Origin: Paracoccus aminophilus JCM 7686 | GTDB lineage: Bacteria; Pseudomonadota; Alphaproteobacteria; Rhodobacterales; Rhodobacteraceae | Reading direction: 5' to 3' | Length of the DNA: 64,000 nucleotides | NCBI RefSeq assembly: GCF_000444995.1 | Contig: NC_022041.1 | Location: 2,516,001 to 2,580,000, forward strand | Part shown: one piece after another, positions 1 through 64,000 of the stretch | How the letters are laid out: every line of letters starts with the position of its first letter | How positions within the stretch are numbered: the stretch's first letter is position 1 | Position numbers and translations under genes: made by a program | Notes under the pieces: generated by a model | Seen by the model: only the letters and a program-made list of their open reading frames with translations | Databases searched by the model: none | What the model was told of the DNA's origin: nothing

Positions 1-586
1 AAATCGTCTCGATCAGGATGAGATCGGCACCGCCGTCCATCAAACCGCGGATCTGCTCGGAATAGGCGATGCGCAGATCGTCGAAAGTCACCGCGCGATA
101 GCCCGGATTGTTCACATCGGGCGAGATCGAGGCGGTGCGGTTGGTCGGCCCAAGCGCGCCCGCGACGAAACGCTCGCGCCCGTCTTCGGCCGTGGCGCGG
201 TTCAGCGCCTGCCGCGCCAGCCGGGCGCCGTTGAAGTTCAGGTCATAGACCGCGCCCTCCATCGCGTAATCGGCCTGCGCGATCGAGGTCGAGGAGAAGG
301 TATTGGTCTCGACAATATCGGCGCCCGCTTTGGCATAGCGGTAATGAATGGCCTCGATCGCCTCGGGCTGGGTCAGGATCAGAAGGTCGTTGTTGCCCTT
401 CTGCGGATGATCCGAGTGATGGTGACACGAGCAGCCCGAGCCATGGCCGAGGAACTCATCCTCGCCAAAACCCAGATTCTGGATCTGGGTGCCCATCGCG
501 CCGTCAAGGATCAGAATGCGCTCGGCCGCAGCCTTGCGCAGCTTGTCGAAAACGGGGGAGAGAACGGGCTTCTTGGTGTCGGTCAT
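1..586 (-). CDS. metH: Methionine synthase MetH, N-terminal part (cut by window start)
   Basis: This is the homocysteine-binding (first) domain of cobalamin-dependent methionine synthase, which methylates homocysteine from 5-methyltetrahydrofolate in the cytoplasm. Translating the minus strand from the ATG at 586 gives 195 residues with the family landmarks [29 protein letters not shown] and [14 protein letters not shown], which match E. coli MetH by memory rather than BHMT-type enzymes. The rest of the protein lies beyond position 1, so whether it is a full-length MetH or one of the split forms known in Rhodobacteraceae cannot be told. A Cys/His-rich stretch (CSCHHHSDH, residues 52-60) replaces the usual segment before KGNNDLL. 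A MetR-type palindrome lies 78 bases upstream of the start. Confidence 0.9.
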
Positions 587-663
587 GATCGGGTCCGGGA
601 AAATGCAGGCTGCTATCTATAACGCTTGTGCGTCATTTAGGGAAATTCATCATCTGCACAATG

Positions 664-684
664 ATAATGAAGTGATTTCATAAT
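664..684. promoter_or_regulatory. MetR-type palindrome upstream of metH
   Basis: TGAAGTGATTTCA at 668-680 is a perfect match to the TGAA-N5-TTCA consensus of the LysR-type regulator MetR. The dyad extends outward to 664-684 with one mismatch (ATAATGAA against TTCATAAT). It sits in the 168-base gap between divergent metH and lipB, so control of metH by a MetR-like protein is the natural reading. This is inference from the motif. Confidence 0.5.
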
Positions 685-754
685 CTGGCGCTTCTCTTTG
701 CCCCGGTCCCGCGCCCTCTTGCGGCGGCCAAGGCCCGGGCGATATGACAGCCTT

Positions 755-1408
755 ATGGTTGAATGGAAAACAGAACCCGGCCTGCTTGACTACCCTACCG
801 CCGTCGCGCGGATGGAGGCGCGTGCGGCCGCGATTTCCGCAGGCGAGGCCGATGAGCTGATCTGGCTGGTCGAGCATCCCCCGCTTTACACCGCAGGCAC
901 CAGCGCCAAGGCGCAGGACCTGACCGATCCCGACCGCTTTCCGGTCTACGAGACCGGGCGCGGCGGTCAATATACCTATCACGGCCCCGGCCAGCGCGTG
1001 ATCTATGTCATGCTTGACCTCAACAAGCGCGGCCGCGATGTCCGCGCTTTCGTCAAGGCGCTGGAGAACTGGGTCATTGATGCGCTCTCGGAATTCGGCG
1101 TGACGGGCGAGATCCGTGACGGCCGCGTCGGCGTCTGGGTCGCGCGACCCGACAAGGCGCCGCTGATCGACGGTTCGATGCGCGAGGACAAGATTGCGGC
1201 CATCGGCATCAAATTGCGCAAATGGGTGAGCTTTCACGGCATTGCCATCAATGTCGAACCCGATCTCGGCCATTACGGCGGCATCGTGCCTTGCGGCATT
1301 TCGGCGCATGGTGTGACCAGCCTTGTCGATCTTGGGCTTCCCGTCGACATGGGGGATCTCGACTCTGCGCTCATTCGGCGCTTTACCGACAGTTTCCCGG
1401 ACCTCTGA
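755..1408 (+). CDS. lipB: Octanoyl-[acyl carrier protein]:protein octanoyltransferase LipB
   Basis: LipB moves the octanoyl group from octanoyl-ACP to the lipoyl domains of 2-oxoacid dehydrogenases and GcvH, the first step of lipoate synthesis. The 217-residue protein has the family blocks [24 protein letters not shown], the lysine region [15 protein letters not shown] and the catalytic cysteine in [14 protein letters not shown]. An upstream in-frame ATG at 698 would add 19 residues of poor composition; the ATG at 755 gives the usual family length. It is transcribed away from metH. The next gene, cycA, starts 154 bases later with its own control site, so lipB is probably monocistronic. Confidence 0.95.
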
Positions 1409-1497
1409 GTCCATAAGACCCCCTATTTCGGGGTGCGGGACAGATCGTGATGAGAAAGAGCTTCAACCTTTTTCAACATGCTGTATCTTCCGCAACC

Positions 1498-1511
1498 TTG
1501 ATGTAGATCAA
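1498..1511 (+). promoter_or_regulatory. FNR-type box upstream of cycA
   Basis: TTGATGTAGATCAA is a perfect TTGAT-N4-ATCAA dyad, the binding consensus of FNR/CRP-family oxygen and nitric-oxide sensors (FnrP, NarR and Nnr in Paracoccus). Its centre lies 58 bases before the cycA start codon. A class II activator site at -41.5 would put the transcript start near 1546, just ahead of the ribosome-binding site GGAAGGA at 1549-1555. The regulator identity is inference. Confidence 0.7.
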
Positions 1512-1562
1512 CCTCACGGCATTTTCCCCTGCCGGGAAGATCCGCTTTGGAAGGACATAGCG

Positions 1563-2057
1563 ATGAAGACCAGCATCCTCGCCACTCTCGCCGCCACACT
1601 GCTGGCTGTTCCTGCTTTCGCTCAGGACGCCGGAGACGCCGCGAAAGGCGAAAACGAATTCAAGAAATGCAAAGCCTGCCACATGATCCAGGCTCCCGAT
1701 GGGACCGATGTGGTCAAGGGCGGCAAGACCGGCCCGAACCTCTATGGCGTTGTTGGCCGCAAGGCGGGCACGGCCGAGGGCTTCAAATATTCGGACGCGC
1801 TGACCAAGCTTGGCGAGGCCGGTGAAGTCTGGACCCAGGAAGACCTGGAAGCCTATATCACCGACCCGAACAAATATGTCGAAGACAAGGTCGGCGACAA
1901 AACCCTGAAGACCAAAATGACCTTCAAGATGGCCAAGAATCAGCCCGACGTCGTGGCCTTCCTTGCCAAGAACTCGCCCGATGCGGGCGCGGCTCCGGCC
2001 GCTGAAGGCGCTGCGGCTCCCGCTGCAGAAGGCGCAGCCGCTCCGGCCGCCAACTAA
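1563..2057 (+). CDS. cycA: Periplasmic cytochrome c550 precursor
   Basis: This soluble periplasmic cytochrome carries electrons from the bc1 complex to aa3 oxidase and, in denitrifiers, to nitrogen oxide reductases. Residues 1-20 are a Sec signal peptide ending AFA before QDAGDAAKG. The heme site CKACH is at residues 36-40, and a methionine in TKMTFKMAKN supplies the distal ligand. The core resembles P. denitrificans c550 as I remember it (CKACHMIQAPDGTD, KGGKTGPNLYGVVGRK). After NSPDAGA the 164-residue protein ends in an Ala/Pro tail made of a repeated GAAAPAAE unit, unlike the Gly/Glu-rich tail of the P. denitrificans protein. Start choice rests on the signal peptide and on GGAAGGA. An FNR-type box lies upstream, and ctaD follows. 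Confidence 0.93.
   Translation: MKTSILATLAATLLAVPAFAQDAGDAAKGENEFKKCKACHMIQAPDGTDVVKGGKTGPNLYGVVGRKAGTAEGFKYSDALTKLGEAGEVWTQEDLEAYITDPNKYVEDKVGDKTLKTKMTFKMAKNQPDVVAFLAKNSPDAGAAPAAEGAAAPAAEGAAAPAAN
1982..2054 (+). repeat. 24-base imperfect tandem repeat in the 3' end of cycA
   Basis: Three consecutive copies of a roughly 24-base unit encode GAAPAAE, GAAAPAAE and GAAAPAAN at the C-terminus of cytochrome c550. The copies differ mainly at third codon positions, so the peptide is conserved better than the DNA. Confidence 0.75.
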
Positions 2058-2099
2058 GCCTTTCGCGTGACCCTCCGGTGGAGCGGTTGCGAAATGTGA

Positions 2100-3932
<1,833 letters not shown>

Positions 3933-3965
3933 GGCAGTCGCCTGCTGAGCCAGCAAGACAATCGC

Positions 3966-3996
3966 AAACGGCCCCGGAGATTTCCGGGGCCGTTTT
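3966..3996 (+). terminator. Rho-independent terminator after ctaD
   Basis: AAACGGCCCCGGA (3966-3978) and TCCGGGGCCGTTT (3983-3995) form a 13-base-pair stem with loop GATT, ending in TTTT. It lies 33 bases after the ctaD stop. Confidence 0.9.
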
Positions 3997-4150
3997 CATT
4001 CGCGCCGAGCCTCGGCCGCAGCCAACTGTTGCGCTCCTCGCCCGGCTTGGCGAAAATGGGGAAGGCGGTGCCCGCGATGTTCCAACGGGCGCTGACTGGC
4101 CGATCCCGCGCCTGGGGCGGCCCCTTCACCCTTCGAGATGAACGACGCCC

Positions 4151-4645
4151 ATGCCCTATCGCTGGATCACGCCCCAAGCCGAAATCACCGCCGCCCCGGT
4201 CGAGCTGCATCTGTGGCCCTACCGCTCGCTGTCGCGCAAAGGCTTTGTCTGGGTGATTGGTCTGGCCGCGGGGCTCATCAGCCTGCCGGTGCTTTCGGTG
4301 CTCGGGCGGCAGGCACTCTGGGGGCTTTTGCCCTTCGCCATGCTGGCGGTCGCGGCCTTATGGTATGGAATCGAGCGCAGCTATCAGTCCGGCACCATGC
4401 ATGAGACGCTGATTCTCACCCCCGAATCGCTGGTGCTGACGCGTGAGGATCCGGGTCGCGCGAATCGGGTCTGGCGCACGAATCCCTATTGGGTGCGGGT
4501 CAATCTGCGCAAGGACGGGCCGGTCGAGGAGTATCTGACGCTCACCGATGGCCAGCGCGAAGTCGAGATCGGCAGCTTCCTTTCCGCGCCCGAGCGGCTG
4601 ACCCTGCGCGAAGAGCTTGGCCGCGAGCTCGCCCGCGTCCATTGA
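4151..4645 (+). CDS. DUF2244 domain membrane protein
   Basis: This 164-residue protein belongs to the uncharacterised DUF2244 family, common in alphaproteobacteria. Two adjacent hydrophobic segments at about residues 32-50 and 55-72 (GFVWVIGLAAGLISLPVLSV, then LLPFAMLAVAALWYG) place it in the cytoplasmic membrane. A cytoplasmic C-terminal domain of about 85 residues follows, with ETLILTPESLVLTRED and YWVRVNLRKDGP. It stands alone between the ctaD terminator and the convergent yqeY. The ATG at 4151 is preferred because the nearby 4138 ATG is in another frame and gives no family match. No function is known. Confidence 0.8.
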   Translation: MPYRWITPQAEITAAPVELHLWPYRSLSRKGFVWVIGLAAGLISLPVLSVLGRQALWGLLPFAMLAVAALWYGIERSYQSGTMHETLILTPESLVLTREDPGRANRVWRTNPYWVRVNLRKDGPVEEYLTLTDGQREVEIGSFLSAPERLTLREELGRELARVH

Positions 4646-4757
4646 CGCCAAAGGCCGCCCGCCCCAGAGGGAAACCGCGGATATCCCGCGCCAATCATCT
4701 TGCCGGAAATTGCGGGCTCATGACCTCAGGCCAAAGGCCCATGATCCAAAACCACCC

Positions 4758-4786
4758 ATAAAAAAGGGCAGCCGAAGCCGCCCTTT
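4758..4786 (-). terminator. Rho-independent terminator of yqeY
   Basis: On the minus strand AAAGGGC pairs with GCCCTTT around an inner GC pair and a UUCG tetraloop, followed by a run of T. It lies 22 bases past the yqeY stop. The plus-strand version has a C/A mismatch and a weaker tail, so the minus direction is the better fit. Confidence 0.85.
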
Positions 4787-4807
4787 CTCAAGCCGGGCGC
4801 ACCCGCG

Positions 4808-5272
4808 TCATTTCATCAGGCGGTCTTTGATCATCGGGCCGACCGCGCCGAAATCCATCTGCCCGGCAAAGCGCGTCTTGAGCTCACCCATCACCCGGCC
4901 CATGTCGCGCACCGAATTGGCGCCGAGCTCGGCGATCACCGCATCAATCGCGGCCTGAACCTCACCGGCGTCAAGCTGGCGCGGCAGATAGCCCTGGATG
5001 ATGCCGATCTCGGCCTCTTCCTTTTCGGCCAGCTCGAGCCGTCCGCCCTCTTCATAGGCGCGTGCCGATTCCTGCCGCTGCTTGACCATTTTCGACAGGA
5101 TCGCGGTCAGATCGGCATCGGTCAGGCCGGGATGCTCGGCATTTTCGCCGCGCGCCGCGATCTCGCGGTCCTTGATTGCCGCGCTGATCAACCGCAGCGT
5201 CGAGAGACGTGCGGCATCCTTGCTTTTCATGGCCTCTTTGGTATCGGCCTGAATGCGTTCGCGAAGTTCCAT
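4808..5272 (-). CDS. yqeY: GatB/YqeY domain protein
   Basis: YqeY-family proteins share the C-terminal helical domain of GatB, the amidotransferase subunit that makes Gln-tRNA and Asn-tRNA. The free-standing form is thought to touch tRNA metabolism, but its role is unproven. This 154-residue protein shows typical family blocks: LRERIQADTKEAMKSKD, LRLISAAIKDREI, QRQESARAYEEGGR, EIGIIQGYLPRQL and GRVMGELKTRFAGQMD. Two ATGs occur together (5275 and 5272); GAGGA is better spaced for the second. It is divergent from carA, an arrangement I recall from other alphaproteobacteria. Confidence 0.92.
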   Translation of the reverse strand: MELRERIQADTKEAMKSKDAARLSTLRLISAAIKDREIAARGENAEHPGLTDADLTAILSKMVKQRQESARAYEEGGRLELAEKEEAEIGIIQGYLPRQLDAGEVQAAIDAVIAELGANSVRDMGRVMGELKTRFAGQMDFGAVGPMIKDRLMK

Positions 5273-5351
5273 CATATCCTCACTGTGAAGGTCACCGCAG
5301 GCTGTGCCCCCGCGCCGGGGCAACGTCAAGCCTGACGCCCCGCGATCTTGG

Positions 5352-5386
5352 CCCTCAACCCTTGGCCCTCAACCCTTGGACCCTGG
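5352..5386. repeat. Degenerate heptamer tandem repeat upstream of carA
   Basis: Four consecutive heptamers, CCCTCAA, CCCTTGG, CCCTCAA and CCCTTGG (5352-5379), are followed by a partial unit ACCCTGG. The 14-base pair of heptamers is therefore exactly duplicated. It lies in the 184-base gap between divergent yqeY and carA. Confidence 0.7.
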
Positions 5387-5456
5387 CATGGTTCCGGCCT
5401 TGACGTTGCGGAGCGCTCCCCTTAGGTTCTCGCCGATTTATCCGGAGAGTTTGAAG

Positions 5457-6605
5457 ATGGCACAGAAACCGACCGCATGTCTCGCCCTTGCTGACGGAAC
5501 GGTCTTTCATGGCCGAGGCTTCGGCGCCACGGGAGAAACCGTGGCCGAGCTCGTCTTCAACACCGCGATGACCGGCTATCAGGAAATCATGACGGATCCG
5601 TCCTACGCCAGTCAGGTCGTGACCTTCACCTTCCCCCATATTGGCAATACCGGCGTCACCGAACAGGATGACGAAGCGCCCGAGCCCGTCGCCTCGGGCA
5701 TCGTTGTAAAATGGGACCCGACCGAGCCCTCGAACTGGCGCGCCAATGCCGATCTGATCGAGTGGATGGAAAAGCGCGGTCGGATCGGGATCGGCGGCAT
5801 CGACACCCGCCGCCTGACCCGCGCGATCCGCCAGCAGGGCTCGCCGCATGTCGTGATCGCCCATGATCCCGAAGGCAAGTTCGACATCGCGGCCATGGTC
5901 GCGAAGGCGCGTGCCTGGAAAGGTCTGGTCGGCCTCGATCTCGCCAAGGATGTGAGCTGCACCCAGAGCTATAAATGGGACGAGGGCCTGTGGAACTGGC
6001 CGGGCGAATTCGCCACCAACCCCGAGAAAACCCCCTTCCGCGTCGTGGCGATCGACTACGGCGCCAAGCGCAATATCCTGCGCTCGCTGGTCTCGGCCGG
6101 GGCCGATGTCACGGTCCTGCCCGCCACCGCCACCGCCGAGGATATTCTCGCCCATAATCCCGAAGGCGTGTTTCTCTCGAACGGCCCCGGGGATCCGGCA
6201 GCGACCGGCTCCTATGCGGTGCCGATGATTCAGGACCTGCTGAAGACCGAGCTGCCGATTTTCGGGATCTGCCTCGGCCACCAGATGCTCGCGCTCGCTC
6301 TGGGTGCGAAGACCGTGAAAATGGGCCACGGCCATCACGGCGCCAACCATCCGGTGCGCAATATCGAAAGCGGCAAGGTCGAGATCACCTCGATGAACCA
6401 CGGTTTCGCCGTCGATGCCGAGAGCTTCCCGGCGGGCGTGATCGAGACCCATGTCAGCCTCTTTGACGGCACCAATTGCGGTTTGCGCATGGTCGATAAG
6501 CCGGTGTTTTCGGTGCAATATCACCCCGAGGCCGCGCCGGGTCCGCAAGACAGCGGCTATCTCTTCGATGCGTTCAGCGACGCGATGCGCGCGCGCCGAC
6601 ATTAA
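5457..6605 (+). CDS. carA: Carbamoyl-phosphate synthase small (glutaminase) subunit
   Basis: CarA hydrolyses glutamine and channels ammonia to CarB to make carbamoyl phosphate for arginine and pyrimidines. The 382-residue protein has the N-terminal CPSase domain (ADGTVFHGRGFGA, FNTAMTGYQEIMTDPSY) and a C-terminal class I amidotransferase domain. The latter has the nucleophile cysteine in FGICLGHQM, the oxyanion block LSNGPGDP and the histidine-glutamate pair in VQYHPEAAPGP. The ATG at 5457 lies shortly after TCCGGAGAG. carB is not adjacent here, since an unrelated glycosyltransferase follows. Confidence 0.96.
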   Translation: MAQKPTACLALADGTVFHGRGFGATGETVAELVFNTAMTGYQEIMTDPSYASQVVTFTFPHIGNTGVTEQDDEAPEPVASGIVVKWDPTEPSNWRANADLIEWMEKRGRIGIGGIDTRRLTRAIRQQGSPHVVIAHDPEGKFDIAAMVAKARAWKGLVGLDLAKDVSCTQSYKWDEGLWNWPGEFATNPEKTPFRVVAIDYGAKRNILRSLVSAGADVTVLPATATAEDILAHNPEGVFLSNGPGDPAATGSYAVPMIQDLLKTELPIFGICLGHQMLALALGAKTVKMGHGHHGANHPVRNIESGKVEITSMNHGFAVDAESFPAGVIETHVSLFDGTNCGLRMVDKPVFSVQYHPEAAPGPQDSGYLFDAFSDAMRARRH

Positions 6606-6640
6606 GGGCCGCCGCTAAGGCGGACCGTCAAATCGGTCAG

Positions 6641-6662
6641 GGACGGGATTAACCCGTCCTTA
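6641..6662 (+). terminator. Possible carA terminator hairpin (overlaps the CtrA-type site)
   Basis: GGACGGG (6641-6647) pairs with CCCGTCC (6653-6659) around ATTAA, followed by TTAA and no long T run. It may end carA transcripts. The loop and tail also make up the TTAA-N7-TTAAC element, so the symmetry could instead reflect a protein site. Confidence 0.4.
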
Positions 6663-6664
6663 AC
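6649..6664 (+). promoter_or_regulatory. CtrA-type full site upstream of the MshEN-glycosyltransferase
   Basis: TTAACCCGTCCTTAAC is a perfect TTAA-N7-TTAAC, the full consensus of the alphaproteobacterial cell-cycle regulator CtrA. It ends 45 bases before the glycosyltransferase start. In Rhodobacteraceae CtrA controls motility, surface and c-di-GMP genes, which suits the downstream gene. Binding is inferred from the motif. Confidence 0.5.
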
Positions 6665-6709
6665 TCCCCCCGTGGCAGAAGTGGCGAAAGATCCCAACGG
6701 GAAACGCCC

Positions 6710-8803
6710 ATGTCCTCGTCCACGGTCTCCGCGCTGTCGCGGAAAATCAAGCTTGTCCCGGCCCAAACCGGCCCACGCGCCGGCATGGATGGTGCGACGC
6801 CGCCGCCGCCGACCAATCTGATCGAAGGGCGCGACCTGCGCCCACTCGGCCAGATCCTGCTCGAGGATGAAGCGGTCTCTGCGCAAAATCTGCTGAAAGC
6901 GGTGGTGATGCGTCAGCGTCAGGACGCGCCTCTGGGCGAGATCCTGCTGACCCATGACTGGGTCTCGGAAGAGGCGCTGACCCGCGCGCTTTCACGGCAA
7001 TGGCGCAGCTCGCAGGTCGATCTCAAGGCGATGCCGCCCGACCCGCGGCTGATCGACCGCATCGGCGCCGATCGCTGCATCGCGGCCGGAATCCTGCCCT
7101 GGCGCCGCGTCGGGGGCGTCACCTATGTCGCTTGCGCGCGCCCCGATGAATTCGCCGAAACCCGCAAGCTTCTGCCCGAAGATTTCGGGGCAATCCGGAT
7201 GCTTCTCGCCTCGGAAACCGCGCTGCGCGAGGCGGCCCTCGGGGCGAGGCGCAGCCAACTGGCGCGGCGCGCCGAAACCTGCGTCGCGGCGGCGGAAAGC
7301 TGTCGCAGCCGCAATGATGCCCGCATCGCGCGGCTGGCCGGGGTGGTCCTTGCGCTGCTCGCGCTCGGCCTCTGGTTCGCGCCGCTGACCATGCTTTCGC
7401 TCATCACCGGCTGGACGATCCTGACCCTGATCGCCACCATGTCGCTCAAGACGCTGGCCTTCGCCTCGGTGATCCGGGACGAGGCGCGCGCGCGGCGCAA
7501 ATCCGGCACGCTTCCCGAGCGGCTGAAGGCAGAGCCCGAGATGAAGGGCCCGCTGCCGGTCATCTCGGTCATGGTGCCTCTGTTCAACGAATCGGACATT
7601 GCCGGACGTTTGGTCGAACGGCTCTCGCGGCTGACCTATCCGCGCGAGCTGACCGATGTGCTCCTCGTGATCGAGGAAAGCGACAAGGTCACCTCGGAGG
7701 CCTTGGCCCAAACGCGGCTGCCGCGCTGGATCCGCACGGTGACCGTGCCCGATGGTCCGGTCCAGACCAAGCCGCGCGCGCTCAATTTCGCGCTGAGCTT
7801 TTGTCGCGGCCAGATCATCGGGGTCTGGGATGCCGAAGACCGGCCCGAGCCCGATCAGCTTCACAAGATCGCCCGCGGCTTCCACTTCGCCGCGCCCGAT
7901 GTCGCCTGCCTGCAAGGTGCGCTCGATTTCTACAACCCGCGCACAAACTGGCTCGCGCGCTGTTTCACCATCGAATACGCGACCTGGTTTCGCGCCAATC
8001 TGCGCGGTGTGGCGCGGCTTGGGCTGGTGGTGCCTTTGGGCGGCACGACGATGTTCATCCGCCGCAAGGCGCTGGAGGAGGTCGGCTGCTGGGACGCCCA
8101 TAACGTCACCGAGGATGCCGATCTCGGCGTGCGGCTGGCGCGGCGCGGCTGGCGCACCGAAATGATCGACACCGTGACCCATGAAGAGGCCAACTGCCGC
8201 GCGCTCCCTTGGGTCAAGCAACGCTCGCGCTGGCTCAAGGGCTATGCGATGACATGGGCCGTCCATATGCGCCAGCCGCGCCAGCTTTGGCGTGAGCTCG
8301 GGCCCCGCCGCTTCTGGGGCTTTCAGACGCAGTTCCTCGGCGGGCTCTCGCAATATCTGTTGGCCCCGGTGCTCTGGAGCTTCTGGGCTCTGGCCTTCGG
8401 CCTGCCCCATCCGCTGGAAGCCCCCCTGCAAACCGTCTGGAATGGCTGGGCACTGACGCTGCTGATCACCACCATGATCGCGACCGAGGTCATCAATATC
8501 TGCGCCGGTCTCTGGGCGGTGCGTGAGCCCGAACATCGCCACCTGCTGCCTTGGGTGCCAAGCCTGCATCTTTACTTCCCGCTTGGGTGTCTCGCCGGAT
8601 GGAAGGCCCTTTACGAAGTGGTCGCGCGGCCCTTCTTCTGGGACAAGACCAGCCACGGCCATTTCGATGAGATCTCGACCGAAGGCGACGACGCCTCGTC
8701 CCTGACCAGCTCGGCGCTGGTCGAGCTGCAAGGCGAGCTGACAGAGCGCCCCGCGCACGAAGACGAGGGCACGCCCGTTCAGGTCCTGGGCACCGTTGGC
8801 TAG
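6710..8803 (+). CDS. Membrane glycosyltransferase family 2 with N-terminal MshEN-like domain
   Basis: This 697-residue protein fuses two modules. Residues about 44-98 hold two MshEN-type motifs (PLGQILL...LLKAV and PLGEILLTHDWVSEEALTRA), as found in the N-terminal domain of secretion ATPases, where they bind c-di-GMP. After two membrane spans (about 207-247) comes a family 2 glycosyltransferase with VPLFNES, the donor motif WDAED (373-377), TED (467-469) and QRSRW (504-508), the hallmarks of processive enzymes such as cellulose synthase. Further spans lie near 541-563, 577-600 and 619-638. It probably makes or exports a surface polysaccharide at the inner membrane. The sugar is unknown, and no partner polysaccharide genes are nearby. 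A CtrA-type site precedes it. Confidence 0.85.
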   Translation: MSSSTVSALSRKIKLVPAQTGPRAGMDGATPPPPTNLIEGRDLRPLGQILLEDEAVSAQNLLKAVVMRQRQDAPLGEILLTHDWVSEEALTRALSRQWRSSQVDLKAMPPDPRLIDRIGADRCIAAGILPWRRVGGVTYVACARPDEFAETRKLLPEDFGAIRMLLASETALREAALGARRSQLARRAETCVAAAESCRSRNDARIARLAGVVLALLALGLWFAPLTMLSLITGWTILTLIATMSLKTLAFASVIRDEARARRKSGTLPERLKAEPEMKGPLPVISVMVPLFNESDIAGRLVERLSRLTYPRELTDVLLVIEESDKVTSEALAQTRLPRWIRTVTVPDGPVQTKPRALNFALSFCRGQIIGVWDAEDRPEPDQLHKIARGFHFAAPDVACLQGALDFYNPRTNWLARCFTIEYATWFRANLRGVARLGLVVPLGGTTMFIRRKALEEVGCWDAHNVTEDADLGVRLARRGWRTEMIDTVTHEEANCRALPWVKQRSRWLKGYAMTWAVHMRQPRQLWRELGPRRFWGFQTQFLGGLSQYLLAPVLWSFWALAFGLPHPLEAPLQTVWNGWALTLLITTMIATEVINICAGLWAVREPEHRHLLPWVPSLHLYFPLGCLAGWKALYEVVARPFFWDKTSHGHFDEISTEGDDASSLTSSALVELQGELTERPAHEDEGTPVQVLGTVG

Positions 8804-8841
8804 GCCGCCGGGTGATCGGGAGATGTTGCCGCCGGAACAGG

Positions 8842-8858
8842 TCCCCCGAACCGGGGGA
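8842..8858. terminator. Hairpin between convergent glycosyltransferase gene and glnE
   Basis: TCCCCCG pairs with CGGGGGA around AAC. There is no T tract on either strand, so termination function is uncertain; it is the only clear structure in the 82-base convergent gap. Confidence 0.4.
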
Positions 8859-8885
8859 TGGATCCCCCGCTTGGGCAAAGCTGCC

Positions 8886-11732
8886 TCAGCTGTCCTGATG
8901 GGCTGGCGCCTTCGATCCCGCATCTTCGCCCAGAAGCTGCGAGATGACTTCGGACGCCGCGGTCACATGGGCCGTCAGGCGCTCGCTCAACGCATCGAGG
9001 CTCAGCGCCCCGGTTTCGCGCAGCAGAAACTCACGTCCACCCTGCCCCAAAGTCTCGGGATCGAACGTGCCTTCGCTCAGCAGCCGGCCGGTGCATTGCA
9101 GGCTCCAGAGAAAGCGATAGGCCGAGCCGAGGATGGCGCTTTGCGCGGTGCTCACCAGCTTGCCGCGCTGGCCCGCTCTGAATTGGGCGATCGTGGCGCG
9201 GGCGGGGGCAGCGGTGCGCAAGGCGAAAGATTGGCCGAGCAATTCGATATCCTGCAAGCGGCCCGGTCCGATCTTGGCGCTCCATGCGGATTCGCTGGCC
9301 TTGGCGGCAAAGATCCGGGCGCGCATCTCGGTCAGATCGGCGAGAACGCGGGGTTCCTGACCGCGTGCGGCCAGGATCTCCATGCGCAAAGCCTCGACTT
9401 CGATGGCCAGTGCCGGGCCATCCGCGCCGGTGTCCGCAATGACCTGCGCCCGGGTCAGCGCGAGATGCTCCCAGGTCCAGGCCTCGTTCAGCTGATAGTC
9501 GCGGAAGGACTGGACCGAGGTCGCAACCGGCCCCTGCCGCCCCGAGGGGCGCAGCCGCATATCGACCTCGTAGAGCCGCCCCGCAGCAGTCGGCGCCGAA
9601 AGCGCGGTGATCATCGCCTGCGTCAGCCGCGCGAAATAGGCGCGCGCGGCGAGCGGGCGATCTCCGGTCGAGCTTTCCTCTCCGGCGCTGTCATAGATCA
9701 CGATCAGATCGAGGTCCGAGCCCGCATTCAGCCGATGCGCGCCGATCGAGCCCATGCCCAGCACCACCGCTCCGCGACCGGGCGGCGGACCGTGGCGGCG
9801 GCTGAATTCGCGCGCCACGAAGGGAAAGAGCGCGCCGACGGCGGCCCGCGCGACATCGCCATATTGGCCCCCCGCCTCTTCCGCGCCAATCAGCGCGCGC
9901 AGATGGTGGACGCCGGTGCGGAACTGCCATTCATGCGCCCAGCGCCGCGCGGCATCGAGCCCGCGCTCATAGCCGCCATCGGGCGCAGCCAGCGCGCTGG
10001 CAAGAACGGTCTCAAGATCGCTTTGCAGCGCGACGGCACCCGGCCAATCAGAAAAGAAGCTGCCGCCCAAAACCCCGTCCAGAACATCCGGATGGCGCGC
10101 AAGATAGGTCGCCAGCCCCGGTGCAGTGCCGCAGATATCAACGATCAGCTCGATCAGCTGAGGATTGGCCTCGAAGAGCGAAAAGAGCTGAACCCCGGCG
10201 GGCAAAGCCGCGAGAAAGGCATCGAACCGCGCGAGCGCATCGTCGGGATCGGCGGCGCGCTGCATCCGGGTCAGGAGATCGGCCTCGATCCGCCGGAAGA
10301 TCAGCCGCGCCCGCTGCGAGCGCAGCGCGGGATAGCTGCGCCACCGATCGATGATCGCCTCGGCCTCGGGCGACAGATCGGGACGCGTGGCCTCTTCGGC
10401 GGGGGCGAAGAAATCATTGGTCAGGGTCTCGACCCGCTCGAGCCGCTGGATCAGCGCCTGCGACCACGCCTCGGTATCGGCCTCGCCCATCATCCGCGCG
10501 ATCCCCTCGATCCCCTCGGGCGTCACCGGCACGGCATGGGTCTGGGCGTCATTGACCATCTGGATCCGGTGCTCGACCTCGCGATGGGAACGGTAAAGCG
10601 CGATCAATTCGAGCGCGTCTTCCTTACCGATCCAGCCCTTTTCCGAGAGTGCAAGCAGCCCCGGCACCGTGCCCTTGGCCCGCAGTTCGGGATCGCGCCC
10701 ACCGGCGATCAACTGGCGGGTCTGGGTGAAGAATTCGATCTCGCGGATGCCACCGCGCCCGAGCTTCATGTCATGACCGGGCAGCACCATCGGCCCTTGC
10801 AGGCCCTTATGCTCGCGGATGCGCAGCCGCATGTCCTGCGTGTCCTGCACGGTCGCGAAATCGAGATGGCGGCGCCAGATGAAGGGCCGCATCTCGTGGA
10901 GAAAGCGCGCCCCCGCCTCAAGATTGCCTGCGCAGGCGCGGGCCTTGATATAGGCCGCGCGCTCCCATGTCCGGCCCTCGGCCTCATAATAGCGCAGCGC
11001 GGCGGCGGTCGAGATGCAGACCGGCGTCACCGAAGCATCCGGGCGCAGCCGCAGATCCGTGCGGAAGACATAGCCCTGATCGGTCACATCCGAGAGCGTC
11101 GCCACCGCCTTGCGCGTCGCCCGGATCAGCGCCGCGCGCGCCTCTTGCTGGTCCTCGGGCGCATAGGCGGTTTCGTCAAAGAGCACGATCAGATCGATGT
11201 CAGAGCTGTAATTCAGCTCTCCTGCCCCCATCTTGCCCATGGCAAGCACGATGATCCCACCCGCATCCGCTGCGGTCGGCGGCAGCTTGCGACGCGAGAT
11301 CTCGCTGTTGATATGGACACGCAACGCCAGATCGGTGCCGCGATCGGCGAATTGCGTGAGCACGCCGGTTACCGCCTCGAGCGGCCAGAGCCCGCCGAGA
11401 TCGGCCAAAGCCGTCCAAAGCGCGATCCGCCGTTTCGCCTGCCGCAGCGCCGGGCCAAGGGCGTCGGCGGAAAGCGTCTCATAGCCAAGGGTGACCTGCG
11501 CCGTGATCCCCTGCGGATCATTGCCGGGCGCGACCGGATCGCCCGAAAGCGCGCCGATCAGCCAGTCGCGCTCGCGTTCGAGCAGTCCGGCGAGATAGGG
11601 GCTGCAACCGGAAGCCCCTTTGATGAGTTGGCCCAGAGGTTCGGCGAGCGGTGGAAACAACGCCAGAGTGGCCGCCCCGCGCGCGGGATCGGCAGGCAAG
11701 GGAAGACGGGTGATGCGCGATGCGAAATCCAT
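8886..11732 (-). CDS. glnE: Bifunctional glutamine synthetase adenylyltransferase/deadenylase
   Basis: GlnE adds AMP to, and removes it from, glutamine synthetase in answer to PII proteins, matching nitrogen assimilation to supply. The 948-residue length is normal. Both nucleotidyltransferase halves are present: the N-terminal adenylyl-removase with MGKMGAGELNYSSDIDLIVL and the C-terminal adenylyltransferase with MGSIGAHRLNAGSDLDLIVI. The conserved arm DMRLRPSGRQGPVATS is also visible. The start is the ATG at 11732, with no strong ribosome site. The gene stands alone between convergent and divergent neighbours. A 1026-codon open frame on the opposite strand is a GC-rich shadow. Confidence 0.96.
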   Translation of the reverse strand: MDFASRITRLPLPADPARGAATLALFPPLAEPLGQLIKGASGCSPYLAGLLERERDWLIGALSGDPVAPGNDPQGITAQVTLGYETLSADALGPALRQAKRRIALWTALADLGGLWPLEAVTGVLTQFADRGTDLALRVHINSEISRRKLPPTAADAGGIIVLAMGKMGAGELNYSSDIDLIVLFDETAYAPEDQQEARAALIRATRKAVATLSDVTDQGYVFRTDLRLRPDASVTPVCISTAAALRYYEAEGRTWERAAYIKARACAGNLEAGARFLHEMRPFIWRRHLDFATVQDTQDMRLRIREHKGLQGPMVLPGHDMKLGRGGIREIEFFTQTRQLIAGGRDPELRAKGTVPGLLALSEKGWIGKEDALELIALYRSHREVEHRIQMVNDAQTHAVPVTPEGIEGIARMMGEADTEAWSQALIQRLERVETLTNDFFAPAEEATRPDLSPEAEAIIDRWRSYPALRSQRARLIFRRIEADLLTRMQRAADPDDALARFDAFLAALPAGVQLFSLFEANPQLIELIVDICGTAPGLATYLARHPDVLDGVLGGSFFSDWPGAVALQSDLETVLASALAAPDGGYERGLDAARRWAHEWQFRTGVHHLRALIGAEEAGGQYGDVARAAVGALFPFVAREFSRRHGPPPGRGAVVLGMGSIGAHRLNAGSDLDLIVIYDSAGEESSTGDRPLAARAYFARLTQAMITALSAPTAAGRLYEVDMRLRPSGRQGPVATSVQSFRDYQLNEAWTWEHLALTRAQVIADTGADGPALAIEVEALRMEILAARGQEPRVLADLTEMRARIFAAKASESAWSAKIGPGRLQDIELLGQSFALRTAAPARATIAQFRAGQRGKLVSTAQSAILGSAYRFLWSLQCTGRLLSEGTFDPETLGQGGREFLLRETGALSLDALSERLTAHVTAASEVISQLLGEDAGSKAPAHQDS

Positions 11733-12033
11733 ATAAGCAGCCTAGCGGTGGCGATGGCAGTTGCAACCGGGATTGCCATGCGGCGCGGGTTGACCGGCTT
11801 CGCGCCTCTCCCCCGTTTAGATGCTTGGCCTCGGACATATCTCTTGTTAGGCTTGCCCCATCCGCAGCTCGATTGACGCCGTTCCCAATTTCACATTCCA
11901 TGACCCGATTGCACGCCCGGCCCTTCTTTTCCTGTCCAGCTGCCCCAGGTGTGGCGCGCCATCGGACACGAATGTGCAGCAGGCCGATCCCGACCTGGTC
12001 GGTCAGGGCGCGCACAGAAAAGGGTCGTCCGTG
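11733..12033. other. Intergenic region between divergent glnE and bpt, nothing recognised
   Basis: These 301 bases contain no open frame with recognisable protein character on either strand. I found no clear dyad or terminator. The promoters of glnE and bpt must lie here, but no convincing -35/-10 pair stood out. Confidence 0.6.
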
Positions 12034-12843
12034 ATGAGACACAGCCGTCCGAACGCTCCGCAATTCTATGTGACCGCGCCCCAGCCCTGCCCCTATCTGC
12101 ATGGCCGCGCCGAGCGGAAATTGTTCACCGCGCTTTCGGGCGATGGCGCGACCGAGCTGAATAACGTGTTGTCGCGGCAAGGCTTTCGCCGCTCGCAGAA
12201 TGTGCTTTACCGGCCGAGCTGTGAAAGCTGCGTCGCCTGCATGTCCGCGCGGATCCGGGTCGCGGATTTTCACCCGTCGCGCACCCAGCGCCGGATCATC
12301 ACCCGCAACCGCGACATCCAGCGGCTGGCGAGCAGCGCCTGGGCCACGGAAGAGCAATATGACCTCTTCCGCGCCTATCTCGACCATCGCCACGCCGATG
12401 GCGGCATGGCCGATATGGATATTTTCGAATTCGCCGCGATGGTCGAGGAAACCCCGGTCCGCACTCGAGTCATGGAATACCGGCTCGCCGATGACCAGCT
12501 GATCGCGACCTGCCTGACCGATGTGCTCGATGACGGGTTGAGCCTTGTCTATAGCTTCTATGATCCCGCGCTCGAACAGCGCAGCCTTGGCACGCATATC
12601 ATCCTCGATCATATCGAGCTGGCGCGTCAGGCCGGACTTCCCTTCGTCTATCTGGGCTATTGGGTGCCGGGCAGCCGCAAGATGGCCTATAAGGCCAAAT
12701 TCGACGCGCTCGAGATCTATAAGGGCGGTGTCTGGCAGCCGATTGGCGACCCGGATTCGCATAATGACGACATCCACCCGCTCTCGATTGACCCGATCGT
12801 TGAACAGGTCGCGCGCATCTCTCTTCCGCATATAAAGGGATAG
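12034..12843 (+). CDS. bpt: Aspartate/glutamate leucyltransferase (Bpt/Ate-type)
   Basis: Bpt transfers leucine from Leu-tRNA to proteins with N-terminal Asp or Glu, marking them for ClpS/ClpAP degradation in the bacterial N-end rule. The 269-residue protein has the ATE family blocks [14 protein letters not shown], the cysteine motif [21 protein letters not shown] and the acetyltransferase-like core [35 protein letters not shown]. The ATG at 12034 is chosen over one 20 codons upstream because homology begins just after it. It is a single gene; ilvB follows after 173 bases that contain a long palindrome. Confidence 0.93.
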
Positions 12844-12870
12844 TTTCGCGCAACCCTGACTTCGTGAAAT

Positions 12871-12904
12871 AAAATTACAAGAATTTGCCAAATCTTGTCA
12901 TTTT
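12871..12904. promoter_or_regulatory. 34-base AT-rich palindrome between bpt and ilvB
   Basis: The arms are AAAAT-t-ACAAG-a-ATTTG and CAAAT-CTTGT-c-ATTTT around a single C, with one bulge and one mismatch. The central loop of one base is too tight for an RNA hairpin of full length, so a protein-binding dyad is more likely, possibly for Lrp-type or another control of ilvBN. It ends 112 bases before the ilvB start. Its AT content stands out from the surroundings. A bpt terminator is the alternative. Confidence 0.5.
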
Positions 12905-13016
12905 ATTGGAGGGCGGCCATTGACCCTCCCTGCAAGGCCCCTTAGTTTGCGCGGACTGTCGGCCGGATTCCCCGGCAATTGGTTCACTTGGCTATCTATA
13001 CACGGAGAATGGGCAC

Positions 13017-14771
13017 ATGTCCCGAAGCATGACCGGTGCAAGAATGGTTATCGAAGCTCTGCGCGATCAGGGCGTCGATACGGTATTCGGCTATCCGGGG
13101 GGCGCGGTACTACCCATTTACGACGAGATTTTCCAGCAAAACGATATCCAGCACATTCTGGTCCGCCATGAGCAAGGCGCGGTCCATATGGCCGAAGGCT
13201 ATGCACGCACCACTGGCAAGCCCGGCGTCGTGCTGGTGACCTCGGGCCCCGGCGCGACCAATGCGGTCACCGGGCTGACCGATGCGCTGATGGATTCGAT
13301 CCCGATCGTGGTTCTGACCGGACAGGTCCCGACCTTCCTGATCGGCACCGACGGCTTCCAAGAGGCTGATACGATCGGCATCACCCGGCCCTGCACCAAG
13401 CACAACTGGCTGGTGAAGGACACCGATCAGCTGAGCCAGACCATCCACCGCGCCTTCCATGTCGCGACCACCGGCCGTCCCGGCCCGGTGCTGATCGACA
13501 TCCCGAAGGACGTGCAATTCGCGACCGGCGAATATGTCGGGCCGAAGGGCATGGATCTGGCCTCTTATCAGCCGGCGAAGAAGGGCGATCTCGATCAGAT
13601 CACCAAGCTGGTCGAGCTGATGGAAAAGGCCGAGCGTCCGATTTTCTACACCGGCGGCGGCGTCATCAACTCGGGTCCGGCGGCGAGCCAATTGCTGCGC
13701 GAGCTGGTCGAGGCCACCGGCTTTCCGATCACCTCGACTCTGATGGGTCTGGGCTCTTACCCGGCGACCGGCAAGGCCTGGCTCGGGATGCTTGGGATGC
13801 ATGGTCTCTATGAGGCCAATATGGCGATGCATGACTGCGATCTGATGATCAACCTCGGCGCGCGGTTCGACGACCGTATCACCGGCCGCGTCGCTGATTT
13901 CAGCCCGGGCTCGGTCAAGGCGCATGTCGATATCGACCCGAGCTCGATCAACAAGATCATCCGCGTCGATGTGCCGATCGTCGGCGATGTCGGTCATGTG
14001 CTGGAAGATCTGCTCAAGATCTGGAAATCGCGCGGGCGCAAGACCAACAGCGCGGCGGTCCAGCAATGGTGGGTCCAGATCGAGCAATGGCGCGCGCGCA
14101 ACTGTCTGGCCTACAAGGGCTCGGATCAGGTCATCAAGCCGCAATATGCGCTCGAGCGGCTGCATGAGCTGACCAAGCACCGCAAGCCCTATATCTCGAC
14201 CGAGGTCGGGCAGCATCAGATGTGGGCCGCGCAATATCTGCATTTCGACGACCCGAACCACTGGATGACCTCGGGCGGTCTGGGCACGATGGGCTATGGC
14301 CTGCCGGCCTCGATCGGCGCGCAGGTTGCGCATCCGGATGCGCTGGTCATCAACGTCGCGGGCGATGCGAGCTGGCTGATGAACATGCAGGAAATGGGCA
14401 CTGCGATCCAGTTCCGCGCGCCCGTGAAGCAGTTCATCCTGAACAACGAGCGTCTGGGCATGGTGCGTCAATGGCAGCAACTGCTGCATGGCGAGCGCTA
14501 CAGTCAGAGCTGGTCGGACAGCCTGCCCGATTTCGTCAAGCTGGCCGAAGCCTTTGGCTGCAAGGGCCGTATGGTCTCTGATCCGGCAGAGCTCGACGAG
14601 GCCATTCAGGAAATGCTCGACTATGACGGCCCCTATATTCTCGACGTGCTGATCGAGAAGCATGAGAACTGCCTGCCGATGATCCCCTCGGGCAAGCCGC
14701 ATAACGAGATGATCCTTTCGGAAGAAGCCACCGAAGGCGCCATTGTCGGAGCGGGCGGCGCGCTCGTCTAA
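13017..14771 (+). CDS. ilvB: Acetolactate synthase large subunit
   Basis: This thiamine-diphosphate enzyme condenses two pyruvates, or pyruvate with 2-oxobutyrate, in the first common step of valine, leucine and isoleucine synthesis. The 584-residue protein shows the three ThDP-enzyme domains: VRHEQGAVHMAEGYAR with the catalytic glutamate near residue 50, the central FAD-binding domain (ARFDDRITGRV), and the C-terminal ThDP motif GDASWLMNMQEM continuing to NNERLGMVRQW. GGAG lies ten bases before the ATG at 13017. It forms an operon with ilvN, 72 bases downstream, separated by a hairpin. The gene could equally be called ilvI. Confidence 0.96.
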   Translation: MSRSMTGARMVIEALRDQGVDTVFGYPGGAVLPIYDEIFQQNDIQHILVRHEQGAVHMAEGYARTTGKPGVVLVTSGPGATNAVTGLTDALMDSIPIVVLTGQVPTFLIGTDGFQEADTIGITRPCTKHNWLVKDTDQLSQTIHRAFHVATTGRPGPVLIDIPKDVQFATGEYVGPKGMDLASYQPAKKGDLDQITKLVELMEKAERPIFYTGGGVINSGPAASQLLRELVEATGFPITSTLMGLGSYPATGKAWLGMLGMHGLYEANMAMHDCDLMINLGARFDDRITGRVADFSPGSVKAHVDIDPSSINKIIRVDVPIVGDVGHVLEDLLKIWKSRGRKTNSAAVQQWWVQIEQWRARNCLAYKGSDQVIKPQYALERLHELTKHRKPYISTEVGQHQMWAAQYLHFDDPNHWMTSGGLGTMGYGLPASIGAQVAHPDALVINVAGDASWLMNMQEMGTAIQFRAPVKQFILNNERLGMVRQWQQLLHGERYSQSWSDSLPDFVKLAEAFGCKGRMVSDPAELDEAIQEMLDYDGPYILDVLIEKHENCLPMIPSGKPHNEMILSEEATEGAIVGAGGALV

Positions 14772-14792
14772 GCGCGGAACCTGACCGACCCC

Positions 14793-14815
14793 GTCCGGGG
14801 GCAAGCCCCCCGGAC
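14793..14815 (+). terminator. Hairpin in the ilvB-ilvN gap
   Basis: GTCCGGGGG (14793-14801) pairs perfectly with CCCCCGGAC (14807-14815) around CAAGC, followed by TTTCCC. It may reduce read-through into ilvN or protect the upstream message; the weak tail makes full termination unlikely. Confidence 0.5.
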
Positions 14816-14843
14816 TTTCCCACTTTCATCTAGCGAGGCCATC

Positions 14844-15404
14844 ATGGCGGCATTGAATATTCAGCAGGGTGCAAGCAGCCACTCGGCATATGATCTTCGC
14901 GACCCCAATGCACAGGTCGAGGAACCCCATACCCTAGCGGTGCTGGTGGACAATGAATCGGGCGTTCTGGCTCGCGTCATCGGGCTGTTCTCGGGCCGTG
15001 GCTACAACATCGACAGCCTGACCGTGGCCGAGGTCGATCACACCGGCCACCGCTCGCGCATCACCATCGTCACGCGCGGCACGCCTTCGGTGATCGAGCA
15101 GATCAAGGCCCAGCTTGGCCGGATCGTCCCGGTGCACGAGGTCCATGACCTCACCGTCGAAGGGCCTTCGGTCGAGCGTGAGCTGGGGTTGTTCAAGGTG
15201 AAGGGTCAGGGCGACAAGCGTGTGGAAGCCCTGCGCATCGCCGAGATCTTTCGCGCCAATGTCGTTGATTCGACGCTTGAAACCTTCGTTTTCGAGATCA
15301 CCGGCACGTCGGACAAACTGGATGCATTCGCCGATCTGATGCGCCCGCTTGGGCTTGTCGAGCTGGCGCGCACCGGCGTTGCCGCACTGGCACGGGGCGT
15401 CTAA
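14844..15404 (+). CDS. ilvN: Acetolactate synthase small (regulatory) subunit
   Basis: This subunit activates the IlvB catalytic subunit and confers valine feedback inhibition. The 186-residue protein has an N-terminal ACT domain (HTLAVLVDNESGVLARVIGL, SGRGYNIDSLTV) and a C-terminal domain (LGLFKVKGQGDKRVEALRIAEIF, DSTLETFVFEITGTSDKLDAF). Its N-terminal extension of about 28 residues before the ACT domain is typical of alphaproteobacterial forms. It follows ilvB on the same strand after an intergenic hairpin, and the gap after it leads to a convergent gene. The symbol ilvH is used for the same family. Confidence 0.96.
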   Translation: MAALNIQQGASSHSAYDLRDPNAQVEEPHTLAVLVDNESGVLARVIGLFSGRGYNIDSLTVAEVDHTGHRSRITIVTRGTPSVIEQIKAQLGRIVPVHEVHDLTVEGPSVERELGLFKVKGQGDKRVEALRIAEIFRANVVDSTLETFVFEITGTSDKLDAFADLMRPLGLVELARTGVAALARGV

Positions 15405-15426
15405 GCGAGAGGCTGAGCCGAAAGGC

Positions 15427-15864
15427 TCAGCGCGCTTTTCCAGCCGTTTTGACGGCCATCAGGCTCGGGTGCTTGTCTGACGCATCCGATCCCGGGGCAA
15501 CGCTGTCTTGCGAGGCAACCAGACGCAAAGCAGGGCGCCCCGCAGCGCCTACGACCTCTGAAGTCACAGTCTTCGAGGAAACGGTGTCCGACGGCGCAGA
15601 ACCAGTGGAATCAGCCCGTCCCATGTCGCGCAAAATTTTGGGCAATTGGGTATAGCTATGCTCTTCAACCACGCGGACATTGAAGGCATGACGCAGGTCG
15701 TTGCGCATTTCGGTCTCAAGCGAGACCATATCACCCGCCTCGGGCCAGCCGCGACCGGCGACCAGCTTATCGGCCCCCTGCAGATAGGCCAAAGCGCCCT
15801 GATCCTCGCACCAGATCACAGCTTTCGACTTCGCCGCACTGCTCCAGACAATCACGCCGATCAT
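15427..15864 (-). CDS. Conserved Rhodobacterales hypothetical protein
   Basis: I know no function for this 145-residue protein, although an N-terminus of the type MIGVIVWS...KAVIWCEDQG recurs in uncharacterised Rhodobacterales proteins. The first 85 residues look folded (AVIWCEDQGALAYLQG, AGDMVSLETEMRNDLRHAFN, VVEEHSYTQLPKILRDM). The last 55 are Ser/Thr/Ala-rich and probably disordered. The ATG at 15864 is chosen because GGGAG sits six bases before it; the longer frame to 15966 adds an unsupported leader. A long interrupted hairpin lies 80-125 bases upstream of the start, in the likely 5' untranslated region. Confidence 0.7.
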   Translation of the reverse strand: MIGVIVWSSAAKSKAVIWCEDQGALAYLQGADKLVAGRGWPEAGDMVSLETEMRNDLRHAFNVRVVEEHSYTQLPKILRDMGRADSTGSAPSDTVSSKTVTSEVVGAAGRPALRLVASQDSVAPGSDASDKHPSLMAVKTAGKAR

Positions 15865-15943
15865 GGACGCTCCCTGAATCAAAAAGGACCGGGGCTCATC
15901 CCCAGTAAGCAACAACTTGCCGATGCAACCTATCGAGAGCGCC

Positions 15944-15989
15944 CTCAAGACGGAAGAGTTTTTCAAACAAAAACGCTCTTTGTCTTGAG
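15944..15989. other. 46-base three-part hairpin of unknown role
   Basis: Paired segments are CTCAAGAC (15944-15951) with GTCTTGAG (15982-15989), AGAG (15955-15958) with CTCT (15976-15979), and TTTTT (15959-15963) with AAAAA (15969-15973), around CAAAC. It lies between the minus-strand M48 gene and the minus-strand gene starting at 15864. No T tract follows on either strand, so it is more likely a 5' leader structure or a small RNA than a terminator. Confidence 0.6.
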
Positions 15990-16097
15990 AGGATGACGGG
16001 ACGTCACCAGCTGCGGATTCGCGTTAGGTGCACGAAATTTCTACTCTTTTTAGCACAGCGCTCCGGACTTGCACACCCAGGTTGCGTTGCTTTTGAG

Positions 16098-16859
16098 TTA
16101 TCGGAATGCCCCGCTGCGGTAGTCCGAGACGGCGCGCGCAACCTGAGCCATTCGTGCTGCACGCGAAGGATGTGTCCCGAGAATACGATCTCCCGGATCG
16201 GGAATTCGCGCGAAGAACTGCGCGCCATGTTCAGGGTTGAAACCGGCATCCAGCGCGATAATCGCGCCCAGGTAGTCGGCTTCGAGCTCCCAATCCTTAG
16301 AGTAGTAGCGCGCGCCCATTTGCGCGCCCATTTCCTGCGCCGAACGAATCGCCGAGGCATCCGCGCCATAGGCGCTGGCCAGCCCACCAAGGATCACCGC
16401 CCCCGCCGAAGCGGCGCTCGATTTGCGGTTGATATGGCCGAGGATATGATGGCTTGCCTCGTGGCCCATGACGAAGGCCAGCTCATCGGCATTGCGCGCC
16501 TCTCCGATCAAGGAGAGCGTGAAGCCGATAATCGGGCGGCCGGTGCGGTCGATGGTCTGGAAGGCATTGGGCTCGAGGCCGGGACGGTCATCGACGACGA
16601 ATTGGAAATCGCAATTGATCGGCTGGGTGCGGCGGCGCAGGCATTCCTGCTTCACCGCCGGTTCCATCTGGCGCACGACCTCGGCGAAACCGCGCGCGGC
16701 GCTGACGGGCGAGCGGGCAAAATCCGGCGCGGGTTGCGAGACCACCGCAGGCACAGGCCCGCCCGGCCCGGTCTGCGACACTGGCAAGGGACCGACGCAG
16801 GCTGAAACAGCAAGACTGAACGCCAAAACCGCGCCCGCTCTCAGAATTTTGCGCATCAT
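16098..16859 (-). CDS. M48 family metalloprotease, lipoprotein
   Basis: This 253-residue protein has a lipoprotein signal peptide (lipobox VSAC, Cys21). It is a zinc protease of family M48 with HEASH at residues 133-137 and the third-ligand motif ELEAD at 191-195. It resembles the periplasmic M48 lipoproteins (LoiP/BepA-like in type) that deal with outer-membrane protein quality, but without their TPR repeats. It is probably anchored by its lipid in the periplasm, although the residue after Cys does not settle inner versus outer membrane. GAGG six bases before the first of two ATGs supports the start at 16859. It faces away from the small gene at 16981. Confidence 0.85.
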   Translation of the reverse strand: MMRKILRAGAVLAFSLAVSACVGPLPVSQTGPGGPVPAVVSQPAPDFARSPVSAARGFAEVVRQMEPAVKQECLRRRTQPINCDFQFVVDDRPGLEPNAFQTIDRTGRPIIGFTLSLIGEARNADELAFVMGHEASHHILGHINRKSSAASAGAVILGGLASAYGADASAIRSAQEMGAQMGARYYSKDWELEADYLGAIIALDAGFNPEHGAQFFARIPDPGDRILGTHPSRAARMAQVARAVSDYRSGAFR

Positions 16860-16980
16860 CCCTTACCTCGCAACACTGTTCGTCGCTATGTATCCTTGAC
16901 GGTCCCACCGCGCCAAGCCCAGCCTTTCGTCCTGCGCGGGCTTTCACGCAAATGTTGCCGATCTGAATGAGGAGACGCCA

Positions 16981-17223
16981 ATGTTCACCATCGAGCATGA
17001 TTTCGACGCCACGGTCATCACCTTGATCGACGAAGCCGGAGGCGAGGATCGCCCGCTGTTCGAGGATGTCACCATTCTCGCCTTCGACGACCGCATCATT
17101 CTGGAACAGGAAGACCCCGAAAGCGATGAGGTGGTGCGCGTGGCCCTGAGCATGCGTCAACTCGACGAGCTGCGCGCCGCGCTGAACCTGCCGGAAGGCA
17201 ATTACCGGCTCGAACCCCGCTAA
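16981..17223 (+). CDS. Conserved small hypothetical protein (80 aa)
   Basis: This 80-residue acidic protein has no function known to me. The sequence looks like a single small beta-rich domain (MFTIEHDFDATVITLIDEAG, VTILAFDDRIILEQED) followed by a helix (VVRVALSMRQLDELRAALN). GAGGAGACGCCA before the ATG is a good ribosome site. It ends convergently with the DUF167 gene, the two stops overlapping at 17220-17223, so no terminator fits between them. Confidence 0.75.
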   Translation: MFTIEHDFDATVITLIDEAGGEDRPLFEDVTILAFDDRIILEQEDPESDEVVRVALSMRQLDELRAALNLPEGNYRLEPR

Positions 17224-17468
17224 TCGATCCGGAAAACCTTGTCGCGCCCGCTTGCCCCGCGCAAAAGCGTCAGCCGCGATTTCGCGATGCCAAGCGCCTT
17301 GGCCAGCAGCCGGACGACCTCGGCATTGGCCTTGCCGCCTTCGGGCACGGTGGTGACCGTGACCTTGATCACGCCCCCCTCACAGCTGACAGCATTGCGC
17401 GAGGCGCGCGGCGTGACCCGCACCTCAATCACATGGCCGTGTTGCACAAGATGGCTGAGATCGGTCAT
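17220..17468 (-). CDS. DUF167 family protein
   Basis: This 82-residue protein belongs to the DUF167 (YggU) family, small proteins of unknown role found across bacteria and eukaryotes. The family signature is plain: EVRVTPRASRNAV, then VTTVPEGGKANAEVVRLLAKALGIAKSRLTLLRGASGRDK (two blocks read together). The ATG at 17468 gives the usual length, although the frame stays open far upstream over the deacetylase gene. It diverges from the deacetylase gene with 33 bases between starts. Confidence 0.88.
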   Translation of the reverse strand: MTDLSHLVQHGHVIEVRVTPRASRNAVSCEGGVIKVTVTTVPEGGKANAEVVRLLAKALGIAKSRLTLLRGASGRDKVFRID

Positions 17469-17501
17469 GCTTCCTTGAACCGAAACCCCACCGGAAAAGC
17501 A

Positions 17502-18596
17502 ATGCACGCGACCGCCTTTCTCCACGACGAGCTCACGCTTTGGCACGGCGGCGGGGAGTATGCGCTGACCATGCCGGTCGGCGGTCTGGTCAAGCCCGGC
17601 GGCGGCCTGCCCGAAAGCCCCGAAAGCAAGCGCCGTCTGGTGAACCTTCTGCGCGTCACCGGGCTGATGGAGGCGTTGGCACTGCAAAGCGCCCCGCCTG
17701 CCCCGCGCGAAGATCTGCTGCGCGTCCATCCCGCCGCCTATCTCGACCGCTTCAAGGCGCTCTCCGATGCAGGCGGGGGCGAGCTCGGCCCGCGCGCGCC
17801 TTTTCTCAAGGGCGGCTACGAGATCGCGGCGCTCTCGGCGGGGCTTGCGACCGAGGCCCTGCGTCAGGTCCTGCGCGGCCAGGTGCGGCGCGCCTATGCG
17901 CTCTCGCGCCCGCCCGGCCATCATGCGCTGCCCGATCTGCCGAACGGCTTTTGCCTGCTCGCCAATATCGCCGTCGCCATCCGCGCGGTGCGGGCCGGGG
18001 GGCTCGCGCGCCGCATTGCCGTCGTTGATTGGGATGTCCATCACGGCAACGGCACCGAGGCGATTTTCCTCGACGATCCCGACTGCCTGACGATCTCGCT
18101 GCATCAAGAGCGGAACTATCCGCTCGACACCGGCGGGGCCGATGTCCGGGGCGCGCGCGGCAGCAATCTCAATATCCCGCTGCCGCCCGGCACCGGCCAT
18201 GCGAGCTATCTCGAAGCTTTCGAGCGCATCGTCCTGCCTGCGCTTCGCCGTTTCGAGCCCGAAGCCATCGTCATCGCCTGCGGCTATGATGCCTCGGCGA
18301 TGGACCCGCTCGGGCGGATGATGCTGGGCGCGGAGAGCTTCGGCGCCATGACCGCGCTTCTGGTCGAAGCAGCCGAGCAGCTCTGTCAGGGCCGTCTGGT
18401 CGCGGTTCATGAAGGCGGCTATTCTGAGGCCCATGTCCCCTTCTGCGGTCATGCGGTCGTGGCCGGACTTGCCGGATCCCCCATTGCCGCGCCCGACCCG
18501 CTCGGCGCCACCATCCGGGCCCGCCAACCAGCGCCGCTCTGGATCAATCACCTGTCGGCCTATCTTCGCGATCTGGCCCAAACTTTCGAGGTCTGA
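17502..18596 (+). CDS. Histone-deacetylase-family amidohydrolase
   Basis: This 364-residue protein belongs to the zinc deacetylase superfamily that includes class II HDACs, AcuC and acetylpolyamine amidohydrolases. Bacterial members remove acetyl groups from small amines or proteins. Key blocks are SRPPGHHALPD with the catalytic histidine pair, DWDVHHGNGTEAIF with zinc ligands, and ACGYDASAMDPLG with the third ligand region. GGAAAAG precedes the ATG at 17502. Its stop is followed immediately by the nitroreductase ATG, so deacetylase, nitroreductase and CysZ-like genes form one operon. The substrate cannot be read from the sequence. Confidence 0.9.
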   Translation: MHATAFLHDELTLWHGGGEYALTMPVGGLVKPGGGLPESPESKRRLVNLLRVTGLMEALALQSAPPAPREDLLRVHPAAYLDRFKALSDAGGGELGPRAPFLKGGYEIAALSAGLATEALRQVLRGQVRRAYALSRPPGHHALPDLPNGFCLLANIAVAIRAVRAGGLARRIAVVDWDVHHGNGTEAIFLDDPDCLTISLHQERNYPLDTGGADVRGARGSNLNIPLPPGTGHASYLEAFERIVLPALRRFEPEAIVIACGYDASAMDPLGRMMLGAESFGAMTALLVEAAEQLCQGRLVAVHEGGYSEAHVPFCGHAVVAGLAGSPIAAPDPLGATIRARQPAPLWINHLSAYLRDLAQTFEV

Positions 18597-19166
18597 ATGA
18601 CGCATTCCAACCCCCAAGCTCTCGATTTCCTGCGCCAGCGCCGCTCGCATCCGCCGAAACTGCTCACGGGCCCCGCCCCCGACCGCGCCGAACTGCTCGA
18701 CCTGCTCGACATTGCCGCCCGCGTGCCCGATCACGGCAAGCTCGAGCCCTGGCGCTTCATCGTGCTGGAGCGCACAGCCCTCGACCGGCTGGCCCCGGTG
18801 CTGGCCGATTTCGTCGCGGCTTCGGGCGGTGATGAGGCGATGATCGAGAAGGCGCGCTCGGCCTTTGCCTCGCCGGTGATCGTCGCGGTCGTCTCTTCGC
18901 CCGTCGCCAGCGAGAAAATCCCGGAATGGGAGCAGTTCCTGTCCTCGGGCGCGGTCTGCATCAGTCTGGTCAATGCCGCCCTCGCGGCGGGCTATGGCGC
19001 GGCCTGGCTGACCGGTCCCGCCACGCGCGCCGATTTCGCCGCCGCCCATCTCGGCGTCAAACCCGGTGAGCGCGTCGTGGGCCTTGTCCATATCGGCCAG
19101 CGCGGCGCCACCCCGCCCGAGCGCCCGCGCCCGGTCATCGCCGACAAGGTCAACTTCCTCGGATGA
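18597..19166 (+). CDS. Nitroreductase family protein
   Basis: This 189-residue flavoprotein of the nitroreductase family (YdjA-like in size) probably binds FMN and reduces quinones or nitro compounds with NAD(P)H. Visible family blocks are LRQRRSHPPKLLTG for FMN phosphate binding, AARVPDHGKLEPWRFIVL, and GYGAAWLTGPA with GLVHIGQRGATPPERPRP near the C-terminus. Its ATG directly follows the stop codon of the deacetylase gene, and its own stop overlaps the next start as ATGA, so translation of the three is probably coupled. The physiological substrate is unknown. Confidence 0.88.
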   Translation: MTHSNPQALDFLRQRRSHPPKLLTGPAPDRAELLDLLDIAARVPDHGKLEPWRFIVLERTALDRLAPVLADFVAASGGDEAMIEKARSAFASPVIVAVVSSPVASEKIPEWEQFLSSGAVCISLVNAALAAGYGAAWLTGPATRADFAAAHLGVKPGERVVGLVHIGQRGATPPERPRPVIADKVNFLG

Positions 19167-19864
19167 TCGCGCAGGCGCTGATCCGCGGCTGGGGGGATCT
19201 GCTGCGACCACGCGTGTTCCGTGTGGTCCTGCTTGGCGTTCTGCTCACGCTGGTCTTGCTGGTGGTGCTGCAAACCGGGGTCTTCTGGGTGATCCGTTGG
19301 GTCGCGCCCGACCACTTCAGCCTGCCGTGGATTGGCCAGATCCCGGTCGGCGCGGCGCTGAGCTGGGGCTCGCTGCTCTTGCTGCCGGTGATGGCGTTTT
19401 TCCTGATGGCGCCGGTCGCCGCCGCCTTTTCGGGCCTTTTCGCCGAGCAGGTCGCGGTCGTGGTCGAAGAGACCCATTACCCCGACGCAAAGGGCCTGCC
19501 GCTCGATTTCTGGGACGGGCTGCTGGAAGCGGCAGCCGTCACCGGCCTTGTGCTGCTGATCGCGCTCGTGACATTGATCGCGACACCGTTTCTCGGCCCG
19601 CTTGCGCCGGTGCTCTTTTACGGCGCGAATGGCTGGCTGCTCGGGCGCGAGTTCTTCGCCATGGCCGCCCGGCGCCACCTGACGCCAGAGGCCGCCGGGG
19701 CCCTGCGCCAGCGCCTCTCTGCTCAGACGCTGGGGCTGGGCGTGCTGATCGCGCTGCTGCTGTCAGTGCCGGTTCTGAATATCCTGATCCCGACACTGGC
19801 CGCAGCCAGCTTCACCCATCTCTATCACCTCAGCCAAAGAGGCGGACGAGATCGGCGCGGGTGA
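19163..19864 (+). CDS. EI24/CysZ-like membrane protein
   Basis: This 233-residue polytopic membrane protein fits the EI24 family, which includes the sulfate transporter CysZ. Four or more hydrophobic spans are visible (VVLLGVLLTLVLLVVLQTG, LLLLPVMAFFLMAPVAAAF, AVTGLVLLIALVTLIATPF, LGVLIALLLSVPVLNILIP). The family-like motif GREFFAMAARRHL lies in a polar loop. It is translationally coupled to the nitroreductase through ATGA and overlaps the 3' end of the convergent DUF1467 gene by 35 bases. Sulfate transport is possible, but no sulfur genes are adjacent. Confidence 0.8.
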   Translation: MIAQALIRGWGDLLRPRVFRVVLLGVLLTLVLLVVLQTGVFWVIRWVAPDHFSLPWIGQIPVGAALSWGSLLLLPVMAFFLMAPVAAAFSGLFAEQVAVVVEETHYPDAKGLPLDFWDGLLEAAAVTGLVLLIALVTLIATPFLGPLAPVLFYGANGWLLGREFFAMAARRHLTPEAAGALRQRLSAQTLGLGVLIALLLSVPVLNILIPTLAAASFTHLYHLSQRGGRDRRG

Positions 19865-20090
19865 CGATATCGTCGAGGATGATCCAGGCAATCGCGCCCC
19901 ACAGCACGGTGGTGATGATCGTCGCCATGATCGCCATGCGCTTGAGCGGCGGGTTATGCGGCGCGCCTGCGGGCGTGCCCGGCGTCACCTCGCCGACATC
20001 GGCCTGGCTGCGCTGGCCAATCGGGGCCAGCACAAAGAGGACCAGAAACCAGATCACCGCATAAAGAACGATACCGCCGGTCAGATTCAT
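19830..20090 (-). CDS. DUF1467 family membrane protein
   Basis: This 86-residue protein has two membrane spans (GGIVLYAVIWFLVLFVLAPI and MAIMATIITTVLWGAIAWII) joined by a polar loop with QRSQADVGEVTPGTPAGAP. It matches DUF1467, a family of small alphaproteobacterial membrane proteins without known function. Its start overlaps the stop of the methylmalonyl-CoA epimerase gene by one base (TGATG), an association I recall from other Rhodobacteraceae. Its 3' end overlaps the convergent EI24 gene. Confidence 0.88.
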   Translation of the reverse strand: MNLTGGIVLYAVIWFLVLFVLAPIGQRSQADVGEVTPGTPAGAPHNPPLKRMAIMATIITTVLWGAIAWIILDDIVTRADLVRLFG

Positions 20091-20494
20091 CAGATTTGCT
20101 CCAGTTCAATCAGGGTGCCGTTGAAATCCTTCGGGTGAAGGAACAGCACGGGCTTGCCATGCGCGCCGATCTTGGGCTCGCCGCTGCCAAGGACGCGCGC
20201 GCCCTGAGCCTTGAGCTGATCGCGCGCGGCGAGAATGTCATCGACCTCGAAACACATGTGATGGATGCCGCCCGAGGGGTTTTTGTCGAGGAAGCTCTTG
20301 ATCGGGCTGTCATCGCCCATCGGGTAAAGCAGCTCGATCTTGGTGTTCGGCAGCTCGATGAAAATGACGGTCACGCCATGATCGGGTTCGTCTTGAGGCG
20401 CGCCGACCTTGGCGCCAAGCGTGGTGCGATATTGCTCGGCCGCTGCCGTGAGATCCGGCACGGCGATGGCAACATGGTTCAGACGTCCGATCAT
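20090..20494 (-). CDS. mce: Methylmalonyl-CoA epimerase
   Basis: This enzyme interconverts the (R) and (S) forms of methylmalonyl-CoA between propionyl-CoA carboxylase and the B12-dependent mutase. The 134-residue protein is a glyoxalase-fold dimer subunit with IGRLNHVAIAVPDL, the metal-binding regions EPDHGVTVIFIELPNTKIELL and GGIHHMCFEVDDI, and the C-terminal PVLFLHPKDFNGTLIELEQ. It is translationally coupled to the DUF1467 gene downstream. The mutase and carboxylase genes are not in the window. Confidence 0.95.
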   Translation of the reverse strand: MIGRLNHVAIAVPDLTAAAEQYRTTLGAKVGAPQDEPDHGVTVIFIELPNTKIELLYPMGDDSPIKSFLDKNPSGGIHHMCFEVDDILAARDQLKAQGARVLGSGEPKIGAHGKPVLFLHPKDFNGTLIELEQI

Positions 20495-20564
20495 GTGATT
20501 TCCTCCGCTATATGGGCTCCTTCTAGGCCGCTGATCCGCGCAGGGGAAGCAAAACCCGTCACGC

Positions 20565-20579
20565 TTAACCGCTTCTTAG
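20565..20579 (+). promoter_or_regulatory. Near-consensus CtrA-type site upstream of a response regulator
   Basis: TTAACCGCTTCTTAG matches TTAA-N7-TTAA at seven of eight positions. It lies 48 bases upstream of the response regulator start at 20627, in the gap from divergent mce. It is weaker than the perfect site at 6649. Confidence 0.3.
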
Positions 20580-20626
20580 GGAAACCGAGTCATTCTTGAG
20601 AAAAGGGATTCTGGACGGAGTTGATC

Positions 20627-21364
20627 ATGAATGGACTGGAAAACGCGGCGCAGGGGAGCGAGCTTCCGCTCTGGCGCGCGCCAATGCTGCCTGACCGTCC
20701 GCTGGCTGGGCTGACGGTGCTGGTGGTGGAAGATTCGCGCTTCGCATCCGAGGCGTTGCGGCTTTTGTGCCTGCGTTCGGGTGCGCGCATCCGCCGCGCC
20801 GACTCACTGCGCGCGGCGCTCAAACATCTGCGCACCTATCGCCCGACGGTGCTCATTGTCGATATGGGCCTGCCCGACGGCAATGGCGCCGAACTGATCC
20901 GCAGCCTGACCGCCAACATGCCGCGTCCGGCGGTGGTCTTGGGCATTTCGGGCGATCCCGCGAATGAGGCTGCGGCATTGGCGGCTGGGGCCGATGGCTT
21001 CCTGTGCAAACCGATCGAGCGGGTGGCGCAGTTCCAGCAAGCGATCCTTGCCGCTTTGCCCGGCGATCTGAATCGAGGCGGGATGCGGCTTCTGCCCGAT
21101 GACATGATTTGGCCCGATCAGACCGCCTTGCGCGATGATCTGAGCCATGTCGCCGAGATTCTCGCGACCGCCACGGACACCGCGGCCATCGACTATATCG
21201 CGCGCTTCCTCGCTGGCATCGCCCGCTCGGCCCATGATCCGCAACTGGAAGAGGCTGCGCGCACGCTCGCCCGGGATCAGCGAGAAGGCCGCGCTATGGC
21301 CGCCGATCTTGCGCGGATCAGCGGGCTGGTTCACGACCGGTTGGACGCGGTCGGGCAGATCTAA
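20627..21364 (+). CDS. Response regulator with unusual C-terminal extension
   Basis: This 245-residue protein has one receiver domain at about residues 28-145 with the acidic pair E35-D36, the phosphoacceptor D79 (LIVDMGLPDG) and K128 (FLCKPIE). The C-terminal 100 residues are helical and match no output domain I recognise; they may be a dimerising or phosphotransfer-like bundle. A leader of about 25 residues precedes the receiver. GGAG lies six bases before the ATG at 20627; a TTG six bases upstream is less likely. No histidine kinase is nearby, so it belongs to an orphan pathway. A near-consensus CtrA site lies upstream. Confidence 0.85.
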   Translation: MNGLENAAQGSELPLWRAPMLPDRPLAGLTVLVVEDSRFASEALRLLCLRSGARIRRADSLRAALKHLRTYRPTVLIVDMGLPDGNGAELIRSLTANMPRPAVVLGISGDPANEAAALAAGADGFLCKPIERVAQFQQAILAALPGDLNRGGMRLLPDDMIWPDQTALRDDLSHVAEILATATDTAAIDYIARFLAGIARSAHDPQLEEAARTLARDQREGRAMAADLARISGLVHDRLDAVGQI

Positions 21365-21410
21365 GCCGAGGCAGATGCGTTCGAGACGGGGGAGGCGAAC
21401 AGGACCCCGC

Positions 21411-22130
21411 TCAGGTCTCGTGCGACGGCCGGCTTGCCGCGTCAGACGCGGCCTCGGTCAAAACGGACAGGCGCAGCTTCTGGCGACCGTCTGCGTCGAA
21501 ATTCTCGGGCGTGAGCCAGCTTTGATGCGCTTTCGCAAGCGGGGGCCAATCCTTGTCGATGATCGCCCACCAGGCGGTATCCCGATTGCGGCCCTTATAG
21601 ATCATATGCTGGCGGAAGGTACCTTCGTAACGGAAGCCATAGCGTTTTGCCGCCGCCATCGAGGGCGCGTTCAAGGCATCACATTTCCACTCGACCCGAC
21701 GATAGCCGTGATCGAAGGCCCAGCCGATCATCAGCGAAATCGCCTCGGTCGCGGCGGGGCTGCGCTGCATCGCGGGTGAAATCTCGATATGGCCGATCTC
21801 GATCACGCCGTGATTGCGGTCAATCCGCAGATAAGAGGCAAGACCGCCAATCCGCTCGCGGGCAAGATCGCGCAGGGCGTAAAAGCAGGGATCGGCTTTG
21901 GCCGCAGCTTCGGCCTGCCAGGCGCGATAGGCGCCGAGCGTCGCGAATGGGCCGTAACCCATGTAATCCCAGACCCAATCCTGCCCGGCATTCGCGGCAT
22001 AAAGATCATCGGCATGACGCGACGGATCCAGCCGTTCCAGCGCGACATAGCGCCCGGCAATCACCTCGGGCCCCGGGGCGGGCGGCACGGTGAAATCGGT
22101 GAGCTTGGCCCCTATCGGTCGCGCCTGCAT
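21411..22130 (-). CDS. GNAT family N-acetyltransferase (RimJ/RimL type)
   Basis: This 239-residue protein shows the RimJ/RimL-like acetyltransferase pattern: RYVALERLDPSRHADDLYAA, IGGLASYLRIDRNHGVIEIGHI, SPAATEAISLMIGWAFDHGYRRVEWKC (read in blocks), then NAPSMAAAKRYGFRYEGTFRQH and GRNRDTAWWAIID. It would use acetyl-CoA to acetylate a protein terminus or a small molecule; the substrate is unknown. GGAGG seven bases before the ATG supports the start at 22130. It lies 24 bases downstream of the DUF1501 gene start region in the opposite sense of function, and probably has its own promoter. Confidence 0.85.
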   Translation of the reverse strand: MQARPIGAKLTDFTVPPAPGPEVIAGRYVALERLDPSRHADDLYAANAGQDWVWDYMGYGPFATLGAYRAWQAEAAAKADPCFYALRDLARERIGGLASYLRIDRNHGVIEIGHIEISPAMQRSPAATEAISLMIGWAFDHGYRRVEWKCDALNAPSMAAAKRYGFRYEGTFRQHMIYKGRNRDTAWWAIIDKDWPPLAKAHQSWLTPENFDADGRQKLRLSVLTEAASDAASRPSHET

Positions 22131-22154
22131 CCCTGCCTCCTGATGATCGGCCCT

Positions 22155-23330
22155 TTAGCCAAGAAACTTCGGATCCGTCCCCATATCAAGCCCGGCGAAG
22201 ATCTGGCTCTCGAGCGCGCCGCGCTCGATCCCGTAAAGATTGCGCATGGCCCAAGCGGCATAAGCGCGGATATCGCCTGTCGGCATGAGATCGCGCCCGG
22301 CGTAAAGCTGGTTGTCCTGAAGCCCCGGCCAGTCGCCATAGGCCTTGCCGCCGCGGATCGCGCCGCCTGCCATCAAAAGCGCGCCAGCCGTGCCGTGATC
22401 GGTCCCGCCCGAGCCGTTTTCGCGGGCCGTACGGCCAAATTCGGTCATGGCGAGGACGGTGGTGCGCTGCCAATTCGCGCCAAGCCCCTCTTTCAGCGCC
22501 ACGATTGCATCACCCAACCGCATGAGCGCGCGGCCCAGAACCGCCTCTTGCCGGGCATGGCTGTCCCAGCCCGGCAGCGAAAACGCCGCGATCCGGGTCT
22601 CGCCATTCAGCCGGCTCGCCGCGAATTTCGCCAATGCCTTGGCATCACCGCTTGGCCCCGGCGTCTTCATGCCTGGGGTCGTCTCCATCCCGAGATCGCT
22701 CGCATCCATCGCCGCGTCGCGAAACAGCGGATCGTCGTGATAGACCTGCTCGAGCAGAAGCTGGGCCTGCGGCGACAAGCTCAGATCGGCATCGGGCGCC
22801 CAGCTTTTGGCCTTGGCCTTGCCGCTGAGGATCTTCATCTCATCCGTGCCGACCGAATAAGCGGTTTCCGAGGTCGCGCCGGGCAGAATCTGCAGCAAGC
22901 GGTTCAGCCAGCCGCCGGTGCGCGAGATTTCGGGAATGTCATTGCCCGTGCCCGCCTCGAGCACATCCTGACCGTCGAAATGGCTGCGCTTGTCGCGGTA
23001 GGGCGTGGAGACCGCATGGGCGAAGGACAGCTCTCCAGCCTTCCAGAGCGGCATGAGCATCTCGAGCTTCGGATGCAGCGCGTAAAATCCATCAAGATCG
23101 AAGGCACCCTGCCCCGGCCCGACCGAAATCGTCTTGCGCAATTGGGCGAGCTGGCGATCGCCATAGGGCTGGAACACGTCGAGCCCGTCCATCGCGCCGC
23201 GCAAGATGATCACCACCAACCGATTCTCGCCCGGAGCCGAGGCAAAGGTGATCGTGTTCAGGAAGGGATGGGCCGCAACCGAGCAGCCGATCAGCGCGCT
23301 CCCGCGCAAAAACATGCGTCTGTTGAGCAT
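22155..23330 (-). CDS. DUF1501 domain protein, Tat-exported
   Basis: This 391-residue protein belongs to DUF1501, a family in the alkaline-phosphatase/sulfatase fold group with no proven reaction. It begins with a twin-arginine signal (NRRMFLRGSALIGCSVAA), so it is exported folded, possibly with a metal. Typical blocks are VVIILRGAMDGLDVFQPYGD, SHFDGQDVLEAGTGN, TVLAMTEFGRTARENGSGGTDHGTAGALL. It follows the DUF1800 gene on the same strand with nine bases between, and GGGGGAG precedes its ATG. The DUF1800-DUF1501 pair is recurrent in bacteria and points to a shared extracytoplasmic role, still undefined. Confidence 0.92.
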   Translation of the reverse strand: MLNRRMFLRGSALIGCSVAAHPFLNTITFASAPGENRLVVIILRGAMDGLDVFQPYGDRQLAQLRKTISVGPGQGAFDLDGFYALHPKLEMLMPLWKAGELSFAHAVSTPYRDKRSHFDGQDVLEAGTGNDIPEISRTGGWLNRLLQILPGATSETAYSVGTDEMKILSGKAKAKSWAPDADLSLSPQAQLLLEQVYHDDPLFRDAAMDASDLGMETTPGMKTPGPSGDAKALAKFAASRLNGETRIAAFSLPGWDSHARQEAVLGRALMRLGDAIVALKEGLGANWQRTTVLAMTEFGRTARENGSGGTDHGTAGALLMAGGAIRGGKAYGDWPGLQDNQLYAGRDLMPTGDIRAYAAWAMRNLYGIERGALESQIFAGLDMGTDPKFLG

Positions 23331-23339
23331 GAACTCCCC

Positions 23340-24719
23340 CTAGCGCCGGTTGAAATCGTTCGAGGCCAAGATCAGCGCCACGCCCTCGCGCTCGCTTTCG
23401 GCCTTGGGCACGGCCCAGTCGAGCATCTCGGAGCGCGTGCCGCCAAGGCTTGCGACCAGCATGCCGCGCGGATCGGGCAGATCGGACATGACCCGGCGCG
23501 GCGCATCAAGCGACCAGTTGATGCGCGCGGCCAAAGTCTGCGGCGCGATCCAAGCCTCGGCCTCTTCGGGCCAGCCATTGGGCCCGATCGGGCTCATCCA
23601 GCGCTGCCCCATCCGCGTCAGCGGATCGACCAGAACCCGGTTCACCATGCGCTCGTCCCAAGCCAGAACCGTCTCGCCGTCGAGCCCCAGCGCCCGCAGC
23701 CCGGCGACAACGAAATCGAAGGGCTGGCGCGCCTTTTGGCGAAAGCTGTCGGCGAGGGCGGGATGGGTGATCAGCACGCGATAGACATCGGGCAGATTGC
23801 CCTTGGTCTTGCGCCAGACCGAAGCCATGGTCTCGACCACCGCCGGATCCGGCGTATCGCTGAGAAAATGCACCGCGAGCTTGTGCGAGATGTAATCCGC
23901 CGTCGCCGGATGGCGCGCGATGTCACGCAAGGCTTCCTGAACATCGCCAAGCTGCCCCGCGCGATTGCCGCCGTAGCTTTTGCCCAGAACCACCTTGGTC
24001 CCGGGCTCGGAGCGGTTCGCGTTGAAAGCCGCGCCTGCGCGGGGATTGTAGCTCAGGCCCGTCAGAAGCTCGGCCAGCGCGCGAACGTCCTTTTGCGTAT
24101 AGCTCGCGCCCACGCCGATGCTGTGCAGCTCAAGCGCCTCGCGCGCGAGGTTTTCGTTCAGCCCGACCTCGATCTGCTTTTGCGCCCGGCTGATCGCGAA
24201 TTTCGAATTCGGCCCGACGCTGCCGTTCTGGTTCAGATAGAGCAGCATCATCGGATGGGTGTCGGCGGCGATGAACATGTCTTCAAAGCGGCCATTCAGA
24301 TGCGGCCTGATCGCCTCATCGACAAAGGCCGAGGCCAGCACTTGCTGGGCCGCGCCATCGCCGCGCACGGTGAAATGATCGGCCCAGAACTGAACCAGAC
24401 GCTCGCCAAAACCGACCGGGGCCGTGACGCCGCGCGCCACCCGCCGCTGAAGGTCGCGCCAATTGACGCGGCGCAGATCACGCGCGTAATCGCCGTAAGC
24501 CGCTTTGGCCTCTTCGCTATTCGTGTTGCGCGCCTCTTGCGCGAGATCAGAGAGCTTGAGCTGGGCGGCCTGCGCCTCGGCCAAGCTCACCGCGTCGGGG
24601 CCGGGTCCGGCCGCGGCCACGCTGGCGAGCACCGCATCGACATCGGCGGGCGGCTTTTGATGCGGGGAAAGGCCAAAGCCCAGCCGGATCGCCGCGAGTT
24701 CGGGAAAGCCAAACTCCAA
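23340..24719 (-). CDS. DUF1800 domain protein
   Basis: This 459-residue protein matches DUF1800, a large family of unknown function usually encoded beside DUF1501. Family blocks include LAAIRLGFGLSPHQ at the N-terminus, RLVQFWADHFTVRGDG, HPMMLLYLNQNGSVGPNSKF, NENLAREALELHSIGVGASY and LDAPRRVMSDLPDPRG. The start is a TTG at 24719, supported by GAGGAA nine bases before it; no ATG fits. No convincing signal peptide is seen, unlike its partner. A perfect 12-base-pair hairpin (24732-24760) lies just upstream, between this gene and aspS. Confidence 0.9.
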   Translation of the reverse strand: MEFGFPELAAIRLGFGLSPHQKPPADVDAVLASVAAAGPGPDAVSLAEAQAAQLKLSDLAQEARNTNSEEAKAAYGDYARDLRRVNWRDLQRRVARGVTAPVGFGERLVQFWADHFTVRGDGAAQQVLASAFVDEAIRPHLNGRFEDMFIAADTHPMMLLYLNQNGSVGPNSKFAISRAQKQIEVGLNENLAREALELHSIGVGASYTQKDVRALAELLTGLSYNPRAGAAFNANRSEPGTKVVLGKSYGGNRAGQLGDVQEALRDIARHPATADYISHKLAVHFLSDTPDPAVVETMASVWRKTKGNLPDVYRVLITHPALADSFRQKARQPFDFVVAGLRALGLDGETVLAWDERMVNRVLVDPLTRMGQRWMSPIGPNGWPEEAEAWIAPQTLAARINWSLDAPRRVMSDLPDPRGMLVASLGGTRSEMLDWAVPKAESEREGVALILASNDFNRR

Positions 24720-24731
24720 GGGAATTCCTCA

Positions 24732-24760
24732 CTTTTCCGGGGGTCGCGCCCCCGGAAAAG
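24732..24760. other. Perfect hairpin between aspS and the DUF1800 gene
   Basis: CTTTTCCGGGGG and CCCCCGGAAAAG form a 12-base-pair stem around TCGCG. The T run is on the 5' side of the stem on both strands, which is not the arrangement of an intrinsic terminator. It may stabilise the 3' end of the aspS message or mark a processing site. Confidence 0.55.
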
Positions 24761-24789
24761 CTATCGCATGATTTGACGCGGCCGTCAGA

Positions 24790-26568
24790 TCACTCTTTCG
24801 GCAGCGCGCGCAGACGCAGCTCGCGCATTTGCTCGTTGGTGGGCTCGGAGGGCGCGCCCATCATCAGATCTTCCGCGCGCTGGTTCATCGGGAACATGAT
24901 GACTTCACGGATATTCTGCTCATCGGCCAGCAGCATGACGATGCGGTCGATGCCCGCCGCACAACCGCCGTGGGGCGGGGCGCCGTAGCGGAACGCCTTG
25001 ACCATGCCGCCAAAGCGCTTTTCGACCTCGTCATGGCCGTAGCCGGCAAGCTCGAAGGCCTTGAACATGATTTCCGGCGAATGGTTGCGGATCGCGCCGG
25101 AAATCAGCTCGTAGCCGTTGCAGGCGAGGTCATATTGGTAGCCTTTGATCGTCAGCGGATCCTGCGCATTCAGCGCTTCCAGCCCGCCCTGCGGCATCGA
25201 GAACGGGTTGTGGCTGAAGTCGATCTTGCCGTCGTCGCCCTTCTCATACATCGGGAAATCGACGATCCAGGCGAATTTGAACTGGTTCTCGTCGGTCAGA
25301 CCGAGCTCGCGACCGATCTCGGTGCGGGCGCGACCAGCGACCGCCTCGAAGGTTTCGGGCTTGCCGCCGAGGAAGAAGGCCGCGTCGCCCTCGCCCAGAC
25401 CAAGCTGAAGGCGGATCGCTTCGGTCGGCTCATGGCCCAAAGCTTTCGCGATCGGACCAGCGGCCTCGGTCGAGCCATCCTCGGCCTTGCGCCAGAAGAT
25501 ATAGCCCATGCCCGGCAGGCCCTGCTGTTGAGCAAAAGCGTTCATGCGGTCGGCGAATTTGCGCGAGCCACCGGTCGGCGCGGGAATGGCGCGAACCTCG
25601 GTCCCGTCCTGTTCGAGCAGCTTCGCGAAAATGCCAAAGCCCGAGCCGCGGAAGTGGTCGGAAACGACCTGCATCTCGATCGGGTTGCGCAGATCGGGCT
25701 TGTCCGAGCCGTATTTCAGCATCGATTCCGCGTAAGGAATGCGCGGCCAGTTCGTATCAACCGGACGGCCGCCGCCGAATTCTTCGAAGAGACCCTGAAT
25801 CACCGGCTGGACGGTCGCGAACACGTCTTCCTGCTCGATGAAGGACATCTCGAGGTCGAGCTGGTAGAAATCGGTCGGCGAGCGGTCGGCGCGCGGGTCT
25901 TCGTCGCGGAAGCAGGGCGCGATCTGGAAATATTTGTCAAAGCCCGCGACCATGATCAGCTGTTTGAACTGCTGAGGCGCTTGCGGAAGTGCATAGAACT
26001 TGCCCGGATGCAGACGCGACGGCACGAGGAAGTCGCGCGCGCCCTCCGGCGAGGAAGCCGTGATGATCGGCGTCTGGAATTCGGTAAAGCCCTGATCCCA
26101 CATGCGGTTGCGGATCGAGCGCACCACTTTCGAGCGCAGCATGATGTTGTTGTGCAGGCTTTCGCGACGCAGGTCGAGGAAGCGGTAGGTCAGGCGGGTT
26201 TCCTCGGGATAATCCTGCTCGCCAAAAACCGGCAGCGGCAGATCATCCGACGGGCCCAGAACTTCGGTCGCGGTCGCGTAGACCTCGATCTCGCCGGTCG
26301 GCAGCTTTGCGTTCACAAGGCTTGCATCGCGCAGTTTGACCTTGCCGTCGATGCGGATCACCGTCTCGGCGCGCAGCTTTTCCAGCGCGGCAAAGGCCGG
26401 GCTGTCGCTGTCGGCGATCACCTGGGTGATGCCGTAATGGTCGCGCAGGTCAATGAACAAAACCCCGCCGTGATCGCGGACGCGATGAACCCAACCCGAG
26501 AGGCGAACCTCGGTCCCGGCATTCGCGGCAGTCAGCTGGCCGCAGGTATGGCTGCGATAGGCGCTCAT
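24790..26568 (-). CDS. aspS: Aspartyl-tRNA synthetase
   Basis: AspRS charges tRNA-Asp, and in organisms lacking AsnRS also tRNA-Asn, in the cytoplasm. The 592-residue length is that of bacterial AspRS with the GAD insertion domain. Order of parts: N-terminal OB-fold ([22 protein letters not shown]), class II motif 2 ([21 protein letters not shown] read in blocks), the GAD insert, and motif 3 ([23 protein letters not shown]). AGGGGA precedes the ATG at 26568. Whether it is discriminating cannot be decided by eye. Confidence 0.97.
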
Positions 26569-26629
26569 CGGATTTCCCCTGAATATTTCGGATTTGCATC
26601 AACATCTCCGGCGGGGGGAAGTCAAGCAA

Positions 26630-27286
26630 TCAGAACGGGCGCACGGCATTGCCCGAGTAGAAATAGGCGCCCATCCCCACCGCAAAGATCATATTCCCGG
26701 CCAAAGCGTGGAGCAGCCAGGCTCCGGGGAAGCCGCGCTTGAGATAGATATGCGCGAACAGCCAGCCGCCGAAGAAGGTCATGCCGGCGACGATCCAGGA
26801 CCAATACATCAGATGGGCGAGCGAGAAGATCACCGCATTGACCGCGATCGCCTGACGCTTGGTGCGGAAAAGCTGGCCGTAGCGGTGAAAGTAGAGCGCG
26901 CGAAAGATCAGCTCTTGCGGCAGGGCCGAGAGCAGCGGGTACAGCATCCAGATCAACGCGAGAAACCGCAGGCGCTGCGGCGAGAGGTTCAGCGCATAGC
27001 CCGGATGGGTCAGCCACATGATGCCCCAGCCGATCAACCCGACCAGAAGCGCGAAGATCAGATATTTGCCCCAGCGGATCTCGGACCAGCCCCGCAAAAG
27101 GCTGCGCCATTCAAAGCCGCCCGTCCGCCACAAAAGCGCCATCCCGAGCAGCGAGAAGGCGAAGAGCGCGAGAAACATCCGCCCGGGCGGCAGGAAAACG
27201 GCAACGCCGAGCGGCACTCCGACAAAGAGTGCCGCGAATTCGGCCCAAAGCCAGCCGCGCCTTATTGTGACCGGCGATTGAGCCAT
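26630..27286 (-). CDS. CPBP family intramembrane protease-like protein
   Basis: This polytopic membrane protein of 218 residues (from the ATG at 27286) has the CPBP/Abi fold motifs: PQELIFRALYFHRY, FSLAHLMYWSW and FPGAWLLHALAGNMIF with histidines in the second and third. Classical members carry two adjacent glutamates in motif 1; here the first is Gln (QE). That variant occurs in some subfamilies, so loss of activity is not certain. The start overlaps the 3' end of the GH25 gene by 25 bases, which implies coupled translation. An ATG three codons earlier is possible. Confidence 0.85.
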   Translation of the reverse strand: MAQSPVTIRRGWLWAEFAALFVGVPLGVAVFLPPGRMFLALFAFSLLGMALLWRTGGFEWRSLLRGWSEIRWGKYLIFALLVGLIGWGIMWLTHPGYALNLSPQRLRFLALIWMLYPLLSALPQELIFRALYFHRYGQLFRTKRQAIAVNAVIFSLAHLMYWSWIVAGMTFFGGWLFAHIYLKRGFPGAWLLHALAGNMIFAVGMGAYFYSGNAVRPF

Positions 27287-28065
27287 TGCTGCCATTGACC
27301 GCGGTTTCCTGCGAATGCGTTCAGATCGACTCGACCTTCAATGCCCGGAACCAGACCGGTGCCGGTATATTGCCAGAAGGACCAACGCTGGCCCGGATAG
27401 ATCTCCGAGGGATGCGCCGCGACCGAGCGCAGCCAGAATTCAGCATCCACCCGGCCAAGGTTGTTGTCATGGTAGAAATCGACCGTGGTGTAGATGATCG
27501 GGCGCTGGCCGTAATAGCTGTGCAGCAGATTGATGAAGGAGCTCGCCTCGCGGCGCACTTCCTCGGGGCTCGGCTTATAGCGGCAGGTCTGGGATTTATG
27601 CGTCCATTCCAGATCGACGACCGGCGGCAGCGCACCGCGCTCACGCGGGACATTGGCGATATACCATGCGGCCTGCTCGGCGCCCGAGCGGCAGAAGTAA
27701 TAGTAATGATAGGCGCCGCGCGGCACACCTGCGGCCCCCGCCTCTTGCCAGTAGCGCCGGAACGCCGGGTCGGAATGGTCTCCGCCCTCGGTCGCTTTGA
27801 TGAAGGCAAAGGAAATCCCGGCCTGCCGGGCCGCGCGCCAGTCGATATTGCCCTGATAGCGCGAGATATCCATGCCATGGACCTCGTGGTTATAGGGATG
27901 CCCGCCCTTCCACAAATGGGGCGCGGCATCGCCGAGCGCGGGAACCGTGCCGCCGACATAGCCGCCGCCATATCCCCCACCCCGGTGAATCGCGCCTGGG
28001 TTGCGCGCACAAGCGGCGGCGGCGACCACCAACAGAACCGCCAGGATCCTTCCAAGAATTTTCAT
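27262..28065 (-). CDS. GH25 family lysozyme-like lipoprotein
   Basis: This 267-residue protein has a lipoprotein signal peptide (lipobox AAAC, Cys19). A Gly/Tyr-rich linker is followed by a glycoside hydrolase family 25 domain, which cuts peptidoglycan between MurNAc and GlcNAc. Catalytic-site blocks are HGMDISRYQGNIDW, FAFIKATEGGDHSDPAFRRYW, YHYYYFCRSG and PPVVDLEWTH, with the acidic pair expected in DLEW. It would act in the periplasm. AGAGGG precedes the ATG at 28065. It is followed by the overlapping CPBP gene. The 153-base upstream gap holds a perfect palindrome and a direct repeat that may be its control region. Confidence 0.92.
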   Translation of the reverse strand: MKILGRILAVLLVVAAAACARNPGAIHRGGGYGGGYVGGTVPALGDAAPHLWKGGHPYNHEVHGMDISRYQGNIDWRAARQAGISFAFIKATEGGDHSDPAFRRYWQEAGAAGVPRGAYHYYYFCRSGAEQAAWYIANVPRERGALPPVVDLEWTHKSQTCRYKPSPEEVRREASSFINLLHSYYGQRPIIYTTVDFYHDNNLGRVDAEFWLRSVAAHPSEIYPGQRWSFWQYTGTGLVPGIEGRVDLNAFAGNRGQWQQWLNRRSQ

Positions 28066-28131
28066 CGCTGCCCTCTGCTCGACGACGCGTTCGACGCGCT
28101 TTTGCGCGTTATGGCAAAGCCGCGAAAGAAA

Positions 28132-28147
28132 GTCACGCCAGCGTGAC
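28132..28147. promoter_or_regulatory. Palindrome upstream of the GH25-CPBP operon
   Basis: GTCACGC and GCGTGAC flank a CA spacer, a perfect 7+7 dyad 67 bases before the GH25 start. It looks like an operator for an unidentified regulator. Confidence 0.45.
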
Positions 28148-28150
28148 AGT

Positions 28151-28193
28151 CACGAATTGGTCAGAGCGGAAAACATGGCACGAATTGGCCAGA
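28151..28193. repeat. 15-base direct repeat upstream of the GH25-CPBP operon
   Basis: CACGAATTGGTCAGA (28151-28165) recurs as CACGAATTGGCCAGA (28179-28193), one difference, 28 bases apart. It lies next to the palindrome at 28132. Confidence 0.7.
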
Positions 28194-28218
28194 TCCGGGG
28201 CGGCGCCCGCCGCCGCGC

Positions 28219-29592
28219 TCAACCGGGGATAAGCTTTCCCGGGTTCATGATCCCGTTCGGGTCGAGCGCGCGCTTGATGGCGGCCATGACGCCTCCGGCC
28301 TCGCCATGCTGCAGCGCCATCAGATCACGTTTGCCCAGCCCGATGCCATGCTCGCCCGAGATCGTGCCGCCGACCGCAATCGCCCGCTCTGCCATGCGGG
28401 TCGCGACGCGTTTGGCGGCGGCGAGCTCCTCGGCATTCTCGGGATCGAGCAGGATCGTCGCATGGAAATTGCCGTCGCCGACATGGCCGAGGATCGGGCC
28501 CAGAAGCCCCGCCTCGCGGATATCGTCGCGCGCGGCGGTGACGGCGCCCGCGAGCTCGGACATCGGCACGCAAATATCGGTGACCAGCGCCGTCGCACCC
28601 GGACGCAGCGAGAGACAGGCCGGATAGGCGCCATGCCGCATCTTCCACAGCCGCGCCCGCTCTTCCGCCGTGCTCGCCCAGTCAAAGCCGAGCCCGCCGA
28701 ATTCGCCCGCAATCTCGCCAAAGCGCGCGGCATCGCCCCGCACGCTTTCGCCCGAGCCGTGAAACTCGACCAGCAGATGCGGCTTTTCGGGCAGCGTGGT
28801 CCCCGCGTAATGGTTAAAGGCGCGCGCGGTCTCGGCATCGACGAATTCGATCCGTGCCATGGGAATGCCGGACTGAATCGTCGCCGTCACGCAATCGACC
28901 GCGTGTTCCAGCGTATCGAAAGCGCAGACCGCCGCCGCGACATCCTCGGGCTGGCCCTGCAGGCGAAGCACCAGCTCGGTGATGATCGCGAGCGTCCCTT
29001 CCGAGCCGACCAGAAGCGCGGTCAGATCATAGCCCGCGCTCGATTTCGCCGCGCGCGAGCCGGCGCGGATGATGCGGCCATCCGCGAGCACCGCCTCGAG
29101 CGCCAGCACATTGTCGCGCATCGTGCCGTAACGCACCGCCGTCGTGCCGCTGGCGCGGGTCGAGGCCATGCCACCAAGGCTGGCATTGGCACCGGGATCG
29201 ACCGGGAAGAACAGCCCGGTCGCGCGCAGATCGGCATTGAGCGCCTCGCGCGTCACCCCGGGCTGGACCACCGCGAGCATATCCTCGGGGCGGACCTCGA
29301 GAATCGCGGCCATCCGGCTGAGATCAAGCGTGATGCCGCCGTGAATGGCCAAGGCGTGCCCCTCAAGCGAAGTGCCGGTGCCCCAGCCGATCACCGGAAT
29401 GCGGTTCGCGTTGCACAGGCTCAGAATGAACGAGACCTCCGCGGTGGTCTCGGGCCAGATCACCGCATCGGGCAGACGCGCGCGGTGAAAGGTCTCCGAG
29501 CCCGCATAATGGCTCAGATCTGCGGCCTTGACCGAAAAGCGCGCGCCAAAGGCGCTGGCAAGCTCATCTTGGACATGATCGGGAAGCGACAT
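28219..29592 (-). CDS. FAD-linked oxidase (D-lactate dehydrogenase/glycolate oxidase GlcD type)
   Basis: This 457-residue flavoprotein has an N-terminal FAD-binding (PCMH) domain with PVIGWGTGTSLEGHALA, VDPGANASLGGMASTRASGT and LLVGSEGTLAIITELVLRL. A C-terminal domain follows with ILGHVGDGNFHATILLD and the hallmark GTISGEHGIGLGKRDLM, as in cytochrome-linked D-lactate dehydrogenases. It probably oxidises a D-2-hydroxyacid and passes electrons to the respiratory chain. The ATG at 29592 is preceded by AAGG; the frame continues upstream without homology. It follows the DUF808 gene by 74 bases on the same strand. Confidence 0.9.
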   Translation of the reverse strand: MSLPDHVQDELASAFGARFSVKAADLSHYAGSETFHRARLPDAVIWPETTAEVSFILSLCNANRIPVIGWGTGTSLEGHALAIHGGITLDLSRMAAILEVRPEDMLAVVQPGVTREALNADLRATGLFFPVDPGANASLGGMASTRASGTTAVRYGTMRDNVLALEAVLADGRIIRAGSRAAKSSAGYDLTALLVGSEGTLAIITELVLRLQGQPEDVAAAVCAFDTLEHAVDCVTATIQSGIPMARIEFVDAETARAFNHYAGTTLPEKPHLLVEFHGSGESVRGDAARFGEIAGEFGGLGFDWASTAEERARLWKMRHGAYPACLSLRPGATALVTDICVPMSELAGAVTAARDDIREAGLLGPILGHVGDGNFHATILLDPENAEELAAAKRVATRMAERAIAVGGTISGEHGIGLGKRDLMALQHGEAGGVMAAIKRALDPNGIMNPGKLIPG

Positions 29593-29666
29593 CGGAGAGA
29601 CCTTCTGCTGGCGGGCCGCCGCGTCCGGACGCCCCTGCCCCTTAGTCACGAAAACCTCGGCCGCGT

Positions 29667-30644
29667 TCAATGGCCCACCGTCGCCTTTTTGCCGGTGATC
29701 GCCGCGAAAACCGGGCCGATGATCTTGGTCGCCACCGGGATCAGCACGAGGCCAAGAAGCACGCCGAAGATCCCGTCGAAAAAGGCGGTGACGGCCCATT
29801 CGACCACGCCCGCGCCGACCGGCATGGTCGCGCCCGCGCGGGCCGCGGTTGCGGTGATCCATTCATAGGGCTGATGCATGCCCAGATCGTGGAGCCCGTG
29901 GATCACGATATTGCCCCCAACCCAGACCATGGCGGCGGTGCCGACAATCAGCAAAAGCCGCATGAATCCCGGCATGATCCGCACGATCCAGCGCCCAAAG
30001 GCCGCGACCCCGGCGCGGCCCTTGCGCGCGAGATGCAGGCCGAAGTCATCGGCCTTCACGATCAGCGCGACAAAGCCGTAGACCCCGACGGTGATCAACA
30101 CCGCGACGACCAGAAGGATCAGCGCCTTCATCCAGATCGGATCGCTTTCGGGGATGGTTGAAAGCGCGATGGTCATGATCTCGGCCGAGAGGATGAAGTC
30201 GGTCTTGACCGCGCCCGCCACCCGCTGCTCTTCAAGCGAGACCGAGCCATCGGCATTGACCTGCAGCTCGGCCTCGGCGCCGTGATCGCCGGGGCGCAGC
30301 GCGTGCCAGACCTTCTCGGCGCCCTCAAAGCACAGATAGGCCCCGCCGATCATCAGAAGCGGCGAGATCAGCCAGGGCGCGAAGGCCGAAAGCAGCAGCG
30401 CCACCGGCAAGAGGATCACGACCTTGTTGAAGATCGAGCCGCGCGCGATCTTAAGAACGATCGGCACCTCGCGGCTGGCGTCGAAACCATGGACATATTT
30501 CGGCGTCACCGCCGCATCGTCGATCACCGCGCCCGCGGCTTTCGCGCCCGCTTTGGCCGCCTGCCCCGCGACATCATCGACCGAGGCCGCCGCCACTTTC
30601 GCGATTGCGCCAATGTCGTCCAAAAGCGCGATCAGCCCCGTCAT
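29667..30644 (-). CDS. DUF808 family membrane protein
   Basis: This 325-residue polytopic membrane protein matches DUF808 (E. coli YedI), of unknown function. The N-terminus MTGLIALLDDIGAIAKVAAAS and the block GSIFNKVVILLPVALLLSAF are characteristic, followed by WLISPLLMIGGAYLCFEGAEK and further spans to the C-terminus (FFDGIFGVLLGLVLIPVATK). About six to eight spans are visible. GAGGG precedes its ATG at 30644. It is divergent from cobS and lies upstream of the FAD oxidase gene. Confidence 0.9.
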   Translation of the reverse strand: MTGLIALLDDIGAIAKVAAASVDDVAGQAAKAGAKAAGAVIDDAAVTPKYVHGFDASREVPIVLKIARGSIFNKVVILLPVALLLSAFAPWLISPLLMIGGAYLCFEGAEKVWHALRPGDHGAEAELQVNADGSVSLEEQRVAGAVKTDFILSAEIMTIALSTIPESDPIWMKALILLVVAVLITVGVYGFVALIVKADDFGLHLARKGRAGVAAFGRWIVRIMPGFMRLLLIVGTAAMVWVGGNIVIHGLHDLGMHQPYEWITATAARAGATMPVGAGVVEWAVTAFFDGIFGVLLGLVLIPVATKIIGPVFAAITGKKATVGH

Positions 30645-30832
30645 TTTGCAACCCTCGTGTCAAATCTCCGTCACTGAACGCGGCGGACTCCCTCTCGGTT
30701 ACCACGAAACTGGCGCCAAAACTCCCCGCTTTGTCGTAGCCCTGCGACTTTCCGTGGTCTGAGTGGTCAGCCGACCTTGCACCCCTTTCGGGAATGTTCC
30801 AGAAAGTCGTGAATATTCGATAAAGGTGCGCC

Positions 30833-31804
30833 ATGCTCGATAAAGATGCCAAACCGACCGAAGAGATCGACCTGCGCGAGGTCTTCGGCCTCGACAGCGA
30901 CATGAAGGTCAAGGGTTTCGCCGAGCGAACCGAGCGCGTGCCGGAAATCGACCCGACCTATAAGTTCGATCCCGACACGACGATGGCGATCCTCGCGGGC
31001 TTTGCCTACAACCGCCGCGTCATGATCCAGGGCTATCACGGCACCGGCAAATCGACCCATATCGAGCAGATCGCGGCGCGGCTGAACTGGCCCTGCGTGC
31101 GCGTCAACCTCGACAGCCACGTCTCCCGGATCGACCTGATCGGCAAGGATGCGATCAAACTGATCGACGGCAAGCAGGTCACGGTCTTCCACGAGGGCAT
31201 TCTGCCTTGGGCTTTGCGCAACCCGACCGCGATCGTCTTTGACGAATATGACGCGGGCCGCGCGGACGTGATGTTCGTGATCCAGCGCGTTCTGGAAGCC
31301 GACGGCAAGCTGACGCTTCTCGACCAAAACGAGGTCATCACGCCGAACCCGTTCTTCCGCCTGTTTGCAACCGCGAACACCGTGGGTCTGGGCGACACGA
31401 CCGGGCTTTACCACGGCACCCAGCAGATCAACCAGGGCCAGATGGACCGCTGGTCGCTGGTCTCGACGCTGAACTATCTGAGCCATGACGCGGAAACCAA
31501 TATCGTTCTGGCGAAGAACCCGACCTACAACACCGAGAAGGGTCGCAAGGAAATCAGCCAGATGGTCAGCCTCGCCGATCTGACGCGCACGGCCTTCATG
31601 CAGGGCGATCTCTCGACGGTCATGTCGCCGCGCACCGTGATCGCCTGGGCGCAAAACGCACGCATTTTCAACAACATCGGCTATGCGTTCCGCCTGACCT
31701 TCCTGAACAAATGCGACGAGCTCGAGCGCCAGACGGTCGCCGAATTCTACCAGCGCCTGTTCGACGAGGAACTGCCGGAAAGCGCGGCAGCCAAGGCTGG
31801 GTGA
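30833..31804 (+). CDS. cobS: Aerobic cobaltochelatase subunit CobS
   Basis: CobS is the AAA+ ATPase of CobNST, which inserts cobalt into hydrogenobyrinic acid a,c-diamide in aerobic cobalamin synthesis. The 323-residue protein has Walker [10 protein letters not shown] (about residues 67-75), Walker [14 protein letters not shown], and the sensor region [21 protein letters not shown]. The N-terminal [17 protein letters not shown] is typical. AAAGG precedes the ATG. Its stop overlaps the next start as TGATG, and that next gene is a low-GC stranger rather than cobT. No cobalamin riboswitch was recognised in the 188 bases upstream. Confidence 0.97.
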
Positions 31805-32373
31805 TGCGGGATCCGATAAGAGAGTTTTCGGAGTTCTCGCGATCCGACGATGCTCTTATCGGAAAACTTGTCCGTGCCTTTGGTCTGTTGGAATCCGCAG
31901 TCAGTGAGTTGATTTTAACAATCTGTAAGGTTGCGCCTAGTTTTCTGGATGCGAAAGGTATCTCTAGCTCCGACGCGCTCTTAGGAAAATTGCTTAAATC
32001 TGGCATTGGCGGTATGTGCGGGTTCATCAAAGACTATGTTGAGAGCGCTTACAGCAACCATCCAAGGCTGAGAATGCTCAGCACCGACCTTGTTGAATTC
32101 GTCTCATCAACAAAGACTTTGCGGAACATTATTTGCCATGGTTCGTGGCAAATTCTTGGCCACGACCATCTCACATGCCGGTTTTGGTCCGATGCTGCTC
32201 GCGACCATGCTTCAAACTGCGATAGAGCCGATGCGCAGCCGTGGGAATATACTTACGCGCGCAGCGACTTACATACATACTCCACTGAAATCGTTACGAT
32301 TTCGAGGCGGATACTGGAATTGAACGGGATCTTGTTGGACGGCATGTCCTCTCTCGAGAAGAATAAAGTGTGA
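31804..32373 (+). CDS. Low-GC protein of unknown function with HEPN-like RNxxxH motif, inside cobS-cobT
   Basis: I do not recognise this 189-residue protein. It is predominantly helical and contains R107-N-I-I-C-H112-G in a helix-like stretch ([14 protein letters not shown]), which fits the R-[polar]-x3-H signature of HEPN domains, many of which are RNases of toxin or defence systems. It begins [15 protein letters not shown], a pattern also seen in uncharacterised RNxxxHG proteins. Base composition is foreign: I count 233 G+C in 480 bases (31861-32340, 48.5%), against well over 60% around it. The start overlaps the cobS stop (TGATG) and cobT begins 19 bases after its stop with its own GGAGGG, so it appears inserted without breaking the operon. 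The function is not known; HEPN membership is inference. Confidence 0.75.
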
Positions 32374-32392
32374 GTTGGAGGGAAAATTCACC

Positions 32393-34252
32393 ATGAAAAA
32401 ATCCGACAACCCCGCCGATCCGTTCAAGAAGGCCCTGACTGAGGCCACGCGTGCGCTTGCCGAAGAGCGTGAGCTGAACGTCACCTTCTCGGCCGACCCT
32501 TCGGGGGTCGCGGGCGATACGATGCGTCTGCCTCAGGTCTCCCGCCGCATGACGCGCGAGGAAATCTTGCTCGCACGCGGGACGGCCGATGCTCTGGCGA
32601 TGAAGCTGCGTCACCACGACAATGCGACCCATGCCAAATATGCGCCCTCGGGCCCGATGGCGCGCGAGCTTTACGAGGCGATGGAGACCGCGCGTTGCGA
32701 GGCGCTTGGCGCGCGTGACATGCCGGGCGCGCTTTCGAACATCGACGCCAAGATCGGCTTTGACGCCGAGCGTAAGGGCTATGCCCAGATCAAATCCGCG
32801 ACCGAAGCGCCTTTGGCGGCGGCGGCGGGCTATATCGTGCGCGAAATGGCGACCGGGCGGAAACTGCCCACGGCGGCGCAGCATGTCGCCGATCTGTGGC
32901 GGCCTTTCGTCGAAGAACAGGCCGGGGGCGATCTCGAGGACATCAGCGCGGCCCTTGCCGATCAGACCGCTTTCGCGCGGCTTGCCCGCAAGGTCATCGC
33001 CGATCTCGGCTATGGCGATCAGCTGGGTGAGGACCCGGATGAGCCCGAGGACGATTCCGAGGACAGCGCCGAGCAGGAAGAGGAATCGAGCGACAACCAG
33101 TCTCGCGACCAATCCGAAGAGGATGATGCCGAGGCCGCGCCCGAGCAAAGTCAGGAGCAGCAGCAGGACGAGCGTCAGGCTCAGGTCAGCATGGACGACC
33201 AGTCCGACGAGGAAATGGCCGATGAGGCCGAATCCTCGGAAGCCGACACGCCCCCCGACCTGCCGCCGCCGGTCTCGGATGCCAGCATTGATTACCGCGT
33301 CTATACGCAGGAATTCGACGAGGAAATCCGCGCCGAGGATCTGGCCGAACCCGCCGAGCTGGAACGCCTGCGCGCCTATCTCGACAAGCAGCTCGAACCT
33401 CTGCGCGGGGCGGTCAGCCGTCTTGCCAACAAGCTGCAACGCCGTTTGCAGGCCCAGCAAAGCCGCAGCTGGGAATTCGACAAGGAAGAGGGCGTGCTCG
33501 ATGCGGGCCGTCTGGCGCGGGTGATCGCGAACCCGACCACGCCGCTCTCGTTCAAGGTCGAGAAGGACACCGAATTCCGCGACACCGTGGTGACGCTTCT
33601 CATCGACAATTCGGGCTCGATGCGGGGCCGCCCGATCTCGATCGCGGCGATCTGCGCCGATGTCATGGCGCGCACGCTTGAACGCTGCCAGGTCAAGGTC
33701 GAGATCCTGGGCTTCACCACCCGCGCCTGGAAGGGCGGTCAAAGCCGCGAGAAATGGCTGGCCGAGGGCCGTCCGGCCTCTCCGGGCCGTCTGAACGATC
33801 TGCGCCACATCATCTACAAGGGGGCCGATGCGCCGTGGCGGCGCGTGCGTCCGAACCTTGGGCTGATGATGAAAGAGGGCCTCTTGAAGGAAAACATCGA
33901 CGGCGAGGCGCTTGAATGGGCGCATCGCCGGATGGTGCGCCGCAGCGAGGCGCGCAAGATCCTCATGGTGATTTCGGACGGGGCGCCGGTCGATGATTCG
34001 ACGCTCTCGGTCAATCCGGCGAACTACCTTGAAAAGCATCTGCGCGATGTGATCGCCATGGTCGAAAAGAAAAAGCAGGTCGAGCTTTTGGCCATCGGCA
34101 TTGGCCATGACGTGACGCGCTATTACGAGCGCGCGGTCACGATCACCGATGTCGATCAGCTGGCGGGCGCGATGACAGAGCAGCTCGCGGCGCTGTTTGA
34201 ATCCGATCCGCGCAAGCGCGCGCGCGCCTTGGGGATGCGCCGCGCAAGCTGA
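32393..34252 (+). CDS. cobT: Aerobic cobaltochelatase subunit CobT
   Basis: CobT partners CobS in the chaperone-like complex that drives cobalt insertion by CobN. The 619-residue protein has an N-terminal helical domain and a very acidic linker at about residues 205-290 (runs such as [20 protein letters not shown]). The C-terminal von Willebrand A domain has the MIDAS motif [11 protein letters not shown] and continues to [22 protein letters not shown] lies ten bases before the ATG at 32393; a TTG six codons earlier is less likely. It normally follows cobS directly, but here a low-GC gene separates them. A terminator follows. Confidence 0.97.
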
Positions 34253-34277
34253 TCAGCGCCTGAAAACGACGATCCAG

Positions 34278-34305
34278 AAAGGCGGGCCGCAAGTCCCGCC
34301 TTTTT
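34278..34305 (+). terminator. Rho-independent terminator after cobT
   Basis: AAAGGCGGG (34278-34286) pairs with CCCGCCTTT (34295-34303), continuing into a T run. It lies 25 bases after the cobT stop. Confidence 0.88.
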
Positions 34306-34341
34306 CCTTGCCCAGCCGAGCACTTGCCCGGTTCCGCCTCT

Positions 34342-34372
34342 GGACAGTTCCCCCACCAAAGGGGGATAGTCC
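34342..34372 (+). other. Stem-loop in the pepP leader
   Basis: GGAC and TCCCCC pair with GGGGGA and GTCC around ACCAAA, with a small internal loop. It ends 17 bases before the pepP start and just upstream of GGAGG, so it could influence ribosome access. Confidence 0.45.
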
Positions 34373-34389
34373 GGCATCGGAGGTGCCCC

Positions 34390-36198
34390 ATGGCCAATGA
34401 CAAACCCTTTCAGTCCTTCACCGTCGAAACCCGTCCCGAAGACGGGCCGCCGCGACTGGCCGCGCTGCGTGCCGAGCTGGCGCGTCGTGAGCTTGACGGT
34501 TTCATCGTGCCGCGCACCGATGCCCATCAGGGCGAATATGTGACCGCGAAGGACGCGCGGCTTTTGTGGCTGACCGGCTTTTCGGGCAGCGCGGGCTATG
34601 GGATCGTGACGGCGGCGCAGGCCGGGGTCTTTGTCGACGGCCGCTACCGCGTGCAGGTCAAGGGCGAGGTCGATCTCGCGCATTTCACGCCGGTGAACTG
34701 GCCCGAGACCTCGCTCGCAGATTGGCTGCGTCAGGCTTTGCCCGAGGGCGGGCGCGTGGCCTATGACCCTTGGCTGCAAAGCCGCAAGGAAATCCGCGAT
34801 ACCGAAGCCGCGCTCGCGGGGGCGAATATCGCGCTGGTGCCGAGCGAGAACCTTGTCGATCAGATCCGGACCGATCAGGCCGCAGCGGTCTCGGGGCCGG
34901 TCCGGCTGCATGACGAGGCGATTGCGGGCCGCACGGCAGCCGAGAAACGCGTCGCTTTGGCGGCAGAGCTGAAGGCGCGCGGGCAGGCCTCTACCGTGCT
35001 GACGCTGGCCGATTCCATCGCCTGGCTCTTGAACATCCGCGGCGAGGATCTACCGAAAAACCCCGTGGTTCAGGGCTTTGCCGTGGTCGATGACAAGGGT
35101 CAGGTCCAGCTTTTCTCTGAGCCCGCGAAATTCGGCCCCGAGGTCCGCGCGAAGCTGGGCAATGATGTGGTGATCCTGCCGGTCGAGGGCCTGCCCGCCG
35201 CCTTGGGCGAGTTGAACGGCCCGGTGCGGCTTGATCCCGCCTCGGCCCCCGATGAGGTCTTTCGTCTGGTCGAAGCGCGCGCCGATGTCGTCGAGGCCGC
35301 CGATCCGGTGGTGCTGCCGAAAGCGATCAAGACCGCCTCGGAGATCGAGGGGATGCGTCAGGCCCATCTGCGCGATGCCGTCGCCATGGTCGAGATGCTG
35401 GCCTGGCTCGATGCCCAACCGGTCGATGGCTCGCTCGATGAAATCGCGGTGGTCAAGAAGCTGGAAAGCCTGCGCCGGGCGCAGGGCGCGCATGATGTCA
35501 GCTTCGACACGATCAGCTCGACCGGGCCGAATGCGGCGATCAACCATTACCATGTGAACGAACAGACCAATCTGCCGATCCGCGACGGCGAGCTGTTGCT
35601 GCTCGATTCGGGCGGGCAATACCGCGACGGCACGACCGATATCACCCGCACCATTCCGATGGGCCAGATCACCGCGCGCCACCGCCTGCCCTATACGCTG
35701 GTCCTGCAAGGCATGGTCAATCTGTCGCGGCTGAAATTCCCCAAAGGCCGCGCCGGGCGCGATCTCGACCCGGTGGCGCGCGCGCCCTTGTGGACGGCGG
35801 GGCTCGATTTCGACCACGGCACCGGCCACGGCGTCGGCGCAGCGCTTTGCGTCCATGAGGGGCCGGTGCGGATTTCGCGCGTGTCGGAAATTCCGCTGCA
35901 ACCGGGCATGATCCTCTCGAACGAGCCCGGCTATTACCGCGAGGGCGATTTCGGCATTCGCATCGAGAACCTGATCGTCGTGACCCCATCCGACAGCCCG
36001 GATGGCCGCGAGATGCTGGGTTTCGAGACGCTGACCTGGGTTCCGATCGACACCCGCCCGCTTGATCTGACGCTGATGTCGAAAGCTGAAATCGACTGGC
36101 TCAACGCCTATCACGCCGAGGTGCGCGCGAAAGTCGCGCCGCTGGTCACCGGCGCCGCGCATGACTGGCTGATCCGCGCGACCGAGGCTTTGGGGTAA
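34390..36198 (+). CDS. pepP: Xaa-Pro aminopeptidase (M24B, long form)
   Basis: This cytoplasmic metallopeptidase removes an N-terminal residue next to proline. The 602-residue protein has two creatinase-like N-terminal domains (GFIVPRTDAHQGEYV, LWLTGFSGSAGYGIV; ADSIAWLLNIRG) and a C-terminal pita-bread domain. The expected two-metal ligands are present: LLLDSGGQY, GTTDITR, GTGHGVGAAL, SNEPGYYREGDFG and IRIENLIVV. The ATG at 34390 follows GGAGG. The long three-domain form is typical of alphaproteobacteria and eukaryotic XPNPEP1. It stands alone between the cobT terminator and a hairpin after its stop. Confidence 0.94.
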   Translation: MANDKPFQSFTVETRPEDGPPRLAALRAELARRELDGFIVPRTDAHQGEYVTAKDARLLWLTGFSGSAGYGIVTAAQAGVFVDGRYRVQVKGEVDLAHFTPVNWPETSLADWLRQALPEGGRVAYDPWLQSRKEIRDTEAALAGANIALVPSENLVDQIRTDQAAAVSGPVRLHDEAIAGRTAAEKRVALAAELKARGQASTVLTLADSIAWLLNIRGEDLPKNPVVQGFAVVDDKGQVQLFSEPAKFGPEVRAKLGNDVVILPVEGLPAALGELNGPVRLDPASAPDEVFRLVEARADVVEAADPVVLPKAIKTASEIEGMRQAHLRDAVAMVEMLAWLDAQPVDGSLDEIAVVKKLESLRRAQGAHDVSFDTISSTGPNAAINHYHVNEQTNLPIRDGELLLLDSGGQYRDGTTDITRTIPMGQITARHRLPYTLVLQGMVNLSRLKFPKGRAGRDLDPVARAPLWTAGLDFDHGTGHGVGAALCVHEGPVRISRVSEIPLQPGMILSNEPGYYREGDFGIRIENLIVVTPSDSPDGREMLGFETLTWVPIDTRPLDLTLMSKAEIDWLNAYHAEVRAKVAPLVTGAAHDWLIRATEALG

Positions 36199-36544
36199 GC
36201 CGCGTCTCCGCGATCTCGCCGCGCTGGCAGCGGGATCGCGGGCTCTGACCCGGGGCGGAAGGCGGCGCCTGCCCCGCGACCCGGTTTGACAAGGGTTTGA
36301 CAAAGGGATGAAGTTTTTGCTTTTTTCGGGGCGGCACCTGTCAGGTGATCGGCGCGATTGGCAAAAGACCCGCCCGACCGTCCTATGGTTGTTACAATCG
36401 CAGTCCATCCGAACGGCCTGACCTCGCGGCCTGCCGATCTGCGAAAGCCCGCCCGATCTGGCCCCTCCGCCGCGCGGGATGGCTCAGCGGTGGGCCAGCG
36501 GCGGGCCCATCACCACCCGCCCCGGCGGAGAGACGGAGACAAAA
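36199..36544. other. 346-base intergenic region with hairpin, direct repeat and palindrome
   Basis: No gene is supported here. It contains an interrupted hairpin just after pepP (CGCGATC with GATCGCG and CCGC with GCGG, 36209-36240), probably a terminator-like structure without T tract. Further on come an 11-base tandem repeat, GGTTTGACAAG then GGTTTGACAAA (36283-36304), and a perfect palindrome, CACCTG-T-CAGGTG (36335-36347). The repeats each include TTGACA, the -35 consensus. The last two elements probably serve the DUF1045 gene downstream. Confidence 0.6.
36283..36304 (+). repeat. 11-base tandem repeat carrying TTGACA
   Basis: GGTTTGACAAG (36283-36293) is followed directly by GGTTTGACAAA (36294-36304). 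The 11-base period puts both on the same face of the helix. Confidence 0.7.
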
Positions 36545-37213
36545 ATGCGCTATGCGGTTTACCACCTTCCCGAAGACCCGCTTGGAGATTGGGGCAGCGC
36601 TTGGCTCGGTTGGGACATCCGCACAGGCCAAACGCGGACCCAGCCCGAGGTCACGGGCCTGCCAAAGCCCCTCGCCGCGCTGACGGAGATCCCGCGCCGC
36701 TACGGCTTTCACGCCACGCTGAAGGCGCCGATGGTGCTGGCCGAGGGCGCCAAGCCGGATGAGTTGGCCGCCGCGTTGCGCACCGTTGCCGCGCGCCATC
36801 GTCCCCTTGCCCTGACGATGCAGCTCGTCACCGATTGGGGCTTTCTCTGCCTGCGCCCGCAGCATCAGCCCTCTGCCCTGCATGCGCTCGAGGCCGATCT
36901 GGTGCAAGAGCTCGACCGCTTCCGCGCCGCGCTGAGCGCCGAGGATCGCGCCCGCCGCCAGCCAGAGCGTCTGAGCGATGCGGCGCGCAACCATCTCGAC
37001 CGCTGGGGCTATCCCCATGTGCTCGAACTTTTCCACTATCACCTCACCCTCTCGGGCCCGATTACCGAGGAAGAGGGTGACGCGCTGAAGGCCCGGTTGT
37101 CGGGCCCGCTCGGCGCGCTGATCGAAGCACCGATGCCGGTCTCGAAACTCGCGCTGGTGATCGAGCGCCCGGATCGCCAGTTCGAGCTGGTCGAAGAGGT
37201 CGCGCTCGGCTGA
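36545..37213 (+). CDS. DUF1045 protein of the phosphonate-operon type (2H phosphoesterase fold)
   Basis: This 222-residue protein matches DUF1045, a family usually encoded with C-P lyase (phn) genes. Two His-x-Thr-like motifs, YGFHATLKAPM and FHYHLTLSGPI, are the signature of 2H phosphodiesterases, so cyclic phosphate ring opening is a plausible activity. GGAG precedes the ATG at 36545, and earlier in-frame ATGs fall in low-quality sequence. No phnG-L genes are in the window, but a PhnM-like gene lies 1.8 kb downstream. The exact reaction is unknown. Confidence 0.85.
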   Translation: MRYAVYHLPEDPLGDWGSAWLGWDIRTGQTRTQPEVTGLPKPLAALTEIPRRYGFHATLKAPMVLAEGAKPDELAAALRTVAARHRPLALTMQLVTDWGFLCLRPQHQPSALHALEADLVQELDRFRAALSAEDRARRQPERLSDAARNHLDRWGYPHVLELFHYHLTLSGPITEEEGDALKARLSGPLGALIEAPMPVSKLALVIERPDRQFELVEEVALG

Positions 37214-37222
37214 CCTAGGCTT

Positions 37223-37258
37223 TGCCCGATAAAGTGGCAGATGCCACGTCATCGGGCA
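37223..37258 (+). other. Two-part hairpin after the DUF1045 gene
   Basis: TGCCCGAT pairs with ATCGGGCA and, inside, GTGGC with GCCAC around AGAT, separated by a 3x3 internal loop. It starts ten bases after the DUF1045 stop and lies 105 bases before the GNAT start. There is no T tract. Confidence 0.6.
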
Positions 37259-37363
37259 GATCCTGCGGGCAACGGGCCGGGCGCGCGGCACGGGCGGACG
37301 CTGGACCTTGCCTTGCGCCCCCACGGCCCCCATCCCGATCAGAAGCAATGGCGGAGAGCGGCA

Positions 37364-37879
37364 ATGATGGTCAGGGATGCGAGCCCCGAGGATGTGGCGG
37401 CAATCGCCGAGATCTATAATGACGCGGTGCGCACCACGACCGCGATCTGGAACGACAGCACCGTCGATGCCGCGAACCGTCTGGCCTGGATGCAGGATCG
37501 CACCCGTCTGGGCTATCCGGTTCTGGTCGCGACCGGGGCCTCGGGCGAGGTGCTGGGCTATGCCTCTTTCGGCGATTGGCGCGCCTTTGACGGCTATCGC
37601 CACACCGTCGAGCATTCGGTCTATGTCGCGCGCGATGCGCGCGGTCAGGGGATCGGCAAGGCGCTGATGGTGGCGCTGATCGAGCGCGCGCGCACGATTG
37701 GCAAACATGCCATGGTCGCGGCGATCGAGGCGGGCAATCAGGGCTCGATCGAGCTCCACCGCAAGCTTGGTTTTCGCGACGCGGGCGTGCTGACCGAGGT
37801 CGGGATGAAATTCGGGCGCTGGCTCGATCTCGCGCTTTTGCAGCTCACGCTCGATGCGCGCTCGACGCCTGCGGGCTGA
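37364..37879 (+). CDS. GNAT acetyltransferase, phosphinothricin/methionine sulfoximine type
   Basis: This 171-residue protein resembles the Pat/MddA family that N-acetylates methionine sulfoximine, methionine sulfone or phosphinothricin. Blocks: MVRDASPEDVAAIAEIYNDAV, TTTAIWNDSTVDAANRLAWM, GYASFGDWRAFDGYRHTVEHSVYV (in parts), the acetyl-CoA loop RGQGIGKALM, and ELHRKLGFRDAGVLTEVGMKFGRWLDL in parts. GGAG seven bases before the first of two adjacent ATGs supports 37364. Its stop abuts the convergent corA stop. Its place beside a phosphonate-type gene may be chance. Confidence 0.9.
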   Translation: MMVRDASPEDVAAIAEIYNDAVRTTTAIWNDSTVDAANRLAWMQDRTRLGYPVLVATGASGEVLGYASFGDWRAFDGYRHTVEHSVYVARDARGQGIGKALMVALIERARTIGKHAMVAAIEAGNQGSIELHRKLGFRDAGVLTEVGMKFGRWLDLALLQLTLDARSTPAG

Positions 37880-38839
37880 TCAAAGCCATTTCTTCCAGCG
37901 AAAGAGCAGGAAGGTCGCGACCGAAGAGGCGACCATCAGCGCGAGCGCGGTTTCATAGCCCCAGGGCGCGCTGAGTTCGGGCATATGGGCGAAGTTCATG
38001 CCGTAGACGCTGGCAATCAGGGTCGGCGGCATGAAGAGCGCAGCCACGACGGAGAGGATCTTCACGGTGGTGTTCTGGCGCAGGTTGATCATGCCCATGG
38101 TCGCATCGACGACCAGCGTCACCCGCGCATCGAGAAAATCGGAATGGACCTGCAACGCGTGAATATCGCGCTGGATCGCCGCGAGATTGGGACGCAGCTT
38201 CGCGGCCTCGCTGCGCCGCTCGATCACCGGCAGATGAAAGGTCAGCATCCGCTCGAGCGTCATCAGGCAGAGCCGGACCCGGCTGACCAATTCGGCATTG
38301 CGCCCAACCGTGACCAATGCGCCGCGCAGTTCTTGATCCGATGAGTTTTCCGCCTTGCCCAGAATCTCGCCCGAGGTCTGTTCTAGCACCCTCCCCACAC
38401 CTTCAAGCAGATCGGCCATCCGCGCGACGATCTCTTCGTTCAACCCGACAAAGATCCGCTCGGCCGAGCCGACGCCGCAAGAGCTTTGATCGGCGCGGGT
38501 CGGATAGGTCGCGAAAGAGCGCGGCTCGTGATGGCGCACCGTGACCAGACGCGTCGCCGAGAGAATGAAGGTGACCGGACCCAGAATGGAATGGCCGCGC
38601 AGGTCCTGCCCCGGCACCATCGCGGTCATATAGGCGGTCTCGCCCTCGAGATAGAGCCGGTTCGAGATCTCGATCTCTTCCATATCCTCGAGCGTCGGCA
38701 CCTCGACGCCAAGCCGCGCCATCGCCGCGATCTCGTCGGGATCGGGGATGAAAAGGTCGATCCAGACGGCAGCGGCCAGATCGGTTTCGGGCGGCAACAG
38801 CGCAAGGCCCTTTTCGGCGGGAACATAGGCTTTCAGCAT
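37880..38839 (-). CDS. corA: CorA family magnesium/cobalt transporter
   Basis: CorA is a pentameric inner-membrane channel for Mg2+ and, at times, Co2+ or Ni2+. The 319-residue protein has a long cytoplasmic domain (WIDLFIPDPDEIAAMARL, TLEDMEEIEISNRLY) and the two C-terminal spans, the first ending in the signature YGMNF. It ends KKW-L with a basic tail. GGAGG sits immediately before one ATG and six bases before the next, so the second (38839) is chosen. It is convergent with the GNAT gene and divergent from the PhnM-like gene. Confidence 0.94.
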   Translation of the reverse strand: MLKAYVPAEKGLALLPPETDLAAAVWIDLFIPDPDEIAAMARLGVEVPTLEDMEEIEISNRLYLEGETAYMTAMVPGQDLRGHSILGPVTFILSATRLVTVRHHEPRSFATYPTRADQSSCGVGSAERIFVGLNEEIVARMADLLEGVGRVLEQTSGEILGKAENSSDQELRGALVTVGRNAELVSRVRLCLMTLERMLTFHLPVIERRSEAAKLRPNLAAIQRDIHALQVHSDFLDARVTLVVDATMGMINLRQNTTVKILSVVAALFMPPTLIASVYGMNFAHMPELSAPWGYETALALMVASSVATFLLFRWKKWL

Positions 38840-38995
38840 CGGCATCCTCCGGCTTGCGCATCGCCCCTCCTGCGTAACCTGCCTGCCCGGAGGGTCAAGC
38901 GCGCTTTCCCCTGACCGCGCGCCGTGTTGTCACGCGCATTTCACACTTTTTGCGCAAGATGTGGGCAGTTCACCGTCCCGCCACCGAAGGTCGTT

Positions 38996-40132
38996 ATGCG
39001 GCAGCTTCCTCCCCTGCGCCTGACCGGCGCGACGATCCTGCGCGACGGCGAGCTCAGACAGCGCTCGGTGGCGATCGAGCGGGGGCGCATCAGCAAAGGC
39101 CCCCTGCCCGCGGTCGAGCTTGACGGCTATCTGATCCTGCCCGGGATCATTGATCTGATGGGAGAAATTCCGGCCATGACCGCGCCCTCGACGCCGACGA
39201 CGCTGCTGCGCGCGCAGCAGGTTGCGGCGGCTCAGGCCGGGATCACGACGGGCTGGATCGCGCTGCCCTGGTCGTGGAACCTCGGACCCGACGGTGCGGC
39301 GCGCACGGCGGCCCTGCTGATCGCGATGAACCATCCCAGTGGCCCGGTCGATCTGCGCCCGGCCTTGCGGGTCGAGGTCTCGCGCACAAGTGACGGCGCG
39401 CGGCTGATTGATCTGATCGGCCAGCATCGCCCCAAGCTCATCTATTTCGAGAACCGCCGCGAGGCGCTGGTCGATCTGCGCCTGAAAAACCCGACCGGAT
39501 TTGAGGAGGCCGCCCGCCAGTTCGGCCTGAGCGCGGCAGGCCTCAGCGCGGCGCTTGATGCGGTCCAAAGCCATCTGCGCGAGATCCCGCGTCATCTCTG
39601 CCGGGTCGCCGAGGCGATGGATGCGATCGGCGGCAGCTATGGCAGTCTGGACGACGCCGGCGGCGATGTCCGCGAGACCTATTCGATGATCGGCGCGCGG
39701 CTCGCCACCTGCCCGCTCTCCTATTCCGCCGCCGCAGTGGCGCGCGCGATGGACAATCCCGTCCTGCTGGCGCCGCGCAGTGACGCGCTGGCCAATGATC
39801 TTATCCGCTCGGGCATGGTCTCGGGATTGGTCTCGCGCGGGGAAGGCGCAGAGATCGCCCAACGCGCGCTGGCGCTTTCCGGCGCGGATCTGGCGGGACT
39901 GCCGAAGATCTGGCCGCTGGTCTCGTCGCGGCCCGCTGAAATCTGTGGGCTCGCCGATCGCGGCACGCTCGATCATGGGCGGCGCGCCGATCTGGTCATC
40001 ATCCGCCGCGACAGCCGTCAGGTCGAGGCGACGATCTGCGCGGGCCGGTTGGCCTATGCCGAGGGCGAGGCGAAAGCGCGCTTCGATGCCATTCTGGGCG
40101 GCCCCGATCAACGGGCGACCGCCGCCGAGTGA
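38996..40132 (+). CDS. PhnM-like amidohydrolase lacking the metal-binding residues
   Basis: This 378-residue protein aligns by eye over its whole length with PhnM, the diphosphatase acting on ribose 1-methylphosphonate 5-triphosphate in the C-P lyase pathway. Shared blocks are LTGATILRDGEL, VAIERGRISKGPLPAV, YLILPGIIDL, AGITTGWIA, and GLADRGTLDHGRRADLVII. The catalytic residues are gone: the HxD that follows the first strand in PhnM is M55-G-E57, the conserved SHDD is SLDD (217-220), and the SSDYYP aspartate region is VSRGEG (279-284). It is therefore probably not a functional hydrolase, yet the frame is intact. AAGG precedes the ATG at 38996. A regulatory or binding role is possible but unproven. 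Confidence 0.82.
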   Translation: MRQLPPLRLTGATILRDGELRQRSVAIERGRISKGPLPAVELDGYLILPGIIDLMGEIPAMTAPSTPTTLLRAQQVAAAQAGITTGWIALPWSWNLGPDGAARTAALLIAMNHPSGPVDLRPALRVEVSRTSDGARLIDLIGQHRPKLIYFENRREALVDLRLKNPTGFEEAARQFGLSAAGLSAALDAVQSHLREIPRHLCRVAEAMDAIGGSYGSLDDAGGDVRETYSMIGARLATCPLSYSAAAVARAMDNPVLLAPRSDALANDLIRSGMVSGLVSRGEGAEIAQRALALSGADLAGLPKIWPLVSSRPAEICGLADRGTLDHGRRADLVIIRRDSRQVEATICAGRLAYAEGEAKARFDAILGGPDQRATAAE

Positions 40133-40208
40133 GGCGATTGGAAACGTTAACCAATTTGTGTTTCCTGGGGAACTTCTCAGCCCATGGCGCATTGATTAGA
40201 TGTGTCGT

Positions 40209-40243
40209 GTAACGAGTAACCAGTGCCCAGTAACGAGTAGCAA
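40209..40243 (+). repeat. Five degenerate tandem heptamers
   Basis: The units GTAACGA, GTAACCA, GTGCCCA, GTAACGA and GTAGCAA run head to tail without gaps. Units 1 and 4 are identical. The array ends six bases before a terminator stem. Confidence 0.75.
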
Positions 40244-40249
40244 AGGCTA

Positions 40250-40279
40250 AGGATGCGCCCGGGAGCATCCTCCCTTTTT
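40250..40279 (+). terminator. Rho-independent terminator downstream of the PhnM-like gene
   Basis: AGGATGC (40250-40256) pairs with GCATCCT (40265-40271) around an eight-base loop, followed by CCCTTTTT. It is 118 bases past the PhnM-like stop, so the transcript would include the heptamer array. Confidence 0.8.
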
Positions 40280-40469
40280 GTCTGGTATTCATCAGTTCGG
40301 ATCTGAAAAGATCCTCATGTGGCCTTCTTCACAATCTGCCCCAAACCGCTCGCATCGCAGTCTTGCCATGCGCTGATGAAGTATGCGCGAATTTGACCGG
40401 GGAGTGGATCAGCGATCGCGGCCCGCCAAACCGCACCCGCTTTCGCCGCGCCTGACTGTAGACCTGCGC

Positions 40470-40703
40470 CTAGACCAGCCGGTCGCGCGTGGTGTCCCTG
40501 CCGTTGTCATGGCGGCGCGCGAAATCGCCGAGCTTTTCATCGGCCTCCGAGCGGCTCCAGCCATATTTTTCCTGCAACAGCGCCGAAAGCCTGTCGCGTT
40601 GGCCCGCGACCTCGGCCATTTCCGCCGCGCTCAGGGCGCCCCATTTTTCCATGAGCACCAGTTTCACGCGATCCCATTCGCGCTCGATCACATCCCAGTC
40701 CAT
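40470..40703 (-). CDS. CsbD-like small stress protein
   Basis: This 77-residue, highly charged protein belongs to the CsbD/YjbJ family, named for a sigma-B-controlled Bacillus protein and often induced by stress. The pattern MDWDVIEREWDRVKLVLMEK, WGALSAAEMAEVAGQRDRLS and YGWSRSEADEKLGDFARR is characteristic, including the repeated helix layout. GGAGG seven bases before the ATG at 40703 fixes the start; the longer frame adds an unlikely leader. The function is unknown. Confidence 0.88.
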   Translation of the reverse strand: MDWDVIEREWDRVKLVLMEKWGALSAAEMAEVAGQRDRLSALLQEKYGWSRSEADEKLGDFARRHDNGRDTTRDRLV

Positions 40704-40775
40704 CGCCTTCCCTCCGGCCAGACAGCGGCCTATGGGCGAACCGCGCGGCATCGCGCACGGTTCCCCGAGCAGCGG

Positions 40776-41726
40776 TCAGTTCACGCGATTGGGTGCGGCG
40801 CGCCCTTCGGCAAAGGCGATCAGATTGTCGAGCGCCATCATGCCCATACTCGTGCGCACCTCCTCGGCGGCGGTGCCCAGATGGGGCAGCAACACCGCAT
40901 TTTCAAAGGCCCGCAGCGCCTCGGGCACAATCGGCTCGCGCTCGAAGACATCGAGCCCGACACCGGCGATCTTGCGCTCTGCAAGCGCGGCGATCAGCGC
41001 GGCCTCTTCGACGACATCGCCGCGCGCGATATTGATGAGATAGCCCTGCGGCCCCAGTCGCGCCATTTCGGCGGCCCCGATCAAATGGCGCGTCTCGGCC
41101 CCGCCCGGCACTGCGACAACCGCGAAATCGGCCTGAGCGAGCATGTCATGGAGATCGTCGATCTGCTCGGCGGGAAAGCCCAAGGCCGAGACCGGCGAGC
41201 GGTTGAAGAAGATCACCCGCATGCCAAAGCCGAAATGGCAGCGCTGCGCGATCGCCTTGCCGATGCGCCCCATGCCGATGATGCCGACGGTCTTGCCGCT
41301 GACATGAGTGCCCAGAAGCTGGGTCGGCTGCCAGCCGGTCCATGCGCCTGCGCGCAACAGCCGTTCGCCCTCGCCCGCGCGGCGCGCCACCATCAGGATC
41401 AGCGTCAGTGCAATATCAGCGGTCGAATCGGTAACCGCGCCCGGCGTGTTCGAGACCGGCACCCCCGCCGCTGCTGCCGCCTTGACGTCGATATGGTTGT
41501 AACCCGCCCCGAAATTCGCCACGAACTGGCAGCGGATCGGGCCCTCGAAGGCCTCGGCGGTAAAGCGGTCGCCAAGCGTCGGCAGGATCAGATCGTAATC
41601 GGCCAGCGCCTGCCGGGCCTCTTGCGGCGTCAGACCGGCGGTCACATCCTGAAAATCGCAGTCAAAGCGCGCAGCCAGCGCCTTTTCGGCCGCAGGCGTC
41701 ATGCGGCGGGTCACCAGAAGCTTCAT
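40776..41726 (-). CDS. D-2-hydroxyacid dehydrogenase (glyoxylate/hydroxypyruvate reductase type)
   Basis: This 316-residue NAD(P)-dependent enzyme reduces glyoxylate, hydroxypyruvate or a related 2-oxoacid. It has the substrate-binding block VANFGAGYNHIDV, the Rossmann motif GIIGMGRIGKAIAQR, the arginine in NIARGDVVEEAAL, the glutamate in GLDVFEREP and the histidine in LLPHLGTA, the usual catalytic triad. The ATG at 41726 overlaps the csaA stop (TGATG); the TTG one codon earlier is unlikely. It ends the ybjN-proC-csaA operon. Confidence 0.92.
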   Translation of the reverse strand: MKLLVTRRMTPAAEKALAARFDCDFQDVTAGLTPQEARQALADYDLILPTLGDRFTAEAFEGPIRCQFVANFGAGYNHIDVKAAAAAGVPVSNTPGAVTDSTADIALTLILMVARRAGEGERLLRAGAWTGWQPTQLLGTHVSGKTVGIIGMGRIGKAIAQRCHFGFGMRVIFFNRSPVSALGFPAEQIDDLHDMLAQADFAVVAVPGGAETRHLIGAAEMARLGPQGYLINIARGDVVEEAALIAALAERKIAGVGLDVFEREPIVPEALRAFENAVLLPHLGTAAEEVRTSMGMMALDNLIAFAEGRAAPNRVN

Positions 41727-42082
41727 CAATACATCCTTCCACCAACGGGAACGTCCTTGTCCGGCACCAGAAGCACGACCTCGCCATCGGGATCGGGCAG
41801 GCCCAGCACCAGAACCTCGGACATGAATTTGCCAATCTGGCGCGGCGGGAAGTTGACCACGCCCATGACCTGTTTGCCGATCAAAGTTTCGGGATCATAA
41901 TGCGCGGTGATCTGTGCGGACGAGCGGCGCTCGCCGATCTCGGGGCCGAAGTCGATCCAGAGCTTGATCGCCGGGCGGCGCGCTTCGGGATAGGGCTCGG
42001 CGCGGGTGATGCGGCCGACGCGGATGTCGACGGCGGCGAAATCATCATAGGCGATCTGGCGCCCGGGCGCGGTCTCGCTCAT
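41726..42082 (-). CDS. csaA: CsaA-type tRNA-binding protein
   Basis: CsaA is a small dimeric OB-fold protein related to the tRNA-binding domain of MetRS, reported to act as an export chaperone in Bacillus. The 118-residue sequence shows the fold: FAAVDIRVGRITRAEPYPEARRPA (in parts), KLWIDFGPEIGERRSSAQIT, GKQVMGVVNFPPRQIG, FMSEVLVLGLPDPDGEVVLL. Its start overlaps the proC stop as ATGA and its stop overlaps the next start, so it is co-translated within the operon. Confidence 0.92.
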   Translation of the reverse strand: MSETAPGRQIAYDDFAAVDIRVGRITRAEPYPEARRPAIKLWIDFGPEIGERRSSAQITAHYDPETLIGKQVMGVVNFPPRQIGKFMSEVLVLGLPDPDGEVVLLVPDKDVPVGGRMY

Positions 42083-42888
42083 TTGCCAAGCTCCCGCCCG
42101 CGTGCGGTCGCCGCCGCCACCGTGCGCTTCATCAGGGGCTCAAGCCCGGTTTCGGGGTCCATGAGCTGCGAGAGTCCCGCCGCCGTCGTGCCATTCGGAG
42201 AGGTCACGCGCTGGCGCAGGACCGAGGGGTGCTCGTCGCTCGCAAGCGCAAGCGCGCCCGCGCCCGCAACCGTCGCCTTCGCGAGCTCCAGCGCCATCTC
42301 GCGCGGCAGGCCCTCGGCCTCGCCCGCCGCCGCCATCGCCTCCATGAGATAGAAGACATAGGCCGGGCCCGAGCCCGAAAGGCCGGTCACCGCATCCATC
42401 TGATCCTCGCCCGCAAGCCGCACCACCGCGCCCACCGCCGCCATCAGCGCCTCCGCGAGATCGAGATCGGCGGCGCTCGCGCGGGCATTGCCGACGATCG
42501 CGGTCATGCCCTTGCGGATCGCGGCGGGCGTGTTCGGCAGGGTGCGCACGACCGGCGCCTGCGGAAAAGCCGCCTCATAAGCGGCGATGGTCGTGCCCGC
42601 CGCGCAGGTCAGGACCAGCGTATCCGCGCCCACCCGCGCCTGAAGCGTCGGCAAGACCTCGGCCATCATCTGGGGCTTGACGGCGATCATCAGCACGGCG
42701 GGATTTTTGGGCAGATCCGCGTTCACGGCAATGCCAAGACCGGCGAGATCGGCGCGCGGGTTGGGATCGATCACCCCCACCTTACGCGGGTCGAGACCAC
42801 CGTCGAGCCAGCCGTCCAGAAGCGCCCCGCCCATATTCCCACAGCCAACGAGCACAAGCCCGCGTTCATTCAGCTTTGCCAGTTCCAT
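42079..42888 (-). CDS. proC: Pyrroline-5-carboxylate reductase
   Basis: ProC performs the last step of proline synthesis, reducing pyrroline-5-carboxylate with NAD(P)H. The 269-residue protein has the N-terminal Rossmann motif LVLVGCGNMGGALLDGW, the block LMIAVKPQMM, VRTLPNTPAAIRKGMTAIV, and the C-terminal signature DAVTGLSGSGPAYVFYLMEA (read in parts) with VTSPNGTTAAGL. The ATG at 42888 is chosen over a TTG four codons earlier. It lies between ybjN-like and csaA genes, overlapping csaA by four bases. Confidence 0.96.
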   Translation of the reverse strand: MELAKLNERGLVLVGCGNMGGALLDGWLDGGLDPRKVGVIDPNPRADLAGLGIAVNADLPKNPAVLMIAVKPQMMAEVLPTLQARVGADTLVLTCAAGTTIAAYEAAFPQAPVVRTLPNTPAAIRKGMTAIVGNARASAADLDLAEALMAAVGAVVRLAGEDQMDAVTGLSGSGPAYVFYLMEAMAAAGEAEGLPREMALELAKATVAGAGALALASDEHPSVLRQRVTSPNGTTAAGLSQLMDPETGLEPLMKRTVAAATARGRELGK

Positions 42889-42985
42889 CTGTCCCCCCAA
42901 TCGACGCGCTTCCCCCGCGCAACTGGCCCGGCCCTGAGACCGGGCATCCTGATGCGCGCTCAGGCCAAGCGCTCAGGCCGCATCC

Positions 42986-43489
42986 TCAGGCCCGTCCGTA
43001 GGCCTCGGCCATCGCGATGTCCAGAGCCTGAGCCGGCTCGGCATCGCCCCAGCAGGTGAGCTGGAACGAGGGGTAATAGCGCTCGGAATTCTCGATCGCG
43101 CTGCGGATCATGCGGTCGATCTGCTCTGGCGTTGCCAGCGATTCGCCCGAGAGCACCAGCCCGTAGCGCCAGACCATCAGCCGCTGCTCGGGCCAGAAGG
43201 CGAAGGAGCCGTCCCAGACCTGATCATTGGCGAGGTTCATCAGCTCATAGAGCTTGGGCAGGCGTTTGCGGGGCGGGTCCATGTCGAAGGTGCAGATCAG
43301 ACGCAGCACCTCCTCACGGGCCGACCAGGCGAGGGTCAGCGAATAGCTGCGCCACTGGCCCTCGACCGACATCGCGATCTGGTCCTCGGCAACGCGGTCG
43401 AAATCCCAATCATGATGGGTCGCGACGGTCTCGACGATGTCGATCGGATCGATCTCATCGCTATGGATATACTGCTCGAGCTGCGCCAT
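42986..43489 (-). CDS. YbjN domain protein
   Basis: This 167-residue cytoplasmic protein belongs to the YbjN family, whose E. coli member affects motility and stress responses by unknown means. Blocks include DIVETVATHHDWDFDRV, WRSYSLTLAWSAREEVLRLICTFD (in parts), LPKLYELMNLANDQVWDGSF and YYPSFQLTCWGD. It is the first gene of the operon leading to proC, a pairing I recall as common in alphaproteobacteria. It diverges from cobC across a 256-base, comparatively AT-rich gap. Confidence 0.9.
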   Translation of the reverse strand: MAQLEQYIHSDEIDPIDIVETVATHHDWDFDRVAEDQIAMSVEGQWRSYSLTLAWSAREEVLRLICTFDMDPPRKRLPKLYELMNLANDQVWDGSFAFWPEQRLMVWRYGLVLSGESLATPEQIDRMIRSAIENSERYYPSFQLTCWGDAEPAQALDIAMAEAYGRA

Positions 43490-43745
43490 GCCTGCCCCTT
43501 TGCTGTCGATGGCGGGGAAGATCCCCCAACCATTGGTAGCTTCAACTACACCCGGCGTTTTGATGCCGTCGTGCTACTAAATATCGTGTTCTTGAAGTTC
43601 CGGACTGTAAAGCGAAATTTCCATGACAGGCAGATAGCTGCGGGCGCAATCCACAGCTTTGTCGATTCCATCCACAGGCCTTCAACAGTTCGCTTGAAGT
43701 TTTCCCCGCCCCCCTGTTCAAGAAATCGCAAATGGAGGGGCGAAA

Positions 43746-44705
43746 ATGCGCGATCACGGCGGAGATATCGATAAAGCCGCGAAAAGATTCGGGGGGGCGG
43801 ACTGGATCGACCTCTCGACGGGAATCAATCGCAGGCCCTGGCCGGTCGCAGGGATCTCGGATCATGCCTTGCAGGCCCTGCCGACAGCGGCCGCTTTCAC
43901 CCGGCTGCAAGAGGTCGCGGCGGGCTGGTTCGGCTGCGATCCGGCGCTAGTCGTGCCTTTGTCGGGCGCCTCGGCGGGCATTCAGTTGCTGCCGCGCCTG
44001 CTGCCGCGCGGGCGCGCGGCGGTGCTCTCGCCGACCTATAACGAGCATGCAGCCAGCCTGCGCGCGGCGGGCTGGCAGGTCGATGCGCCGACCACGGTCG
44101 CGGCCTTGCACGGCGCCGATCTGGCGGTGATCGTCAATCCGAACAATCCCGATGGCCGCGTCTGGTGGCCTGCCGAGATTGCCGAGCTGTCGCGCTATGT
44201 CGGCCATCTCATCGTTGACGAAAGCTTCGCCGATCCCCGCCCCGATCTCTCAATCGCCGATGCGCCGCCCGCCAATGTGACGGTGCTGCGCTCTTTCGGG
44301 AAGTTCTGGGGTCTGGCCGGGCTGCGTCTGGGCTTTGTCGTCGGACATGAGGGCCTGACGCGCCGCTTGCGCGACCGGGCCGGGCCTTGGGCGGTCAGCG
44401 GCCCCGCGCTGGAAATCGGCGCGGCGGCGATGGCAGATCGGGGCTGGGCCGAGGATACGGTGGTCTGGCTGGCCGAGGCCGCGACCCATCTCGACCAGAT
44501 CATGACGCAAGCGGGCTGCGGCTTTGTCGGCGGCACGCATCTTTTCCGGCTTTACGATCTGGAGGATGCCAGCGCGATGCAAGAGCGGCTCGCGCGTAGC
44601 GGCATCTGGAGCCGCATCTTCCCGTGGAACCCGCGCTGGCTGCGTCTGGGTCTGCCTGGCAGCCGCGAGGAATTCGCGCGGCTGCAAGACGCTTTGAAGG
44701 CTTAG
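43746..44705 (+). CDS. cobC: Threonine-phosphate decarboxylase-type aminotransferase (CobC)
   Basis: This PLP enzyme makes (R)-1-amino-2-propanol phosphate for the nucleotide loop of cobalamin; it is called CobC in Rhodobacter-type nomenclature and CobD in Salmonella. The 319-residue protein has HGGDIDKAAKRFG at the N-terminus, SGASAGIQLLPRLL, VNPNNPDGRV, and the PLP lysine in RSFGKFWGLAGLRLGF. GGAGGGG six bases before the ATG fixes the start. The usual partner cobD (cbiB) is not adjacent. Its stop overlaps the convergent purK stop by four bases. Confidence 0.93.
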   Translation: MRDHGGDIDKAAKRFGGADWIDLSTGINRRPWPVAGISDHALQALPTAAAFTRLQEVAAGWFGCDPALVVPLSGASAGIQLLPRLLPRGRAAVLSPTYNEHAASLRAAGWQVDAPTTVAALHGADLAVIVNPNNPDGRVWWPAEIAELSRYVGHLIVDESFADPRPDLSIADAPPANVTVLRSFGKFWGLAGLRLGFVVGHEGLTRRLRDRAGPWAVSGPALEIGAAAMADRGWAEDTVVWLAEAATHLDQIMTQAGCGFVGGTHLFRLYDLEDASAMQERLARSGIWSRIFPWNPRWLRLGLPGSREEFARLQDALKA

Positions 44706-45748
44706 AGCACCTTGTTCACATGACCCATCTTGCGGCCGGGGCGTGCCTCGCCCTTGCCGTAAAGATGGATCTGGGTGCGCGGCTGTTTCAGCAAGGCCGG
44801 GATCTGCTCGACATCATCGCCGATCAGGTTCTGCATCTCGACATCGGCATAGCGGCTGCCATCGCCAAGCGGCAGACCGGCCACGGCGCGGATATGCTGC
44901 TCGAACTGATCGACCGCGCAACCCCCCTGCGTCCAATGGCCCGAGTTATGGACGCGCGGCGCGACCTCGTTCACGATCAGCCCCGAGGCGGTCACGAACA
45001 GCTCGACCCCCATGACGCCGACGTAATCAAGCGCATTGACGATGCGCGCGGCAATCAGCACCGCATCGGTCAGAACGCCATTCGGCTGGCCGCTCGGCAC
45101 GGTCGTGGTGCGCAAGATGCCCTCGCGGTGGACATTGAGCCCGGGATCAAAGGCCGAGACCTGCCCGTCCTGACCGCGCGCGACGATGACGCTGATCTCG
45201 GCCGAGAAATCGACGAAACCTTCCAGCACCGAAGGCGCACCGGTCCAGTCGCGTTGACCGGGTTCGGTGATGCGGATCTGGCCCTTGCCGTCATAGCCCA
45301 TGCGGCGGGTCTTGAGGATCGAAGGGGCGCCAACGGCGGCAATCGCAGCCTCCATCCCTTCAGCACTCTCCACCGCCACATAAGGCGCGGTCTTGAGCCC
45401 GATCGAGCTCAGGAAATCCTTTTCCGTCAGCCGGTCCTGCGACACTGCCAACGTCTTGCGGTTCGGGCGAATGGGCCGCAGGCTTTCAATGAGATCGAGT
45501 GCCGAGGTCGGCACATTCTCAAACTCATAGGTCACGACATCGACGGATTGGGCGAAGGCGCGCAGAGCGGCCTCGTCCTCATAGGGCGCGTTGGTGACCT
45601 GATAGGCGACATCGCCCGCAGGCGCGGCACCCGGCTCATAGATATGGCTGCGATAGCCCAGACGGCTTGCGGCAACCGACAACATCCGGCCCAATTGGCC
45701 GCCGCCGAGAATGCCGATGGTCGCGCCGGGTTTCAGGATCTCAGTCAT
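44702..45748 (-). CDS. purK: N5-carboxyaminoimidazole ribonucleotide synthase
   Basis: PurK is the ATP-grasp enzyme that carboxylates AIR with bicarbonate in purine synthesis, feeding PurE. The 348-residue protein has [43 protein letters not shown] for ATP binding, [37 protein letters not shown] (in parts) and the C-terminal [11 protein letters not shown]. The ATG at 45748 lies inside the end of purE (eight-base overlap), so the two are coupled in the order purE-purK. Confidence 0.97.
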
Positions 45749-46226
45749 CGGAGGGCTCCTCGGGGATCGAGGCGGACAAAGCCGCGCGCCAGGCGTCCAG
45801 CCGCTCGGCCAAAGCCGCATCGGTGATCGCGAGAATGCCCGCTGCCATCAGCCCGGCATTGGCGGCACCCGCCGCCCCGATGGCCATAGTCGCGACCGGA
45901 TAGCCCTTGGGCATCTGAACGATCGAATAAAGCGAATCGACGCCCGAAAGCGCCTTGGTCTGGACCGGCACGCCGATCACCGGCACCCGCGTTTTCGAGG
46001 CCATCATGCCGGGCAGATGCGCCGCCCCGCCCGCGCCCGCGATGATCACTTTGAGCCCGCGCGACACCGCGCTCTTGCCGTAATCCCAGAGCCGGTCGGG
46101 CGTGCGATGCGCGCTGACGATCTTCGTCTCATAGCTGACCCCGAGCTCATCGAGAATCTTTGCAGCCTCGCGCATGGTCTGCCAATCGGACTGGCTGCCC
46201 ATGATGATTCCGACCGGTTTGTCCAT
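45741..46226 (-). CDS. purE: N5-carboxyaminoimidazole ribonucleotide mutase
   Basis: Class I PurE shifts the carboxyl group of N5-CAIR to give CAIR. The 161-residue protein shows [32 protein letters not shown] with the conserved substrate-binding residues, [16 protein letters not shown] and [30 protein letters not shown] precedes the ATG at 46226. Together with purK it forms a two-gene operon; a small YdcH-type gene lies just upstream on the same strand. Confidence 0.97.
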
Positions 46227-46283
46227 CGCTTGCCCTCATTCGATCCGTGCCCCGGCCTTAACGCGCGGGAACGGTGCACGCAA

Positions 46284-46502
46284 TCATGCGATGATATCGG
46301 GCGTCAGATCGTCCTCGATCCGCGAGATCCGGTCCTTGAGCGCCAGCTTTTGCTTCTTGAGCCGCTGGAGCGTCAGCGAGGAGGTCAGCGTCTGGCTGGT
46401 CAGCGCGATGATCGCCTCGTCGAGATCGCGGTGCTCGCGCTTGAGCACCGCAAGTCGTGCGCGGTGGATCTCTTCCGGAGACATTTCGTGCTGGGACGTC
46501 AT
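46284..46502 (-). CDS. YdcH family (DUF465) small protein
   Basis: This 72-residue, charged, helical protein fits the YdcH/DUF465 family of short coiled-coil proteins without known function. The pattern MSPEEIHRARLAVLKREHRDL, DEAIIAL, LQRLKKQKLALKDRISRIEDD is typical. Two ATGs are adjacent; GAGG is better spaced for the second (46502). It is 57 bases upstream of purE on the same strand and may be co-transcribed. It diverges from hsp20. Confidence 0.88.
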   Translation of the reverse strand: MTSQHEMSPEEIHRARLAVLKREHRDLDEAIIALTSQTLTSSLTLQRLKKQKLALKDRISRIEDDLTPDIIA

Positions 46503-46573
46503 CATCTGGCCTCGAACTGCTTATGGCTGTTTATAGACTGCCCGTTTCGGCCGGTTAACTGCAAGGCCGCATC

Positions 46574-46602
46574 TTGTTCGGCGCCGTCTGCGCTCACATA
46601 TT
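46574..46602 (+). promoter_or_regulatory. Putative hsp20 promoter
   Basis: TTGTTC (46574-46579) and CATATT (46597-46602) are spaced by 17 bases. The preceding C gives CTTG, as in RpoH-type -35 elements. It lies 66 bases upstream of the hsp20 start. Assignment to RpoH rather than the main sigma factor is a guess. Confidence 0.4.
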
Positions 46603-46667
46603 GGCAGGGTCGGATTGCCAATCAGGGGTCCGGCCGACAGTCGCTTTGCTGCAAAGGACTAGAGCAG

Positions 46668-47093
46668 ATGACGAAGATTTCACTGGCCACCCATCCGTTC
46701 CTTCTGGGCTTCGACCAATTGGAACGTCTGGCCGAACGCGCTGCCAAGGGCGCGGAAGGCTATCCGCCCTATAATATCGAACATGTTGGGGCGAATGGCT
46801 TTCGGATCACTCTCGCGGTTGCCGGTTTCTCGGAAGAGGATCTGTCGATCACCCTTGAGGAACGCCAGCTCGTGATTCGCGGCCGTCAGGCCGAGGTCGA
46901 TGAGAGCCGGGTGTTCCTGCATCGCGGCATCGCGTCGCGCGCCTTCCAGCGCAGTTTCGTGCTGGCCGACGGGGTCGAGGTGATTGCGGCGGGGCTCGAA
47001 AACGGCCTGTTGAACATCGACCTCAGACGCTCTGTTCCCGACAGCATTGTCCAGACCATCCCGATCAGCCGCAAAGAAAGGGGATCGCAATGA
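46668..47093 (+). CDS. Small heat-shock protein, Hsp20/IbpA family
   Basis: Small heat-shock proteins hold unfolding proteins in oligomers until DnaK/ClpB can refold them. This 141-residue protein has FLLGFDQLERLAERAAKG at the N-terminus as in IbpA types, then the alpha-crystallin domain (PPYNIEHVGANGFRITLAVAGF, LSITLEERQLVIRGRQ, FLHRGIASRAFQRSFVLAD, ENGLLNIDLRRSVPD). The I-x-I/V tail motif is present loosely as IPIS. It is translationally coupled to the DUF1150 gene through ATGA, a conserved pairing in this order of bacteria. RpoH control is likely, since rpoH is in the same window. Confidence 0.94.
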   Translation: MTKISLATHPFLLGFDQLERLAERAAKGAEGYPPYNIEHVGANGFRITLAVAGFSEEDLSITLEERQLVIRGRQAEVDESRVFLHRGIASRAFQRSFVLADGVEVIAAGLENGLLNIDLRRSVPDSIVQTIPISRKERGSQ

Positions 47094-47314
47094 ATACGAA
47101 GTTCGACTTCAGCCAGGAAACGGACAACACCGTCTATATCCGCCGCGTCGCGGTTGCGACTTTGCCGCAGGATGTGCGCGATCAGGTCGAAGGCGTCGAG
47201 GCGCTTTATGCCGTTCATGGTGCCGATGGCGAACGGATCGCTTTGGTGAAAGATCGCGGGCTCGCCTTCATGCTGGCGCGTGAAAACGAAATGAGCCCGG
47301 TCAGCGTTCACTAA
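47090..47314 (+). CDS. DUF1150 family protein
   Basis: This 74-residue acidic protein matches DUF1150, an alphaproteobacterial family without known function that is typically encoded right after hsp20. Blocks are VYIRRVAVATLPQDVRDQV, EALYAVHGADGERIALVKDR and GLAFMLARENEMSPVSVH. The ATGA overlap with hsp20 means both are made together, so a role alongside the chaperone is reasonable but unproven. Confidence 0.92.
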   Translation: MNTKFDFSQETDNTVYIRRVAVATLPQDVRDQVEGVEALYAVHGADGERIALVKDRGLAFMLARENEMSPVSVH

Positions 47315-47361
47315 GCAATGCTGCGCGCGTCGCTGACGAAACCGAGCCTTGCCAGCGCGTC

Positions 47362-48387
47362 TCAGTTGCGCGCTGGCATAACTCTGTCGCAACCGGCAGC
47401 GCCAAACTTGTCGCCAAAACCCGCCGGATTGGCTCCGGCCTTCGCAAGATAGGGCAGGACGATCTGGCTGCGGATGGCCTTGGCCGTGCTGCGGCGCTTC
47501 CAGTATTTTCGCTTTCCGCACAGCAGACCAAAGACACTGCGGCGCGCGGCCTCGACGCGGCGCAGCTTCTGGCGCCAGTTGTGGCGATGCGGCGGCGGCA
47601 TGAGGTCGGCAATGCGCCCGGCGTGGAAATGCCAGATCTCGCCGAAAGCCACATTCCACATCCAAGGCTTCACATTCACCACATAATGCAGAACCGAGAT
47701 CCGGCTCGGCAGCTCCTCGACGCATTTATAGGTCGGGAGATTGGCATAGATGTTGTATTGCGCGGGCAAGAGCACGATCCGGTCGCGGCAGACGATATTG
47801 ATCGCGGATTGATCCTCGCAATACCAAGCGGCCTTGGGGTCGGACAGGATTTCGAGGCAGCGGCAGCTTAGCTTTTCCGCGCGCCAGACCGGCAGATTCA
47901 TCACCAAAAGGCCCGAGTTCACATATTCGCCAAGCCGAGTCCCGGTCGCGGCCAGTTCTCGCGGGGCGGGCGAAGGATCGGCCACGGCGGCAATCGGGCA
48001 ATCGCCGAGCTCGACCTGCATCAGCGCGGACAGGTCATCGACCACGATCATATCGCTGTCCATATAGACGAGACGATCGTCCTCGGGCAGCAGCTCGGGG
48101 ATGAGCAGGCGCATATAGGCAGCGCGGTTCAAATGAGCGCGGCGCACCGTCAGATGGGCAAAGCGCGAGGCCTCGATGGAAATCCGGTCGATGCGCAGGG
48201 ACAGCCGGGTCGCGAGCTCGGCCAGTTTGCGACAATTGTCTTCGGCAATCCCCATATCCAGCACGGTGAAGCGCACGCGGGGATTGTGAAAGGCGGTCGA
48301 GGCGATCAGCGCCATGACCCCGGCCATGTAATTGTTATCCGATCCGGTGACGATATGAAGCATGTCCATGGCCTCGGAAGATGTCAT
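47362..48387 (-). CDS. Glycosyltransferase family 8
   Basis: This 341-residue protein is a GT8-type enzyme with the metal/donor motif YMDSDMIVVDD (DxD) and the blocks MLHIVTGSDNNYMAGVMALI, LNRAAYMRLLIPELLPEDDR, YVNSGLLVMNLPVWR and FHAGRIADLMPP. GT8 enzymes retain anomeric configuration and often decorate lipopolysaccharide cores. Its ATG at 48387 overlaps the stop of the upstream glycosyltransferase gene by four bases (ATGA), so the two work as a unit. The C-terminal 60 residues are basic and lack family similarity that I can see. The acceptor is unknown. Confidence 0.85.
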   Translation of the reverse strand: MTSSEAMDMLHIVTGSDNNYMAGVMALIASTAFHNPRVRFTVLDMGIAEDNCRKLAELATRLSLRIDRISIEASRFAHLTVRRAHLNRAAYMRLLIPELLPEDDRLVYMDSDMIVVDDLSALMQVELGDCPIAAVADPSPAPRELAATGTRLGEYVNSGLLVMNLPVWRAEKLSCRCLEILSDPKAAWYCEDQSAINIVCRDRIVLLPAQYNIYANLPTYKCVEELPSRISVLHYVVNVKPWMWNVAFGEIWHFHAGRIADLMPPPHRHNWRQKLRRVEAARRSVFGLLCGKRKYWKRRSTAKAIRSQIVLPYLAKAGANPAGFGDKFGAAGCDRVMPARN

Positions 48388-49169
48388 TCGCTTTTGCCCT
48401 GCCACGCCTGTTCGAGCCAGTCGATCTTGCCGATCCGACGATACCATTTACCACCTTTGCCCGAAAACACGTCATCCATCTTGGGACTGCCGGCAAAGAC
48501 AACGATGCGCGCGGTCTCGGGCAGGCTCGGGTCGCTGACATAGCTCAGCAGATGGCGCGGCACGCAATCGTTCTTGAAACTGACGCACCAGCCTTTGGGC
48601 CAGTAGGACAGCTGACCCTTGCGGTCGAGCTCGGCGCTGACGAATTGTTGTTCATGCTCATATTGCGCCGCGATCTCGCCCGGCGCGGCCAGATAGCCCT
48701 GCAAGATGCTGCCAAAGCCGCCGACGGTGAAGCGAAAGACCGAGGTATTCGCGACCATATGCAAAAAGCGGTCCCGCGTCGGGCGCAGCTTGCGCAGGGG
48801 TTTCGGGCGGAACAGATCATCGTCGCGAATGCCGATGAAGGTGCCGGGCAGCTCGAAGAAGGGCGAAAGATCGCGCACGACAACCAGATCGAGATCCAGA
48901 AACAGCGCCATCCCCTGAAGCCCGAAGAGATCGGGCTGAAACAGCGCCAGCTTGCGCCAACGGGTATCGCCATTGCCGGGCGGAAGGCCCAGCTCGGGCA
49001 GAGGAAAGGCCTCGATCCCCGGCTCAAACCCGACCGCGTCATCGGTGAAACAGATAAAGCGATGGGGTCGGGCAAGGTTGCGGCGGACCTGCCGGGCCAG
49101 CCGGTTCACATCGTCGGCACTGTAAAGCGTGCCCCATTTCATCGTCAGGATGAGGACGGGCTCGGACAT
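48384..49169 (-). CDS. Putative glycosyltransferase (GT-A fold)
   Basis: This 261-residue protein has the motif ALFLDLDLVVVRDLSPF, an acidic DLDLV variant of the GT-A donor site. It starts VLILTMKWGTLYSADDVNRL and includes RPHRFICFTDDAVGFEPGIE, as in bacterial glycosyltransferases annotated as glycosyl transferase or GT8-like. Later blocks are VANTSVFRFTVGGFGSILQGY and YWPKGWCVSFKNDCVP. GAGGAG precedes its ATG at 49169. It is the first of two overlapping glycosyltransferase genes. The substrate is unknown. Confidence 0.75.
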   Translation of the reverse strand: MSEPVLILTMKWGTLYSADDVNRLARQVRRNLARPHRFICFTDDAVGFEPGIEAFPLPELGLPPGNGDTRWRKLALFQPDLFGLQGMALFLDLDLVVVRDLSPFFELPGTFIGIRDDDLFRPKPLRKLRPTRDRFLHMVANTSVFRFTVGGFGSILQGYLAAPGEIAAQYEHEQQFVSAELDRKGQLSYWPKGWCVSFKNDCVPRHLLSYVSDPSLPETARIVVFAGSPKMDDVFSGKGGKWYRRIGKIDWLEQAWQGKSE

Positions 49170-49209
49170 CTGGGCTCCTCAAGGCGCATGTGGAGGCCAT
49201 ATCAGCATG

Positions 49210-49238
49210 GACCGCGCTCTTCAACGAGGGGCGCGGTC
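49210..49238 (-). terminator. Hairpin after trxB
   Basis: GACCGCGC (49210-49217) pairs with GCGCGGTC (49231-49238), with a further possible CTC/GAG pairing inside. It lies in the 86-base gap between trxB and the glycosyltransferase start on the minus strand. There is no T tract. Confidence 0.45.
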
Positions 49239-49255
49239 AGCAAGCGGTGAGCAGC

Positions 49256-50290
<1,035 letters not shown>

Positions 50291-50441
50291 TCAGAGGTTT
50301 AGGTAAACATCGCCGCGACCGGTTGCAATGTGTCGCCCTTCGTGGGGCGTCGCCGCGTAACGTCAGAAAGAATATTGCGATTCCGGTTCTGCCACGGTAG
50401 TTTCCGGCAAGAAACGTAGCCCTGATGGGCAAGAGGGATTT

Positions 50442-50933
50442 ATGAGCGCTGCCAGACTTGACGATATCGACCGCAAGATTCTGGCAGAGTTACAGGCCGA
50501 TGGTCGGATGACCAACGTCGAACTCGCTCGGCGCGTCGGCATCTCGGCCCCGCCCTGCCTGCGCCGCGTCCGCGCGCTCGAGGAAACCGGCTATATCCGT
50601 GGCTATCACGCCGATATCGACCCGCGCGAGCTGGGCTTCGAGGTGCAGGTCTTTGCCATGGTGCGCCTGCACAGCCAGTCGGAAAAAGACCTCTCGGCCT
50701 TCGAGGCTCAGGCACGCAGCTGGCCTTTGGTCCGCGAATGTCACATGCTCAACGGTGAGATCGATTTCATCCTGAAATGCGTCTCGCCCGATCTGCCGAC
50801 CTTCCAGCGCTTTCTGACCGAGGGGCTGACCTCGGCCGAGAATGTCGCCAGCGTCAAGACGAGCCTCGTGATCCGCTGCGCCAAGGACGAGCCCGCGATC
50901 CCGTTTGAAGTCGTGGAAAGCCGCCTCGCCTGA
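50442..50933 (+). CDS. Lrp/AsnC family transcriptional regulator
   Basis: This 163-residue protein has the N-terminal helix-turn-helix of the family (LDDIDRKILAELQADGRMTN, ELARRVGISAPPCLRRVRAL) and the C-terminal RAM ligand-binding domain (VQVFAMVRLHSQSEKDLSAF, ECHMLNGEIDFILKCVSPDL). It is close in type to Lrp proper, with SAPPCLRRV in the recognition helix. Such proteins sense amino acids and often control a divergent neighbour; here that neighbour is trxB. Its own promoter and operator should lie in 50261-50441, but I found no convincing dyad. Confidence 0.94.
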   Translation: MSAARLDDIDRKILAELQADGRMTNVELARRVGISAPPCLRRVRALEETGYIRGYHADIDPRELGFEVQVFAMVRLHSQSEKDLSAFEAQARSWPLVRECHMLNGEIDFILKCVSPDLPTFQRFLTEGLTSAENVASVKTSLVIRCAKDEPAIPFEVVESRLA

Positions 50934-50946
50934 GGTGAACCGGACG

Positions 50947-50969
50947 GGGCGCGCGACCAAAGCGCGCCC
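50947..50969. terminator. Hairpin between convergent lrp-type gene and pgeF
   Basis: GGGCGCGC (50947-50954) pairs with GCGCGCCC (50962-50969) around GACCAAA. No T tract is present, so its strength as a terminator is uncertain. Confidence 0.5.
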
Positions 50970-50996
50970 GCCCACCTGCCCTTCCGGCGCGTCCTC

Positions 50997-51761
50997 TTAC
51001 AACACAATCGCCGAAATCAGCCGCCCGTAATCGGCGGCGCCCTCATGGGTGGCGCGGCGATAGGAAAAGAAGCGCTCGGGATCGGAATAGGTGCAATGAT
51101 GCGTCCAAGCGGCGCTGACGCCCGCCTCGCGCAGCCGCATCAGGCCAAAGCCCGGCAGATCGAACATCGGCCTCCCGTTCAGCCCGCCCGAGAAAAAGCG
51201 GCCATAGCTTGGGTCTTCGGCGAGAAACTGATCCATGAACTCGTCGCCGACCTCATAGGCGCGCTGACTGATCGTCGGGCCGATGACGGCGCGGATATGG
51301 CGCGCGCCCAGATCCTCCATCGCGGCAACCGTCGCCTCGATCACGCCGCCAAGCGCGCCTTTCCAGCCCGCATGAGCCGCGCCGATCACCCCGGCCTTGG
51401 CATCGGCAAAGAGAATCGGCTGGCAATCGGCGCTGAGCACGCTCAGGACCACACCCGGCAGCGTCGTCACCATGCCATCGGCACGGGTCGCGGCCAGTTT
51501 TTCCAGATCGGTCTCGGCGGTGATCGTCATGACATCGGCGGAATGGACCTGATGGACCGAGGCCAGCCGCTCGATACCGGCCCCCATCGCCTCGGCCACA
51601 CGCGTGCGGTTGATCGCCACGATCTCTGCCTGATCGCTCGACCCGCGCCCGCAGTTCAGCCCGGAAAACAGCCCCGAGCTTGCGCCCCCCTTGCGGGTGA
51701 AGAAGCCGTGCCGCACGGGGGCGAGCAGTTCGGCGGTCAGGATTTCAAGCGTGGTTTGCAT
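50997..51761 (-). CDS. pgeF: Peptidoglycan editing factor PgeF (YfiH/laccase-domain)
   Basis: PgeF/YfiH removes wrongly incorporated amino acids from peptidoglycan precursors; the family was formerly called polyphenol oxidase or DUF152. The 254-residue protein shows RHGFFTRKGGASSGLFSGLN, ASVHQVHSADV, VLSADCQPILFAD, IGAAHAGWKGALGGVIEATV and AWTHHCTYSDPERFFSYRR, with the conserved Cys/His metal residues. AGGA precedes the ATG. It is the last gene of lgt-midA-pgeF, seven bases after midA. Confidence 0.94.
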   Translation of the reverse strand: MQTTLEILTAELLAPVRHGFFTRKGGASSGLFSGLNCGRGSSDQAEIVAINRTRVAEAMGAGIERLASVHQVHSADVMTITAETDLEKLAATRADGMVTTLPGVVLSVLSADCQPILFADAKAGVIGAAHAGWKGALGGVIEATVAAMEDLGARHIRAVIGPTISQRAYEVGDEFMDQFLAEDPSYGRFFSGGLNGRPMFDLPGFGLMRLREAGVSAAWTHHCTYSDPERFFSYRRATHEGAADYGRLISAIVL

Positions 51762-51768
51762 GATTGTC

Positions 51769-52803
51769 CTACGGTTGGAAGCCCGGAGGCGGGGGAGCGT
51801 CGGGCGCCCAAAGCGCCATCACTTTGAAGAGGTGCCCCATTTCCGCCGCATCGGTCAAGCGATGAAGCGCGGCCCGCGCGCCGGCGTCGCCAGCGGCCTC
51901 CAGACGCGCCGCGCGCGCTGCGATGCCAAGGCTGAGCAGCCAATCGCCCTGCGGCTGCATCCGCGAGGCGCGCGCGCCTGCGGTCTCGGCGGCCCGCGCG
52001 ATCGGCTCGAAATCGACATGGGCGGTCAGATCGGCCTCGCCGGGATGGGCGAGCGGGTCCTCGGGCTGATGGCGGCGCAGCGCCTGAAAGCTGTCGCCCC
52101 GGCCCCGCCAATTGCCGTAATCGAGAAAGATCGCCGCCCCGCCCTGACGCGCAATCCGGCCCGCGATCTCGGCGGTGATGGGCGCGGCTGCGGGGCAAAC
52201 CTCGCGCAGCTCGCCCAAGGGGGCAGGTTCGCCCGGCTGGGGGGCGGCAAGGCCAAGCGTGAGCGCGCCCTCGGGGTCCAGCGCAATGATCCGCTCGGCC
52301 CAGCCCGCCTCGACGCGCTGGAACTGGCGGATCGGCAAGGCGTCAAAGAACTCGTTGGCCACAAGAAACAGCGGCTGTTCAGGCAGATCGGCCGCCTGAT
52401 CGAGATGGCGCACCGGACCCAGTTTTTCGCGCTGGACGGCGCGCAAATGCGGCGAGGCCTCGATCAGCGTGATCTCGGCCGCCGCAACCATGCCCGGCAC
52501 ATTGCGGATCGCGCGCAGAAGATCGGCCATCAGCGTGCCGCGCCCCGGGCCGATCTCGGCGAGGGTAAAGGGCGCGGGACTGCCCTGATCGAGCCAGGCC
52601 TGCGCCAAGGCCAGCCCGATCATCTCGCCAAACATCTGGCTGATCTCGGGCGCGGTGATGAAATCGCCGCCTGCCCCGAAGGGATCGCGGGTGGCGTAAT
52701 AGCCATGCTCGGGGTGGAGCATGCAGAGCTGCATATATTCATCTAGCCGCATCGCGCCCGCAGTGCGCAGACGCGCGGCAATGAGGCGCGCGAGCGGGGT
52801 CAT
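51769..52803 (-). CDS. SAM-dependent methyltransferase, MidA/NDUFAF7 family
   Basis: NDUFAF7, the mitochondrial member of this family (DUF185), methylates an arginine of complex I subunit NDUFS2 during assembly; alphaproteobacterial members are the nearest relatives. The 344-residue protein has MRLDEYMQLCMLHPEHGYYA, FGAGGDFITAPEISQMFGEM, the SAM motif LAEIGPGRGTLMADLLRAI and FLVANEFFDALPIRQF. It lies ten bases after lgt and seven before pgeF, so the three form an operon. A role in complex I assembly is inferred from the family. Confidence 0.9.
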   Translation of the reverse strand: MTPLARLIAARLRTAGAMRLDEYMQLCMLHPEHGYYATRDPFGAGGDFITAPEISQMFGEMIGLALAQAWLDQGSPAPFTLAEIGPGRGTLMADLLRAIRNVPGMVAAAEITLIEASPHLRAVQREKLGPVRHLDQAADLPEQPLFLVANEFFDALPIRQFQRVEAGWAERIIALDPEGALTLGLAAPQPGEPAPLGELREVCPAAAPITAEIAGRIARQGGAAIFLDYGNWRGRGDSFQALRRHQPEDPLAHPGEADLTAHVDFEPIARAAETAGARASRMQPQGDWLLSLGIAARAARLEAAGDAGARAALHRLTDAAEMGHLFKVMALWAPDAPPPPGFQP

Positions 52804-52813
52804 GCGCGGCGCC

Positions 52814-53695
52814 CTATGCGCTCACCGGCGGTCGCCGCAGCGCATAGAGGATAAAGCCCAGCCCGACGAGAATCATCGGCAAGGACAGCTCTTGGCCGCG
52901 CGAAATCCCCCAGACCGGACCGCCAAGGACATGACCCAGCGGATTGTCCGGCGTGATGAACCGTGCATCGGCCTGACGGAAGAACTCGACGATGAAACGG
53001 CTGATGCCATAGCCCGCAACGAAAATGCCGAAAGCGAGACCCGGACGCTTCAGCCCGCCCGCGCGCACCACCGCGAAAAGGATGATCGCCAGCATGACGC
53101 CTTCGAGCGCGGCCTCGTAAAGCTGGCTCGGATGGCGGGCGCACAGCCCGACCACGCCGGGGCAATTCTGCGCGGCCTCGCCGGGGAAGATCACGCCCCA
53201 GGGCAGATCGGTCGGACGCCCCCAAAGCTCGGCGTTGATGAAATTCGCGATCCGGCCCAGCCCGAGCCCGATCGGCGTCGCCACGCCCAAGGCATCGGCC
53301 AGCCGCAGCGTCGGGATATGGTGCTTGCGGCTATACCAGAGCGAGGCCAGCACCACGCCGAGAAAACCGCCATGGAAAGACATGCCGCCCTGATCGATGC
53401 GGATGATCTGACCGGGATTGGCGAGGTAGAAATCGAGATCGTAGAACAGCACGAAGCCCAGCCGACCGCCCAGCACCACGCCGACGATGACCCAGGTCAG
53501 CAGCTCCTCGACCTTGCCCGGCTCCATCGGCGGCGTGCCGCCCCAGAGCGCGGGGCGTTTCATCAGCCGCACGATGATCCACCAACCGATCAGCAGGCCC
53601 ACAAGATAGGCCATCGCATACCAGCGCAGCGAGAAGGCCTGTCCGAAGAGATGCACGGTAAAGATCTCGGGCGAGATATCGGGAAAGGGGATCAT
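52814..53695 (-). CDS. lgt: Prolipoprotein diacylglyceryl transferase
   Basis: Lgt attaches diacylglycerol from phosphatidylglycerol to the lipobox cysteine of prolipoproteins, at the inner membrane. The 293-residue protein has about seven spans and the signature GRIANFINAELWGRPTDLPW with the conserved Arg and Asn, preceded by RIDQGGMSFHGGFLGVVLA, then HPSQLYEAALEGV and SRFIVEFFRQAD. Several lipoproteins encoded in this window (M48, GH25) are its likely substrates. It heads the lgt-midA-pgeF operon. The ATG at 53695 has only a weak ribosome site. Confidence 0.97.
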   Translation of the reverse strand: MIPFPDISPEIFTVHLFGQAFSLRWYAMAYLVGLLIGWWIIVRLMKRPALWGGTPPMEPGKVEELLTWVIVGVVLGGRLGFVLFYDLDFYLANPGQIIRIDQGGMSFHGGFLGVVLASLWYSRKHHIPTLRLADALGVATPIGLGLGRIANFINAELWGRPTDLPWGVIFPGEAAQNCPGVVGLCARHPSQLYEAALEGVMLAIILFAVVRAGGLKRPGLAFGIFVAGYGISRFIVEFFRQADARFITPDNPLGHVLGGPVWGISRGQELSLPMILVGLGFILYALRRPPVSA

Positions 53696-53801
53696 GGGCG
53701 TCTCGTCTCACCTTCTGCTTGCGTCGGGCCGGGCAGAGGGACATTGAACCCGCCCTGCGTCAGCGCCATATAGATAGCAACACCGATCCGAAAGGCCACC
53801 T

Positions 53802-54050
53802 ATGACCGCGCAAAACCGTATCTTCGACGATCTCAGCAAACTGATGACCAATGCGATGGGCGTGGCCCAAGGCGCAAAGGACGAAGCGCAAACCGCCTTC
53901 AACGGCTGGATTGACCGCTGGCTGGCTGATCGCGACTTTGTGACCCGCGAGGAATTCGAAGCGGTCCGCGAAATGGCGATCAAGGCCCGGACCGAGAATG
54001 CCGAGCTGCGCGCGCGTCTTGATGCGCTGGAAGCTCGGGCCAAGGTCTAA
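53802..54050 (+). CDS. ubiK: UbiK-type accessory factor (BMFP domain)
   Basis: UbiK (YqiC) assists the aerobic ubiquinone-synthesis complex with UbiJ. The 82-residue protein has the family layout: NRIFDDLSKLMTNAMGVAQG, a middle helix with WIDRWLADRDFVTREEFEAV, and a C-terminal coiled coil, ENAELRARLDALEARAKV, that drives trimerisation. GAAAGG precedes the ATG. It is divergent from lgt and convergent with the DUF6476 gene, their ends overlapping by four bases. Confidence 0.9.
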   Translation: MTAQNRIFDDLSKLMTNAMGVAQGAKDEAQTAFNGWIDRWLADRDFVTREEFEAVREMAIKARTENAELRARLDALEARAKV

Positions 54051-54355
54051 GGCTTCACCCGATCCTTGAGCTTGCCTGTCCGGTCGTAAAGCAGCACCTC
54101 GCCCGTATCGGTCACCACCACCACCCAATCGCGGGCGAAGGTGACCGCTTCGGGCCTCGCGCCCTCGGGCAAGGTGATCTGAGCGGGCAGGTCCGGCAAA
54201 GGCGCACCCGCGCCCAGCCGGAGCCACAAGATCGCCACAATCGCCAGCACGCCGATGCCCATGACCACGGCAAGCCCCGTGACAAGGGCGCGCAGGTAGC
54301 GCAGCATCGGCAGAGCCTGCTCTGCCCCATTTTCTTCGTTGAATTTTCCGGACAT
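54047..54355 (-). CDS. DUF6476 family membrane protein
   Basis: This 102-residue protein has one membrane span (YLRALVTGLAVVMGIGVLAI and on to VAILWL) and a short extracytoplasmic domain (LPDLPAQITLPEGARPEAVT, VVVVTDTGEVLLYDRTGKLK). It matches DUF6476, a Rhodobacteraceae family of unknown function. GAGG six bases before the ATG supports the start at 54355. That start codon overlaps the rluD start on the other strand, both using CATG at 54353-54356. Its 3' end overlaps ubiK. Confidence 0.85.
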   Translation of the reverse strand: MSGKFNEENGAEQALPMLRYLRALVTGLAVVMGIGVLAIVAILWLRLGAGAPLPDLPAQITLPEGARPEAVTFARDWVVVVTDTGEVLLYDRTGKLKDRVKP

Positions 54356-55391
54356 GCCCGACCTCATCATCACCCTGCCCGACGGCACGACCGACAGGCT
54401 TGATAAAGCCCTTACCGCTTTCGCGCCAGAGGAAGCCGCGCTCTCGCGCTCGCGCCTGGCCAAACTGATTGCAGATGGCGCGATTTCCGGCCCGCTCGGC
54501 CCGGTCCTCGACGGCAAGGCCAAGGCCACCGCTGGCGATTACACCATCTCACTTGGCGAGCCCGAGCCGATCGAGGCCCAGCCCGAGGCGATTGCCCTCA
54601 ATATCGCCTATGAAGACGATGAGCTTATCGTGATCGACAAACCCGTCGGCATGGTCGTCCATCCCGCGCCGGGCAGCCCGTCGGGGACGCTTGTGAATGC
54701 GCTTTTGCACCATTGCGCGGGCAGTCTGTCCGGCATTGGCGGCGCCGCGCGTCCGGGGATCGTGCACCGGATCGATAAAGACACGTCCGGGCTTTTGGTC
54801 GTCGCCAAGACCGACCGCGCCCATCAGGGGCTCGCCAAGCAATTCGAGGACCACAGCGCGGCGCGGCGCTATCTTGCGGTGGCTTACGGCGTGATCGACG
54901 GCGCCGATGCCCGCCTCGCCGGGCTCAAGGGCACGAATTTCGAGCCAGGCGGCGTGCTCAAGATCACCTCGCTTCTCGGCCGTCACCCGACCGACCGCCA
55001 GCGTCAAGCCGTCAGTTTTGAGCACGGCCGCCATGCCGTGACCCGCGCCCGCATGATCGAAGCTTTCGGTACGCCGCCCTCGGCCATGCTGGTCGAATGC
55101 CGGTTGGAAACCGGGCGCACCCATCAGATCCGCGTCCATATGGCCTATGCCGGGCTGGGTCTGGTTGGCGATCCGACCTATGGCGGCAACCGCAAACTCT
55201 CGCCGAAATCGGTCAGCGAAGAGGCGGTGCGCGCGGTTGCAACCTTCCCGCGCCAGGCGCTTCACGCCGCCCATCTGGGCTTTTCACATCCGGTCACGGG
55301 AGCGTTATTATCGTTTAATAGCCAACTGCCTGACGACATGACAGAATTACTAGGACATTTGCGCGGCCGCCCGGGTTCAAGCACGATTTGA
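54354..55391 (+). CDS. rluD: Ribosomal large subunit pseudouridine synthase RluD
   Basis: RluD makes pseudouridines in helix 69 of 23S rRNA. The 345-residue protein has an N-terminal S4 RNA-binding domain (TDRLDKALTAFAPEEAALSR, LIADGAISG) and the synthase domain with DDELIVIDKPVGMVVHPAPG and the catalytic aspartate D141 in HRIDKDTSGLLVVAKTD. RTHQIRVHMAYAGLGLVGDP completes the family signature. No clear ribosome site precedes the ATG at 54354, which interlocks with the divergent DUF6476 start; a TTG at 54339 is the alternative. It is followed by rpoH on the same strand. Confidence 0.93.
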   Translation: MPDLIITLPDGTTDRLDKALTAFAPEEAALSRSRLAKLIADGAISGPLGPVLDGKAKATAGDYTISLGEPEPIEAQPEAIALNIAYEDDELIVIDKPVGMVVHPAPGSPSGTLVNALLHHCAGSLSGIGGAARPGIVHRIDKDTSGLLVVAKTDRAHQGLAKQFEDHSAARRYLAVAYGVIDGADARLAGLKGTNFEPGGVLKITSLLGRHPTDRQRQAVSFEHGRHAVTRARMIEAFGTPPSAMLVECRLETGRTHQIRVHMAYAGLGLVGDPTYGGNRKLSPKSVSEEAVRAVATFPRQALHAAHLGFSHPVTGALLSFNSQLPDDMTELLGHLRGRPGSSTI

Positions 55392-55464
55392 CCGTTTCGG
55401 AACCCCGCCCGCCCGTGCGCGTTTCAGCTATAACCTCGCTTTCTGCGGGAACAGGGATTTGCTC

Positions 55465-56364
55465 ATGGCAACTTACACGAACCTCCCGGCTCCGAGCCCC
55501 GAACAGGGGCTGAACCGCTACTTGCAGGAAATTCGCAAATTTCCGCTGCTCGAACCGGAAGAGGAATATATGCTGGCCAAGGCTTGGGTCGACCATCAGG
55601 ACCCGGGTGCCGCGCAGCGGCTGGTGACCAGCCACCTCCGCCTCGCCGCCAAGATCGCGATGGGTTATCGCGGCTATGGCCTGCCGCAAGCCGAGGTGAT
55701 TTCCGAAGCGAACGTCGGGCTGATGCAGGCGGTCAAGCGCTTTGACCCCGAGAAAGGCTTCCGACTCGCGACCTATGCGATGTGGTGGATCCGCGCCTCG
55801 ATCCAGGAATATATCCTGCGCTCGTGGTCGCTGGTGAAAATGGGCACGACCTCGGCGCAGAAGAAACTGTTCTTCAACCTGCGCAAGGCCAAGGCCAAGC
55901 TCGGCGCGCTCGAGGAAGGCGATCTCCGGCCCGAAAACGTCGCCCAGATCGCCAAGGATCTGAACGTGACCGAGCAAGAGGTCATCGACATGAACCGCCG
56001 CCTCTCGGGCTCGGACGCTTCGCTGAATGCGACCGTCGGCTCGTCCGAGGGCGAATCGACGGCGCAATGGCAGGATTGGCTGGAGGACGAGACCGCCGAT
56101 CAGGCTGGCAGCTTTGCCGAGGCCGATGAGCTCTCGACCCGCCGCTCGATGCTGCTTGAGGCGATGGATGTGCTCAACGACCGCGAAAAGGACATTCTGA
56201 TGGAGCGCCGCCTGCGCGACGAGCCGATGACGCTTGAGGATCTCTCGAGCCGTTATGACGTCTCGCGGGAACGGATCCGCCAGATCGAGGTGCGCGCCTT
56301 CGAAAAGCTGCAGGACCGGATGCGGGTTCTGGCGCAGGAAAAAGGCATGACGATCCCGGCCTGA
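55465..56364 (+). CDS. rpoH: RNA polymerase heat-shock sigma factor RpoH (RpoHI type)
   Basis: RpoH directs transcription of chaperone and protease genes after heat shock. The 299-residue protein has region 2 (LVTSHLRLAAKIAMGYRGYG, EANVGLMQAVKRFDPEKGFR, ATYAMWWIRASIQEYIL), the RpoH box QKKLFFNLRKAKAKL, and region 4 (YDVSRERIRQIEVRAFEKLQ). The sequence resembles RpoHI of Rhodobacter rather than RpoHII. AGGGA seven bases before the ATG at 55465 fixes the start. It lies 73 bases after rluD, as in other alphaproteobacteria. hsp20 in this window is a probable target. Confidence 0.96.
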   Translation: MATYTNLPAPSPEQGLNRYLQEIRKFPLLEPEEEYMLAKAWVDHQDPGAAQRLVTSHLRLAAKIAMGYRGYGLPQAEVISEANVGLMQAVKRFDPEKGFRLATYAMWWIRASIQEYILRSWSLVKMGTTSAQKKLFFNLRKAKAKLGALEEGDLRPENVAQIAKDLNVTEQEVIDMNRRLSGSDASLNATVGSSEGESTAQWQDWLEDETADQAGSFAEADELSTRRSMLLEAMDVLNDREKDILMERRLRDEPMTLEDLSSRYDVSRERIRQIEVRAFEKLQDRMRVLAQEKGMTIPA

Positions 56365-56395
56365 ACCCCGCGAGATGGGCCGGATCGCGTGCATG

Positions 56396-56429
56396 ACCGC
56401 CGACCCTCGGCCCTTGCCGTGGCGGCGGT
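56396..56429 (+). terminator. Possible rpoH terminator
   Basis: ACCGCCG (56396-56402) can pair with CGGCGGT (56423-56429) across a 20-base loop, followed by TTGTGCTTTT. The large loop makes this weak. Confidence 0.3.
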
Positions 56430-56597
56430 TTGTGCTTTTCGCGCCGATGGGCGGCGATAATGCTCTTTTGCCGCCCTTCCCGGGCAGATCGCCCATTGCC
56501 TTTGGCGGTCTTCCCGGCCATTTCCCGGAGCCATGGTTGACCGCCCCGTTTCCGCGCATAAGGTCAGGACCATGGGACAGGGATCTGCGGCGCCACC

Positions 56598-57617
56598 ATG
56601 ACTGCGCTTAACCAGTATCAGCGGCTCGAAGCGGTCGGCACTTGGCGGGAGACGCCGAAATCGCAGCGCAGGGACGTGATCGTCTCTGTCGGCGATGCCA
56701 CGCTGGTCTTGACCGATCCGCGCTCTGATATCCCTTTGGCCCATTGGTCCCTGCCTGCCGTGGTGCGTCTGAACCCCGGCAAGCGTCCGGCGCTTTACTC
56801 GCCCGGTGCCGGTGATGTCGACGAGAAGCTGGAAGTCGAAGACGATCTGATGATCGCCGCGATCGAGAAGGTCCATCGCGCGATCGACGCCAGCCGTCCG
56901 AACTCGGGCCGAATGCGCGCGAGCCTGCTGCTCTCGCTTGGCGCGGTTTGTCTTTTCGCGGCGGTGATCTGGCTGCCGCCCGCCATCGTTAACCATGCCG
57001 CACAGGTCGCCCCGCCCGCCCAGCGCAGCGAGATCGGCCAGATGATCCTCGGCGAAATCGAGCAGATCACCGGCAACGCCTGCCAGCGCCCTGCCGCCAG
57101 CGCCGCCGCCCGGGATTTTGCCGAACGCCTGCTCGGGCCCGGTCACCGCGTCGCGGTCCTGCCGACCAAGCTTGACGAAGCGATCCGTCTGCCCGGCCCG
57201 GTGACGGTGATCGGCAGCGATCTGATCTCTGGCCAGCATTCCCCCGAGGTCGCGGCGGGCTATATCCTGGCGGCCGAGGCCATCGCCCGGCGCGATGATC
57301 CGCTGTTCACGGCGCTGCGTTTTGCCGGGCCGCGCGCGGCCTTTCACCTGCTGACCTCGGGCGATCTCACGCGCGACGCGCTCGACGGCTATGGCGAGCG
57401 GCTTTTGAAATCGCCGCCCGCCCCCGCCGATGACGAGCGCCTTCTCAAGCTCTTCGAACAGGCCGGGGTGTCGAGCGTGCCCTATGCGCGTGCGCTTGAC
57501 CCGACCGGCGAGGCGACGCTTGGCCTGATCGAGGCCGATCCTTTCCGCACCGCTTTGCCCGCCGCTCTGCTTGACGACCGCGAATGGGTGGCCCTGCAGC
57601 AGATCTGCGATGAGTAA
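56598..57617 (+). CDS. Conserved membrane protein, possibly a degenerate M48-like domain
   Basis: I do not recognise this 339-residue protein by name. The first 100 residues are a cytoplasmic beta-rich region (RDVIVSVGDATLVLTDPRSD). One membrane span lies at about 107-130 (ASLLLSLGAVCLFAAVIWLP). The C-terminal part contains PGPVTVIGSDLISGQHSPEV followed by AAGYILAAEAIARRDDPL, laid out like the strand and active helix of M48 proteases but without HExxH. It would therefore be non-catalytic if related. It is 233 bases after rpoH and convergent with the SPOR gene (stops four bases apart). The M48 link is a suggestion only. Confidence 0.7.
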   Translation: MTALNQYQRLEAVGTWRETPKSQRRDVIVSVGDATLVLTDPRSDIPLAHWSLPAVVRLNPGKRPALYSPGAGDVDEKLEVEDDLMIAAIEKVHRAIDASRPNSGRMRASLLLSLGAVCLFAAVIWLPPAIVNHAAQVAPPAQRSEIGQMILGEIEQITGNACQRPAASAAARDFAERLLGPGHRVAVLPTKLDEAIRLPGPVTVIGSDLISGQHSPEVAAGYILAAEAIARRDDPLFTALRFAGPRAAFHLLTSGDLTRDALDGYGERLLKSPPAPADDERLLKLFEQAGVSSVPYARALDPTGEATLGLIEADPFRTALPAALLDDREWVALQQICDE

Positions 57618-57620
57618 CGC

Positions 57621-58757
57621 CTAGCGCGGATAAGCATCGGGAAAGCCCGCGCGGCGGATCCGGTCGAGCGCGATCACCAAGGTGCGGTGATTGTCGAAGG
57701 GCCCGGCAACGATGACATGGAGCTGCGGCCCATTGCCCTCGACATAGCTGCGCAGAACCGGCATGCCGAGCTTGCCCAGATGCGCGGCAGCGCGATCGGC
57801 ATTGCCGCCATTGCTATAAACGCCAACCTGCACATAGCGCGCCCCGGCTGCCAGAAGCGGGCGGATCGGTTCGTCGGTGCGTGCGGCCTGTTTGGTCGCC
57901 GCCGGACGCGGTTGGACCGCCTTCACCTTATCAGCAGCCCGTTGATCGCGGCGCTGTGCGGCAACGCGCAGGGGCTTTGGCCGCGCCTTGGGGCGCATCT
58001 GCTGGCTCGATGGATCGGTTGCGACCTGCGCGCCGCTTTCGCGGGCGCCGAGGGTCTGACTTGCGGCGGTCGCGACCGCCACCTCGGCCTCGGCGGCAGG
58101 CGCGGGTGACGCCACCGGGACCGGCCGGTTAAAGGCGAGCCGCGCGAGATCATTGCCCGCGAGCCCGTCGCAAAAGCCCTGACTCGGGTCCTTGCCGAGC
58201 CCAGCCCCCTCGCCCGGCGCCTGCCCTTTGCCGCCATTATAGCCGAGCAGATGGCACAGGTTCTGATTGGGCTTCAGCCCGCTGCCCATTTGCGCGCGCA
58301 GGGCCGGGGCGGCCTTGATCTCTGCCGCGATCAGCCGGGCGGGCGCGTCCGACACGGGTTCGGGACCAAGATCGGGCAAGAGCTGAAGCGGCTCGGCCTG
58401 TCCAACCAGCTCGCCGGGGCGTAGATTGGTGACGACGGTACGGGTCAAGGCCTCTTCGATCAGCGCGGCCCGCGACGGCTCTGGTCCCGGGCTGGGCGCG
58501 GTCGCGGCGAGCATGTCGGGCGAGAGCCTGCGCGCCGAGAAGGTCGGGGGATAGCCGCAGATCGGCGCCCCGTCGCGCGCCACCCTCGCCTGCCAAACTC
58601 CACTTCCCTGCCGCAGAAAAACGCAGCCCTTGCTGTCGATATACTGGCGCGCCGTGAAATCGGCGGGCGGCTCTTCCGCCGGCTGGGGGAGTGCTGCGAA
58701 AGCGGCGCCGCCCAAAAGCAGCGCCGCGGCGATGAAAATCAAGAGTGATCTGGCCAT
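57621..58757 (-). CDS. SPOR domain protein, exported
   Basis: This 378-residue protein has an N-terminal signal or anchor (SLLIFIAAALLLGGAAFAA), a region with paired cysteines (SKGCVFLRQGSGVWQARV, PICGYPPTFSARRLSP), a long Ala/Pro/Arg-rich linker, and a C-terminal SPOR domain (ARYVQVGVYSNGGNADRAAA, LHVIVAGPFDNHRTLVIAL). SPOR domains bind denuded peptidoglycan glycans at the division septum, so it probably acts in the periplasm in cell-wall processing. Two ATGs are adjacent (58760 and 58757). It lies 67 bases downstream of upp on the same strand orientation as the deo-type operon, but with a different role. Confidence 0.88.
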   Translation of the reverse strand: MARSLLIFIAAALLLGGAAFAALPQPAEEPPADFTARQYIDSKGCVFLRQGSGVWQARVARDGAPICGYPPTFSARRLSPDMLAATAPSPGPEPSRAALIEEALTRTVVTNLRPGELVGQAEPLQLLPDLGPEPVSDAPARLIAAEIKAAPALRAQMGSGLKPNQNLCHLLGYNGGKGQAPGEGAGLGKDPSQGFCDGLAGNDLARLAFNRPVPVASPAPAAEAEVAVATAASQTLGARESGAQVATDPSSQQMRPKARPKPLRVAAQRRDQRAADKVKAVQPRPAATKQAARTDEPIRPLLAAGARYVQVGVYSNGGNADRAAAHLGKLGMPVLRSYVEGNGPQLHVIVAGPFDNHRTLVIALDRIRRAGFPDAYPR

Positions 58758-58824
58758 CATCCTGTCCCGAACCGCGAGTCCAGACAGGTTTAGCCCAAGG
58801 GAATGAAGTCCGGGTTAACGGCGC

Positions 58825-59457
58825 TTATTTCGTGCCGAACATCCGGTCGCCAGCATCACCGAGACCCGGCACGATATAGCCATGCTCGTCGAGCCCCTCA
58901 TCCAGCGCGGCGGTCACGATCGGCACATCGGGATGGGCCTCCTTCATGCGCGCGACCCCTTCGGGCGAGGCGAGCAGGCACAGGAAGCGCAGGTTCTTGG
59001 CGCCTGCCTGTTTCAGCAGATCAATCGCCGCGACCGAGGAGTTCCCCGTGGCCAGCATCGGATCGACGACGATGGTCATCCGCATGTCCAACTCATTGGG
59101 AACCTTGGAATAATACTGCACCGGTTGCAGGGTTTCCGGATCGCGGTAAAGGCCGATGAAGCCCACGCGCGCCGCCGGGATCAGCTCGAGAATGCCGTCC
59201 ATCAGCCCGTTGCCCGCGCGCAGGATCGAGATCAGCGCCAGCTTCTTGCCCTCGAGCGTCGGCGCGACCATTTCCTGCATCGGCGTCTGGATCGTGGTGG
59301 TGGTGAGGTCCAGTTCCCGCGTGACCTCATAGGCGAGAAGCAGGCTGATCTCGCGCAGGAGCCTGCGGAAACCGGCGGTGGAGGTCGACTTGTCGCGCAT
59401 GATGGTCAGCTTGTGCTGAACCAGCGGGTGGTTCACGACGGTCAAATGCTCGGTCAT
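58825..59457 (-). CDS. upp: Uracil phosphoribosyltransferase
   Basis: Upp converts uracil and PRPP to UMP. The 210-residue protein has [20 protein letters not shown] at the N-terminus, [20 protein letters not shown], the PRPP loop [18 protein letters not shown] and the C-terminal [14 protein letters not shown]. Its ATG overlaps the add stop by four bases (ATGA). It is the last gene of cdd-deoA-deoB-add-upp, completing the route from cytidine and uridine to UMP. Confidence 0.97.
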
Positions 59458-60413
59458 GAGAATTCCTTTCGCAGGCTTGTCTTTGTGTCAGTATCGCAAA
59501 ACGCCGCGTCGATAGCCCAGAGATTCATGCGGCGAAAGTCCTCATCGTGCCATCCGAAGGCTTCCGCCAGCCGATCATACTCTTTCCGCAGCGTCGTGCC
59601 AAAGAAAGGCGGGTCGTCGGTCGAGACCGTCACGCGCACGCCCGCATCCGCAAGCCGCGCAATCGGATGGGCACGCCAATCCTTGCACAGGCCCAAAGCG
59701 ATGTTCGAGCCCGGGCAGATTTCCAGCGTAATCTCGCGCTCGGCCAGATCGCGGACAAGCGCCGGATCCTCAATGGCGCGGATGCCGTGGCCGATGCGGG
59801 TGACGCCAAGCGCCAACGTGTCGCGGATGCTTTGCGGCCCGCCCCATTCGCCAGCATGGCTCGTGAGGCCGAGCCCGGCCTCGCGCGCGCAATCAAAGGA
59901 CCAGGCGAAATCCCGGGCCTTGCCCTCGGTCTCGGCCCCGCCCATGCCAAAGCCCGTGACCCAGCCTCCCGAGGTCTCCGCCGCGCAAATCGCGGCACGG
60001 CGCGCCCGATCGGGGCCGAAATGACGCACTGCAGTCAGGATGGCGCGACTGTCGATGCCGTGACGGCGCATCCGCGCGGCCACCTCTTCCATCGCGCCCA
60101 GATAATCGCGCCAGGCATGGAGATCGCCGCCGCCGCAGAAATCGGGCGAGATGAAGAGCTCTGTATAGATCGCGCCCTCCTCCGCGCAGGCGCCGAGCAC
60201 CTCCTCGAGCAGACGCGCATAATCGCGGGGCGTCGTCAGAACCGAGGTTGCCGCCTCATAGACGCGCAGGAAATCGGTAAAGCCGCGATAGGCATAGCCG
60301 CCCGCCTCGTCAAAGATCGGCGGCAGATCCACCCGCTTTTCCTGCGCGAGCGCGCGAATGAGAGCGGGCGGCGCCGCGCCTTCGAGATGGAGGTGGAGTT
60401 CGATCTTCTTCAT
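59454..60413 (-). CDS. add: Adenosine deaminase
   Basis: This zinc amidohydrolase deaminates adenosine and deoxyadenosine to inosine forms. The 319-residue protein has the metal motif [32 protein letters not shown] with histidine and glutamate, [23 protein letters not shown] and [16 protein letters not shown] with the catalytic aspartate pair. It could include adenine deaminase activity, as some short bacterial members do, but the sequence does not decide. Both ends overlap neighbouring genes by four bases, so it is translationally coupled in the salvage operon. Confidence 0.92.
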
Positions 60414-61609
60414 CGGAGGTCCAGAAATGAGCGGCCCGGCCCAACGGGCGCGAGACCGAGGTGATCGGCCACCGAGGCCGCGACATCGACAAATGCGACC
60501 TGCCCGATCGGCTGCGCGCCATAGCCCCAGCCCAGCACCGGCACGCGCTCGCGGGTGTGGTCAGTGCCGCTCCAGCTTGGGTCATTGCCGTGATCGGCGG
60601 TGAAAATCGCGAGATCGCCGGGACGCAGACGCGCCATGAGCGCGCCCGCGATGCGGTCGAACCATTCAAGCGCCTGCGCATAGCCCTCGATATCGCGGCG
60701 GTGGCCATAGAGACTGTCGAATTCGACGAAATTGGCGAAGGTCAGACTGCCGGGCTCGGCCTCTTCAGCGAGCCGGAGCAGATGCTGCGCCAGATCGGCA
60801 TCGCTCTGACCCTTGTGGAGATGGCTGATGCCGCGATGGGAGAAAATATCGCCGATCTTGCCGATCGCATGGGTGACGCGCCCAGCCCCCGCCGCCCGGT
60901 CGAGAATGGTCTCCGCCGGGGCGGGAATGGCATAGTCATGCCGGTTGGCGGTGCGGCGAAACGCGCCCTCTTGCCCCAGAAAGGGCCGCGCGATCACCCG
61001 CCCGACCCGCATCGGATGGACCAGAGCCGCCACCTTTTCGCATAGATCCAGCAGGCGCCCGAGCCCGAAGGCCTCTTCATGCGCCGCGATCTGGAGGACC
61101 GAATCGGCGGAGGTGTAGCAGATCGGCCAGCCCGTGCGCAGATGCTCGGCGCCAAGCTCGGCGAGGATCTCGGTCCCCGAGGCATGGCAATTGCCAAGGA
61201 TACCACTTGTGCCTGCAAGCTCGGCGATTTGGCGCGTCAGCTCGGGCGGAAAGGCTGGGCGGGTCTTCGGGAAATAATGCCACTCGAAGGGCACCGGCAC
61301 GCCCGCGAGCTCCCAATGGCCCGAGGGCGTGTCCTTGCCGCGCGAGACCTCGCTGGCCGCGCCCCAAAGGCCCTGCGGCGTGGCGCCAAGCCCGGCCGCT
61401 TGCGCGCCCGAGGCCAGATGCAGCGCCGCGCCCAGCCCCAGCCGGTCGAGGTTCGGCAGCGCCAAGGCCCGCACCGCCGCGATATGGGCCAGCGTATTCG
61501 CGCCGCTGTCGGGACGCTCATCGTTGAAAAAGCCCGCCGCATCGGGCGCGCCGCCAATGCCGACGCTGTCCATGACGATCAGAAAGGCGCGGTTCTGGTC
61601 TCGGCTCAT
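60410..61609 (-). CDS. deoB: Phosphopentomutase
   Basis: DeoB interconverts (deoxy)ribose 1-phosphate and 5-phosphate, linking nucleoside phosphorolysis to central metabolism. The 399-residue protein is of the alkaline phosphatase superfamily, with FLIVMDSVGIGGAPDA at the N-terminus, DTPSGHWELAGVPV with the phosphorylated threonine, FSHRGISHLHKG, TFANFVEFDSLYGHRRDIEG and FTADHGNDPSWSGTDHTRE for the manganese site. ATGA overlaps join it to deoA upstream and add downstream. Confidence 0.97.
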   Translation of the reverse strand: MSRDQNRAFLIVMDSVGIGGAPDAAGFFNDERPDSGANTLAHIAAVRALALPNLDRLGLGAALHLASGAQAAGLGATPQGLWGAASEVSRGKDTPSGHWELAGVPVPFEWHYFPKTRPAFPPELTRQIAELAGTSGILGNCHASGTEILAELGAEHLRTGWPICYTSADSVLQIAAHEEAFGLGRLLDLCEKVAALVHPMRVGRVIARPFLGQEGAFRRTANRHDYAIPAPAETILDRAAGAGRVTHAIGKIGDIFSHRGISHLHKGQSDADLAQHLLRLAEEAEPGSLTFANFVEFDSLYGHRRDIEGYAQALEWFDRIAGALMARLRPGDLAIFTADHGNDPSWSGTDHTRERVPVLGWGYGAQPIGQVAFVDVAASVADHLGLAPVGPGRSFLDLR

Positions 61610-62892
61610 GCGAGGATCCTTTCGAGGATCAGCGGCCCCTGCGCGGGTGCCTCGCCGATCACATATGCGGCGCGGACCTGGGCGGCGGCGGCCTCTGCCT
61701 CGGCCTCACTCCGGGCATGGACCAGCGCCAGCGGCGCGCCCGTGCTCACCTGATCGCCCTTGCGCAGAAGCTGCGACAGGCCGACGCGTGGATCAATGCG
61801 GTCGCTCGCCCGGACCCGACCGCCGCCAAGCGCCACGACCGCGCGGCCAAGCGCCGTGCCATCGACCGCCGCGACAAAGCCCGCCCCACCGGCCTCGACC
61901 GCGCGCACCACCGGCGCGGGGCCAAGGTAGGTGTCAGGGCGCTCGATCAGATCGCATGGCCCGCCCTGCGCCGCGATCATGCGGCCAAAGATTTCCGCAG
62001 CGCGACCCGAGGCGAAAGCCTCGCTGGCCCGCGCGGGGTCGATCCCCGCAAGCGTCAGGCCCTCCCCCGCCAGATCCAGCGCCAAGGCACAAAGCGCCCC
62101 TTCGCCGGTGCGAAACGCCTCGAGCACCGCGCGGATTTCCAGCGCATTGCCGGCCGCAGGCGCGAGCGGCTGATCCATATCGGTGATGCAGGCCATGGTC
62201 TTGCAGCCCGCGCCATTTGCAGTCTCGACCAAGGCCCGCGCCAGATCCCGCGCCGTGTCGAGATCCCGCGAAAACGCGCCAGAGCCGCATTTCACATCCA
62301 AGACCAGCCCGTCGAGCCCCGCCGCGAGCTTCTTTGACAGGATCGAGGCAGTGATGAGATCAAGGCTCTCGACCGTGCCGCTTTCATCGCGGATCGCGTA
62401 AAGCCTGCGGTCGGCCGGGGCGAGATCGCCGCTCGCCGCGACAATCGCCGTGCCGACCTCGGCGGTGATGCGGCGCAGCGCAGCCTCGTCAAGATCGACC
62501 CGGCAGCCGGGAATGGCCTCGAGCTTGTCGAGCGTGCCGCCGGTATGGCCCAGCCCGCGCCCCGAGATCATCGGCACAAAGGCCCCCGCAGCTGCCAACA
62601 CCGGCGCAAGGATCAGGCTGACCGTATCGCCGATCCCGCCGGTCGAATGCTTGTCGAGCACCGGCCCCGGCAGATCCCAGCGCAGGACGCGTCCCGAATC
62701 GCGCATCGCCTCGGTCAAGGCAATCCGCCCGGCGCGCCCGGTGCCGCGCAGCAGAACCGCCATGGCAAAAGCCCCGGCCTGCGCATCGCTCAGCGTGCCC
62801 TCCGCGAGCCCGCGCGCGATCAGAGCCGCGCCGGAGGCGTCAAGCCCCTGCCCGTCACGCAGCGCGGCAATGACCCCGCGCGGGTCGCTCAT
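61606..62892 (-). CDS. deoA: Thymidine phosphorylase
   Basis: DeoA cleaves thymidine or deoxyuridine with phosphate to the base and deoxyribose 1-phosphate. The 428-residue protein has the phosphate and pyrimidine site DKHSTGGIGDTVSLILAPVL, MISGRGLGHTGGTLDKLEAI, DGLVLDVKCGSGAFSRDLD and a C-terminal alpha/beta domain (VSTGAPLALVHARSEAEAEA). The ATG at 62892 overlaps the cdd stop as ATGA, which fixes the start although the frame stays open upstream. Confidence 0.97.
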   Translation of the reverse strand: MSDPRGVIAALRDGQGLDASGAALIARGLAEGTLSDAQAGAFAMAVLLRGTGRAGRIALTEAMRDSGRVLRWDLPGPVLDKHSTGGIGDTVSLILAPVLAAAGAFVPMISGRGLGHTGGTLDKLEAIPGCRVDLDEAALRRITAEVGTAIVAASGDLAPADRRLYAIRDESGTVESLDLITASILSKKLAAGLDGLVLDVKCGSGAFSRDLDTARDLARALVETANGAGCKTMACITDMDQPLAPAAGNALEIRAVLEAFRTGEGALCALALDLAGEGLTLAGIDPARASEAFASGRAAEIFGRMIAAQGGPCDLIERPDTYLGPAPVVRAVEAGGAGFVAAVDGTALGRAVVALGGGRVRASDRIDPRVGLSQLLRKGDQVSTGAPLALVHARSEAEAEAAAAQVRAAYVIGEAPAQGPLILERILA

Positions 62893-63284
62893 GCATCCCC
62901 CGCCATATGCGCGGCGGCAAAACGGCCGGGCAGCAATTCCGCGATTGTGGTTGAATGTGTTTCGCCACTGACCGTGGCCAGCAGGACCGGAACCTCGCCC
63001 TTGCCGAATTCCGCGAGCTTCTGGCGGCAGCCGCCGCAAGGGGGCGTCGGCGCAGCACTTCCGGCGATGACGCAGACTTCGATCAGCTCGGTTTCGCCCG
63101 CAGCAATCATGGCCGCAATCGCGCCCGCTTCCGCGCAAGTGCCTTCAGGATACGCAACATTTTCGACATTGCAGCCGGCATAGATGCGGCCCGACAGCCC
63201 GCGCACGGCAGCCCCGACCTTGAACTTCGAATAGGGCGCGTAAGCCCTTTCGCGAACGTCACGCGCCGTTTCCAAAAGGGTCAT
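62889..63284 (-). CDS. cdd: Cytidine deaminase
   Basis: Cdd deaminates cytidine and deoxycytidine to uridine forms and is the first gene of the salvage operon. The 131-residue protein is the homotetrameric type, with [16 protein letters not shown], the zinc motif [16 protein letters not shown] with catalytic glutamate, and [13 protein letters not shown] with the two other cysteines. The ATG at 63284 is preferred because AGGTGG lies six bases before it; another ATG four codons upstream sits too close to that site. It is divergent from maeB across 121 bases. Confidence 0.96.
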
Positions 63285-63405
63285 TTGCCACCTCATCCTT
63301 TTGGTGCGATCTTGCGCGCAGGACCTAAGTTGTGCAAGCGGCGCTTCGCCCCCTGTTCGCAGTCAAAAAAATAGTTTAACGCTGAACCATTCCGTGGAGG
63401 GCGAG

Positions 63406-64000
63406 ATGAAAGAACGCAGACAGGACAATGCTCGGCAGGCCGCACTGGATTATCACCAATATCCGCGCCCGGGCAAACTCGAGGTCCGTGCGACGAAACC
63501 CATGGCCAATGGCCGCGATTTAAGCCGCGCTTATTCGCCGGGCGTGGCCGAAGCCTGTCTTGAGATCAAGGCCGATCCGGCCAATGCTGCTCTTTATACC
63601 GCGCGCGCCAATCTGGTCGCGGTGGTTACGAATGGCACCGCGGTTCTGGGGCTTGGCAATATCGGCGCGCTCGCCTCGAAACCGGTGATGGAAGGCAAGG
63701 CCGTCCTCTTCAAGAAATTCGCCAATATCGATTGCTTTGACATCGAGCTCAATCAGACTGACCCGGAAAAGCTCGCCGAGATCGTCTGCGCGCTTGAGCC
63801 GAGCTTCGGCGCGATCAACCTTGAAGACATCAAGGCGCCCGATTGCTTCATCGTCGAAAAGATCTGCCGCGAGCGGATGAATATCCCGGTCTTCCACGAT
63901 GACCAGCACGGCACCGCCATCGTCGTCGGCGCGGCGGCAACCAATGCGCTCCGCGTCTCGGGCAAGTCTTTCGACCAGATCAAGGTCGTCTCGACCGGCG
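63406..64000 (+). CDS. maeB: NADP-dependent malic enzyme, N-terminal part (cut by window end)
   Basis: The malic enzyme decarboxylates malate to pyruvate, supplying NADPH. The visible 198 residues match the MaeB type: [74 protein letters not shown] and the metal-site block [20 protein letters not shown]. Full-length members have about 750 residues with a C-terminal phosphotransacetylase-like domain, which would lie beyond the window. GGAGGG precedes the ATG at 63406. It is divergent from the cdd operon. Confidence 0.93.

Follow-up and report, generated by a model that had tools for sequence, protein, structure and literature searches.

The window, that is, the whole stretch of 64,000 nucleotides of Paracoccus aminophilus JCM 7686 that was analysed, carries the vitamin B12 genes cobS and cobT with one gene, here called P0001, standing alone between them; neither neighbour is broken (Table 1). 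The P0001 open reading frame comprises 189 codons plus the stop, and the A of its ATG is the last base of the cobS stop codon (TGA at 31802-31804), while an alternative in-frame GTG lies one codon upstream, at 31801. The frame, the TGATG junction, the 19-base distance to the cobT ATG at 32393, and the peptide RNIICHG at residues 107-113 of the translation are all as reported in the preliminary description of this locus. Rfam gave no match at the gathering score within 26000-38000, and the repeats found in 31600-32500 were an inverted repeat at the P0001 start and one 12-base direct pair, which does not flank the insert.

Table 1. Features of the cobS-cobT junction (window coordinates)
Feature	Position	Strand	Evidence
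cobS, cobaltochelatase AAA+ subunit, left slot flank	30833..31804	+	ORF; match in 123/125 genus genomes
TGATG, cobS stop/P0001 start overlap	31802..31806	+	GTGATG at cobS stop in 20/47 slot genes
HEPN-like slot gene (P0001), 189 aa	31804..32373	+	ORF list, composition, predicted model
Predicted mRNA hairpin (inverted repeat) at P0001 start	31812..31863	+	Repeat search; folding z -3.03, 0/200 shuffles as stable
Rx4H motif codons, R107-N108-I-I-C-H112	32122..32139	+	Sequence; alignment of relatives
Leader before cobT, 19 bases, with GGAGGG	32374..32392	+	Read from sequence
cobT, cobaltochelatase vWA subunit, right slot flank	32393..34252	+	ORF; match in 122/125 genus genomes

P0001 had been described as a gene of foreign composition, with 233 G+C among the 480 bases of 31861-32340, and both the count and the claim were borne out. 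The G+C content of the whole gene is 0.486, and none of 4100 overlapping 570-base windows of the same chromosome, drawn from twenty 20-kb samples (400 kb), was as low (mean 0.635, sd 0.034). By codon position, the GC content of P0001 is 0.47/0.44/0.55 versus 0.60/0.38/0.85 in cobS, a pattern which differs from those of both cobS and cobT.

According to the available text of PMC3710099, HEPN domains are defined by an Rx4-6H motif in which the residue after R is polar (N, D or H in most cases), and the motif is placed at the end of helix-3 in a core of two alpha-hairpins. P0001 harbors this signature as R107, N108, three further residues and H112, and the R, N and H are invariant across the 72 sequences of alignment A3, where most positions vary. 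In the confident model of P0001, long helices are predicted at residues 13-43, 56-82, 88-112 and 153-187, which would place the motif (residues 107-112) at the end of helix-3, as in HEPN domains. When the model of a homologous paralog, described below, was subjected to fold comparison (VIA), HEPN-containing entries made up eight of the first 11 rows, i.e., this model is similar in fold to solved HEPN domains. HepT entries were present in the VIA lists of both models; HEPN entries other than HepT were absent from that of P0001. The second, acidic HEPN motif Ex3[KR], which occurs in many families though not all, is absent from P0001, where E30 is invariant and S stands at +4; the paralogs have E30/E31 and K34/R35 at this position.

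Database searches with P0001 were negative: no match in Pfam, NCBIfam, PDB sequences, or PHROGs, none in the anti-phage families of PADLOC-DB 2.0.0 up to E 10, and, for the model, no significant Foldseek match and nothing in the viral fold library at E<=0.001. A weak HepT-like profile match was obtained for one of the 72 A3 rows (E 0.15), DUF6969 being a commoner weak match among them. The hhalign comparison of A3 with HEPN profiles aligned motif on motif at P 0.0027-0.011, values to be read against the P of only 0.002 that HepT and RiboL-PSP reach with each other. The lack of a significant family or Foldseek match and the more frequent DUF6969 match would also suit a generic four-helix protein with RNxxxHG by chance, as would the middling Z that helical bundles score in VIA against many folds. 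We deem this quite unlikely, however, in view of the invariance of R, N and H among otherwise variable sequences, the placement of the motif, and the predominance of HEPN-containing entries for the paralog model. According to the models, P0001 very probably has the HEPN fold, and it is a new HEPN-like member that has diverged far. The HEPN-like motif of the preliminary description thus stands: it lies where HEPN domains have theirs in a model predicted with confidence, the homologous paralog's model is closest to HEPN domains, and structure prediction gave no evidence of a fold unrelated to HEPN.

Recognisable relatives of P0001 (E<=1) directly downstream of cobS were found in only three of the 125 genus genomes, G004 (P0003), G087 (P0002), and G014, with about 21-27% identity and the same motif; the G014 frame is broken by one in-frame TAG, and cobT of that genome lies on another contig. 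Conservation of the gene at this place, named in the preliminary description as a refuting result, was not seen. Over nearly the full length, the closest relative is the metagenomic protein P0121 (29% identity). At E<=0.001, P0001 retrieved only itself from the protein database, while the four-row profile A1 retrieved only P0001 and two of its own rows; tblastn of P0001 against plasmids and phages and of P0121 against plasmids gave no matches, the genome and viral contig scans gave no confirmed relative, and a search of 295 family genomes with the G087 relative, run without a positive control, was empty at E<=0.001. We consider P0001 a real gene because R, N, H and W are conserved in the 72 aligned relatives and because three other genomes have relatives in the same position.

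The paralog (P0078 family) is a core gene, found in 110 of the 125 genus genomes, and it is co-directional with and adjoins hom, encoding homoserine dehydrogenase, in 107 of 107 paired genomes. Left out of the pairing were G022 and G121, where the match is split, and G104, where the two genes are on different contigs; for G099, the copy on the hom contig was used instead of the best-scoring one. The paralog is homologous to P0001 over residues ~17-119, with 18-20% identity and a shared motif. This wide distribution, the constant place beside hom and the retained motif are compatible with a HEPN-fold protein of housekeeping or regulatory function, such as RNA binding or RNA maintenance instead of defensive RNA cutting, that was relocated into the cobS-cobT junction and acts like its hom-side paralog; non-catalytic RNA-binding HEPN families do exist, as named in the available text of PMC3710099. 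Nevertheless, the proteins at the junction are only ~20-30% identical to one another, compared with 42-69% for 57 of the 62 rows in the P0078 comparison, and P0001 relatives are rare at this place, which makes a housekeeping role unlikely. As for the paralog itself, its copy in G000 (C1:1960231-1960752; L141 1498-2025) has RNLLCH and lies beside homoserine dehydrogenase, its relative L003 is without a Pfam match, and its splitting in G022 and G121 reflects frameshifts or assembly errors.

The preliminary description further assumed that cobS and cobT normally adjoin, and the gap comparison that it proposed across Paracoccus contradicts this. Genomes counted as paired when the two genes shared contig and strand and lay no more than 20 kb apart, which held for 96 of the 125 genus genomes; a further 28 genomes with either gene were not paired, the two lying apart or on separate contigs, or only one being detected, and the pairs resting on partial matches include G022, G096, G099, G106, and G121. 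The gap ranges from 33 to 2800 bases (median, 770), being shorter than 250 bases in 22 of the 96 genomes and at least 250 in 74. At the family level, 198 genomes, nearly all one per genus, were considered; rows for both genes were taken for 128, of which 119 were paired, G000, G057, and genomes with one gene unlisted or on another contig (e.g., G241) being left out. Here the gap spans 21 to 7050 bases (median, 816) and reaches at least 250 bases in 88 of 119 genera among the matches listed. The junction is thus mostly occupied, with varied contents, and P0001 relatives account for three genomes only. A rare break-in of an accessory gene into an otherwise contiguous operon agrees with the foreign composition and with the unbroken neighbours, but since most paired relatives hold other DNA at the same junction, we give it hardly any credence. 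The preliminary reading therefore stands in part: foreign composition and the HEPN-like motif are supported, the unusual character of the insertion is not. Separately, cobT appears as two matches in G022 and as three in G121, and the core paralog is split in both genomes (G022, C1:343704-345547 and 526931-527445; G121, C1:752796-754650 and 3048018-3048499), owing to frameshifts or assembly errors.

In 47 of the 74 long gaps, a co-directional open reading frame of at least 80 amino acids starts within ~45 bases of the cobS end, and 18 of these 47 end no more than 60 bases before cobT. By blastp, the 47 first slot genes fall into 25 families, 16 of them singletons; the G087 HEPN-like protein counts as one such singleton, although phmmer links P0002 to P0001, and some members, e.g., the G019/G116/G118 frames, may be chance frames, overlapping antisense frames having been seen. 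A Pfam scan of 27 of the 47 proteins placed five above the curated cut-off, namely Asp/Glu racemases in G059 and G107, an NYN protein in G072, a glycosyltransferase 61 in G009, and a sulfotransferase in G088; a PD-(D/E)XK match in G039 was below the cut-off (E 0.017), and most of the scanned cargo had no Pfam match. The PD-(D/E)XK-like protein (AAGEHLVMSRLLSRGY) was observed in six genomes (L049, L050, L051, L100, L106, and L110), with GTGATG at the cobS stop in all six loci; at the DNA level, its G074 copy is 90% identical to that of G073 and only 78-79% to those of G039 and G113.

Close relatives differ in what the slot contains. In G022, the genome with the best cobS match, the gap measures 137 bases and P0001 has no match at E<=1 in the whole genome; the others among the top four hold the PD-(D/E)XK-like gene (G113), a 131-aa open reading frame (G091), and a gap of 79 bases located at the end of a contig (G106). 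Within a tree of 30 of the 122 cobT proteins, a clade of ten with end branches of 0.002-0.076 has gaps of 280 to 1091 bases with differing contents. The paralog-hom pair, used as a control, is 83-121 bases apart in the same ten genomes, whereas across all 107 genomes paired the distance is at least 250 bases in 41, with a bimodal distribution near 100 and 540 and a maximum of 928; this single pair shows stability within the clade, not genus-wide. With conserved flanks and contents that differ between close relatives, as in accessory hot spots, the junction is a hypervariable slot, and since related bacteria carry many unrelated genes there, this exchange slot is of greater note than P0001 by itself.

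Truncated copies of the cobT start (34-69 residues) were detected inside three of the 74 gaps, those of G042, G070, and G073, with no matches in a reversed-query control; in cobS-to-cobT orientation they begin at 693 in L110, 669 in L105, and 672 in L099. The stub directly follows the slot gene in G070 and G073. Gap DNA of these genomes resembles that of others: positions 818-2680 of G073 are 91% like the G011 gap running into cobT, positions 888-2377 of G070 are 83% like the G120 gap, and positions 939-1854 of G042 are 84% like part of the G105 gap among the matches listed. Truncated cobT starts followed by gap DNA like that of another species suggest exchange by recombination. For the three stubs, the genome's own intact cobT ranks 8, 16, and 9 of 74 in a comparison of only 74-140 bases, which is no more than suggestive of an origin other than the own cobT. 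The simplest reading of these sequences is that cargo plus cobT, or a piece of cobT, would have been added by recombination with one imprecise end; in G073 and G011 the shared downstream DNA may be inherited, with the slot gene and stub as the newcomer. The DNA may have travelled by gene transfer agents or natural transformation. Recurrent slot genes that are more alike than their flanks, as expected after recent transfer, were mostly not observed: similarity is usually lower in the slot DNA than in the 150-base flanks, with the pair G073/G074 (slot, 0.90; flanks, 0.91 and 0.90) as the clearest exception in rank.

Such turnover raises the question of whether P0001 is a passenger heading for loss, having arrived by chance and decaying without a selected function. 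The 16 singletons among 25 slot families, the in-frame TAG of the G014 relative, the three truncated cobT starts, and the short gap without a P0001 match in G022 are in line with such a fate, but the open frame of 189 codons, the intact motif residues and the confident model, together with the GTGATG kept at the cobS stop in 20 of the 47 slot genes, render it rather improbable.

Concerning expression, a scan for sigma-70-type promoters in 30600-32500 gave no sites, with 0.9 expected by chance; since P0001 also starts on the cobS stop, it is probably co-transcribed with cobS and translated by coupling. Many genes overlapping the cobS stop were observed to have strong predicted mRNA structure at their starts. 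For the 34 of 47 slot frames that start within 5 bases of the reference point, the mean folding z of the start region is -1.32, versus -0.14 for internal windows, +0.18 for cobT starts, and -0.21 for cobS 3' ends. Tested by 15 families, the p values for these three comparisons are 0.005, 0.003, and 0.026, and without the G019/G116/G118 group 0.011, 0.007, and 0.049, for a trend that was found post hoc. The G004 HEPN-like gene is without such structure (single fold, z 0.29).

The explanation that we favour, with reasonable rather than strong confidence, is that P0001 is a stand-alone HEPN RNase carried as cargo in a hypervariable cobS-cobT slot. Its status as slot cargo is highly probable; RNase activity is fairly likely, while a role in defence is doubtful, if conceivable. 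P0001 would probably be a metal-independent endoribonuclease using R107, N108, and H112. It may have entered as part of a slot allele, through recombination between conserved cobS and cobT arms, and would be expressed by read-through transcription, ribosomes stopping at the cobS TGA restarting at the overlapping start codon. The coupled, structured start would hold a potentially harmful RNase at a low dose. The protein would cut RNA under some trigger, perhaps phage attack or stress, with no antitoxin gene adjacent.

A wider reading, speculative and with a small chance of being right as a whole, is that Paracoccus and its family would have, at the cobS-cobT junction, a built-in slot for exchanging mostly single genes. 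A ribosome-binding and stop/start site would stand ready in the cobS end (AAGGCGGGGTGATG), structured starts would tie cargo translation to cobS, and cargo-cobT alleles would move between species through homology on one side and imprecise joining on the other, with gene transfer agents or natural transformation as conceivable carriers. The HEPN protein would then belong to a group of cargoes that cut nucleic acids (HEPN, PD-(D/E)XK-like, NYN) and whose dose is kept low and linked to cobS. Accessory-gene hot spots flanked by core genes are a known concept, and the cobS-cobT slot shares with them conserved flanks and variable cargo; it differs in lying inside one operon and in being often one gene wide, often with a stop/start overlap. 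The slot is therefore a new form of an already known idea, and none of the titles and abstracts listed from the open-access literature dealt with it. If it works as described, a housekeeping operon offers newcomers a landing place with immediate, proportionate expression, and the question of how a single incoming gene comes to be expressed when it lacks its own promoter becomes testable. Its cargo, HEPN-, PD-(D/E)XK-, and NYN-type proteins included, is a defined set of proteins in which to look for defence or stress functions. P0001 alone is a modest find, one further diverged HEPN-like protein.

Among known systems, HepT (PF01934) of the HepT-MntA, or HEPN-MNT, module comes close: the Shewanella protein SO_3166 has the motif RNIAVH, according to the available text of PMC4621449, against RNIICH in P0001, both are all-helical, and HepT entries are in both VIA lists. 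However, P0001 has no gene for an MNT-type nucleotidyltransferase antitoxin beside it and, for this reason, resembles a stand-alone HEPN RNase more than it does HepT-MntA. It also lacks the Y two residues after H that is invariant in seven HepT rows, its model has a beta-hairpin after the motif, and the profile match is weak. The core paralog has the same motif as P0001 but stays at a stable place. RiboL-PSP-type HEPN proteins (PF18735) share the motif of R, a polar residue, three residues and H, yet the motif region alone aligns with the P0001 family (P 0.003-0.011). Three listed paralogs (P0010, P0030, and P0046) carry the UniRef names RiboL-PSP-HEPN or Swt1-like HEPN. A second HEPN gene of G000, at C1:2259377-2259913 (L180), scores above the RiboL-PSP cut-off.
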